Origin: a virus | Strand: one strand, 5' to 3' | Length of the DNA: 31,728 bases | IMG/VR virus record: IMGVR_UViG_3300030102_002564 | Location: 1 to 31,728 of that record | In this document: positions 1-31,728 of the stretch, in pieces | How positions within the stretch are numbered: the first letter of the stretch is position 1 | Layout: each line of letters begins with the position of its first letter | The notes under the pieces: generated by a model | Told to the model about the DNA's origin: nothing | The model's input: only the letters and a program-made list of their open reading frames with translations | Database searches by the model: none | Made by a program: the position numbers and the translations under genes

Positions 1-2
1 TA

Positions 3-71
3 TGGTATTACACATATGACTCTACGAATTTTGAGTTATCAGAAACTCCTATTGAGTTTACTGGTCAGTAA
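3..71 (+). CDS. C-terminal end of an upstream gene (partial)
   Basis: The third frame is open from the window edge and reads 22 residues ending in TPIEFTGQ before a TAA at 69-71. It has the mixed aromatic and polar look of a real beta-rich protein tail, whereas the overlapping first frame is leucine-rich and looks like a shadow until about base 70. The rest of the gene lies outside the window, so no function can be assigned. A structural protein such as a tail-tube type is possible from the T4-like context, but this is a guess. Confidence 0.5.
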   Translation, partial: WYYTYDSTNFELSETPIEFTGQ

Positions 72-396
72 TTTTCTATTGGGGGATGCGGATTCTACAG
101 ATATAGATTTTGATGCTCTATGGGAATCTACAGTTTGGGAAGAGATAGAAGAGATAAATGAAATTGAAGGTGAGGTGGAACAAGTAGTATCTGTTGCTGG
201 AGTCAGAGGAGCTGAATCCGAAGATGAAGCTCTAGAACACCTCTACTATAGAAAATCCATGAAAGGACTTTCACAGACCGAATTGAAAAAAGCTTTGGGT
301 AGGTTATTGAAAACAAAATCAATTGTTACAGACACGTTAAAATTATCCAAGATAAATAGATACATAAAGCAGTTGGAAAAAAAAATTGTATTTTAA
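16..396 (+). CDS. Acidic small protein, start uncertain
   Basis: Not recognised. The frame is open from base 1 through 396. The ATG at 16 has no ribosome binding site and lies inside the upstream gene; a TTG at 79 is an alternative start. From about residue 24 onward the composition looks genuine: a strongly acidic stretch with DADSTDIDFDALWE and many Glu, then a basic helical C-terminus ending QLEKKIVF. The upstream frame stops at 69-71 exactly where this frame begins to look real, so the two may be one protein joined by a +1 shift at CAG-TAA (see findings). A large hairpin follows at 421-499. The reading frame is well supported; the start and function are not. Confidence 0.55.
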   Translation: MTLRILSYQKLLLSLLVSNFLLGDADSTDIDFDALWESTVWEEIEEINEIEGEVEQVVSVAGVRGAESEDEALEHLYYRKSMKGLSQTELKKALGRLLKTKSIVTDTLKLSKINRYIKQLEKKIVF

Positions 397-420
397 AAAT
401 TTAGTATATACTTATATATA

Positions 421-499
421 ATTGATATCAAAAGACTCAATTAATTTTTAGTTCTCACAAAAAAACAACTTAAAAAAATAGTTGAGTCTTTTTATCAAT
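421..499 (+). terminator. Long imperfect hairpin, probable terminator
   Basis: The arms 421-440 and 482-499 pair over 18 bp with a single 2-base bulge (the TC at 428-429). Inside them, 445-453 pairs with 467-476 with one bulge, leaving an apical loop of about 13 bases. The outer part contains GACTCAA / TTGAGTC followed by TTTTT (489-493) and is preceded by AAAA on the other side, so it can act as a factor-independent terminator on either strand. It separates the acidic small gene from Hsp20. It is longer than an ordinary terminator, so an RNA-processing site or a protein-binding site is also possible. Confidence 0.55.
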
Positions 500-589
500 T
501 TCAGATACTTATTGATGAATAAGAATTAATATCGCTCAAATGAGGATGTTAATGTTTGACTAAACAGTAAACACAATAGGAGAAATAAA

Positions 590-1063
590 ATGACTAAAGT
601 TGTAGTTAATCCAAATCTGCCCTTTTTTGATAGGGATTCTTTTTTAACACCATTCGACAAAATGTTTGACCAAATGATTGAACAACAGTTTCCAAACGTT
701 GTCCAACAGGTCGGTGTCAAACCATATCAAGGTACAGCGTATCCAAAGGTCAATGTATATGAATACGATGACAAGATTGGTCTAATAGCTGAGATACCTG
801 GTCTTAAGAAGAAACAACTCAACATAGAAGTTGAGGACGGTGTTCTTACGATTAGTGGTGACAAACATAACGTGTGGGATGACTCCAAAGCTAAAATTCT
901 CAGACGAGAACTAAAGCAATCTTCTTTTAAACGTTCTTTTGAACTAGGTGAACTACTTGATGGAGATAACATCTCTGCCAGCTTTACTGATGGAATCTTA
1001 TCGATTAGTATACCGAAACTCGAGCCAGAAAAGCCAAAGAAGAAATCTGTTAAGATTTCTTAA
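590..1063 (+). CDS. hsp20: Small heat shock protein, Hsp20/alpha-crystallin family
   Basis: ATP-independent holdase chaperone of 157 residues that would bind unfolding proteins in the infected cell; Hsp20 genes are common in T4-like cyanophages and other marine myoviruses. The N-terminal arm (about 1-45) contains FDKMFDQMIEQQFP. The alpha-crystallin domain runs from about 48 to 145, with YPKVNVYEYDD, IAEIPGLKKKQLNIEVEDGVLTI and the signature A-S-F-T-D-G-I-L-S-I. The tail is basic and ends VKIS, resembling the I-x-I anchoring motif. The start is supported by AGGAG eight bases upstream of the ATG. The stop overlaps the start of the next gene by one base (TAATG), so the two are probably co-translated. 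No clear promoter is seen immediately upstream. Confidence 0.93.
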   Translation: MTKVVVNPNLPFFDRDSFLTPFDKMFDQMIEQQFPNVVQQVGVKPYQGTAYPKVNVYEYDDKIGLIAEIPGLKKKQLNIEVEDGVLTISGDKHNVWDDSKAKILRRELKQSSFKRSFELGELLDGDNISASFTDGILSISIPKLEPEKPKKKSVKIS

Positions 1064-1248
1064 TGAAGCTTGTCACCGTCAACGATGACTTGTTTGTCGT
1101 TTGTGGAACGGTATTGGTCGAAAAGGTTATTACGTCTACTGAAGAATTAAAATCACAGTATAGATTGGCTGATACCGTTCTACGTAACGGTGATTCATAT
1201 TATATATGTCAAAAAATAAATGACATGGAATTTGAGGATATACAATAG
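1063..1248 (+). CDS. Small hypothetical protein (61 aa)
   Basis: Not recognised. It starts on the last base of the Hsp20 stop codon, an arrangement that usually reflects translational coupling. The 61 residues look like a small beta-rich fold (VNDDLFVVCGTVLVEKVI, then GDSYYICQKIND) with an acidic end; there is no membrane segment or metal motif. Codon use matches its neighbours. It ends just before the AT-rich element at 1256-1267. Confidence 0.65.
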   Translation: MKLVTVNDDLFVVCGTVLVEKVITSTEELKSQYRLADTVLRNGDSYYICQKINDMEFEDIQ

Positions 1249-1255
1249 GTTTTAT

Positions 1256-1267
1256 ATATTTATAGTT
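1256..1267 (+). promoter_or_regulatory. Candidate phage late promoter element (ATATTTATAGTT)
   Basis: The 12-mer ATATTTATAGTT lies 19 bases before the next start codon and is found again exactly at 30587-30598. The close relative ATATTTATTAGT occurs at 8929-8940 and 15831-15842. An AATAAATA, close to the T4 late consensus TATAAATA, also lies at 1268-1275. Assignment as a promoter is inferred from recurrence upstream of structural or exported genes. Confidence 0.35.
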
Positions 1268-1285
1268 AATAAATAGGAAAATCTT

Positions 1286-2194
1286 ATGTTCGAACAAAGT
1301 AAAAACTTTTCTAACTTGGTAGGGATTTCAGCTCTACTAATTGCATTTAGTGCAGCTTTCTTTTCCGTATTTGGATTATCAAAATTATTTGCAGGAGCAG
1401 AACTATCGGTAATCATAATGGCTAGTTCATTAGAGTTTGGTAAGTTGGTAGCTGCTTCGTTTCTATATCGATATTGGGATAGGATTAATCTGTTACAGAA
1501 ATTCTATATGACATTTGCCACAGTAGTTCTTGTAATCATAACATCCGCTGGTATATTTGGGTTCCTATCAAATGCTTACCAAGGTGCTACAGTAGAGTTT
1601 GAAAAAGAATCCACCAATCTAATATTCAAAGAGGACAGACTAAAACAATTACAAGAAGACAAGCTATATCTTAAAGAGGAGTTAGACCAAGCTATAGCAG
1701 ATTTACCCGACAATTACAGAACCGCTCGTAGAAAGCTTAGAGAAGATTACCAACCACAGATATCAGAAATTAATAAACAGATGATTGATTTAAAAGGTGA
1801 GATTGGTGAACTCAAAACTGCGTTGGTGGAAACAGGTGTGGATGTGGGTCCTGTGATTTACTTGGCTAGAACATTTCAAACGGATATAGATACTGTAGTT
1901 AAGTTCTTTATCTTTATTCTTATCTTTGTATTCGATCCTATGGCGGTTATGTTTGTTATAAGTTATAATGTAGCGTTAGAGAATAGAGATGAAGATGAGG
2001 CTGAAAAACTATATGTCAAAGAAAAGAAAAAAAGATGGTGGGAAGTATATGGTGAAAAGAAAAAAGAAGATACACCCATGTATACTGAAGAAGACGAACA
2101 ACGAATGGACATTATAGGACAAAACGGAAATGATGGAATACATTATGAAGAAGATGAAAAGAAAATAGGTAGGGGTGGTGTGAAAGGTTCATGA
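1286..2194 (+). CDS. Multi-pass membrane protein with periplasmic or cytoplasmic coiled coil
   Basis: No family recognised. Three hydrophobic segments lie at about residues 10-30, 38-60 and 72-95. A long charged coiled-coil region follows at about 103-180 (FEKESTNLIFKEDRLKQLQEDK onward, with heptad Leu and Ile). A fourth hydrophobic segment lies near 205-228 (FFIFILIFVFDPMAVMFVISY), then a very charged tail rich in Lys, Glu and Asp. Two membrane blocks flanking a coiled coil suggest a membrane-spanning scaffold or sensor. It could be involved in superinfection exclusion, lysis timing or membrane takeover, but nothing in the sequence decides this. The start has AGG ten bases upstream. The end overlaps the next gene by four bases (ATGA). 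An ATATTTATAGTT element lies just upstream, suggesting late expression. Confidence 0.75.
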   Translation: MFEQSKNFSNLVGISALLIAFSAAFFSVFGLSKLFAGAELSVIIMASSLEFGKLVAASFLYRYWDRINLLQKFYMTFATVVLVIITSAGIFGFLSNAYQGATVEFEKESTNLIFKEDRLKQLQEDKLYLKEELDQAIADLPDNYRTARRKLREDYQPQISEINKQMIDLKGEIGELKTALVETGVDVGPVIYLARTFQTDIDTVVKFFIFILIFVFDPMAVMFVISYNVALENRDEDEAEKLYVKEKKKRWWEVYGEKKKEDTPMYTEEDEQRMDIIGQNGNDGIHYEEDEKKIGRGGVKGS

Positions 2195-2433
2195 ACTCAG
2201 AAGAAAAAAAACAATTAAAAAGTTTTAAAGAACTAAAAGTAAAACCTGGTACACCAGACGATTTGAAATTAGCAATACAGACTTTCATAAAACAGGCTGT
2301 AATAGTTGGTGAGTATGAATTAGATAGTATGCCCACAGAGTATACAGAAAACTTATTACAAACAATGTCAAAGTATCCTGAATACAGTTTATTGACATTA
2401 GAATTAATCGACATAATAAATAAAAAAAAATAA
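2191..2433 (+). CDS. Small hypothetical helical protein (80 aa)
   Basis: Not recognised. It overlaps the preceding membrane protein gene by ATGA, so it is translationally coupled to it. The protein is predicted to be mostly helical: KKQLKSFKELKVKPGTPDDLKLAIQTFIKQAV, then a second helical half ending LELIDIINKKK. There are no cysteines and no membrane segment. It ends just before the first of the repeated promoters, so it closes the upstream transcription unit. Confidence 0.65.
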   Translation: MNSEEKKQLKSFKELKVKPGTPDDLKLAIQTFIKQAVIVGEYELDSMPTEYTENLLQTMSKYPEYSLLTLELIDIINKKK

Positions 2434-2440
2434 AAAAAGC

Positions 2441-2470
2441 TTGACACATATACATTTTTTTTCTTATCTT
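2441..2470 (+). promoter_or_regulatory. Repeated early-type promoter, copy 1
   Basis: -35 TTGACA (2441-2446), 18-base spacer, -10 TATCTT (2465-2470), preceded by an A-tract and GC (AAAAAAAGC). The same layout occurs at 3336, 3958, 4831 and 11754, each followed by a gene or RNA. It resembles a host housekeeping-sigma promoter and would be active early in infection. Confidence 0.85.
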
Positions 2471-2497
2471 AAGGGGTAAAATAAAGGAGAAAAATTA

Positions 2498-2611
2498 ATG
2501 GAAGAGTTATTGTTAGAAATTATTGAGTCAGCTAAAGTAGAAGCGTTAGATGAACTAATGTCAGAAGCTGAGTATTGGGAAATGAAGGCTGAGGTTTATA
2601 ATGGTTTATAG
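2498..2611 (+). CDS. Very small acidic protein (37 aa)
   Basis: Not recognised. The first reading frame after promoter copy 1, with a strong ribosome binding site (AAAGGAG, seven bases before the ATG). The 37 residues form an acidic amphipathic helix (MEELLLEIIESAKVEALDEL at the start). It overlaps the start of the next gene by 11 bases. The promoter, binding site and overlap together make it a credible real gene despite its size; small acidic early phage proteins often bind host factors, but that is only inference here. Confidence 0.6.
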   Translation: MEELLLEIIESAKVEALDELMSEAEYWEMKAEVYNGL

Positions 2612-2822
2612 ATTAAATAGTATTAAAGCTGAGTTGGATGGTGATACCATTCAGTATGATAATGGAGAGAGTATCTGGTTGGTTACTTATTTAGCTCAGT
2701 ATGATTGGGATAATCCAGCTCCTAATAGTACTGAAGATGCTTTTAAGATAGGTAAGGTGGTTAGGGAGTATGGTATTACCACAGAGGAAATAGAAGAAGA
2801 ACGAAGGTTAATGAATGGATAA
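2601..2822 (+). CDS. Small hypothetical protein (73 aa)
   Basis: Not recognised. Second gene of the promoter copy 1 unit, starting inside the end of the 37-residue gene and overlapping the next gene by eight bases. The protein is acidic, with a beta-like start (YRLNSIKAELDGDTIQYDNGE) and a helical C-terminus (TTEEIEEERRLMNG). No motif is visible. The start depends on re-initiation after the overlapping upstream gene, since no separate binding site is clear. Confidence 0.6.
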   Translation: MVYRLNSIKAELDGDTIQYDNGESIWLVTYLAQYDWDNPAPNSTEDAFKIGKVVREYGITTEEIEEERRLMNG

Positions 2823-3339
2823 ATGTTCATTATGTGAATGTGATTTACCTAAAGAACGTGTTCATCTAGGTTACAAAGAATGTTTAGAATGTAGTAATAC
2901 CGAGAAGTATGCTTCTCATGTTGTGTATCCACACAAGACTGGTGGTTACATTCAACCTATGTCATCTGAACAAGCTAATGATATGAAACGACTTGACCGC
3001 CGTAGTGTTGGCGGTGAACGTAAAGCCAAAGGTATCGTAGCTGACAAATCGTGGGATAGGTGGTTAGAAAATTATTACAACCCTAAACCACCAAAGAAAA
3101 AATTTATACCAAAAGCACCACAGATTACTTTTATGAATTTTGATGATGCTTATGTAAAGGTTATTAATGAATATGAATCTAGAGGTTATGACGCGGCTAG
3201 AGATTACACACAAAACTTATACTCAAATGATAAAATTAGTTTGATGAACAAATCTAAGATTATCAATGAGCTTACAGAGTTACAGTTCATGTCAGTAGAC
3301 CAAAGAAAGTTTTTGAAAAAACTTGTAAAAAAAGCTTGA
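2815..3339 (+). CDS. Zinc-ribbon-like protein (174 aa)
   Basis: No named family recognised. The N-terminus carries two CxxC knuckles, CSLC at residues 4-7 and CLEC at 23-26, the spacing of a small zinc ribbon. Residues 45-80 are basic, with PMSSEQANDMKRLDRRSVGGERKAKG cut by short loops. The C-terminal half (about 105-174) is helical and ends in a strongly basic KKLVKKA, suggesting nucleic-acid binding. It is the third gene of the promoter copy 1 unit. Its stop codon TGA (3337-3339) lies inside the TTGACT -35 box of promoter copy 2, so gene end and promoter are fused. The fold assignment rests only on the cysteine pattern. Confidence 0.7.
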   Translation: MDKCSLCECDLPKERVHLGYKECLECSNTEKYASHVVYPHKTGGYIQPMSSEQANDMKRLDRRSVGGERKAKGIVADKSWDRWLENYYNPKPPKKKFIPKAPQITFMNFDDAYVKVINEYESRGYDAARDYTQNLYSNDKISLMNKSKIINELTELQFMSVDQRKFLKKLVKKA

Positions 3340-3365
3340 CTCGTATACGCTTTTCGCCGTACCTT
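3336..3365 (+). promoter_or_regulatory. Repeated early-type promoter, copy 2, driving the structured RNA
   Basis: -35 TTGACT (3336-3341), 18-base spacer, -10 TACCTT (3360-3365), again preceded by AAAAAAAGC. Transcription would begin at about 3371. No ribosome binding site or convincing gene follows for more than 600 bases, so this promoter appears to serve the non-coding region. Confidence 0.8.
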
Positions 3366-3370
3366 TAGGT

Positions 3371-3948
3371 GTTGATTTGGGTGGTTAGATTTTGTTTTTG
3401 ATTTTTGAAAAATTGTGTTGGCCTGATGTTCGAAAGAGGAGTAGACTTCAGGTGGTGTGAGAACCTTAAAATGTTAGTCTCAGGACAACTCGGAGTAGAA
3501 GTCAATCGGCCGATAAGATTTCGAAACAGACCAACCAAAGATTTTGTTTTTTCTCATTACTAGTGGTTATATCAGTATCGATTTTATACTGTCACGATTA
3601 AAAGAATCCCACGTTTCTTACACCGGTGGTGGTTTTACTTCTTATTTCCCACCACCAAAATATGCGAGTGTCTTTGGTGGTGATACACTCTCCAAAAAGA
3701 AAACCACCAAAAATTTAAAAGTTGAGCTGAGTAGCCAAAAAACGACCCGATTAAATACGATGTAGACGATGGGTGGTGACAAACGGTTTAAAGCCCGATG
3801 GACAGACAACTTCGGTGGGTGAAGAAGGCGACATCAATAAGACCTCTTCCCCACCTCATGATTTTATATGTGGTGTTGAAACGATGATGAACTGGCGGGC
3901 GATAATATCAAACAATACGGATTCTGGCTCCTCACCACAAATATTTTA
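3371..3948 (+). ncRNA. Large structured non-coding RNA, class not identified
   Basis: About 580 bases lie between promoter copies 2 and 3 without a credible gene; the only longer frame (3544-3765) has no binding site. The base composition is less AT-skewed than its surroundings, and the segment is full of complementary segments. A long-range helix 3376-3386 with 3529-3539 (10 of 11 paired) closes a 5' domain. Inside it are 3418-3427 with 3505-3513, GACTTC 3444-3449 with GAAGTC 3498-3503, and TGAGA 3458-3462 with TCTCA 3478-3482. Then come hairpins 3573-3578/3586-3591, 3625-3632/3649-3656 (8 bp) and 3666-3671/3685-3690; the loop of the last pairs as a pseudoknot with 3703-3711. Further hairpins are 3814-3828/3843-3855 (13 bp, two bulges) and GTGGTG 3870-3875 with CACCAC 3933-3938 near the 3' end. 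Large ornate phage RNAs such as GOLLD and ROOL have similar size, but I cannot claim a match. Ends are approximate. Confidence 0.8.
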
Positions 3949-3957
3949 AAAAAAAGC

Positions 3958-3987
3958 TTGACTTGTATTAGTTTTTATTGTTACATT
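3958..3987 (+). promoter_or_regulatory. Repeated early-type promoter, copy 3
   Basis: -35 TTGACT (3958-3963), 18-base spacer, -10 TACATT (3982-3987), preceded by an A-tract and GC. It lies immediately after the 3' end of the structured RNA and 27 bases before the ATG at 4014. It rules out the ATG at 3978 as the start of the next gene, because that codon would lie upstream of the transcript start. Confidence 0.82.
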
Positions 3988-4013
3988 TAGATGTAATAAA
4001 AAAGGAAAAAAAT

Positions 4014-4391
4014 ATGAATAAAGAAAATAAAATAAAATATGTAGAAGCCCTCGGTAATCTCATGGGTGGTATTAAAGAAAACTACAAAAATTGGGGTGGT
4101 GATATTGACTCACTATCTGATTCACAAAAAGAAATTAGACTTAGGATGATTGATGAGTTCAACAAAAACTTGGATATCAGAAGTGGTAGGAAGTTTGATA
4201 AGGTTGTGTCCAATGGTTCCGTTTGGGGTTTTGTTGCTAAAACAAATGGTGTATTAAAAGGTATTCCGTATTTCGTTGGTGATGTATTCAAACCAGCCGG
4301 TTGGAGTGCTCCAGCAAAACATGTTAGAGGTTCTATATTTTCTTCGAAATCAAATTGGTATAGTTGGACTGGTCCTAACTATCTTATATAA
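4014..4391 (+). CDS. Hypothetical protein (125 aa)
   Basis: Not recognised. The start at 4014 is chosen over an in-frame ATG at 3978 because the latter is inside the promoter, while 4014 has AAAGGA in the right place. The N-terminal half is helical and charged (NKENKIKYVEALGNLMGGIKE). The C-terminal half is richer in Gly, Trp and aromatic residues, with SNGSVWGFVAKTNG and KSNWYSWTGPNYLI, suggesting a compact beta domain. The next gene begins on the last base of its stop. Early expression is expected from promoter copy 3. Confidence 0.7.
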   Translation: MNKENKIKYVEALGNLMGGIKENYKNWGGDIDSLSDSQKEIRLRMIDEFNKNLDIRSGRKFDKVVSNGSVWGFVAKTNGVLKGIPYFVGDVFKPAGWSAPAKHVRGSIFSSKSNWYSWTGPNYLI

Positions 4392-4834
4392 TGAATAAAT
4401 GGGTTGAAAGAAATAAAGAAGAATATGGCGTTCAGATAATCGAACTCAAAAAGATTATCGAGCGTCAAGTCGTTGACTCAGGTAGTTCTGATGAATTTGC
4501 ATCTGATATGTATGTTGCTCTTATTAGTGGTCGAAAGATTACACCAAAGATGGAAGCGGCTATAGATAGAATAATTAAAGCACATTCACCAGATGAGTTA
4601 TTGAAACGAGAAGAGTGGGTTAACAAAGTCGTTCCTAAACTTTTGATGGTAGAAAATTTAATCGATGATACAAGCTGGACAGAAGATTATAAAGTAAATA
4701 CCAAAAGATTTATATCAAGTCTAGTAAAACAAGCTAGGTCTAGAAAGACTCTTTCCAAAAAACAAATGGATTCAGCTGCTAGTATTTATGCAAGGGTTAA
4801 AAAAAATATTAATAAAAATGAAAAAAGTGCTTGA
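4391..4834 (+). CDS. Hypothetical helical protein (147 aa)
   Basis: Not recognised. Translationally coupled to the preceding gene (TAATG). The protein is almost wholly helical with alternating charge: NKEEYGVQIIELKKIIERQV, then AIDRIIKAHSPDELLKREEW, then a basic C-terminal helix with SKKQMDSAASIYARVKK. The end resembles, in composition only, the basic helical end of the zinc-ribbon protein at 2815. Its TGA stop (4832-4834) lies inside the TTGACA -35 box of promoter copy 4. No catalytic motif is visible. Confidence 0.68.
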   Translation: MNKWVERNKEEYGVQIIELKKIIERQVVDSGSSDEFASDMYVALISGRKITPKMEAAIDRIIKAHSPDELLKREEWVNKVVPKLLMVENLIDDTSWTEDYKVNTKRFISSLVKQARSRKTLSKKQMDSAASIYARVKKNINKNEKSA

Positions 4835-4860
4835 CATGTATAGGTTTTTCTTCGTATCTT
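4831..4860 (+). promoter_or_regulatory. Repeated early-type promoter, copy 4
   Basis: -35 TTGACA (4831-4836), 18-base spacer, -10 TATCTT (4855-4860). The spacer segment TTTTTCTTCG just before the -10 box is shared with copy 5. The -35 box overlaps the stop codon of the upstream gene. The next ATG is at 4884 with a strong AAAGGAG. Confidence 0.85.
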
Positions 4861-4883
4861 TAGGTGTAAGATAAAGGAGATAT

Positions 4884-5234
4884 ATGAGTAATTTAAGTAA
4901 AGATTTGATTTTAGACGGTTATTGGGTTAATAAAAAGAGTGGAACTATCCATTGGGTTGCTGAATCTAAATCCGCTAATGGTGGTAAGAAGTTATGGACT
5001 CAAACTACTAACCTTAGTTATACTAGGGATTACTTCTTCTATGAAAAGAAGAGTATGGTTGACAATGGTTATGGTAGTATTGATAACTTCTTAAAGAACT
5101 ATGAGTTCATTTGTGATTCAGCTGATGTACCACATGATTTTTATCATTATGTTTTACATAACAATATTTTGAAAGAAAATTTCAAGTATGGTAAGATTAG
5201 TAAAAAAGATTTCTTTGCTAGAATTTTTAATTAA
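4884..5234 (+). CDS. Hypothetical protein (116 aa)
   Basis: Not recognised. First gene after promoter copy 4, with AAAGGAG six bases from the ATG. The N-terminal half has a beta-rich look with WVNKKSGTIHWVAESKS and KKLWTQTTNLSYTRDYFFY, and the second half is helical (YGSIDNFLKNYEFI; KISKKDFFARIFN). It is rich in aromatic residues. No motif or membrane segment is visible. Fourteen bases separate it from the next gene. Confidence 0.68.
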   Translation: MSNLSKDLILDGYWVNKKSGTIHWVAESKSANGGKKLWTQTTNLSYTRDYFFYEKKSMVDNGYGSIDNFLKNYEFICDSADVPHDFYHYVLHNNILKENFKYGKISKKDFFARIFN

Positions 5235-5248
5235 TAAAAGGAGTATAA

Positions 5249-5515
5249 ATGACTTATATTTATGAAACAGTAATGGGTACTAAGAAGTTAGTCGTGGAGT
5301 ATTGTTACTCATCATTACACAATAAAATTAAGGTTGTGGAGATGACGGCTGATGGTAAGTTCCATAGGATTAATTGGATGTCTGAGAATGGTAGAAATCA
5401 TTTGATGTCACAATTGATGAAGGACTACGATGGTATTATGTTAGGTCAACAAGATTATAATTCAGAGATAGATTTAGATAGGGACATACCAGAAATGTCT
5501 ATTGTTGGTGTATGA
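5249..5515 (+). CDS. Hypothetical protein (88 aa)
   Basis: Not recognised. AAAGGAG lies six bases upstream of the ATG. The first half reads as strands (YIYETVMGTKKLVVEYCYSS), followed by a short helix with RNHLMSQLMKDYDG and an acidic end (SEIDLDRDIPEMS). It overlaps the SWIM-type gene that follows by four bases, or by one if the second ATG of that gene is used. Expected to be expressed from promoter copy 4. Confidence 0.65.
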   Translation: MTYIYETVMGTKKLVVEYCYSSLHNKIKVVEMTADGKFHRINWMSENGRNHLMSQLMKDYDGIMLGQQDYNSEIDLDRDIPEMSIVGV

Positions 5516-5748
5516 TGACCAACCAACAACTATTAGACAAGGTTATCAAAACATTTGATGGTGAAATCATGGTTCCGAATCAATGGAGAGTTGATGGTTC
5601 CAATGGTAAACGCTATACAGTAAATTGGGATAAGTATCACAGACATTATAGCTGTACATGTTTAGGTTATACTTATAGACGAAGGTGTAGACATATAACA
5701 GAATTAAGTAATTCATTTGCATTAAAAAAAGGAATAAAAAATGGCTAA
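5512..5748 (+). CDS. SWIM-type zinc finger small protein
   Basis: A 78-residue protein whose centre reads YSCTCLGYTYRRRCRHI (about residues 46-62). This is the CxC...CxH arrangement of SWIM zinc fingers, which bind DNA or proteins and occur in bacterial, archaeal and eukaryotic proteins. The sequence before it (WRVDGSNGKRYTVNWDKYHRHY) fits the strand pair that usually leads into the motif. The family normally sits inside larger proteins; here it stands almost alone, which suggests a small adaptor that binds nucleic acid or a host protein. Two ATGs, at 5512 and 5515, are equally plausible. The gene overlaps both neighbours. Confidence 0.72.
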   Translation: MMTNQQLLDKVIKTFDGEIMVPNQWRVDGSNGKRYTVNWDKYHRHYSCTCLGYTYRRRCRHITELSNSFALKKGIKNG

Positions 5749-6184
5749 AAAAACATTTGAACAAAATGGTGGATATTATATTAATGGTGTTCCATATATG
5801 GATTGTAGGGTAACTGGTGAACCAGTTCGTAACGTCAGTACGGATGCTGTATCTGTCATGGGTAGTAGAGCTATTAATGGTCAACTTCATAAGTTGTTTC
5901 CTGATACAAGTAAACCATCATACAAACCAACTGGTAGACCAGCTGGTTGGCATTTTATGAATGAGTTTGTAGATGGAGATGGTAATGTTTTTCATAAGGG
6001 TGTAGAACAACCTGATTTAAAAGGCACACTACCACCTACTAAAGTTAAACCCGTCAAGAAGAAAAAAACTAAACGTAGGTCAAAAGAAGAGATACTTATT
6101 GCAAGAGAGGCCGAAAAGAAAGCGGCTCTAAAAAAAGCTGTACAAAAACAAAAAGATTTTTTAAACCACAAATTCGGAGATTAA
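5741..6184 (+). CDS. Basic hypothetical protein (147 aa)
   Basis: Not recognised. It overlaps the SWIM-type gene by eight bases. The first two thirds have many Gly, Pro and aromatic residues (GGYYINGVPYMDCRVTGEPV; GRPAGWHFMNEFVDGDGNVF), suggesting a small beta fold. From about residue 98 the protein is extremely basic, with KKKKTKRRSKEEIL and an Ala/Lys helix ending QKDFLNHKFGD. Such a tail usually binds nucleic acid, but no named domain is visible. Confidence 0.66.
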   Translation: MAKKTFEQNGGYYINGVPYMDCRVTGEPVRNVSTDAVSVMGSRAINGQLHKLFPDTSKPSYKPTGRPAGWHFMNEFVDGDGNVFHKGVEQPDLKGTLPPTKVKPVKKKKTKRRSKEEILIAREAEKKAALKKAVQKQKDFLNHKFGD

Positions 6185-6185
6185 T

Positions 6186-6308
6186 ATGTCAAAGAAAAAG
6201 AAAACCTATTGGGACGGGTATAAACAGTATACCTTAAAAGATGGAACTAAATTTTACGCTCGTGATGACCACGATGCTAATTTATATCGTAAGAAGGTTG
6301 GTGAATGA
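6186..6308 (+). CDS. Very small basic protein (40 aa)
   Basis: Not recognised. It starts one base after the preceding stop codon and overlaps the next gene by ATGA, so it fits exactly between two real genes. The 40 residues begin MSKKKKTYWDGYKQY and continue LKDGTKFYARDDHDANLYR, a pattern with more aromatic residues than a random frame would give. The tight spacing on both sides is the main evidence that it is translated. Confidence 0.58.
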   Translation: MSKKKKTYWDGYKQYTLKDGTKFYARDDHDANLYRKKVGE

Positions 6309-6610
6309 AACAAAATCTAACCAGAAAAAAAGATGGTTCCTATGTGTTAAAACATAAAACCATAAAGGCTAAAAAAGATGATTGTAAAGAGTGTGGTCAG
6401 AATCCAAAAAATCGTGAGTTAGGTTTATTGTATAGACATAACTCTGGTGATATGAATATGGTTAGAGATCACATTGAAGAACATCTTAGAGAGTATCCAA
6501 AACATAAATCCGTTACACCAAATTGGTGTGGTAGTTGTCATGCTCTCATAGACTATTCTGTGGAAGTTGATATAGATAAGACATTGGGTTTTTATGAAAA
6601 AGCTGATTGA
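6305..6610 (+). CDS. Cys/His-rich putative zinc protein (101 aa)
   Basis: No named family recognised. It carries CKEC at about residues 27-30 and CGSCH at about 75-79, separated by a His-rich segment with [19 protein letters not shown], so one or two zinc sites are likely. The flanks are basic at the N-terminus ([21 protein letters not shown]). The middle part has an HNH-like flavour (RH..., DH...H) but lacks the ordered HNH core, so I do not call a nuclease. It overlaps the deformylase gene by one base (TGATG). Confidence 0.62.
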
Positions 6611-7248
6611 TGTTATCAAGAGAATTTCTAACAGAACGAGGGTATTGTTGTGGTCACGGTTGTTTAATGTGTCCATACGAACCTAAACATACAAAGGACA
6701 ATACTATATTGAAAGTTATAAATTGTTTTAAAGAAGATAATCCATTAATACAAAAAAAGTTAAGGAGTGTATCAGTTGAAGAAGGATATGATATCGCCAG
6801 AAAATTATTTCAAATACTTAACAAAAGAGGAGACGGTATTGGGTTGGCAGCGAATCAAGTGGGAATTGATGCTTCGGTTGCCGTGGTTAACGTCAAAGAG
6901 CCAATCGTTCTTATCAATCCTAAAATCGTTAGGAAGGAAGAAGAAACAAGATATTACGAAGGTTGTTTAAGTTATCCGAAAAAAGGATGTCATACCAAAA
7001 GATATAAGACCGTAGAAGTTGAAGTAGATAATATGGAAAGTAACATGACCTTTGGTGCTGGTGATACTGATTTGGATTTATTAGAATCCGTTTGTGTTCA
7101 ACATGAGATTGACCATCTTCATGGTATGAGAATATTAGATAGAGCTATGGAACTTACCATTAAAAGAGATAAACCAAAGATTGGTCGTAACGAACCATGC
7201 CCTTGCGGTAGCGGAAAGAAATATAAGAAATGTTGTATAGGGAAATAG
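6610..7248 (+). CDS. def: Peptide deformylase with N-terminal Cys motif and C-terminal SEC-C motif
   Basis: Removes the formyl group from the N-terminal Met of new proteins at the ribosome. All three deformylase motifs are present (numbering from a TTG at 6607): [10 protein letters not shown] (77-86), EGCLS (118-122) and HEIDH (166-170), giving the Cys and two His metal ligands and the catalytic Glu. Two additions are unusual. The first 30 residues hold [13 protein letters not shown], a four-Cys motif I recognise from small bacterial proteins (DUF5522-like). The C-terminus has [15 protein letters not shown] (196-210), a SEC-C zinc motif as in SecA, which binds ribosomes and SecB. Marine phages often carry deformylase, but usually as the bare catalytic domain. 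The ATG at 6610 overlaps the previous stop and is preferred to the TTG. The end overlaps the glycosylase gene by 19 bases. Confidence 0.93.
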
Positions 7249-7634
7249 AAAGACCATTACTACAAGAGATATACCAAGATGATGCTTGGAAGATGTTGGT
7301 GTGTTGTATACTACTAAACCTAACTCAACGAAAACAGGTTGATAGTATTAGACATGAACTATTCAGTAAGTATCCAACAGAGTATGAGATGATGGAAGCT
7401 AATGAGGATGAACTATCTGAGATACTTAAACCATTAGGATTGTATAGAAGAAGAGCTAAGACTCTTATAAAGTTTAGTTGGATGTGGGTAAATGGATTTA
7501 GTGATGTCAAAGAATTACATGGAATTGGACAATATGCAAGTGACTCTTGGGAGATATTTCAGATGAACAACATGAATGTAACTCCAACAGATAAAGTATT
7601 ATTGGAATATTTACATCAAGAGAACGGTAAATAA
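7230..7634 (+). CDS. MBD4-like HhH-GPD DNA glycosylase
   Basis: A 134-residue protein matching the catalytic domain of MBD4-type thymine/uracil glycosylases, which remove T or U opposite G, as left by deamination of 5-methylcytosine or cytosine. Landmarks: [17 protein letters not shown] (20-36), [17 protein letters not shown] (67-83), helix-hairpin-helix [16 protein letters not shown] (95-110), and the catalytic Asp in [10 protein letters not shown] (Asp121). The C-terminal Cys cluster that binds iron-sulfur in endonuclease III is absent, as it is in MBD4. The start lies inside the deformylase gene, overlapping it by 19 bases. The gene directly abuts the next. A DNA methyltransferase is encoded 2 kb downstream, which makes a base-repair role on phage DNA plausible. 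Confidence 0.82.
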
Positions 7635-8171
7635 ATGTTATATCAATTAGAACTATTTAATAAAAGTGACGAACAGATAATTCTAGAAACAGAACAATAC
7701 TTTGATTATCTAGAAAAACCAAACGATGCATTTTCTGGTATGCCAGTTTGTCCTTTTCTAAAACCTGAAAGAATAAGTGATAGATTGTTTGTAAAGGTTT
7801 GGCGACCTACTAAGGTTTCTTTAGATAGTTTGTTCGAAGAGTTTTTTGAGTCAAAATATCACTCAGCATTATTTATATGTACTGATAGTAAAAACCTAAA
7901 ATGGAAAGATGTGACTAGAAAAAAGTATCAGAATACTCTACAAGATTTTTTACAATACACAGATTATAAAGCTCTTTGTTTTTCACCGTATGAAGAATGG
8001 AGTGCTGGTGGTGAGGAGACTAGAAAAAAATCACCATACTTTTTAATTAATGTTGCCACAAGAAAAGAGTTAGATAAGGCACATAAGGGTTTAATAAAAA
8101 CAAAATATTTTAATAAATTTAACGATGAGGAGATTAAGAAATTAAAAGTTTATCCAAAGAAAAAAAAGTAG
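7635..8171 (+). CDS. Hypothetical protein with MPVCPF motif (178 aa)
   Basis: Not assigned to a family. It begins on the base after the preceding stop codon. The N-terminal part has FSGMPVCPFLKPERISDRL (about 34-52). The rest is a mixed alpha/beta chain with FESKYHSALFICTDSK and YKALCFSPYEEWSAGGEETRKK and a very basic end PKKKK. The MPVCPF stretch looks like a conserved core. The last codons AAA AAA AAG TAG form the heptamer A_AAA_AAG, a classic -1 slippery site; a shift there would add 47 residues encoding a membrane segment (see the next feature and the findings). Confidence 0.72.
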   Translation: MLYQLELFNKSDEQIILETEQYFDYLEKPNDAFSGMPVCPFLKPERISDRLFVKVWRPTKVSLDSLFEEFFESKYHSALFICTDSKNLKWKDVTRKKYQNTLQDFLQYTDYKALCFSPYEEWSAGGEETRKKSPYFLINVATRKELDKAHKGLIKTKYFNKFNDEEIKKLKVYPKKKK

Positions 8172-8311
8172 ATAATTTAAAAGTACTTGCAAGATTAATA
8201 TTCTTTTTGATTGCAATACCAATACTTACATTTATGTTTGGTGTAACTTTACTTGTTCTTGGTATAACCGTTATGATATTATTTATTGAAGATATTATTT
8301 TAAGGAGGTAA
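8168..8311 (+). CDS. Hydrophobic membrane segment in the -1 frame of the preceding gene
   Basis: The frame one base back from the gene at 7635 is open from 8138 to a TAA at 8309-8311. From 8168 it encodes 47 residues: VDNLKVLAR, a long hydrophobic stretch (LIFFLIAIPILTF, then GVTLLVLGITVMILF) and a charged end EDIILRR. That is too well ordered for a shadow frame: positive residues before, negative after, and two hydrophobic halves. There is no ATG with a binding site before it, so it is either a C-terminal extension made by -1 frameshifting on A_AAA_AAG at 8162-8168 or a small gene with an unusual start. It overlaps the binding site of the next gene. Confidence 0.5.
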   Translation, partial: VDNLKVLARLIFFLIAIPILTFMFGVTLLVLGITVMILFIEDIILRR

Positions 8312-8312
8312 A

Positions 8313-8474
8313 ATGAATAGCAGTGAAGCATATCTAGAACTACTAGAAGAAATACAAAACGATTTAGAAGAAGCTATCGAAGAAGATAGTTGGGATGATG
8401 TTGGAGATGTTGTTCTGAAAATTAGAGAAGCTTTAGATAATCCGTTTGACAACTATAATACCGAAGATTGGTAA
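8313..8474 (+). CDS. Small acidic protein (53 aa)
   Basis: Not recognised. AAGGAGG lies four bases before the ATG, one of the strongest ribosome binding sites in the window. The 53 residues are highly acidic and helical (SEAYLELLEEIQNDLEEAI, then DSWDDVGDVVLKIREAL) with no cysteines. It ends five bases before the first base of the tmRNA, so the transcript that makes this protein probably continues into the tmRNA, which would then be cut out by RNase P and other nucleases. Confidence 0.65.
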   Translation: MNSSEAYLELLEEIQNDLEEAIEEDSWDDVGDVVLKIREALDNPFDNYNTEDW

Positions 8475-8479
8475 GATAT

Positions 8480-8894
8480 GGGGCTGTAATGGAAATCGAC
8501 AGGTGTTATTTGACAATAGAGTGCAGCAGAGATTGAGTATGTCTCGTTACAAAAGACTCACAATTCTATATGGCGAACAATCGCTAGAAGGGTTGGACAT
8601 CGATTGGCATTTAGCTGAGTATGATTACTCAGTTGAATTACCGATTGGTGATTCTCAACCATCTTACGCATACGCTGCATAAGATACTGAGTTGTCTAAC
8701 ACTCGGTCATAAAAAAAGTTAGACACCATCTCTTTAGTTAGGATAGAAGTTAGAGATTAAAGAAACTACCAGTTGACAACTCTGAGCAAAGTTGTAAGTA
8801 GTTTGTCAGTTACTTCTTATTGAAACTGAACTAAGCTGTGAATGACTCATTGAAGAAAACAGGCTGGACGCGGGTTCGACTCCCGCCAGCTCCA
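8480..8894 (+). ncRNA. ssrA: tmRNA (one-piece), phage-encoded
   Basis: Rescues stalled ribosomes by adding a degradation tag. The acceptor stem pairs GGGGCTG (8480-8486) with CAGCTCC (8887-8893); the T-arm is GCGGG-TTCGACT-CCCGC (8870-8886); the 5' end has the typical GGAAATCGACAGG. Pseudoknot 1 is explicit: GAGAT 8529-8533 with GTCTC 8541-8545, and loop TGAGT 8534-8538 with ACTCA 8556-8560. Downstream are an 8-bp helix (8693-8700/8718-8725), a pseudoknot (8728-8733/8752-8757 with 8735-8739/8764-8768), and helices 8763-8769/8798-8804 and 8806-8811/8824-8829. The resume codon expected 11 bases after pseudoknot 1 is GGC at 8572, giving a 36-residue tag that starts GEQSLEGLDI and ends PSYAYAA at TAA 8680-8682. 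CCA is not encoded (ACG follows). A T-run at 8900-8907 may end the transcript. Confidence 0.93.
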
Positions 8895-8928
8895 CGAAAT
8901 TTTTTTTGTAATTTAAAGAGTAAAGGAT

Positions 8929-8940
8929 ATATTTATTAGT
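8929..8940 (+). promoter_or_regulatory. Candidate late promoter element (ATATTTATTAGT)
   Basis: The exact 12-mer recurs at 15831-15842 in front of the virion module, and related 12-mers lie at 1256 and 30587. Here it touches the ATG at 8941, so if it is a promoter the transcript would be leaderless or the protein would start later; it may instead serve as an enhancer or be coincidental at this site. Confidence 0.3.
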
Positions 8941-9459
8941 ATGTATAAAGAAAAACTAGCATTATACATTGCGTTGGTAACCTTAACCAATGGTTGGGTA
9001 TCAACAAAGTTCTTAGAAGATAAGAACGTTCAAGTTCGAGCTCTTGTAAAAGAGAATAAGACCTTGAAAAAAGAGTTGAGTAAGTATGAAACAGAAGGGA
9101 TGATTGTGACCGTAACCATGTATGAACCCGTTTCGTATCAAACAGACTCCACACCGAACATTCTCGCGGATGGAACGCGCATTAGGGTACACAAAGCTAG
9201 CGAGTACCGATTCATAGCGGTTAGTAGGAATCTTTTGAAACGACATGGTGGATGGTTAGACTACGGTGACTTCGTTCTACTGAAGGGTACGAACCACAAA
9301 GATGGTGTATATCAAGTAAGAGACACTATGAATAAACGATTTGTAAATCGTATAGATATTCTAGAGTCGCCAGGTGTACAACCGTATATGTTTTCAGAAG
9401 CTAAGATTGTGAAAACAGATTTATTAGTGAATAATGAAATATTAAATGATACTTATTAA
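8941..9459 (+). CDS. Membrane-anchored or exported 3D-domain protein
   Basis: A 172-residue protein with a hydrophobic N-terminal segment (about 5-24, KLALYIALVTLTNGWVSTKF) followed by a short coiled coil (about 28-50). From about 55 to 150 is a 3D (double-psi beta-barrel) domain: VTMYEPVSYQTDS, LADGTRI, RFIAVSRNLL, LDYGDFVLLKGT, GVYQVRDTMNKRFVNRIDIL. The conserved Asp of DTMNKR and of NRIDIL are in place. Relatives act on peptidoglycan (MltA and RlpA-like barrels), so a role in cell-wall cutting for lysis or entry is likely, acting outside the cytoplasmic membrane. It follows the tmRNA directly. AAAGGA lies 13 bases before the ATG, a rather long spacing. Confidence 0.78.
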   Translation: MYKEKLALYIALVTLTNGWVSTKFLEDKNVQVRALVKENKTLKKELSKYETEGMIVTVTMYEPVSYQTDSTPNILADGTRIRVHKASEYRFIAVSRNLLKRHGGWLDYGDFVLLKGTNHKDGVYQVRDTMNKRFVNRIDILESPGVQPYMFSEAKIVKTDLLVNNEILNDTY

Positions 9460-9480
9460 AAAATATAAAGGGTTTCAATA

Positions 9481-11001
9481 TTGAATAAGAAGTTTTATGA
9501 AAAGAGCTCAATAACAAGTAAAGACAATCCAATAAATATTACATATGACGAACTACTACTCAAGTCTGATAAAGACATTGATAAGTGGATTGACGATTTA
9601 CGCAACTATGTAATAACTCAATGGGATGAACATGGTCAACCACCTGTTATTGGTCAAAACAAAGATGAGATTATAAACAAGTGGACAAAGTTATCCACTT
9701 TCAATGTAAACGATTTTTTTACACCTGATAATAAGGTAGTTAGAAATTTCAGTAAACTTGCATCTGGTGTGAATCAATTCTTTCCTACAATGTTAAAAAC
9801 AAAAATATCAACTGGTGTCAGTAGTGATAACGCTACATCTATATATGACATGTTCAAAGAAGATGACTTACGAGAAAAGTTTTCTAACGCTATGAAACGT
9901 GGGTTGTATAAAGATTCTATGTATAGTTTTGGTAAGTCTGTAAAGAATGAAGATTTGAATGGACTAAGTGTTGAAAAGTTTTTAACAAAATACAACAATG
10001 ATGAAGATGAGGGTATAACGTTAATACAATACAAGAAAACAAAACCTCTTTCAGAAAAAGGTAATTACGAATGGTTGGCTTTATCCGCTGATGATATAGA
10101 AGAATATTTAGATAGTGGTGTATTGACTAAACAAAATGTAAGAACTATTACAGGTGATATCATAGACAACTTTAAATTAAAGAATGGTCAAGATAGATAC
10201 TATTGGTATTTGGTTAGATTGTATCAAAGGAAAAAAAGAATATTTCCACCAGCTCTACAAATATTTAGATTAGGACTTGGACAACCAGCGGTTAACTTCC
10301 CACCACTAACAGCTAAATTTTTATATGAACATTTTACAGAACATTGTAAAGATGAAGATATAACCGTTTACGATCCTTCAAGTGGTTGGGGTGGTAGAAT
10401 ACTTGGTGCTATGTGTACTAACAGAAAGTTACACTATGTTGGAACAGACCCGAATCCTGATAACTTTGGTAGATATGAAAGTGTAGCTGATTTCTATAAC
10501 ACTCATACTACAAATAAATTTTGGGGTGATGATGACCAAAATACATATGATGTATTTAGAGATGGTAGTGAAGAGATAGGAAACAATCCTGATTTTCAAA
10601 AGTACAAAGGTAAATTAGATTTTGTATTTACATCACCACCTTACTTTAATCGTGAACAATACTCACAAGATGAAAATCAATCTTTCAAAAAGTTTTCAGC
10701 ATATGAAGATTGGAGAGATAACTTTCTAAGACCAACACTAACAACGGCATATGAATATCTAAAAAATGATAGATACATTTGTTGGAATATAGCTGACATC
10801 AAAGTTGGTTCTGATAAATATATTCCATTAGAACAAGATAGTATAGATGTTGTAGAGAGTCTTGGTGGAGAGTATAAAGGTATCTACAAAATGTTGATGA
10901 CTCGTATGGTTGGTATAGATGCCAGTTCTGTAAAAAACTCAGTAAAGATTGATAACACATATTATAAGTTTGAACCAATATTAGTATTTTATAAACCTTG
11001 A
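9481..11001 (+). CDS. DNA methyltransferase (N4-cytosine or N6-adenine type)
   Basis: A 506-residue protein that would methylate an amino group of DNA bases using S-adenosylmethionine. Motif I is VYDPSSGWGGRILGA (from about residue 296) and the catalytic motif IV is FTSPPYFN (about 383-390); the order I then IV, with SPPY, is commonest in N4-cytosine enzymes but does not exclude N6-adenine. The first 290 residues are an uncharacterised region that may recognise DNA (charged, helical, then LYQRKKRIFPPALQIF). No restriction nuclease is adjacent, so it is probably an orphan protecting phage DNA or altering host expression. The start is TTG at 9481 with AAAGGG upstream. The end overlaps the PLP-fold gene by four bases (TTGA), implying coupled synthesis. 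Confidence 0.88.
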   Translation: MNKKFYEKSSITSKDNPINITYDELLLKSDKDIDKWIDDLRNYVITQWDEHGQPPVIGQNKDEIINKWTKLSTFNVNDFFTPDNKVVRNFSKLASGVNQFFPTMLKTKISTGVSSDNATSIYDMFKEDDLREKFSNAMKRGLYKDSMYSFGKSVKNEDLNGLSVEKFLTKYNNDEDEGITLIQYKKTKPLSEKGNYEWLALSADDIEEYLDSGVLTKQNVRTITGDIIDNFKLKNGQDRYYWYLVRLYQRKKRIFPPALQIFRLGLGQPAVNFPPLTAKFLYEHFTEHCKDEDITVYDPSSGWGGRILGAMCTNRKLHYVGTDPNPDNFGRYESVADFYNTHTTNKFWGDDDQNTYDVFRDGSEEIGNNPDFQKYKGKLDFVFTSPPYFNREQYSQDENQSFKKFSAYEDWRDNFLRPTLTTAYEYLKNDRYICWNIADIKVGSDKYIPLEQDSIDVVESLGGEYKGIYKMLMTRMVGIDASSVKNSVKIDNTYYKFEPILVFYKP

Positions 11002-11750
11002 ATAAATTTTTAGACTATGGTTATGATGACATCAAGTGTGATGTCCAATTACCAAAACCAATAATAAAAGAATATGATGGTATACAAGTTGTTCGTGATG
11101 ACCTACTTGATGGTGGTACAAAACGAAGAGCCTTTACCATGTATATTGCATCTCTACCTAACATAGAAGAGTTTGTTTACGCATCACCAAGACAAGGTTA
11201 TGCTCAATTATCTTTAGCATACGCTTGTAGAGACTTGGGTAGGAAGTGTACTGTTACAGTTCCTAAAGGTAAACATTATTGGTTAACTGATGAAGCTATA
11301 AAACTAGGTTGTAACATAATAGAAGTACCAATGGGATTCTTAACTAACATACAGGCGAAGGCTAGATATTATTGTGAAGACAATGATGCACATCTAATTC
11401 CTTTCGGTGGTGACCATCCTATCATTATAGAAGCTATGACTAGGACTGCACTAAGTCTTGACATCCAACCTAAAGAAGTATGGACAGTTATGAGTAGTGG
11501 TGTATTAAGTAGAGGATTACAGAACGCTTGGCCTGATGCAAAAGTGTATGGTGTTCAGATAGGACATAACACAACAGAGGATGAGATGGGTAGGGCAGAA
11601 ACTTTTCGTTCTAAGTATAAGTTTCATCAAGAATGTAAAGAACCTGAACGACCACCATTCCCAAGTTCTTTAACTTACGATAGTAAGGCTTGGACATTCA
11701 TAAAAGAACATGCTAGTAAAGGAGCATTATTTTGGAATGTAGGAAAATAA
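10998..11750 (+). CDS. PLP-dependent enzyme, fold type II (threonine synthase/ACC deaminase-like)
   Basis: A 250-residue protein resembling the tryptophan-synthase-beta fold. VVRDDLLDGGTKRRAF (31-46) matches the segment with the PLP-binding Lys (Lys42). SPRQGYAQLSLAYA (63-76) sits where the family has its SGNHG-type loop, but the Asn is missing. MSSGVLSRGL (about 166-175) stands in for the glycine-rich phosphate-binding loop. It is shorter than the usual 320-400 residues. The C-terminus (YDSKAWTFIKEHASKGALFWNVGK, split here by DSKAW) fits lyase relatives. It starts at a TTG overlapping the methyltransferase stop, so the two are made together. Function is unknown: amino-acid lyase activity, or a step in base hypermodification, are both possible. 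Confidence 0.7.
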   Translation: MNKFLDYGYDDIKCDVQLPKPIIKEYDGIQVVRDDLLDGGTKRRAFTMYIASLPNIEEFVYASPRQGYAQLSLAYACRDLGRKCTVTVPKGKHYWLTDEAIKLGCNIIEVPMGFLTNIQAKARYYCEDNDAHLIPFGGDHPIIIEAMTRTALSLDIQPKEVWTVMSSGVLSRGLQNAWPDAKVYGVQIGHNTTEDEMGRAETFRSKYKFHQECKEPERPPFPSSLTYDSKAWTFIKEHASKGALFWNVGK

Positions 11751-11753
11751 TGC

Positions 11754-11782
11754 TTGACTTGTGTTGTTTTTCTTCGTATATT
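11754..11782 (+). promoter_or_regulatory. Repeated early-type promoter, copy 5
   Basis: -35 TTGACT (11754-11759), 17-base spacer, -10 TATATT (11777-11782), with TTTTTCTTCG before the -10 as in copy 4. It lies just after the PLP-fold gene stop and 43 bases before the next ATG. It is 7 kb from the other copies, so the promoter family is not confined to one block. Confidence 0.8.
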
Positions 11783-11824
11783 TACATATGGAAAATTATC
11801 AAATAATAAATAAAAGAGAATTAC

Positions 11825-12988
11825 ATGAAAATTAGTTATAATAAAAAACATCTATATGTTCCTGAGTATTTAGATTCATATATAAAAGACGGAGTATTAG
11901 AATATGTTAATGGTGGTAAAATAGAAGATATAAATATTCCTGAAGTTGATAACTCTTTATTAGATAATCTTGGTAGAGCTGATGAAAGTATAGATGATAA
12001 GGATTCAAAAAAATTTAAAGCTAGACTTGATTTAGATTTTAAAAACAAAAAAATCGGTTGGAGAAGTGGGACTTTGGCTGCAGTTTTTTTGATTGAGGAA
12101 GAAGGTAAAAATTATAGAAAATTATCTAATCAAGGATTTGCTCATAAAGTAGGAAAGGCAATTGAATTAGGAGTGGAAACTGTTCCTGGTGTAGTAGTTA
12201 GATTTAAACCAAATGTAAGTGAAGATGACCAACTTGAAACAAAACAAGAGCTACAAGATTCTGAGAATAATCCTGAGTATCATCCAAGTTCTAATCCAGT
12301 TAAAGAACAAGATAGAGTTTCATCATTAAAAAAATATAAAGTATTATATGATATGAAGAAACTCAAAAAAAATATTCATATTACTTTAGAGGAATATCTA
12401 AAATCTAAACTTATAAAAATGGGAGTTAAAGATTCCCAAACACAAATAAATCTCATAGATAAGGTTACAGGTGTTTATTCAAATATATCAAAAGCCCTTA
12501 CAAGTAAAAAAACAGTTACAACTTTTATTAAAGAACAATATAAGACTGAAAAACAATTTTCAGACTTTGAAGGTAACATAGTTTTTGGTGATAAATGGGA
12601 AGGTTTTAAGAAAAAAGAGAGTACGAAACCCATACAAATATTTTCTGATGTAGATACTAAAGTTAAGGTAATCCATATTCCACATGACTCTAGAGCTCGA
12701 GACATTGGATACTCGATACATTATATGGATGAAAAGATTAAAGAAGGTGAAGAGTATAGTCTAGGTCTTCAACTAACAGTTGAAAAACTATGTAAAGATT
12801 TGAATACTTTCGATGAAAGAAGAAAAGAACTTTACGAGTATGCGAAAAAAGAATGTGAAGTATGGAATAGTTATTGGGGACAAGATAGGGTTTTTATATT
12901 AGGTATCACTGCGAATAGAGATGATGAAAAAGATAAAAAAATAGGATTATTAACACCGAAAGAATATGAGCAAAAATTTATTAAATAG
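11825..12988 (+). CDS. Unrecognised protein (387 aa) of an accessory pair
   Basis: No family recognised. AAAAGAG lies about seven bases before the ATG, and a dedicated promoter is just upstream. The N-terminal third (about 1-100) is mixed, with NGGKIEDINIPEVDNSLLDN and a short beta stretch WRSGTLAAVFLIEEEG. A poorly ordered acidic linker runs from about 130 to 165. The middle is basic and helical (KKYKVLYDMKKLKKNIHIT). The C-terminal part has FEGNIVFGDKWEGFKKK, HIPHDSRARDIGYSIHYMDE and VEKLCKDLNTFDERRKELYE and ends with WGQDRVFILGITANRD. The codons are more AT-rich and Lys-heavy than in the neighbours. It overlaps the next gene by 23 bases. A host-takeover or anti-defence role is conceivable but unsupported. 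Confidence 0.72.
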   Translation: MKISYNKKHLYVPEYLDSYIKDGVLEYVNGGKIEDINIPEVDNSLLDNLGRADESIDDKDSKKFKARLDLDFKNKKIGWRSGTLAAVFLIEEEGKNYRKLSNQGFAHKVGKAIELGVETVPGVVVRFKPNVSEDDQLETKQELQDSENNPEYHPSSNPVKEQDRVSSLKKYKVLYDMKKLKKNIHITLEEYLKSKLIKMGVKDSQTQINLIDKVTGVYSNISKALTSKKTVTTFIKEQYKTEKQFSDFEGNIVFGDKWEGFKKKESTKPIQIFSDVDTKVKVIHIPHDSRARDIGYSIHYMDEKIKEGEEYSLGLQLTVEKLCKDLNTFDERRKELYEYAKKECEVWNSYWGQDRVFILGITANRDDEKDKKIGLLTPKEYEQKFIK

Positions 12989-13421
12989 TTTACCAGATAT
13001 TGTTTGGGATTCACTTTTAGCCAAAAGTAACGGTGGAAACACTCCAATGAAATATCTCTATAATATAGTAAGATTGTTTGATGATGATGTAGAAAAACTT
13101 TTTTTATTAAAAATACCTGTGTCCAAATCTTTATATAAAGAACATGGAGTCAAATTTTACGGAAAAGAATATTTTAATATTCCTTTACATAGAGAACATA
13201 TAATAGAAGTAGAAAAACGAGTTAAAAAGATAATTACACTAATTAAACGAAGAGGTTATAATAAAGAACAAACATATCAATGGTTAATTGATACACTATA
13301 TCTTGTTTATAAAAGTAAAGAAGAACATAATGAATCATTAAACGGTGGTAAAAATGCAGAAAAAGAATGCTTATCCGAAGATTTATACAGAAAAGAAAAA
13401 TGGGAAGTATTTCAAATATAA
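12966..13421 (+). CDS. Unrecognised protein (151 aa), partner of the preceding gene
   Basis: Not recognised. The 23-base overlap with the preceding gene indicates that the pair is expressed and probably works together. The protein is helical and basic: NLLNSLPDIVWDSLLAKS, MKYLYNIVRLFDDDVEKLF, then VEKRVKKIITLIKRRGYNKE and YQWLIDTLYLVYKSKEE. Several aromatic residues sit near charged ones, as in a helical bundle. There is no membrane segment or metal site. Composition is as AT-rich as that of its partner. Confidence 0.68.
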   Translation: MSKNLLNSLPDIVWDSLLAKSNGGNTPMKYLYNIVRLFDDDVEKLFLLKIPVSKSLYKEHGVKFYGKEYFNIPLHREHIIEVEKRVKKIITLIKRRGYNKEQTYQWLIDTLYLVYKSKEEHNESLNGGKNAEKECLSEDLYRKEKWEVFQI

Positions 13422-13430
13422 GGAAATAAT

Positions 13431-13655
13431 ATGTTAGTAACAATAATATATAATACAGATTTTGGTACACAGGCTGCAACACTTAAAGGGGATATCCTAC
13501 AAGAGTGGCCAGATTGTAAGGTAAATAAAATGGGCGTTAAAGATTCTTTGAGTGGTGCAAAATATCAAATACAGTTGGATGGAAACATATTGTATAGAGG
13601 AGAAACTCCAACTGATAGTACAACAATTATTAATTCCATAAAGGAGAGGTTATAA
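13431..13655 (+). CDS. Rdx/SelW-like thioredoxin-fold small protein lacking CxxC
   Basis: The 74 residues follow the pattern of the Rdx (SelW/SelT/SelH) family: a first strand (MLVTIIYNTDF), a helix (QAATLKGDILQEW), a strand (CKVNKMGV), a hairpin with GAKYQIQLDGNILYRGE, and a final helix after TP (DSTTIINSIKERL). The redox Cys-x-x-Cys that should follow the first strand is replaced by NTDF, so it cannot do the usual redox chemistry; it may be a binding-only relative. AAGGAA precedes the ATG. It overlaps the HD gene by one base (TAATG). The family call is from pattern only. Confidence 0.55.
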   Translation: MLVTIIYNTDFGTQAATLKGDILQEWPDCKVNKMGVKDSLSGAKYQIQLDGNILYRGETPTDSTTIINSIKERL

Positions 13656-14428
13656 TGAAAGAACTTTCAATTAAAGAAATAGAACATAATTGGAAAAAGT
13701 TAAGAGATATCATTGAGAATACTTTTGATGATGACCGTCTTATTAACTTAAATAAAATGTATGATTACTTTGAAGACAGAATGTGTATGGCACCTGCAAG
13801 TGGTAAGGAACATTATCATTACGCACACGTTGGTGGTTATGTAGAACACGTTCTTCATATCATAGATTATGCATTACAAATTAAAGGTACATGGGAAAAG
13901 AATGGTGCTACGATAAACTTCACAGATGAAGAACTTATCTTTGCTGCTATGCATCATGACTTGGGTAAAGTTGGTGATTTAGAACACGACTATTACATCC
14001 CAAATGATTCTGATTGGCATAGAAAAAATCAAGGTATGTTATTTAAACATAATCCTAAGATTGAGTATATGACAGTTACTGATAGGGCTCTTTGGTTACT
14101 ACAACACTTTGGTGTATCTATGACTCAGAACGAGTTCATTGGTCTTAGACTAACTGATGGTATGTATGAAGAGGCTAACAAGTCTTACTATGTTGCATAT
14201 CAACCAGAAAGACAACTAAGGTCAAATATAGCTTATATCTTACATCAGGCTGATATGTTGGCTACTCATGTTGAGTATGACGAATGGAAACGTGATGAGT
14301 TACAAGAGGAACAAAGGGTAGAGAAGAGTGTTGAAAAGATTAAAGAGGCTGTAACCACAGAAGAAGTATCAGAGCAGTTGTCAGAAAAATCTAAAGATTT
14401 ATTTAATGAACTATTTGGAGATGCATAA
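13655..14428 (+). CDS. HD-domain phosphohydrolase
   Basis: A 257-residue protein of the HD superfamily, metal-dependent phosphohydrolases acting on nucleotides or RNA. All ligands are visible: His65 in GGYVEHVLHI, His101-Asp102 in FAAMHHDLGKVGD, and Asp200 in ILHQADMLATHVEYDEW. Additional histidines (EHYHYAHVGG at 53-61, EHDYY) suit a two-metal site. The final 45 residues are a charged helix (QEEQRVEKSVEKIKEAV). Relatives in T4-like marine phages are annotated only as HD-domain proteins, so the substrate, perhaps a dNTP or a cyclic nucleotide, is unknown. A strong GGAGAGG lies before the ATG. The end overlaps the next gene by one base, just upstream of the late sigma factor. Confidence 0.85.
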   Translation: MKELSIKEIEHNWKKLRDIIENTFDDDRLINLNKMYDYFEDRMCMAPASGKEHYHYAHVGGYVEHVLHIIDYALQIKGTWEKNGATINFTDEELIFAAMHHDLGKVGDLEHDYYIPNDSDWHRKNQGMLFKHNPKIEYMTVTDRALWLLQHFGVSMTQNEFIGLRLTDGMYEEANKSYYVAYQPERQLRSNIAYILHQADMLATHVEYDEWKRDELQEEQRVEKSVEKIKEAVTTEEVSEQLSEKSKDLFNELFGDA

Positions 14429-14697
14429 TGTTTATTGAAATAATTCTAGGTATTGTAATTCTTGTCGAATGTTATGTCATTTGGAATCTCATGAGAAAAA
14501 CAGAAGTGTTAGAAACATGGGTTGAAGAATTTACAGAACTTATAGAATCCGTAAATAGTGAATTAAAGATAATAGATAGTAGAGGTGCTTTTGAAGCTGA
14601 TGATGAGGTAGGTTCTACATTCAAACAAATAAAACAAACCGTAAACAAACTAACCGTCATGAGGGGGGAAAATGTTGATGACAAGAAAATCGACTAA
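14428..14697 (+). CDS. Small membrane-anchored helical protein (89 aa)
   Basis: Not recognised. A single N-terminal hydrophobic helix (about 2-22, FIEIILGIVILVECYVIWNL) is followed by an acidic coiled coil (VLETWVEEFTELIESVNSEL, then TFKQIKQTVNKLTVM). This is a typical inner-membrane-anchored small phage protein; a spanin-like or regulatory role is possible. It is coupled to the HD gene by a one-base overlap, and its last 26 bases overlap the late sigma factor gene, whose binding site GAGGGGGG lies inside it. Confidence 0.65.
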   Translation: MFIEIILGIVILVECYVIWNLMRKTEVLETWVEEFTELIESVNSELKIIDSRGAFEADDEVGSTFKQIKQTVNKLTVMRGENVDDKKID

Positions 14698-15421
14698 GCC
14701 TAAATTAAAAAGAAAACGTAAAAAGAAAAGTAAAATCTATTTTGGTACACCTGTACAAAATGCAATTATAAGGTATAATGAAAATAGTAATCCTGTAATA
14801 AAGAATAGAATTTACAAGGAACACATAGCATTTGCTTTTAACAAGTTAGCTGAAAATCTAATTCATACTTTTAAATTTTACTATTTTGATTATCCAATCG
14901 AAGAGGTAAAACATGAGGTTGTAGCGTTCATGGTTATGCAAATGCCAAAATACAAACCAGATAAAGGTAGAGCGTTCTCATACTTTTCTATTGTTGGTAA
15001 GAATTGGTTGATACTTCATAATAACAACAATTATAAAAAAATGAAGATTCATGACCAAATAACTGTTTTAGATTACAATAGAAATGTGACCAAAGAATCT
15101 AGTGAATCCGATGTCGATGATTTCAACATAGAGTTTGTTGACCAGATGTTAGAATATTGGGACAACAATATTACAAATATCTTTCGTAGACAGAAAGATA
15201 TACTTGTTGCAGATTCCGTTCTTGAACTATTTCGTAGAAGAAGAAATATAGAAAACTTTAACAAGAAAGCTCTCTATATTATGATTCGTGAAATGACTGG
15301 TTCTAATACACAACATATTACAAGAGTAATAAATCAGATGAAGAACTATTACTTCAGTATGTTAGAAGAGTTTCAATCAGATGGTAAAATAGATACGGCC
15401 AATACTGGTTCAATATTCTAA
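14672..15421 (+). CDS. 55: Late-transcription sigma factor, T4 gp55-like
   Basis: A 249-residue sigma factor that would redirect host RNA polymerase to late promoters. After a very basic N-terminus (KPKLKRKRKKKSK) it has VQNAIIRYNENSN, then a region-2-like core: YYFDYPIEEVKHEVVAFMVM, MPKYKPDKGRAFSYFSIVGKNWLI (about 98-112 and onward). This matches the Y-K-P-x-K-G-x-A-F-S-Y-F signature of gp55 homologues in cyanophages and other T4-like phages. The rest (VLELFRRRRNIENFNKKALYI cut at the Arg run) fits the family. The binding site GAGGGGGG is unusually strong. The gene ends directly before a strong terminator. It stands just upstream of the virion module it would turn on. Confidence 0.85.
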   Translation: MLMTRKSTKPKLKRKRKKKSKIYFGTPVQNAIIRYNENSNPVIKNRIYKEHIAFAFNKLAENLIHTFKFYYFDYPIEEVKHEVVAFMVMQMPKYKPDKGRAFSYFSIVGKNWLILHNNNNYKKMKIHDQITVLDYNRNVTKESSESDVDDFNIEFVDQMLEYWDNNITNIFRRQKDILVADSVLELFRRRRNIENFNKKALYIMIREMTGSNTQHITRVINQMKNYYFSMLEEFQSDGKIDTANTGSIF

Positions 15422-15430
15422 ACAAAAAAA

Positions 15431-15453
15431 GGGGAACTAAGTTCCCCTTTTTT
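15431..15453 (+). terminator. Strong bidirectional terminator
   Basis: GGGGAAC-TAA-GTTCCCC (15431-15447) followed by six T; on the other side seven A (15424-15430) give the minus strand its own U-run. It ends the sigma factor transcript and the convergent minus-strand transcript. Two further small hairpins lie between it and the minus-strand gene: GATAGT/ACTATC (15461-15478 region) and TTTCGT/ACGAAA around 15484-15502. Confidence 0.93.
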
Positions 15454-15491
15454 CTTGCCTGATAGTGTAGGACTATCAAACTATTTCGTAC

Positions 15492-15713
15492 CTACTTACG
15501 AAATAAACCCACCAACACCAATAAGGCGACAAGTCCAGCGAAACCCGACTCGCCGAACTTATTAATGATGGATGTGAGGTTACCAATAACATTGACACCA
15601 AAGATACCAGTTCCGAATATTACTTCAGAAACTGCACCTACGGCTACAAAGGAAACCAATAAATGAACAATGTCATCTATATATCCCTTTACCATTGTTA
15701 TTATTTCCTGCAT
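15492..15713 (-). CDS. Small two-helix membrane protein, holin candidate
   Basis: The only convincing minus-strand gene. The 73 residues contain two hydrophobic segments, about 13-34 (DDIVHLLVSFVAVGAVSEVIFG) cut near the start by Asp, and about 55-71 (SGFAGLVALLVLVGLF), with a basic end RK. Size and layout fit class II holins, which punch holes in the inner membrane to release cell-wall enzymes, but pinholins and unrelated small membrane proteins look the same. GGGAG lies six bases before the ATG. A TATAAATA late promoter match lies about 87 bases upstream on the minus strand, and a terminator-like hairpin lies between them. Confidence 0.68.
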   Translation of the reverse strand: MQEIITMVKGYIDDIVHLLVSFVAVGAVSEVIFGTGIFGVNVIGNLTSIINKFGESGFAGLVALLVLVGLFRK

Positions 15714-15733
15714 GGTTATCTCCCGTTAGTTAG

Positions 15734-15757
15734 AAAAAAAGGGTTAATAAAAACCCT
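15734..15757 (-). terminator. Terminator-like hairpin in the leader of the minus-strand gene
   Basis: On the minus strand AGGGTT-TTTATT-AACCCT is followed by a run of T (15740 down to 15734), a short intrinsic terminator shape 21 bases before the ATG at 15713. It could block read-through or act as an attenuator that sets how much of the membrane protein is made. On the plus strand no U-run follows. Confidence 0.5.
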
Positions 15758-15799
15758 CGTATATAACTATAATCTCATCAAATAATAATTTTCAGTATA

Positions 15800-15807
15800 T
15801 ATTTATA
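15800..15807 (-). promoter_or_regulatory. TATAAATA late promoter match for the minus-strand gene
   Basis: The minus strand reads exactly TATAAATA, the T4 late promoter core recognised by gp55. It lies 87 bases upstream of the minus-strand start codon. The region is very AT-rich, so chance cannot be excluded, but a gp55-like gene lies in this window. Confidence 0.45.
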
Positions 15808-15830
15808 TATTGTCTTTTTTTCATATCCCT

Positions 15831-15842
15831 ATATTTATTAGT
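15831..15842 (+). promoter_or_regulatory. Candidate late promoter element (ATATTTATTAGT) before the virion module
   Basis: Identical 12-mer to 8929-8940, with the following bases also similar (ATRTAWAA). It lies 25 bases before the first gene of the virion module, a sensible distance for a promoter, in the intergenic stretch 15758-15866 that otherwise shows only AT-rich sequence. Confidence 0.45.
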
Positions 15843-15866
15843 ATATAAAAACATATAGGTTTAATC

Positions 15867-16262
15867 ATGAGTATAGATTACGAAATATTTGAAGGTAAAT
15901 CTTTATCATCACTTTTCAAAGATATTTACGAAAACACACAATTTAACAGAAAACAACTTGATGTATTGACAAAAGAACTTGTTCAGTTTATTAAGGATGG
16001 GGATACTGCTGTACAAATAGTACCGATGATAAAAGAGTATCTTGAAATAAATGTAAAGAACGATGACCAACTAGTAAAGATGGCTGGTATCGTTCAGAGA
16101 CTTATATCTGCTGAAGGTAAGGCTGGTGCAGAAGATGAATTTGGATTATCAGAAGAAGAGAAGAATCAACTACTATCTGGTATTGAAGATACTATAAAAG
16201 ATATACAAACAGAGTCAGATAAGATACATAATAAAATAGAAAATGCTGATAGGATAAATTAA
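15867..16262 (+). CDS. Hypothetical virion-module protein (131 aa)
   Basis: Not recognised by name. First gene of the virion module, ending one base into the hub gene. The protein is helical and acidic: KSLSSLFKDIYENTQFNRKQ, LTKELVQFIKDGDTAVQIVP, then LVKMAGIVQRLISAEGKAG and a C-terminal helix ending KIENADRIN. Small proteins of this kind precede gp5-like genes in marine T4-like phages, so a role as a baseplate or assembly factor is a reasonable inference. AGG lies ten bases before the ATG. Confidence 0.68.
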   Translation: MSIDYEIFEGKSLSSLFKDIYENTQFNRKQLDVLTKELVQFIKDGDTAVQIVPMIKEYLEINVKNDDQLVKMAGIVQRLISAEGKAGAEDEFGLSEEEKNQLLSGIEDTIKDIQTESDKIHNKIENADRIN

Positions 16263-17221
16263 TGGCATATAGAGAAAAAAGGAATATTGACCAAACAACC
16301 TCTATACCTTTAAGTCGTTTAGCAACACCATCAGAAATTAGTTCTTACATAAAAAGACTAATTACTGCTTCTCAATATGATTATCATGAATCAGAAGCTA
16401 TGGAAGTACAGAGTGTTACATTGAACGAGGTAAACAATCGTGGTTCTATATCTGGTACTTTTTTAAATAGTGGTAATTTTTTAGAAAACGTAAAACCTTT
16501 ATTTGGAAACATGACCACAATACCTGTTATAGGTGAACACGTTGTGGTAACAGAATTTAATGGTCAACAATACTATTCTACTATTATAAATAGAAAAGGC
16601 TCTCCTAATGAAAACTCAATACCTGGTGCATCAGGTACTTACATAGAAAACACAAAGTATGGAAAAACTTTTGAAAGAAAAAAAGTAAAACCAATTGAAA
16701 TAGGAGAAGGGTGTATTACATTTGATGGTAGATTTGGTCAGACGTTACATTTTGATGGACATGACAACACACCAAAAATAAAAATATCTACACACGTTGA
16801 TGAATCGGATGGAGACTTTAGAAAGGAAAGTATTGATAGTGATGACGCATCAATATACTTAACATCTCGTGGTATGAGAGATAGGTTTGATGGTGAGCAA
16901 ATCGAAGGAAAAAAAGTGTTAATTCAGTCCGATGGTATATTTATTAAAGGAAGACAAGAGGTGAAAATTAACGCACCTAATCTAAGTGTAATTAAAGACG
17001 AAGTAAAATTGGGTAGTAGAGACGCTACACAAGCAGTAGTATTGGGAGATGAGTTGATAAAAATTTTAGAGGATATTATCAGTATACTTACAATAGTACC
17101 TTTAGCAATAGACAACACACAGACACCATTAGGAACTAAGAAACCAATAGAGGCGGGTAAAATAACCACATTAAGTACTAGAATAAAAAATATTTTAAGT
17201 AAAAAAGTAAAAACGATATAG
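16262..17221 (+). CDS. 5: Baseplate hub protein, T4 gp5-like (no lysozyme domain)
   Basis: Forms the central spike hub at the tip of the tail. Residues about 50-120 match the OB-fold domain (VTLNEVNNRGSISGTFLNSG, VKPLFGNMTTIPVIGEHVVV). They are followed by EIGEGCITFDGRFGQTLHFDG, the segment typical of hub proteins of T4-like marine phages, and by a C-terminal region with IYLTSRGMRD, IEGKKVLIQSDGIFIKGRQEVKI (split here after 20) and VKLGSRDATQAVVLGDELIK. The lysozyme domain found in T4 gp5 is absent, as in cyanophages. It is coupled to the preceding gene (TAATG), and the gp25-like and gp6-like wedge genes follow. Confidence 0.82.
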   Translation: MAYREKRNIDQTTSIPLSRLATPSEISSYIKRLITASQYDYHESEAMEVQSVTLNEVNNRGSISGTFLNSGNFLENVKPLFGNMTTIPVIGEHVVVTEFNGQQYYSTIINRKGSPNENSIPGASGTYIENTKYGKTFERKKVKPIEIGEGCITFDGRFGQTLHFDGHDNTPKIKISTHVDESDGDFRKESIDSDDASIYLTSRGMRDRFDGEQIEGKKVLIQSDGIFIKGRQEVKINAPNLSVIKDEVKLGSRDATQAVVLGDELIKILEDIISILTIVPLAIDNTQTPLGTKKPIEAGKITTLSTRIKNILSKKVKTI

Positions 17222-17229
17222 GAGTTATC

Positions 17230-17682
17230 ATGACTAAAAAACAGTTGGTAAAAATAATCCAAGAAGTTGTTCGTAGAGAAATAAAAAAAGAAATAAATGA
17301 GATATTTATTAACGAACAGAAGACTTCATCTAAAAAATTAACTGATGTTATACCACAAGTATCAGAACCAAAAGAACAAGTAAAGTATACAAATAATAAA
17401 TCTTTAAATGATGTTCTGAATGAAACTGTTGGTCTTAGTAAAAAACAATCTAGTGAATATCCAACATTAGGTGGTGGAACATTTGATACTTCAAGAATGA
17501 CTGAACTATTAGGATATGGTCAAACAGATGAAGTTAAACGTGATATGGTTGCTGTTGATACAATCAAAAAAGCAGGTAGGTCGGTTGACCAAGTACCAGA
17601 CCATGTAACAAACGCTTTAACAAAAGATTATAGTGCTTTGATGAAAGCATTAGATAAGAAGAAACAAGGAGGATTGGGTTAA
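17230..17682 (+). CDS. Hypothetical virion-module protein (150 aa)
   Basis: Not recognised by name. The N-terminus is a basic helix (TKKQLVKIIQEVVRREIKKE) followed by EINEIFINEQ, a pattern seen in several small structural-module proteins of marine T4-like phages. The rest is polar and low in hydrophobic residues, with LGGGTFDTSRMTELLGYGQT, and probably partly disordered. GGAG precedes the ATG. It overlaps the gp25-like gene by one base. Its place between hub and wedge suggests an assembly factor or minor baseplate part. Confidence 0.65.
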   Translation: MTKKQLVKIIQEVVRREIKKEINEIFINEQKTSSKKLTDVIPQVSEPKEQVKYTNNKSLNDVLNETVGLSKKQSSEYPTLGGGTFDTSRMTELLGYGQTDEVKRDMVAVDTIKKAGRSVDQVPDHVTNALTKDYSALMKALDKKKQGGLG

Positions 17683-18143
17683 TGCCAAGAAGTGCTAGAG
17701 AAATAGATTTAGATCCTAGAACCTATGTTGGTTTGTCTTTTCCATTAAGAGCAGACAATAACAATAGTTTTGCTATGACTAAAAATTCTTTACAACAATC
17801 TAGACACAATCTTAGAAATTTATTGTTAACATATCCTGGTGAAAGGGTTGGTAATACTGAATTTGGTTGTAGGTTGAGAGAAGTGTGTTTCGAACAACAT
17901 GATGAAAACTTACCATCAAAAATTGAAGATGTAATCGTAGAATCAGTAAATCAATTTTTACCATATATTAATATAATTGATGTAGAAACTTTAACTGAAG
18001 AAAACCAACCAGAAAAAATATTTGTTAGTATAAAATTTTCTACTACTTTAGATCCGTTGGTAAATCAATCATTAACTTTAGATCCAGGAAACGGAACAGA
18101 AGTTGGTGGTAATGGTTCTGAAGGTAGACCTGGAGGATATTAA
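17682..18143 (+). CDS. 25: Baseplate wedge subunit, T4 gp25-like
   Basis: A 153-residue protein of the gp25/GPW family, a sheath-initiating wedge component shared by contractile tails. The family signature is present: NLRNLLLTYPGERVGNTEFG (about 45-64) then CRLREVCFE, and a helix KIEDVIVESVNQFLPYINII followed by the last strand KIFVSIKFSTTL. The final 20 residues are Gly-rich (GNGTEVGGNGSEGRPGG), an extension. It is coupled on both sides by one-base overlaps and lies directly before the gp6-like gene, the same order as in other T4-like genomes. Confidence 0.9.
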   Translation: MPRSAREIDLDPRTYVGLSFPLRADNNNSFAMTKNSLQQSRHNLRNLLLTYPGERVGNTEFGCRLREVCFEQHDENLPSKIEDVIVESVNQFLPYINIIDVETLTEENQPEKIFVSIKFSTTLDPLVNQSLTLDPGNGTEVGGNGSEGRPGGY

Positions 18144-20131
18144 TGGCACGTACAAGTATAAAAAAAGACACAGTAAAATCTGTAAATTATTTAAATAAAG
18201 ACTTTGGTGATTTTAAATCTAATCTTATAGAATTTGCTAAACAATACTTTCCAAATACCTATAATGACTTTAATGAAGCATCACCAGGTATGATGTTTAT
18301 TGAAATGGCAAGTTATGTTGGTGACGTTCTTTCTTATTATATCGATTCACAGTTTAGAGAAACTCTTTTAGCTTACGCTGAAGAAAAAAGAAATGTTTAC
18401 AATATTGCACAATCTTTTGGATATAAACCAAAGACAACATCACCATCAGAAGTTGTACTAGATATATTTCAAACAGTTCCATCATTTAATGGTAGACCAG
18501 ATTATAGATATGCTCTAACTGTTAACGAGGGTACTCAAGTCAATGCTGGTTCTAATGGAACAACATTTAGAATACTAGAAGATGTAAATTTCAAATTTTC
18601 TAGTTCTTACGATCCTAGAGAAGTTACTGTTTTTGAAACTGATGCTGGTGAACCTACAAAATTTTTATTAAAGAAAAAGATAAAAGCAAGAAGTGGAGAA
18701 ATATCAACAGAGTTTTTTGATTTTGGTACAGCAGAAAAATACACTCAACTTAGATTAAGTAATTCGGATGTGATAGAAATTATTTCTTGTACCGATAGTG
18801 ATGGTAACAAATGGTATGAGGTTGATTCCTTAGCCAGAGATACTGTATTTGAAGATATGGAAAACAACTCTGCTAACGATCCTTCTTCAGTTGGGGACAG
18901 AGAAAGTGCTGCTTATATTTTAAAATTAAAAAGAGTATCAAGAAGATTTACAACTTACATAAATGAAGATGATGAAACTGTTTTAAGATTTGGAGCTGGT
19001 ATATCAGACAATCCTGATGAGGAGATTATTCCTAATCCAACAAATGTAGGTTCTAATTTACCTGGCAGTCCATCATTTTTGACAACCGCTTTCGATCCTT
19101 CTAACTTTTTGAAGACGAGTACATTTGGGATGGCACCAGCAAATACAACATTGACCATAGAATATACTCATGGTGGTGGTATTGATGATAATGTAAGTAT
19201 GGGTGATGTTAATCAATTAGGACCTATAAGTTTTACAATTAACGAAAATAATCTTTCTTCAACATTAGTACAAGAATCAAAAGACTCAGTTACATTTACA
19301 AATCCAAGACCAGCAACTGGTGGTTCTTCTGGTGAAACTGTTAGAGAGACTAGAGAGAATGCATTAGCTTATTTTCAATCACAACAGAGAGCTGTAACTA
19401 AAGATGATTATATTGTAAGAGCATATTCTCTACCACCTAAGTACGGAACAGTTGCAAAAATTCATATGTCACAAGACGAACAATTAAGTAAGGTCGGTAT
19501 GGCAGAAGAATTAGAAAGACAAATAACCTCTGAAGATGTTGGTACTAGTTTAAAAGATTTACAAGTTAATAATATACCAAATCCATTAGCAATGAATATG
19601 TATACTCTTGGATTTGATTCTAATAAAAAATTAAAACCACTAACACAAACATCAAAACAAAATTTAAAAACTTATCTATCACAATATAGATTAGTTACTG
19701 ATGCTATTAACATTAAGGATGCTTACGTAATTAATATAGGTGTTAATTTTGCAATACTAACAAAGATTGGATTTAATAAACAAGAAGTTTTATTAAGATG
19801 TGTTAGTACCGTTCAAGATTTCTTTGATATTGATAGATGGCAGATAGGTCAACCTATAGTTCTTGCTGATTTAGTTTATGAAATATCTTTAGTTGATGGT
19901 GTGGCTACTGTTGTTAGTCCAACAGAAAATAATTCGAAAAATTTACCAATTGTAATTGAAAACAAGTATCAGTTGGCTCAAGGATATTCTGGTAATTTCT
20001 TTGATATTGATTCGTCATTACGAGGTGGTATATTATATCCAGCTTTAGATCCTAGTATATTTGAAGTTAAGTTTCCTAATTCAGATATTAAAGGAAAAGT
20101 TTTAGGTGATAATCTAGGGGTTAGGGAGTAG
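18143..20131 (+). CDS. 6: Baseplate wedge protein, T4 gp6-like (J family)
   Basis: A 662-residue protein, close to T4 gp6 (660), the wedge protein that forms the inner ring of the baseplate. The N-terminal domain is diagnostic: VNYLNKDFGDFKSNLIEFAK (about 14-33), then SPGMMFIEMASYVGDVLSYY and RNVYNIAQSFGYKP. The central part is a beta-rich region, and the C-terminal half has ETVRETRENALAYFQSQQRA followed by VTKDDYIVRA (about 408-430), the conserved core also seen in phage P2 gpJ. The end is the usual dimerising domain with DAINIKDAYVINIGVNFAI. It follows the gp25-like gene with a one-base overlap. Confidence 0.92.
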   Translation: MARTSIKKDTVKSVNYLNKDFGDFKSNLIEFAKQYFPNTYNDFNEASPGMMFIEMASYVGDVLSYYIDSQFRETLLAYAEEKRNVYNIAQSFGYKPKTTSPSEVVLDIFQTVPSFNGRPDYRYALTVNEGTQVNAGSNGTTFRILEDVNFKFSSSYDPREVTVFETDAGEPTKFLLKKKIKARSGEISTEFFDFGTAEKYTQLRLSNSDVIEIISCTDSDGNKWYEVDSLARDTVFEDMENNSANDPSSVGDRESAAYILKLKRVSRRFTTYINEDDETVLRFGAGISDNPDEEIIPNPTNVGSNLPGSPSFLTTAFDPSNFLKTSTFGMAPANTTLTIEYTHGGGIDDNVSMGDVNQLGPISFTINENNLSSTLVQESKDSVTFTNPRPATGGSSGETVRETRENALAYFQSQQRAVTKDDYIVRAYSLPPKYGTVAKIHMSQDEQLSKVGMAEELERQITSEDVGTSLKDLQVNNIPNPLAMNMYTLGFDSNKKLKPLTQTSKQNLKTYLSQYRLVTDAINIKDAYVINIGVNFAILTKIGFNKQEVLLRCVSTVQDFFDIDRWQIGQPIVLADLVYEISLVDGVATVVSPTENNSKNLPIVIENKYQLAQGYSGNFFDIDSSLRGGILYPALDPSIFEVKFPNSDIKGKVLGDNLGVRE

Positions 20132-20135
20132 ATAA

Positions 20136-21233
20136 ATGCATTTTTTTACGTTCGCAGAAAAAGACACAACTTTATATCAGAATAGCGGTAGTTTAAATGC
20201 TGGAATGGATGAGATTCTAGAGATACGAAAAGAAGTAAGTGCTACTGGAGAAAGTGTAAACGTTTCAAGAATTTTAATTAGATTTGATATAAATGAAATA
20301 TCATCCTCTATAGTAGGTGGTAGGATAACAAAACCATCTTTTTTTCTAAATCTTTATGATGCAAAATCTGAAAATTTAAACACATCACAAAGTATATTTG
20401 CGTATCCTGTTAGTCAATCTTGGAACATGGGACAAGGAAACTCATATGACAATCCGATAACAACAGATGGGTGTAGTTGGAATTTTAGAGATAGTGAGAA
20501 TGAAGGGACTATTTGGGGAACAGTTAGTGCATCAGGTGGAAATTGGCATACTGGTAATGGTTATGAAGCTTCTCACTCTATAAATCACAAGACAGAGGAT
20601 GTAAGAATAGATGTTACTGATATTGTAAACAGATGGTTGTCTGGTTCAATTCCAAATGATGGATTTATAATAAAAAGAAGTGGAAGTATTGCAAATACAG
20701 ATACTAACACCGATGAAGGAAATACCACTAGTTTCGGTAACCTTTCATTCTTTTCATCAGATACCCACACTAAATATCCACCAACACTTGAAACTGTTTG
20801 GGATGATTCTAAATGGTCAACTGGTTCTTTATCACCACTTACAATGACCAATCTAGAAGACATGGTTATTTACATGAAGGGATTGAGACCAGAGTATAAA
20901 GAAAAATCTAAAGCAAGATTTAGAATTGTTGGTAGAGAAAGGTTTCCTGAAACCTCATACTCGACAACACCTGCTAACTTATCTGTAAAGTATTTACCTA
21001 GTGGTTCCTCTTTTTACTCTATACTTGATGCAGAAACTGATGAGGTGATAGTTCCTTACGGTAGTGGTTCTAAGTTAAGTTGTGATTCTACTGGTAATTA
21101 TTTTATGTTGGATTTAAATGGTTATCAACCTGAGAGATACTATCGTTTAGAATTTAGAATCCAAAGTGGTAGTGGTGTTGACGAACTTGACCAATATTTT
21201 AATGAGGGATTCACATTCAAGGTTACACAGTAA
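20136..21233 (+). CDS. DNRLRE-like beta-sandwich virion protein (365 aa)
   Basis: No T4 counterpart recognised. The N-terminal two thirds follow the pattern of the DNRLRE domain of cell-surface proteins: FTFAEKDTTLYQNSGSLNAG, then SRILIRFDINEI, SFFLNLYDAKSE, AYPVSQSWNMGQGN, CSWNFRD, VRIDVTDIVNRWLSG and DGFIIKRSGS. A second beta domain follows (RFRIVGRERFPETSY, YRLEFRIQSG). It stands in the baseplate operon, five bases after gp6 and one base overlapping the next gene, so a baseplate decoration or adhesin is likely. A DNRLRE-like fold in a phage baseplate is unusual. No binding site is evident, so it is probably coupled to gp6. Confidence 0.65.
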   Translation: MHFFTFAEKDTTLYQNSGSLNAGMDEILEIRKEVSATGESVNVSRILIRFDINEISSSIVGGRITKPSFFLNLYDAKSENLNTSQSIFAYPVSQSWNMGQGNSYDNPITTDGCSWNFRDSENEGTIWGTVSASGGNWHTGNGYEASHSINHKTEDVRIDVTDIVNRWLSGSIPNDGFIIKRSGSIANTDTNTDEGNTTSFGNLSFFSSDTHTKYPPTLETVWDDSKWSTGSLSPLTMTNLEDMVIYMKGLRPEYKEKSKARFRIVGRERFPETSYSTTPANLSVKYLPSGSSFYSILDAETDEVIVPYGSGSKLSCDSTGNYFMLDLNGYQPERYYRLEFRIQSGSGVDELDQYFNEGFTFKVTQ

Positions 21234-21826
21234 TGCCTTACACAAAAGAAGAGTTAGCAAATGTTGGGTTCTATAATAACTTTATAGACAAACTCAGAAG
21301 TAAATATTTAACTGAGTTGATATCTCGTGCTAAAAATTTATTTAGAAACGAAGAGGGTGTCTTATATTCTTTTGAGGATATTACTACACGTTTAGGAATA
21401 GAAGATGCTGTATTGAATAGTAATCCTGAATATTCTACATTAGAAACAGAATTAAATAGAACAAGTATACAAGAACTTGGATATGATGATTTTAAAGATT
21501 TGATTGAAAAAGAATCTTGTTCTGTTCAAACAAGGGGATTAACCCAAACAAGAAAAGACCAAAACTCAGACAAACTAGTAGACAGATTTTTTTCAGAGTT
21601 GATACAAGTAGATATTGCAGACCCGTTGCCAGATGGATTAGAAAACGGTGACACTATAACATCAGATAATGTAGACGATGTTAGAAAGTGGTTGATAGAT
21701 GGAAATCAAAAAAGACCATTTCCTGATTTACAAAGTTTCTACGCAATCGGTTCTGAGTGGAGAAAGGTGAAGACTAGAACCCAAGAGATTATAGACAGTA
21801 TACCAGAAGGGGAGCCAGTAGACTAA
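21233..21826 (+). CDS. Hypothetical virion-module protein (197 aa)
   Basis: Not recognised. Mainly helical and acidic, with YNNFIDKLRSKYLTELISRA, a Ser/Thr-rich middle (YSTLETELNRTSIQELGYDD) and RPFPDLQSFYAIGSEWRKVK near the end. It is coupled by one-base overlaps to both neighbours and so is almost certainly a baseplate or tail component. Gene order would allow a gp53-like or similar wedge role, but I see no family signature. Confidence 0.68.
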   Translation: MPYTKEELANVGFYNNFIDKLRSKYLTELISRAKNLFRNEEGVLYSFEDITTRLGIEDAVLNSNPEYSTLETELNRTSIQELGYDDFKDLIEKESCSVQTRGLTQTRKDQNSDKLVDRFFSELIQVDIADPLPDGLENGDTITSDNVDDVRKWLIDGNQKRPFPDLQSFYAIGSEWRKVKTRTQEIIDSIPEGEPVD

Positions 21827-23229
21827 TGTCAAGTAGATTAAACGAAAAAGATAGAGAGATATTAATTGGTAATGAACCATTTAATTACAACTCGGTTGAA
21901 AATACATACTTTGGTGGATACTTCGGTAATGATTCGGAAGACTATGTTGAGGTTATGATATATGACACCAATGATAATCTATTAGAAACATCAGTTGCTG
22001 ATTCAGAAGATTACTATTATGATTCTGAAAAGGGTGGTGTTAAGTTAAAAACTGGTACTATCCTTAGAAAGTTAGGATATGATAGAGGTAGGTTTAAAGT
22101 CACTTATAACTTTTTAAGAAAACTTGCTGGTTCATACCAAACTGTAGTTACAGACCAAAGTGGTAATATATTCAATGGTGACGTTGATGTTAATGAAATA
22201 GATAAAACCTTATTTATAAAAGAAGATAAATATATAACACATCAAATATCACCATCAAGAAATGAGATTAGATTGGTAACACAAAACATACGAGATGAAA
22301 AATATATTAGAGATTTTTACAGATTGGCTGCTAGAAACAAAAAGGTTACAGCAGACAATTCATCGTTTAGTAATATAGAATTTGTAGGTACTGCAGAAGA
22401 AAAATCAAACTCAACACAAATTAGATTTGTACCACCAGCTGGATTTGAAGATTCAGGTCAATTTGAACAGTCGATGGTAGGTGGAACTATATCCATACCA
22501 AACTTTTTTTTAGTAGATAGGATTTTCCCACCAACAGTCCCTACTGCAGATGAGGTAGGTTTAGGTACAACAGAGGTGGTTGGTAGTGATATATTTCAAG
22601 CTAGTTTCTTTTTAGATGAAGACGCAGGAGTTAAAGAATTTAAAAAGAATAGTTCAAATAAATTTGGTGATACCAATTTTGCACCAGCTTTTACGAGATT
22701 TAAAGACCTTACACTCGGACAAGAATCACAGACTTTTCAACAATGGGATGATGGTGTTGATTTTGAAGGAAGTGGTAGAACTTTAGATGATGTCAGAAAC
22801 CTATCAGATAGTAAATTTAATTGTGTATATTTAAAAAGAAACAATCCTAGTCCTGTAATAGATATTGTCAGTAATTCTTTTTTAAGAGCAGATACCACAA
22901 CATTATATACATGGGAAGTGACAGGTTTTGATAAAGACGGCAATAGTTATAATAGGATACAACCACGACCAGATGGAGCCGATGAAGGTGGAGACTTCAG
23001 AATTATAACACCAAGTGATGAGTACGCCACTCGTAGTTCACAAAGTCCATTTATAGCAACCCAAACTATAAATGGTGAAACTGCTAACGGTAATACAAGA
23101 AATGGTGCAAGACTTAGATTAGAATTTTTTAGTAAAGATTGTCACATCGGTATAAAATTAACAATAAGAGATAACACTGCAAATGATGAATCTACGATTC
23201 ACCTACCAGCAATAATAGAGACTCACTAA
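21826..23229 (+). CDS. Virion structural protein (467 aa)
   Basis: No named T4 gene recognised. The N-terminal part contains repeated Tyr/Asp-rich strands (EDYVEVMIYDTNDNLLETSV). At about 135-155 there is KYITHQISPSRNEIRLVTQN, an I-S-P-S-R-x-E-I-R-L segment that I associate with large tail or baseplate proteins of marine phages. The middle has a strand-rich domain (GGTISIPNFFLVDRIFPP), and the end has an Asn/Thr-rich beta domain with RLEFFSKDCHIGIKLTIRD. It overlaps both neighbours by one base. A peripheral baseplate protein is the best guess. Confidence 0.7.
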   Translation: MSSRLNEKDREILIGNEPFNYNSVENTYFGGYFGNDSEDYVEVMIYDTNDNLLETSVADSEDYYYDSEKGGVKLKTGTILRKLGYDRGRFKVTYNFLRKLAGSYQTVVTDQSGNIFNGDVDVNEIDKTLFIKEDKYITHQISPSRNEIRLVTQNIRDEKYIRDFYRLAARNKKVTADNSSFSNIEFVGTAEEKSNSTQIRFVPPAGFEDSGQFEQSMVGGTISIPNFFLVDRIFPPTVPTADEVGLGTTEVVGSDIFQASFFLDEDAGVKEFKKNSSNKFGDTNFAPAFTRFKDLTLGQESQTFQQWDDGVDFEGSGRTLDDVRNLSDSKFNCVYLKRNNPSPVIDIVSNSFLRADTTTLYTWEVTGFDKDGNSYNRIQPRPDGADEGGDFRIITPSDEYATRSSQSPFIATQTINGETANGNTRNGARLRLEFFSKDCHIGIKLTIRDNTANDESTIHLPAIIETH

Positions 23230-26200
23230 TGGCTAGAAAACCTTACGTAGAACTACCAGACATACTCAAACTATTACCACCGTTGGAGGCTGTTGAGACT
23301 GAGCCTGAAGTTGGAGGACCTGGTGGTTTATTAAACCAAACGAAAGACTTAAATGTAAGTAGTTACATTTTACGTGGTGGTTGGTATGATGATGTAACTT
23401 TCTCACCACCTAGACTTGTATTACAAAACGAACCATTTGAAATAGAATTAGATATAACTGATATAACTTTTAATGAAGAAGATGACTTAAAGTGGGAAAT
23501 ACTACAAGACGGTCAAGTAATTCATTCAGAGGGTGGTAGTCCTATTAAATCTTTTACGATGTCGAATTATGTTTCTAATAATCAAGTACAATCATTTGAA
23601 GTAAGAGCAGTCATAGATAAATATAGAGAGGTAGAAAAACCTGGAGGTATTGAATTTCAGTTTCTAGGATCTGAACCTCAACCAGAAATTGCATTTACTT
23701 CTGTACCTATATCTAATGATGATAATGAAGACTTAACGTTTACTCCTGTGTACGAACCATTTGTTGCTAAGATAACGTCTGTTGATGGTGATACAATTGG
23801 TATAGATTCTAGTTACCAAAGTATCGTACAAAGAATACAACCAATAACAGAAGGTTCGAAGTTACCAAATGAAGAATATAGTAATTGGGTTATAAATAAT
23901 AAGTACGGTGATAGAAAGGATTTAAATACATATCTACATTTTGGTGATGATAAAAAAGTTTTAACAACTAATGTTAAATATGATAACAACGCGGTTCCAA
24001 CGTTACCATACTCTATAGTATATAAAACATACGAACCTATACCCGATGATATAACAGAAAAAGATTTAGTGTACGTTGTAAGAGAAGTACTCCCACCATT
24101 AACAGAAACGGTTGAGTTGGTTGGGTATGCACAAGAGGATGAGAACTTTCAAGTATTGATACCAAAGGATAATCTACCACAAGATTCACCGATAACAAAA
24201 AGACAAACTGAGTTTAAGACATATGATGATTTGGTTACCACCGATAGTAGATTAAGAGACGACATAGAAGATAAGTTTTTAAAAGAAACTCCTGTTGAAT
24301 TATCGATAGAATATTCTCAATACGAAAACTTTATCAACTTTTCTTCTGCACAAAAAAGGTTAGAAAACTTTAAGTATAAAATTGAACAGATAGAAAAACA
24401 AACCGCTTTAAGTTCATCTTTTGTTGGTGTTACTAACGGTGAAAGTGATTTAAAAATACATCACGACAATATAAGAAATATAAAAAATAATTTTGATGGT
24501 TACGAAAAATATTTATACAATACCAAATCAACTTATGTATCAAGTTCCATAGGAGTTTTTCCTGATGCTTCGTGGCCTAAAACGGGTAATGGTACATATG
24601 AAAGTCCTTACAAACCTGTTAGTTCTTCAAGTTCTGATTTTACAGATTGGTATGGTTCTATATCAAGTAAAACAGGTCAGATTTATAGTGCTTCATTTTA
24701 TGACAATGAAAATGGAAATCGTTTAGTAAATCTATTACCAGACCATGTTCGTAGTGATTCTCAAAATGTTCAATTCTTAGATTTTATGGACATGGTTGGT
24801 CAACAATTTGATGAGTTATGGTCTTACATAAAATCAATGTCTGATATTTCAGATAGAAGATTAGATTTACAAGATGGATTTTCTAAAGATTTAGTTTTTA
24901 GTTTAGCAAAATCTTTAGGTTGGTCTACACAAGATGGTAAAGATTTATTAGATTTAAGTAGATATGGGTTTGGTAGAAAATTAAGTGGAACATCATATTC
25001 ACTTTACACATCTGGTTCTTTAGACTCACCAACGGAGTCTGATGTATCTAAAGAAATTACAAAAAGATTAATTGCAAGTATGCCTTTTATTTTAAAATCT
25101 AAAGGTACGGTTGCATCTTTGAAAGCAATATTGAATTGTTATGGTATACCATCTACTATATTGAAGGTAAGAGAATACGGTGGATTAGATACCAAAGTAC
25201 AGAGAGCACCGTTTGAAACCAAAAGAAAGTTTACACGAGCTTTAGGTTTTAGAGGTGGTCAATATGTTTCTAGTAGCTGGTCAGATGATAGTGATACAAA
25301 TAGAAAACCAGAAACGGTTGAACTTAGATTTAGATCTGTTAATAGTTCTAATCAAGTTCTTATACAAAAAGATGATGATTGGGCGATAAAACTAAAAGAC
25401 AACGGTAATTCTGATAACATGGGTACTGTTGCATTTGTTCTTTCTGGTTCAGATGGTATAAAAGAAGTTAGTTCATCTTTACTACCTGTTTATGATGGAG
25501 AGTATTATTCTCTGATGTTAAAAAAAGAAAAAGTTGATATTGAACTTTTTAAACATCCATCATTTGATACCACCACATTATTTAGTCCACCATTTATATC
25601 AGGTTCAAATAGTGCAGTTTTTGGTAATTTAGAAATAGTAAGTGGTTCTAATGTTGCTAGAACTGGAACAAAAAGTTTACGACATGTAAATACATTAGAT
25701 TTAGATTCTAATAATACATCATATACATTGGGATTTAGATCTGGTTCACAACCAGTTTCTGTTGCAGACGTTAGTGAGGGTGAGACTTATATATTTTCTG
25801 CGTATGGAAAGGCGTCTGGTAGTACTGTAGATTCTGTTGGTAGACTTAGAATCTTTGAGTTGGACTCTAATGAAAACGTAGTTAATTGGGATGAAGACGT
25901 AAACTCAAGTCAAGTATCCATAACTTCATTAGGTGGACAAAGGGGTTCTGAAACGATTGGTTTGGTGGAAGACGAATGGAAACAAATTATCGTAGAGAAA
26001 ACTATAAGATTTCCGAATACATCTAAGTTAGGAATTAGATTTGAAAATCTAAAACCAGACTCAACAATATTTTGGGATGATGTGTCTGTAAGAAAAAAAC
26101 CTGTAAATAGTGACAGTATTTTTGATGGTGTAAATTATCAACTATTTGTTAAAAAGTTTTCGTCTGGTTTAGATAGAATTATACAATCATCAAACGTTTC

Positions 26201-27713
26201 TCTTTATATATCTGGTTCGAATACCGCTTCATCATCATACAATGCTGCTTGGACTGGTAGCGGTGATTTATTTATCGGTGGTAAAAACAGCTCTGTATTT
26301 GGTAATCAGTTGACAGGATCATTAATGGAGTTTAGATTGTGGAACGAACCACTAAGAGAACAATTTTTTGATAATCATGTAAGTGATCCTAAATCTTATA
26401 TAGGTAATAGTCCATCATCTTCATATGATAATTTAGTTGTAAGATACTCGTTTGATGACAATACCTCACTATCAGATGGGACTACAATAAGAGACGTTAG
26501 TTCAAATCAAACAACAACCACAACTGGTAATGCTAAAGGTTTTGGTGGGTTAAATACTTTCGAATCTGTAGTTGACCAAACTAAAACTTTTATACCAAAC
26601 TATGGACCTAATAGAAGAAGTACAGATAAAATAAGAATAGAAAATAATTTTTTAAGTGGTAGTGGTGCTAATTTAAGTACGACTGAAAGATTTGATTTTA
26701 GTTCAAATGATTTTTCACCAGTCGATTCTCCAAAAGTTGGTATTTATTTTTCACCAACAGACGTTGTTAATGACGACATAATATCCTCTTTTGCTAACCT
26801 AGATTTTAATCAGTTACTTGGAGATCCTAGAGATAATTTTAGATTGGAGTATAGGGATTTAAAGGATTCGTCAAATAAGTATTTCCAAAAGTATACAGGT
26901 AATAATGACTTTTGGGATTATATGCATCTAATAAAATTTTATGACCAGTCTGTTTTTAAAAACATAAGAAAATTAATACCAATGAGAGCAAAACCTCAAC
27001 TTGGAACTGTGATTGAACCGAACATATTTGAAAGGTCAAAGAATCCTGTACAGAGAAACAATCCATCGTTTACACAGATAGATTATAGTTCTAAAATAAA
27101 TCTAACAAATTTTCATTTTAATACAGATGAAGATGGTGTTAACCAAGAAGCTAGTCACTCAGTATTAAAAATAGAAACTGAGTATCCTAATTATGAGGGG
27201 GAGATAGATTCTTCAGATAGTTTCTTGAAACCATCGTTATATAAATTTACTACGAATGATAATTATGATGATAGAAACTTATACATAAGTGGTAGTGTTA
27301 CACAAGGAGGACCAGACTCTATTTATCAAGAAGCAACAGGTGCAATGGTCATGAACCAAAAATTATCAGAACGTAATCAAGAATATAAATTCTTTTATGA
27401 TAGTGAATTGAGTTGGTCTTTAAGTTCTGAATATAGTATAGACAAATTTGAAAACTTATATAGTTCTAAATCTTTACATGAGACTGATTTAGATCCAGAA
27501 TATCAAAACTTTACATCGTTTAGAAGAATGTTTTATGATGGTGTAAAGAACACATCAGATACTACCATAGATGGAGATTTACCGTTTATAGTTACACAAA
27601 CTGCACCAACTGTAGCAGTACCAACTACGAAAGGTATTTCAAAACTTTCTATTAATCAAAAAGGAATTAAAAAGAAAATAAAACCAAAACGTAAACGTAA
27701 ACCTAGAAGATAA
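23229..27713 (+). CDS. Giant tail/baseplate protein with lectin-like domains (1494 aa)
   Basis: The largest gene here. Order of parts: an Ig-like beta domain (about 50-130); a poorly characterised region to 490; a tail-protein-I-like helical region (about 500-655) with FLDFMDMVGQQFDELWSYIK and MPFILKSKGTVASLKAILNC. A LamG/concanavalin-like domain then begins near 696 (ETVELRFRSVNSSNQVLIQK) and continues at about 962-1049 (DLFIGGKNSSVFGNQLTGSL, MEFRLWNEPL). Between these halves, about 797-957, sits a carbohydrate-binding-module-like domain (RTGTKSLRHVN, EGETYIFSAYGKASG, WDDVSVRKK). The C-terminal region is long and ends in a basic tail (KKIKPKRKRKPRR). It probably anchors host-surface-binding parts to the baseplate. 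It is coupled to the preceding gene by one base. Confidence 0.78.
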   Translation: MARKPYVELPDILKLLPPLEAVETEPEVGGPGGLLNQTKDLNVSSYILRGGWYDDVTFSPPRLVLQNEPFEIELDITDITFNEEDDLKWEILQDGQVIHSEGGSPIKSFTMSNYVSNNQVQSFEVRAVIDKYREVEKPGGIEFQFLGSEPQPEIAFTSVPISNDDNEDLTFTPVYEPFVAKITSVDGDTIGIDSSYQSIVQRIQPITEGSKLPNEEYSNWVINNKYGDRKDLNTYLHFGDDKKVLTTNVKYDNNAVPTLPYSIVYKTYEPIPDDITEKDLVYVVREVLPPLTETVELVGYAQEDENFQVLIPKDNLPQDSPITKRQTEFKTYDDLVTTDSRLRDDIEDKFLKETPVELSIEYSQYENFINFSSAQKRLENFKYKIEQIEKQTALSSSFVGVTNGESDLKIHHDNIRNIKNNFDGYEKYLYNTKSTYVSSSIGVFPDASWPKTGNGTYESPYKPVSSSSSDFTDWYGSISSKTGQIYSASFYDNENGNRLVNLLPDHVRSDSQNVQFLDFMDMVGQQFDELWSYIKSMSDISDRRLDLQDGFSKDLVFSLAKSLGWSTQDGKDLLDLSRYGFGRKLSGTSYSLYTSGSLDSPTESDVSKEITKRLIASMPFILKSKGTVASLKAILNCYGIPSTILKVREYGGLDTKVQRAPFETKRKFTRALGFRGGQYVSSSWSDDSDTNRKPETVELRFRSVNSSNQVLIQKDDDWAIKLKDNGNSDNMGTVAFVLSGSDGIKEVSSSLLPVYDGEYYSLMLKKEKVDIELFKHPSFDTTTLFSPPFISGSNSAVFGNLEIVSGSNVARTGTKSLRHVNTLDLDSNNTSYTLGFRSGSQPVSVADVSEGETYIFSAYGKASGSTVDSVGRLRIFELDSNENVVNWDEDVNSSQVSITSLGGQRGSETIGLVEDEWKQIIVEKTIRFPNTSKLGIRFENLKPDSTIFWDDVSVRKKPVNSDSIFDGVNYQLFVKKFSSGLDRIIQSSNVSLYISGSNTASSSYNAAWTGSGDLFIGGKNSSVFGNQLTGSLMEFRLWNEPLREQFFDNHVSDPKSYIGNSPSSSYDNLVVRYSFDDNTSLSDGTTIRDVSSNQTTTTTGNAKGFGGLNTFESVVDQTKTFIPNYGPNRRSTDKIRIENNFLSGSGANLSTTERFDFSSNDFSPVDSPKVGIYFSPTDVVNDDIISSFANLDFNQLLGDPRDNFRLEYRDLKDSSNKYFQKYTGNNDFWDYMHLIKFYDQSVFKNIRKLIPMRAKPQLGTVIEPNIFERSKNPVQRNNPSFTQIDYSSKINLTNFHFNTDEDGVNQEASHSVLKIETEYPNYEGEIDSSDSFLKPSLYKFTTNDNYDDRNLYISGSVTQGGPDSIYQEATGAMVMNQKLSERNQEYKFFYDSELSWSLSSEYSIDKFENLYSSKSLHETDLDPEYQNFTSFRRMFYDGVKNTSDTTIDGDLPFIVTQTAPTVAVPTTKGISKLSINQKGIKKKIKPKRKRKPRR

Positions 27714-27740
27714 TAAAATGTTGAAAAAAATTAATCATAG

Positions 27741-27754
27741 ATATTTATTTATAG
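27741..27754 (+). promoter_or_regulatory. Candidate late promoter element (ATATTTATTTATAG)
   Basis: Located in the 80-base gap after the 1494-residue gene and 40 bases before the next ATG. It shares ATATTTAT with the elements at 1256, 8929, 15831 and 30587. The gap holds nothing else but a 23-codon frame that I do not call. Confidence 0.35.
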
Positions 27755-27793
27755 AAAAGTTATATCAACATTACAATCATTGGAGATAAAAAT

Positions 27794-28462
27794 ATGGGAT
27801 TTTTAGACAATTCAAGTATTACCGTAGATGCAATATTGACAAAAAGAGGTCGTGAGATATTAGCAGCTGGTGGTGATTTAAACATAACAAAATTTGCATT
27901 AAGTGATGAAGAAATAGATTACACTCTATACGATGTTACACATCCTAATGGAACTGATTCTTATGGTGCGGTAATAGAGAATATGTCTTTACTAGAAGCT
28001 ACACCGAATAGAACTAGTTTTCGTAGTTTTTTAGTAAATGAATCACAAGCTGGTTCATCTTTAAATGTTGATACTACTAATTATAGTAGTGTTGATAAAG
28101 ATACAGATATTTCAATATCACCAACAACAGTTGGTTCACCAGCAGAAAACTATATTTTTACCATAGAGAATACGAACATTGTAAGATTTAGTGGAGAAGG
28201 AGCAATTAAAAGTAAAACTGCAGAATCTGCAATACTTAGGTCACAATCAATTAATTCCGATGCTACTACTACACTAACAATACAAGGTCAAAATTCAGGA
28301 TTGGTACAGACCATTTCAATAACTGTTAAAGCAGATGCTGCTTCTACAACACCACCTGATAAAAAACAAGACAGACCTCTTGCAGCGGCACCCACCGAAG
28401 CAAATCAACAAGCTCAAGCTCAAGCACCAAGATTCGGTCCTGGTGGCAGACTAAATTATTAA
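27794..28462 (+). CDS. Virion protein with conserved SITVDAILTKRGRE start (222 aa)
   Basis: A structural protein type seen in several marine phages; no T4 gene name applies. The first 60 residues are the conserved part: GFLDNSSITVDAILTKRGRE, then ILAAGGDLNITKFALSDEEI and YTLYDVTHPNGTDSY. The middle is an Ig-like beta domain (IENTNIVRFSGEGAIKSKTA, TTTLTIQGQNSG). The end is a Pro/Ala/Gln-rich linker with GPGGRLNY. TGGAG lies before the ATG. It begins a second structural unit after the 80-base gap with a late-type element. Confidence 0.7.
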   Translation: MGFLDNSSITVDAILTKRGREILAAGGDLNITKFALSDEEIDYTLYDVTHPNGTDSYGAVIENMSLLEATPNRTSFRSFLVNESQAGSSLNVDTTNYSSVDKDTDISISPTTVGSPAENYIFTIENTNIVRFSGEGAIKSKTAESAILRSQSINSDATTTLTIQGQNSGLVQTISITVKADAASTTPPDKKQDRPLAAAPTEANQQAQAQAPRFGPGGRLNY

Positions 28463-28479
28463 ATAGGAGATTATAGAAA

Positions 28480-29502
28480 ATGGCATATAGAAACTTTACG
28501 GGAGAAGATGTAAGTGAGGATATTGGAATAGTAACATCAGGTATATGGCAAGATGGTGCTGGTAAAATTGAAACATTCTTTAGTTCTTCTACTCAATATA
28601 CAAACACAGGTGACTATAACATAGATGTGTATAGATATAATCCTGCTGCTAACGCTTCTGCTTCAGTTCAGTTTGGATTGGTGTATGGTCATAGAGAGGG
28701 TAGTGGTTCATTGGGAACAAAAGGTGCTACTGGTGATAGAACAACTGCAGCAATATTTGGACAATTTAATAATTTAATTAATCCACCTGAAACTACAAAC
28801 TTTACGTTTCAAGGTAATACTACAGCAAAACAGTTTTACGCTGTTACAATAAACAGAGCAAGAATGAGAGAAGCTATTGAGCCTGGTGGATGGGAGTTGA
28901 GATTAAAGAATGGTTCAGATACCATAAAATTAATTGATGATTCTTCTACTAGTAAAGGTGGAAATAGTTTTGTAAGAAACTTCTCACCAGAGTATAATAT
29001 CGTAAGTGGAACACTTGAAGGTGGTACGACAATCAATACTGCAGCTGCATCTGAAGACTCTACCATTGGTTCTTACGGAACCTTTTATCCGAGTCTAGGT
29101 GCTTTAATATTAAATCCTGAAAGATTGAGTGCAGCTCCATTAAAACTATTGACTGCTAGTGGTTCAAATAGTGATGATAGAAATAATAGAAAACTTTTTA
29201 ATTCTATAGTTGATGGTGCTCATTTTCAAATGAAAAGAAAAGAAGAGATTACATCAGTTCATTATTTTGTTAGAGCTACTTCAAACAATTTTAATTCTAC
29301 AACAAATGAAACTTACTATACACAATCAGTAGCCGGTGTAAAAGAAATTATACCAGGTATGAAAACCGATCCTAAAACTTACATCACTACTGTAGGTCTT
29401 TATAACAACGCTAATGAACTATTAGCTATAGCTAAGTTGAGTAAACCAATATTAAAATCAAGAGCAAGAGAAGCCTTAATAAAAGTAAAACTTGATTTCT
29501 AA
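28480..29502 (+). CDS. Tail/adhesin-type virion protein A (340 aa)
   Basis: Not named. A mostly beta protein with many Gly, Ser and Asn (WQDGAGKIETFFSSSTQYTN; FGQFNNLINPPETTNF), suggesting a tail fibre or baseplate appendage. Its C-terminus (TYITTVGLYNNANELLAIAK, then LSKPI) closely matches that of the next gene, so the two share a domain of about 45 residues; the motif also occurs in other marine phage structural proteins. AAATAGGAGA lies before the ATG, the same leader as at 30626 and 30929. Confidence 0.7.
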   Translation: MAYRNFTGEDVSEDIGIVTSGIWQDGAGKIETFFSSSTQYTNTGDYNIDVYRYNPAANASASVQFGLVYGHREGSGSLGTKGATGDRTTAAIFGQFNNLINPPETTNFTFQGNTTAKQFYAVTINRARMREAIEPGGWELRLKNGSDTIKLIDDSSTSKGGNSFVRNFSPEYNIVSGTLEGGTTINTAAASEDSTIGSYGTFYPSLGALILNPERLSAAPLKLLTASGSNSDDRNNRKLFNSIVDGAHFQMKRKEEITSVHYFVRATSNNFNSTTNETYYTQSVAGVKEIIPGMKTDPKTYITTVGLYNNANELLAIAKLSKPILKSRAREALIKVKLDF

Positions 29503-29513
29503 GGGGTTCTACT

Positions 29514-30587
29514 ATGAAATTCAAGAATCTCGAATCCGATGATATCTTAATCTCACCGTTTCAAGTTCACAAAACTTTTACTGTGACAAATAATGATAGT
29601 GGTAGTGGGGTATATTCTGTACAAATAACTAAGGGAAGTGATTCTAACTTGTATGATTGGGATAATACATCACCATCAGTAACTTTATCAGGTAATCAAT
29701 ACTTTAAAATACCAACATACTATACAATTAATAATTTGTATTACCGTGACATAAATCAGATGTCAGGTCAAATTGATTATATTAAGGGTGTTCCTAAAAA
29801 TAAAAGTGCTATAGTAGAATATAGAAAGGTAAGACATCTTTATGATACGTCTGTAGAACCATCATCTATAAATTTACGTAGACCGTATACACGACAGTTA
29901 CATGATTCTGGTACTGTTGTTTCAGTTCCTCAAGAATTATATGGAGAATCTATTCGTAAAAATTCTGTCAGACTAACTGATAATAGTTCTAGTCCTCAGA
30001 TTATTCTTCAAGATGATGGTTATGGAAATTTATATGATGTTGCTTTTAGTTCTAGTTACTCACAAAGACAACCAGACAACAACGATAGTGGTAGTGTTGT
30101 TGGAAATATTTTTTATGATGATGGGTTTTTAGTTATTACAGATACTGGTTCGTATTCATCAGTTGGTGATGGTGTTTTTAATCTTAAATTTGATTCTACA
30201 CAAACAATATATGAAAGAGAATATATTTGTAGATTAGAAGAAGATGATTTCCTACATACTACCAATAGAAGTTTAAAGGTAGGACAGAGTGGTAGTATAT
30301 CATTTCATGGAACTGATTTTAACTCAAATACATTCATAGGTTCATATCAAGATGAATTTCCATATGAACTGATTGGTTTTGCTACAAATTCATTTCAAGA
30401 CAAACAGTACAAAATTGGAACAGAATTAATAGGTGAAGCCACACATTCTGATTTTGCTACATACATTACAACGATTGGTTTGTATAACGATAATGATGAA
30501 CTCATGGCAATAGGTAAAGTTGCAAAACCAATAAAAAATGATAAAGAAATGTCTCTTACATTTGTGGTAAGATTTGACACAAACTAA
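29514..30587 (+). CDS. Tail/adhesin-type virion protein B (357 aa), paralogue of A
   Basis: A 357-residue beta-rich protein. The N-terminal half is polar (FKNLESDDILISPFQVHKTF; DSNLYDWDNTSPSVTLSGNQ) and is not obviously related to protein A. The last part, with LEEDDFLHTTNRS and then TYITTIGLYNDNDELMAIGK VAKPI, is clearly related to the end of protein A. Duplication of a C-terminal module with divergent N-termini suggests parts of one appendage, each carrying the same attachment domain. GGGG lies nine bases before the ATG. A late-type element begins at its stop codon. Confidence 0.7.
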   Translation: MKFKNLESDDILISPFQVHKTFTVTNNDSGSGVYSVQITKGSDSNLYDWDNTSPSVTLSGNQYFKIPTYYTINNLYYRDINQMSGQIDYIKGVPKNKSAIVEYRKVRHLYDTSVEPSSINLRRPYTRQLHDSGTVVSVPQELYGESIRKNSVRLTDNSSSPQIILQDDGYGNLYDVAFSSSYSQRQPDNNDSGSVVGNIFYDDGFLVITDTGSYSSVGDGVFNLKFDSTQTIYEREYICRLEEDDFLHTTNRSLKVGQSGSISFHGTDFNSNTFIGSYQDEFPYELIGFATNSFQDKQYKIGTELIGEATHSDFATYITTIGLYNDNDELMAIGKVAKPIKNDKEMSLTFVVRFDTN

Positions 30588-30598
30588 TATTTATAGTT
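30587..30598 (+). promoter_or_regulatory. Candidate late promoter element (ATATTTATAGTT)
   Basis: Exact copy of the 12-mer at 1256-1267, located between protein B and the next gene, 28 bases before the ATG at 30626. Its first base is the last base of the upstream stop codon. Confidence 0.42.
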
Positions 30599-30625
30599 GT
30601 AAAGTTTTAAATAGGAGAAATTAAA

Positions 30626-30910
30626 ATGGCACATTTTACAGAAGCACAAGCTCAAGACTCAAAGTTAGAGTCGGCTAGAAAAGAGTTTACCGATGGTAAC
30701 TTTGCTTATTGGGTATTAAGAGTATCAGGTTCAGATGGACAATACCATCAGTTCGTTGACCACGAGTTAGCAGAGGATGCTAGTTTGACTCAGGTTAAGA
30801 ACAAGCTGATTGGACATATGACTGGTTCAGAATTTTATGTAGAACCAACACCACCAGTAATAAGTGGTTCATCTCATTTTGAGGATGACAAGGGGGATAC
30901 ACTCGGTTAA
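30626..30910 (+). CDS. Small hypothetical structural-module protein (94 aa)
   Basis: Not recognised. The protein has a helical start (FTEAQAQDSKLESARKEFTD) and a central beta stretch (YWVLRVSGSDGQYHQFVDHE), a likely small alpha/beta fold with a polar, Pro-rich end. AAATAGGAGA precedes the ATG. It is preceded by the late-type element and followed by the exported protein gene with the same leader, so they are probably co-expressed late. Confidence 0.65.
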   Translation: MAHFTEAQAQDSKLESARKEFTDGNFAYWVLRVSGSDGQYHQFVDHELAEDASLTQVKNKLIGHMTGSEFYVEPTPPVISGSSHFEDDKGDTLG

Positions 30911-30928
30911 TTAAATAGGAGAAAACAG

Positions 30929-31728
30929 ATGTTAAAGAAACTTGTAATTGGAATATTACTAACATCATCTCTGTTTGCTCAATTAGGTTTATCAAATTTC
31001 TTTAAGTACTCAACTGCTTATGGGAGTTTTAGTTTAAACGCACCAAGATACCAAGACGATAGATTTGCTATTGTCGGTGGATTATCCACTGGTGCTCTTG
31101 AGGTTGAAAGAACTGAAAGGGAATTGAAACCTGATTTTCAAACATCATTTGGACTTCGTAAGATTGGTAGATTCCAATACGAACCGAAGAGAGGTGTTAA
31201 GTCTGCTGGTAAGGGTGGAAAATGGTACGATGGTTCAGAACAGAACTCAAACGAAAGTGCTACGTTTGGTCCTGTAAAAGGATGGGAGTACTTAATCAAA
31301 TGGTCAGAAGGTAGACAATGGGGTAATGATTATGAAAACCAAGAGTATTGGTTAAGATACATTGGTGAATGGTTGATGATAAAGTTAGGTTGGACTGAAT
31401 TAGGTCTTGAGGATATTAGCTATGGACAAGGTGACATTAGAATACACCTTACACCTGAAGCACTAGGAGATAAGTTACACTTCTCTATCGGAGCTAAACA
31501 CAGACAACATCCAGTATATGGATTCGATGCTATGGTATTGGATACCACTTGGTACAAAGGACAATGGTGGAACTTTGCTGAGGATGCTTTCGGTATAGAT
31601 GATAACAGATGGTTCGATCCTACAATGGAGAATCCTGATACCTCTACTGGTTGGCATAGTCAACAACTTTACGAACTAGATCCTGTTACAGGTCAACTTA
31701 GACCGATAGAAGGACCTGGTCCTTTTTG
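30929..31728 (+). CDS. Exported envelope-type protein, runs off window end (partial)
   Basis: The frame is open to the last base with no stop, so it is incomplete. The N-terminus is a clear signal peptide: MLKKLVIGILLTSSLFAQ with cleavage expected after FA. The mature part is aromatic and charged, with IGRFQYEPKRGVKSAGKGGK, WEYLIKWSEGRQWGNDYENQ, EYWLRYIGEWLMIKLGWTEL and DKLHFSIGAKHRQHPVYGF, resembling beta-strand-rich outer-membrane or surface proteins of Gram-negative bacteria rather than virion proteins. It could alter the host envelope late in infection. AAATAGGAGA lies before the ATG. No family recognised. Confidence 0.78.
   Translation, partial: MLKKLVIGILLTSSLFAQLGLSNFFKYSTAYGSFSLNAPRYQDDRFAIVGGLSTGALEVERTERELKPDFQTSFGLRKIGRFQYEPKRGVKSAGKGGKWYDGSEQNSNESATFGPVKGWEYLIKWSEGRQWGNDYENQEYWLRYIGEWLMIKLGWTELGLEDISYGQGDIRIHLTPEALGDKLHFSIGAKHRQHPVYGFDAMVLDTTWYKGQWWNFAEDAFGIDDNRWFDPTMENPDTSTGWHSQQLYELDPVTGQLRPIEGPGPF

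What the first reader, a model, noticed from the sequence alone, without database searches (positions are those of the whole stretch)
3371..3948. A ~580-base structured RNA with its own promoter, of no class I recognise
Seen: a clean promoter at 3336-3365, no credible gene, and many complementary segments. These include a long-range 5' closing helix (3376-3386/3529-3539), nested helices inside it, an 8-bp hairpin (3625-3656), a 13-bp hairpin (3814-3855) and a closing-type helix near the 3' end (3870-3875/3933-3938). Known: phages carry large ornate RNAs (GOLLD, ROOL) of similar size whose roles are still being worked out. Inference: this is a member of one of these or a new class, expressed early. 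It is the best candidate in the window for an undescribed system.
Basis: partly seen in the sequence, partly recalled or inferred. Interest (0 to 1): 0.88.

Follow-up and report, generated by a model that had tools for sequence, protein, structure and literature searches.

The report
Mosaic structured RNA array of phages
Next to its early genes this uncultured virus of bacteria carries a 580-base stretch that makes no protein but a chain of folded RNA units, and the same units recur alone or in other orders in other phages, so this looks like an undescribed, mix-and-match class of viral RNA.

Summary
The structured RNA is real and belongs to no class I could find, but it is probably not one 580-nt "ornate" molecule. 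Window 3371-3948 lies between two copies of the phage's own promoter and has no credible gene. Energy alone does not support structure (z = -0.5), but comparative evidence does. Relatives in other phage contigs match only parts of it. Module A (3417-3535) has 15 of 24 pairs with compensatory changes among five sequences. Module D (3719-3855) has 11 of 29. In both, 0 of 500 shuffles reached this. Blind covariance-model searches of whole viral records found further members of both modules (E 1e-24 to 1e-36). Module A stands alone between two promoters in one phage. Elsewhere it follows other modules, and D follows a tRNA-T-arm-like module (B) that the window lacks. At least ten modules recur in about 18 arrays in many orders, with AAAGAWTT at many joints. 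Two close relatives of this phage lack the locus. No Rfam family (GOLLD, ROOL, OLE and others) and no GenBank phage matched. Best reading: a promoter-driven, mosaic array of autonomous structured RNAs, probably for host takeover or counter-defence. The architecture is well supported; the function is inferred.

The parts
3335..3365 (+). phage-type promoter of the RNA unit (TTGACT - 18 nt - TACCTT)
   Evidence: own motif 5 observed against 0.05 expected in the window
3371..3416 (+). 5' leader; transcript start near 3371 inferred from the promoter
   Evidence: inference; no relatives found for this stretch
3417..3535 (+). module A: closing helix 3417-3421/3531-3535, P2 3422-3429/3445-3452, P3 3454-3456/3463-3465, P4 3477-3479/3484-3486, P6 3498-3502/3518-3522 with a palindromic loop AUCGGCCGAU
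   Evidence: 5 relatives, 15 of 24 pairs compensated, 0/500 shuffles; blind CM hits
3537..3544 (+). AAAGATTT joint sequence, recurrent between modules
   Evidence: 17 against 1.5 expected over 17 arrays
3625..3656 (+). 8-bp hairpin GGUGGUGG/CCACCACC; similar hairpin after module A in L111
   Evidence: sequence shows it; weak alignment to L111; unproven
3664..3712 (+). module C: probable H-type pseudoknot, 3666-3671/3685-3690 and 3673-3681/3703-3711
   Evidence: 44 of 46 bases identical to L093:5718-5763; pairing read from sequence, too conserved to test
3719..3812 (+). module D1: outer helix 3719-3724/3807-3812 and inner helices, core AGCCAAAAAACGACCCGAU..GAUGGGU..AAGCCCGAUGGACA
   Evidence: relatives L202, L219, L110, L259
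3814..3855 (+). module D2: bulged hairpin (10 pairs counted) with a conserved CAAUAAGA loop
   Evidence: 5 of 10 counted pairs compensated; occurs without D1 in L260
3870..3938 (+). 3' element closed by GUGGUG/CACCAC (3870-3875/3933-3938)
   Evidence: sequence only; no relatives
3957..3987 (+). next phage-type promoter, serving gene 4014-4391 and bounding the RNA unit

Best explanation
3371-3948 is an accessory, promoter-driven transcription unit whose product is a tandem array of independently folding structured RNA modules (A, an unassigned hairpin segment, C, D1, D2, a 3' element). It is one of a family of mosaic RNAs in a group of mostly marine phages, in which the same modules recur alone or in other orders. 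Shown: homology of the modules, covariation, autonomy of A, variable order, bounding promoters, absence from close relatives. Inferred: each module does its own job as a small structured RNA, either inside the array or after cutting at the AU-rich joints (AAAG/AUUU fits an RNase E-type site). Module A probably dimerises through its palindromic loop. The array serves early host takeover or counter-defence, which would explain its rapid gain, loss and reshuffling.
For: Module A: 15 of 24 pairs with changes on both sides in five sequences, 97.5% of cells paired, 0/500 shuffles. Module D: 11 of 29, 96.6%. Blind CM searches found L253, L273 and L259 at E 1e-24 to 1e-36. Module orders differ between arrays. 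L253 holds A alone between two promoters. Joint motif 17 against 1.5 expected. Palindromic loop in all five A sequences in three different forms. Close relatives L004 and L089 lack the unit.
Against: No transcript data. Only four to five sequences per window module. Segments 3371-3416, 3545-3662 and 3869-3948 have no clear relatives. A whole-transcript scaffold with variable parts is not excluded. Cutting at the joints, dimerisation and the takeover role are untested; in the window and L253 the palindrome could also form a small hairpin within one molecule.
Confidence: 0.6

Rival explanations
1. One large scaffold RNA that works like GOLLD or ROOL: the whole 580-nt transcript folds as a unit and self-assembles, and modules are exchangeable peripheral domains.
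For: Similar length, phage setting, palindromic loop that could give oligomers; predicted pairing of the 5' and 3' ends in the minimum-energy fold. GOLLD also has a variable 5' region (PMC12286853).
Against: Module A is complete on its own in L253; B appears without other known modules in L240; ends are not conserved; no Rfam match; whole fold no better than shuffles.
Confidence: 0.22
2. A 5' leader or cis-regulatory element of the downstream gene 4014-4391, comparable to manA or wcaG motifs of cyanophages.
For: Lies directly upstream of that gene; marine phages are known to carry leader RNAs (PMC2864571).
Against: The gene has its own promoter at 3957 after the RNA. Several arrays (L219, L240, L247, L253, L260) are followed at once by a new promoter. 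In L093 and L095 the array lies after the same gene family, not before it.
Confidence: 0.06
3. A decayed or unusual protein gene, or a DNA-level element such as an origin, packaging or recombination site.
For: Frame 3544-3765 has a short stretch of gene-like codon score. The repeated promoter sequences could serve recombination.
Against: No conserved frame or family match. Conservation follows base pairs with G-U wobble. The unit is on the promoter's strand.
Confidence: 0.03

Closest known systems
[quoted passage not shown]
   Same: Large structured phage RNA of unknown function, hundreds of nt; one part more conserved than another (PMC12286853)
   Different: No match to the Rfam model up to E = 10; no tRNA gene in the window; modules of ours occur alone and in other orders
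ROOL RNA (Rumen-Originating, Ornate, Large)
   Same: Similar length; phage-encoded; possible self-association through loops
   Different: No model match; no tRNA island; mosaic modules instead of one fixed architecture
manA and wcaG RNA motifs
   Same: Structured RNAs of marine phages; manA occurs in some of the same contigs (L095, L109, L031, L058)
   Different: Described as leader elements of metabolic genes (PMC2864571); ours has its own transcription unit and no model match
tRNA / tmRNA tRNA-like domain (module B only, not in the window)
   Same: 6-bp acceptor-like stem stacked directly on a 6-bp T-arm with a canonical T-loop (UUCGANY), 12 bp as in tRNA
   Different: No anticodon arm and no CCA end at a transcript terminus; about 100 nt of other structure inserted; Rfam tmRNA sees only the T-arm (12-13 bits)

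Membership tests
GOLLD (Rfam) | match to the covariance model | tested here: not met
   cmscan of 3300-4020 at E up to 10: no GOLLD hit; relatives also none
GOLLD (Rfam) | encoded near or within tRNA genes (often, not always) | tested here: not met
   no tRNA in the window, only a tmRNA 4.5 kb away
GOLLD (Rfam) | assembles into a closed RNA cage | not testable with these tools
   needs purified RNA and cryo-EM
ROOL (Rfam) | match to the covariance model | tested here: not met
OLE, HEARO, group I/II introns, RNase P, 6S, tmRNA (Rfam) | match to the covariance model | tested here: not met
   E up to 10, no such hit in 3300-4020
manA / wcaG | match to the covariance model | tested here: not met
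mosaic module family described here | module A or D with conserved, covarying structure | tested here: met
mosaic module family described here | own phage-type promoter directly upstream | tested here: met
mosaic module family described here | expressed as RNA and processed at joints | not testable with these tools
   needs RNA-seq or Northern blots

The most novel reading that the evidence does not exclude
Phages carry interchangeable arrays of small structured RNA effectors, an RNA counterpart of anti-defence gene islands. Each module is a decoy, inhibitor or assembly unit against host machinery (one mimics a tRNA T-arm/acceptor stack, one dimerises through a palindromic loop). The arrays evolve by cassette shuffling at promoter and AU-linker sequences.
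Probability: 0.35. Interest if true: 0.93.

Novelty: categorically new. Interest (0 to 1): 0.84.

Why it matters
Few large phage RNAs are known, their functions are open, and those described have one fixed architecture each. A family built by shuffling independent, covariation-supported RNA domains behind phage promoters would be a new way for phages to evolve RNA function. Because module A occurs as a stand-alone RNA of about 150 nt, function can be tested module by module, which is harder with the large GOLLD and ROOL RNAs.

Tried and rejected
Direct blastn of the RNA against GenBank phages and of relatives L110, L093, L219, L190: only chance or promoter-like hits. First probe CGAAAGAGGAGTAGAC in viral contigs: three chance hits. 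Relatives fetched through the deformylase gene held no copy inside the fetched stretches; copies turned up later elsewhere on some of those contigs. A module D probe in GTDB genomes gave two chance hits. Weak A-like matches L254/L255 (19 bits) were fetched with the very motif they share, so I left them out of the covariation counts; L277 (17 bits) was also left out. Flavobacterium phage immuto, Microcystis phage Mel-JY01 and a 484-kb uncultured phage, the nearest named relatives by baseplate protein, hold none of modules A, B or D. I considered a CsrA-type sponge (GGA motifs not visibly enriched on inspection) and a Shine-Dalgarno-like loop in module A (not kept in L273) and dropped both. Global minimum-energy folding was uninformative.

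Full report
WHAT IS THERE. The window is 31.7 kb of a 33.2-kb uncultured virus record with tail and baseplate genes and a tmRNA. Its nearest named relatives by baseplate protein are Microcystis phage Mel-JY01 (45% identity) and Flavobacterium phage immuto (41%). Between gene 2815-3339 and gene 4014-4391 lie about 640 bases without a credible frame: the longest are 52-73 aa, codon scores are mostly below gene level, and no protein family matches. The stretch is bounded by two copies of a phage-specific promoter at 3335 and 3957; the motif occurs five times on the + strand of the window against 0.05 expected. Two close relatives with the same neighbouring genes, L004 (about 75% DNA identity around the site) and L089 (89% identity in the downstream protein), have no such RNA at this place, so the unit is accessory.

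IS IT STRUCTURED. Folding energy gives no support (z -0.51; tmRNA control -4.96). No Rfam family matches credibly even at E = 10 (the four listed hits are eukaryotic, archaeal or chance matches far below their gathering scores). The case rests on comparison. Loci fetched through the neighbouring gene held partial relatives. Three pattern scans of viral contigs and blind covariance-model searches of about 145 whole viral records plus three named phage records added more. Module A (3417-3535) has relatives in L111, L190, L253 and L273; the last two were found blind at E 4e-36 and 1.5e-24. Module D (3719-3855) has relatives in L202, L219, L110 and L259, the last found blind at E 1.7e-28. On MAFFT alignments not fitted to a structure, A pairs in 97.5% of cells with 15 of 24 pairs compensated on both sides, and D in 96.6% with 11 of 29; no shuffle of 500 reached the paired percentage, the number of compensated pairs or the covariation score. 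The structures were partly derived from these alignments, so sliding controls matter too; they drop to 36-59% and 39-50%. Helix P6 of module A has a different sequence in each of the five members (GAAGU/AUUUC, CCCUU/GAGGG, UCCUU/GAGGA, AAAAA/UUUUU, UGUCU/AGACA) and pairs in all.

WHAT KIND OF THING. The relatives do not align end to end. They share modules in different combinations: window A-C-D1-D2; L202 and L219 B-D1-D2; L110 and L259 E-X-B-D1-D2; L190 and L273 F-A; L093 B-C; L095 B-G; L106 K-B-G; L247 K-B-E; L109 K-G; L122 and L155 E-E; L260 has D2 without D1; L240 and L244 show B alone of the modules profiled; L253 is module A alone between two promoters. Modules are often joined by AAAGAWTT: 17 occurrences against 1.5 expected, maximum 6 in 100 simulations; the window has one at 3537-3544. 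Module B, absent here, ends in a tRNA-like T-arm stacked on an acceptor-like stem, with 9 of 17 pairs compensated. Module E is a compact junction with 8 of 20 pairs compensated. Module C reads as an H-type pseudoknot, but with two near-identical copies it cannot be tested.

HOW IT MAY WORK. I favour an array of autonomous structured RNAs made from one promoter. Shown: modules, structure, autonomy of A, order changes, promoter boundaries, presence/absence. Inferred: separate function of each module; cutting at the AU joints, which fit the RNase E consensus as I know it; dimerisation of module A. The apical loop of P6 is palindromic in all five A sequences, in three different forms (10, 6 and 8 nt). 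The chance per shuffled loop is 0.004, 0.11 and 0.04, and the self-duplexes are calculated to be as stable as, or more stable than, the HIV-1 DIS Mal loop. Mosaic, accessory units with their own promoters among small variable early-type genes look like host-takeover or counter-defence loci, but nothing here tests that. The main rival is a single GOLLD- or ROOL-like scaffold; against it are lone modules, non-conserved ends and no covarying helix known between modules.

KNOWN OR NOT. GOLLD and ROOL are the closest in size and setting; both lie often near tRNA genes, and their functions are poorly understood (PMC12286853). The window RNA fails their model tests and their tRNA setting. manA and wcaG are marine phage RNAs but described as leader elements (PMC2864571); manA occurs separately in some of the same contigs. 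Five literature searches found no description of such modules; the library holds open-access papers only. I rate the class categorically new, with the caveat that 'phage structured RNA of unknown function' is itself a known heading.

The 5' closing helix at 3376-3386/3529-3539 should be replaced by 3417-3421/3531-3535. The 13-bp hairpin is right. The 3' helix is untestable. The '580-nt RNA' is better described as an array.

LIMITS. Few sequences per module, no expression data, host unknown; segments 3371-3416, 3545-3662 and 3869-3948 lack clear relatives.

Noticed in passing
window 8480-8895 (+): Phage-encoded tmRNA with tag peptide EYDYSVELPIGDSQPSYAYAA; tmRNA genes are common in the related contigs.
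   Followed up: partly
L059:10118-10211 and L085:10310-10403: Related phage contigs carry a selenocysteine tRNA (anticodon TCA) by both Rfam and ARAGORN, unusual for a phage.
   Followed up: partly
L095:7028-7221, L109:4496-4696, L031:4850-5047, L058:2176-2373: manA RNA motif inside long ORF-free gaps of related contigs, in two cases a few kb from a mosaic array; manA might be one more exchangeable module.
   Followed up: no
L106:5811-6700 and L109:1490-2000: Longer arrays (600 nt and more) with unprofiled conserved segments after module G, e.g. CTCAAGAGAGTTCTGGACCCGTTAGG.
   Followed up: no
L110:7741-7880 and L104:7493-7646: A further conserved non-coding segment upstream of the array (CGCGCTGT..GCTTGGATTG..), 67% identical between two contigs.
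   Followed up: no
window 15492-15713 (-): A 73-aa membrane-protein-like (holin-like) gene on the minus strand of an otherwise plus-strand genome; similar minus-strand sequence lies beside tRNAs in L025 and L046.
   Followed up: no

Follow-up and report, generated by a model that had tools for sequence, protein, structure and literature searches.

Organization of the gene pair

In a marine phage sequence from IMG/VR, a gene encoding a DNA methyltransferase (MTase)-fold protein runs into a gene encoding a PLP fold-type-II protein, which raises the question of whether the two products act together on phage DNA. The window, that is, the whole stretch of 31,728 nucleotides that was analyzed, is part of a 33,180-base IMG/VR record. 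The closest relatives of its gp6-like baseplate gene are those of Microcystis phage Mel-JY01 (45.5%) and Flavobacterium phage immuto (41.1%). The features concerned are the following:

9481..11001, + strand: MTase-fold protein, 506 aa (Pfam, motifs, and AlphaFold)
10998..11001, + strand: stop/start overlap TTGA, 4 nt, read from the sequence itself
10998..11750, + strand: PLP fold-type-II protein, 250 aa (PALP, phrog_7093, AlphaFold model, and the signature PPFPSxxTYDSKAW...LFWNVG)
11825..12988, + strand: 387-aa protein of unassigned function, relatives of which (clusters c49/c60) adjoin PLP or MTase genes elsewhere
12966..13421, + strand: 151-aa companion of the 387-aa gene (cluster c31, five unique records)

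Both the MTase ORF and the PLP-protein ORF start with TTG. The initial annotation had stated that the MTase stop overlaps the TTG start of the PLP gene, and this was confirmed: the stop codon TGA occupies 10999–11001 and shares the TTGA with the start. Overlaps of the same type were present in many relatives, and the 4-nt overlap, as read from the sequence, suggests translational coupling of the two genes. The TTG start of the window PLP gene is supported because the ATG or GTG starts of relatives fall at the same residue (MNKFLDYGYDD in locus L017 and VNKFFDYGY in L020).

Downstream, the 387- and 151-aa genes (11825–13421) constitute a two-gene unit that recurs beside the PLP and MTase genes of other phages; relatives of the 387-aa protein lie beside PLP/MTase genes in L065, L066, L067, and L075. 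The 387-aa protein had no Pfam match and only a weak PHROG match, and the 151-aa protein matched no family in Pfam or PHROGs. Upstream of the pair, 6607–7248 looks by eye like a peptide deformylase carrying a SEC-C-like motif at its C-terminus, and an endonuclease-III-like fragment, also assigned by eye, overlaps it at 7230–7634.

Coupling of the two genes across phages

The PLP family comprises at least 564 IMG/VR stretches, of which the best 80 were taken as relatives. In addition, tblastn detected PLP relatives in eight phage records, and 16 PLP loci were found in GTDB genomes, several of them with terminase-type neighbours. An MTase match was present in 87 of 115 PLP loci. Eight loci that duplicated others from one record were dropped before the following counts. 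The strict count took unique records that either extend at least 2.5 kb to each side of the PLP gene or contain a fusion. Of the 62 such records, 55 had the MTase no more than 2.3 kb from the PLP gene, and in 36 the two were adjacent or fused. A looser criterion, which also admitted any record with an MTase irrespective of flank length, gave 75 of 85 within 2.3 kb. Four loci (L011, L013, L014, and L018) had been found through the MTase query; when the MTase-query loci were excluded, the corresponding counts were 51/58 within 2.3 kb and 35/58 adjacent or fused. The seven misses among the 62 were L057, where no MTase was seen; L116, with no MTase within the locus; L060, L061, and L063, where the nearest MTase was 7.2 kb away; and two M6-like records. 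L116 and L117 carry a PLP relative beside unassigned genes of 402 and 329 aa, with no MTase within the locus, and are possibly a third context of the PLP family.

The two genes were less than 250 bp apart in 12 of 16 long two-gene records, compared to 0.18 records expected by random placement, and less than 2.3 kb apart in 14 of 16, compared to 1.28 expected; KY006853, where the genes are nested, did not enter this comparison, and kinship among the records makes the P value indicative only. Contigs of 142, 128, and 91 kb each contained a single MTase gene, which was directly beside the PLP gene. The MTase occurs upstream of the PLP gene, downstream of it, or in a nested form, and a quick tree of the PLP family implies six or more switches between these arrangements, two of them resting, by reading of the tree, on L011 and L013 from the MTase query. 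The treatment of the two genes as a pair in the initial annotation was therefore borne out by their adjacency, or fusion, in widely differing phages. Chance adjacency was ruled out by the record counts together with the random-placement comparison, and plasmid-borne metabolism was set aside, there being no plasmid match.

The closest association was found in Erythrobacter phages R6L and ZS04, in which a single protein of approximately 810 aa is composed of a ParB-like N-terminus, the MTase, and the PLP domain. In R6L, motif I is at residue 344, the PLP domain spans residues 397–625, and motif IV is at residue 664, so that the PLP domain lies inside the MTase domain. The spacing between motifs I and IV is 321 residues in the nested fusion versus 67–98 in 21 other homologues. 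The R6L genome paper lists the gene as a DNA modification methylase, and the word pyridoxal is absent from the available part of its text (PMC5463345). Physical association of PLP and MTase domains is established in these two phages only; elsewhere we infer it.

Context lends good support to the proposal that the action of the pair on DNA bases goes further than simple methylation: the coupling is conserved, a nested fusion exists, the neighbours are of hypermodification type, and the PLP protein is homologous to its counterpart in the M6-like thymine cassette. Our reading is that the MTase and PLP genes form a coupled post-replicative DNA hypermodification module (probability approximately 0.6).

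Features of the PLP protein

The window PLP protein matched Pfam PALP (PF00291; E value, 9.1e-10; 38.8 bits against a cut-off of 35) and phrog_7093, annotated as threonine dehydratase (E value, 4.8e-35). The lysine of GGTKRR (residues 39–44), described earlier as retained, is indeed kept: Lys42 was invariant in 55 of 55 alignment rows, and the Schiff-base lysine was kept in 13 of 13 sequences of a second comparison that included the M6-like PAE1 enzyme. The replacement of the usual SGNHGQ by SPRQGYAQ was likewise found at residues 63–70, where P64, G67, and A69 are invariant in the 55-sequence alignment; the family consensus of this altered asparagine loop is SPxxGxAQ, and the SGNHG-type loop is not present. 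The asparagine loop differs among fold-II families, and SPRQGYAQ is a sign of a divergent fold-II branch, not of a different fold. The phosphate loop had been called degenerate. It is shortened (SSGVLSRG, residues 166–173, with G168 invariant in the same alignment), but the term overstates the case, since the loop is conserved across the family as SSG[VT]LxRG. At the C-terminus, P219, P220, F221, S223, Y227, D228, K230, W232, and W246 form a signature that is invariant in the 55 sequences and mostly retained by the M6-like PAE1 enzyme. In five comparisons of the window gene with relatives, dN/dS was approximately 0.08–0.13 (dN 0.094–0.128; dS 0.85–1.19), and the PLP gene is therefore under purifying selection.

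The AlphaFold model of the protein (pLDDT 94.3) was compared with solved folds. The best matches were an ACC deaminase homologue (1j0a; Z 24.7), D-cysteine desulfhydrase (Z approximately 24.4), and ACC deaminase (Z 23.5). These two families filled rows 1–16 among the 50 matches listed (Z 22.9–24.7), with one further ACC deaminase at Z 22.5 and other fold-II enzymes at 22.6 or less, a small margin. The fold-type-II scaffold is thus common to the window protein and to ACC deaminase and D-cysteine desulfhydrase (Z 22.5–24.7), but the window protein is shorter (250 aa versus 318–341 aa), shares 13–16% identity with them, has another asparagine loop, and is coupled to a DNA MTase. Among viral folds, the second-best match to the model was BFVD entry A0A481YNE5 from Pithovirus LCDPAC02 (E value, 1e-15; 19% identity).

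These nearest folds are enzymes of free amino acids, which, together with the PHROG label, would fit a PLP enzyme that acts on free metabolites in the manner of ACC deaminase, D-cysteine desulfhydrase, or serine-threonine dehydratase and is co-transcribed by chance with an ordinary DNA MTase. A glutamine synthetase gene beside the PLP gene in three records (L086, L090, and L097; family tested in L090, with matches to PF00120 and PF03951) also points in this direction. In L090 (8709–9770) and L097, however, this gene (cluster c63) sits immediately between the two genes of the pair, a position that counts in favour of the module, and it could be the source of an amide or nitrogen step. We nevertheless consider a free-metabolite role unlikely: two MTase subtypes are coupled to the family in several arrangements, the asparagine-loop and C-terminal changes are specific to it, and its relatives sit in a DNA hypermodification cassette. 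The insertion of the PLP domain inside the MTase domain also disfavours the amino-acid metabolism that the initial annotation had offered as an alternative.

Features of the MTase

The window MTase matched Pfam N6_N4_Mtase (PF01555; E value, 4.4e-7; 30.5 bits against a cut-off of 26.7). Its N-terminal half (approximately residues 1–265) has no assigned function, and its C-terminal domain is SAM-dependent, motif I being DPSSGWGGR (residues 298–306) and motif IV TSPPYF (residues 384–389), the latter followed by ExYSxD. The SAM motif I and the catalytic (S/C)PPY motif were aligned in 22 diverse MTase homologues.

Two MTase subtypes pair with the one PLP family: the window (T4-like) type, and a ParB-linked type in alphaproteobacterial loci that is characterized by DPFAGGSVRG and SCPPYxDLEVYSDD. 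The pattern PPYxxxExYSxD is common to both. In seven ParB-linked loci, the ParB-like N-termini or ParB proteins match one another, and the N-terminus of the window MTase matched none of these ParB-like parts. Phage ParB-MTase proteins (PF02195 and PF01555) have the same architecture as the ParB-linked subtype; the loci described here differ from them in that the PLP enzyme overlaps or is inserted, and in the N-terminus of the window MTase.

The AlphaFold model of the window MTase (pLDDT 86.6) was nearest to the Trm11/TrmN/Trm14 MTases (Z 15–17), whose target is the exocyclic amine of guanine, and many class I MTases scored nearly as high; a sequence search against solved structures gave no match up to an E value of 1. 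As far as the model goes, this fold likeness leaves the MTase target unfixed. Modification of RNA, for example tRNA, instead of DNA would agree with the tRNA MTases ranking nearest, but it appears quite improbable given the near-equal scores of other class I MTases, the Pfam assignment to a DNA methylase, and the ParB fusion and glycosyltransferase/oxygenase neighbours, which are typical of DNA modification.

Neighbouring genes and loss of the partner

Several genes beside the pair are of a hypermodification type. A TET-associated glycosyltransferase (TAGT, PF20691) cluster was found in 17 unique records, with one member tested; among 22 records searched whole, TAGT was above the cut-off in just two, which argues that glycosylation is no general part of the module. 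A cluster with a weak glycosyltransferase match occurred in 19 unique records, and a conserved 400-aa neighbour, glycosyltransferase-like by eye only, in 22. Asp/Arg-hydroxylase-type oxygenases (Asp_Arg_Hydrox, PF05118; family tested in L011 and L113) were beside the pair in three unique records. Other neighbours were ParB_N (PF02195), GmrSD_N with HNH, and GHKL ATPase. A Tet_JBP search gave no match in 21, and the control gave none either.

The slot beside the PLP gene is variable (e.g., L040, 11003–12688; L039, 7566–8801; L053, 10993–12201; L003, 4463–6001), and most of the slot genes had no informative Pfam or PHROGs match. They include GmrSD_N with HNH and ParB_N, and others look by eye like GIY-YIG or PD-(D/E)xK nucleases. 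Because some slot genes resemble nucleases, the modification island may also hold restriction-like parts, and these genes are possible restriction-like partners of the modification.

The PLP gene is missing from some loci. L012 has no PLP gene, and an oxygenase-like gene (4058–5392) comes after its MTase (the oxygenase that follows the MTase of L011 is at 4405–5700); the MTase also occurs without a PLP gene in L015, L016, and L019. L016 carries a deletion scar at 5998–8126, where an ORF opens with the 14 N-terminal residues of a PLP protein of the L018 type and continues as the C-terminal part of a TAGT-type glycosyltransferase, leaving the MTase alone; the deletion was read in L016, and translations were shown for L012 and L016. 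The arrangements in L012 and L016 indicate that the PLP partner is open to loss or replacement, and those in L012, L015, L016, and L019 that the MTase can act alone or with other partners. Such solitary MTases, the odd asparagine loop, and the short phosphate loop would suit a non-catalytic PLP-fold protein that serves as a structural or specificity subunit of an MTase making ordinary m6A or m4C, a very doubtful option in view of the retained fold-II scaffold and the lysine kept in all sequences of both comparisons, including the M6-like PAE1 enzyme.

Comparison with known DNA modification systems

PLP enzymes take part in making hypermodified thymines in some phages, and the initial annotation had connected the pair with that chemistry. 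In the M6-like Yuavirus SN1, the cassette SN1_019–SN1_024 encodes Nmad5, aGPT-Pplase1, a kinase, rSAM, a PLP enzyme, and aGPT-Pplase2 (PMC9476957), and M6 DNA contains 5-(2-aminoethyl)deoxyuridine according to the available part of its report (PMC6449724). The SN1 PLP enzyme (SN1_023) is a distant homologue that aligned with the window PLP protein at 23% identity over 218 aa (E value, 5e-7) and with relatives of the latter at E values down to 7e-13. It has the same C-terminal signature, PFPxxxxYDxKAW...FWNxG, and is also encoded in a DNA-modification cassette. The M6 PLP enzyme is reportedly a decarboxylase, as told by Lee et al. in 'Pathways of thymidine hypermodification'.

The likeness ends with this enzyme. 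M6-like cassettes comprise a pyrimidine hydroxymethylase, a kinase, aGPT-Pplase 1 and 2, rSAM, and Nmad5, whereas the MTase-PLP loci share the PLP enzyme only, and no MTase of the window family was detected next to the PLP gene of M6-like phages. Across the 22 records that represent the MTase-PLP group, no thymidylate-synthase-type hydroxymethylase (PF00303) was detected, compared to both of two M6-like controls; the 22 include the complete genomes KY006853, PV416405, and PP438422, many of the IMG/VR records are fragments, and four of the 22 carry an MTase without PLP or PLP without an MTase. In the local flanks searched, the SN1 proteins, apart from the PLP enzyme itself, matched only L024, and no homologue of the 5hmdU kinase, aGPT-Pplase, or radical-SAM enzyme was found near the pair. 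On these grounds, an M6-like modification derived from hydroxymethyluracil was rejected. DNA hypermodification by the pair is likely, but a thymine-type chemistry is not supported.

The CmoA/CmoX/CmoY system of Synechococcus phage S-B43 provides another comparison and a precedent, in which an MTase homologue adds a non-methyl handle for a second enzyme (PMC12783734, available part). The pair would resemble it in this division of labour, and ParB proteins are often nearby (PMC12783734, same part). According to that text, CmoX is a C5 MTase with SPPC that uses Cx-SAM, whereas the window family has SPPY/CPPY, and a PLP enzyme stands here where the CmoX/CmoY system has an amide ligase. CmoA (TIGR00740) was over the cut-off in none of the 22 records, with one weak match below it, and a CmoX-like carboxy-SAM system was therefore rejected.

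Proposed mechanism

For the hypermodification module, the DNA target, donor, product, order of steps, and chemistry are those that we infer. The MTase-fold enzyme would flip out a base and load a SAM-derived group onto an exocyclic amine; the SPPY motif suggests N6 of A or N4 of C as the position. Its associated partner, the PLP enzyme, would then either engage an amino-acid-type group on that base through a Schiff base or bring one in, and decarboxylation or beta/gamma-substitution would remodel this group. Further groups might be attached in some relatives, whether by glycosyltransferases or by a 2-oxoglutarate oxygenase.

A more specific form of this proposal is a minimal base-tailoring machine, in which the MTase-fold enzyme would add an amino-acid-bearing group to the exocyclic amine of A or C, the PLP enzyme would act on that amino acid while DNA still carries it, and the base would be handed over within one complex; we put it forward tentatively, as a speculative version. 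If true, this machine would consist of a single polypeptide in the Erythrobacter phages. With two enzymes, the most economical route would be transfer of 3-amino-3-carboxypropyl from SAM by the MTase and its decarboxylation by the PLP enzyme, though in these exact terms it is rather doubtful. The nocardicin 3-amino-3-carboxypropyl transferase ranked 41 and 50 among the 50 Foldseek matches listed for the MTase, scoring no better than other MTases, so the aminocarboxypropyl idea gains no support from it.

Implications

No description of an MTase-PLP DNA module was recognized in the literature searched; an earlier mention is possible, the likeliest sources (Lee et al.; Iyer et al., 2013) lying outside it. 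The PLP family, with at least 564 phage stretches, is labelled threonine dehydratase or is buried in DNA methylase annotations. Cultured phages that carry the pair include Erythrobacter phages R6L and ZS04 and Microcystis phage Mae-JY30. Hypermodifications of phage DNA defeat restriction and are a source of new chemistry, and the likely benefit of the module is to shield phage DNA from host restriction. If the base-tailoring version is true, an amino-acid-type hypermodification would be started by an amino-MTase and not from hydroxymethyluracil. The MTase-coupled PLP family points to a widespread and so far unrecognized base modification.
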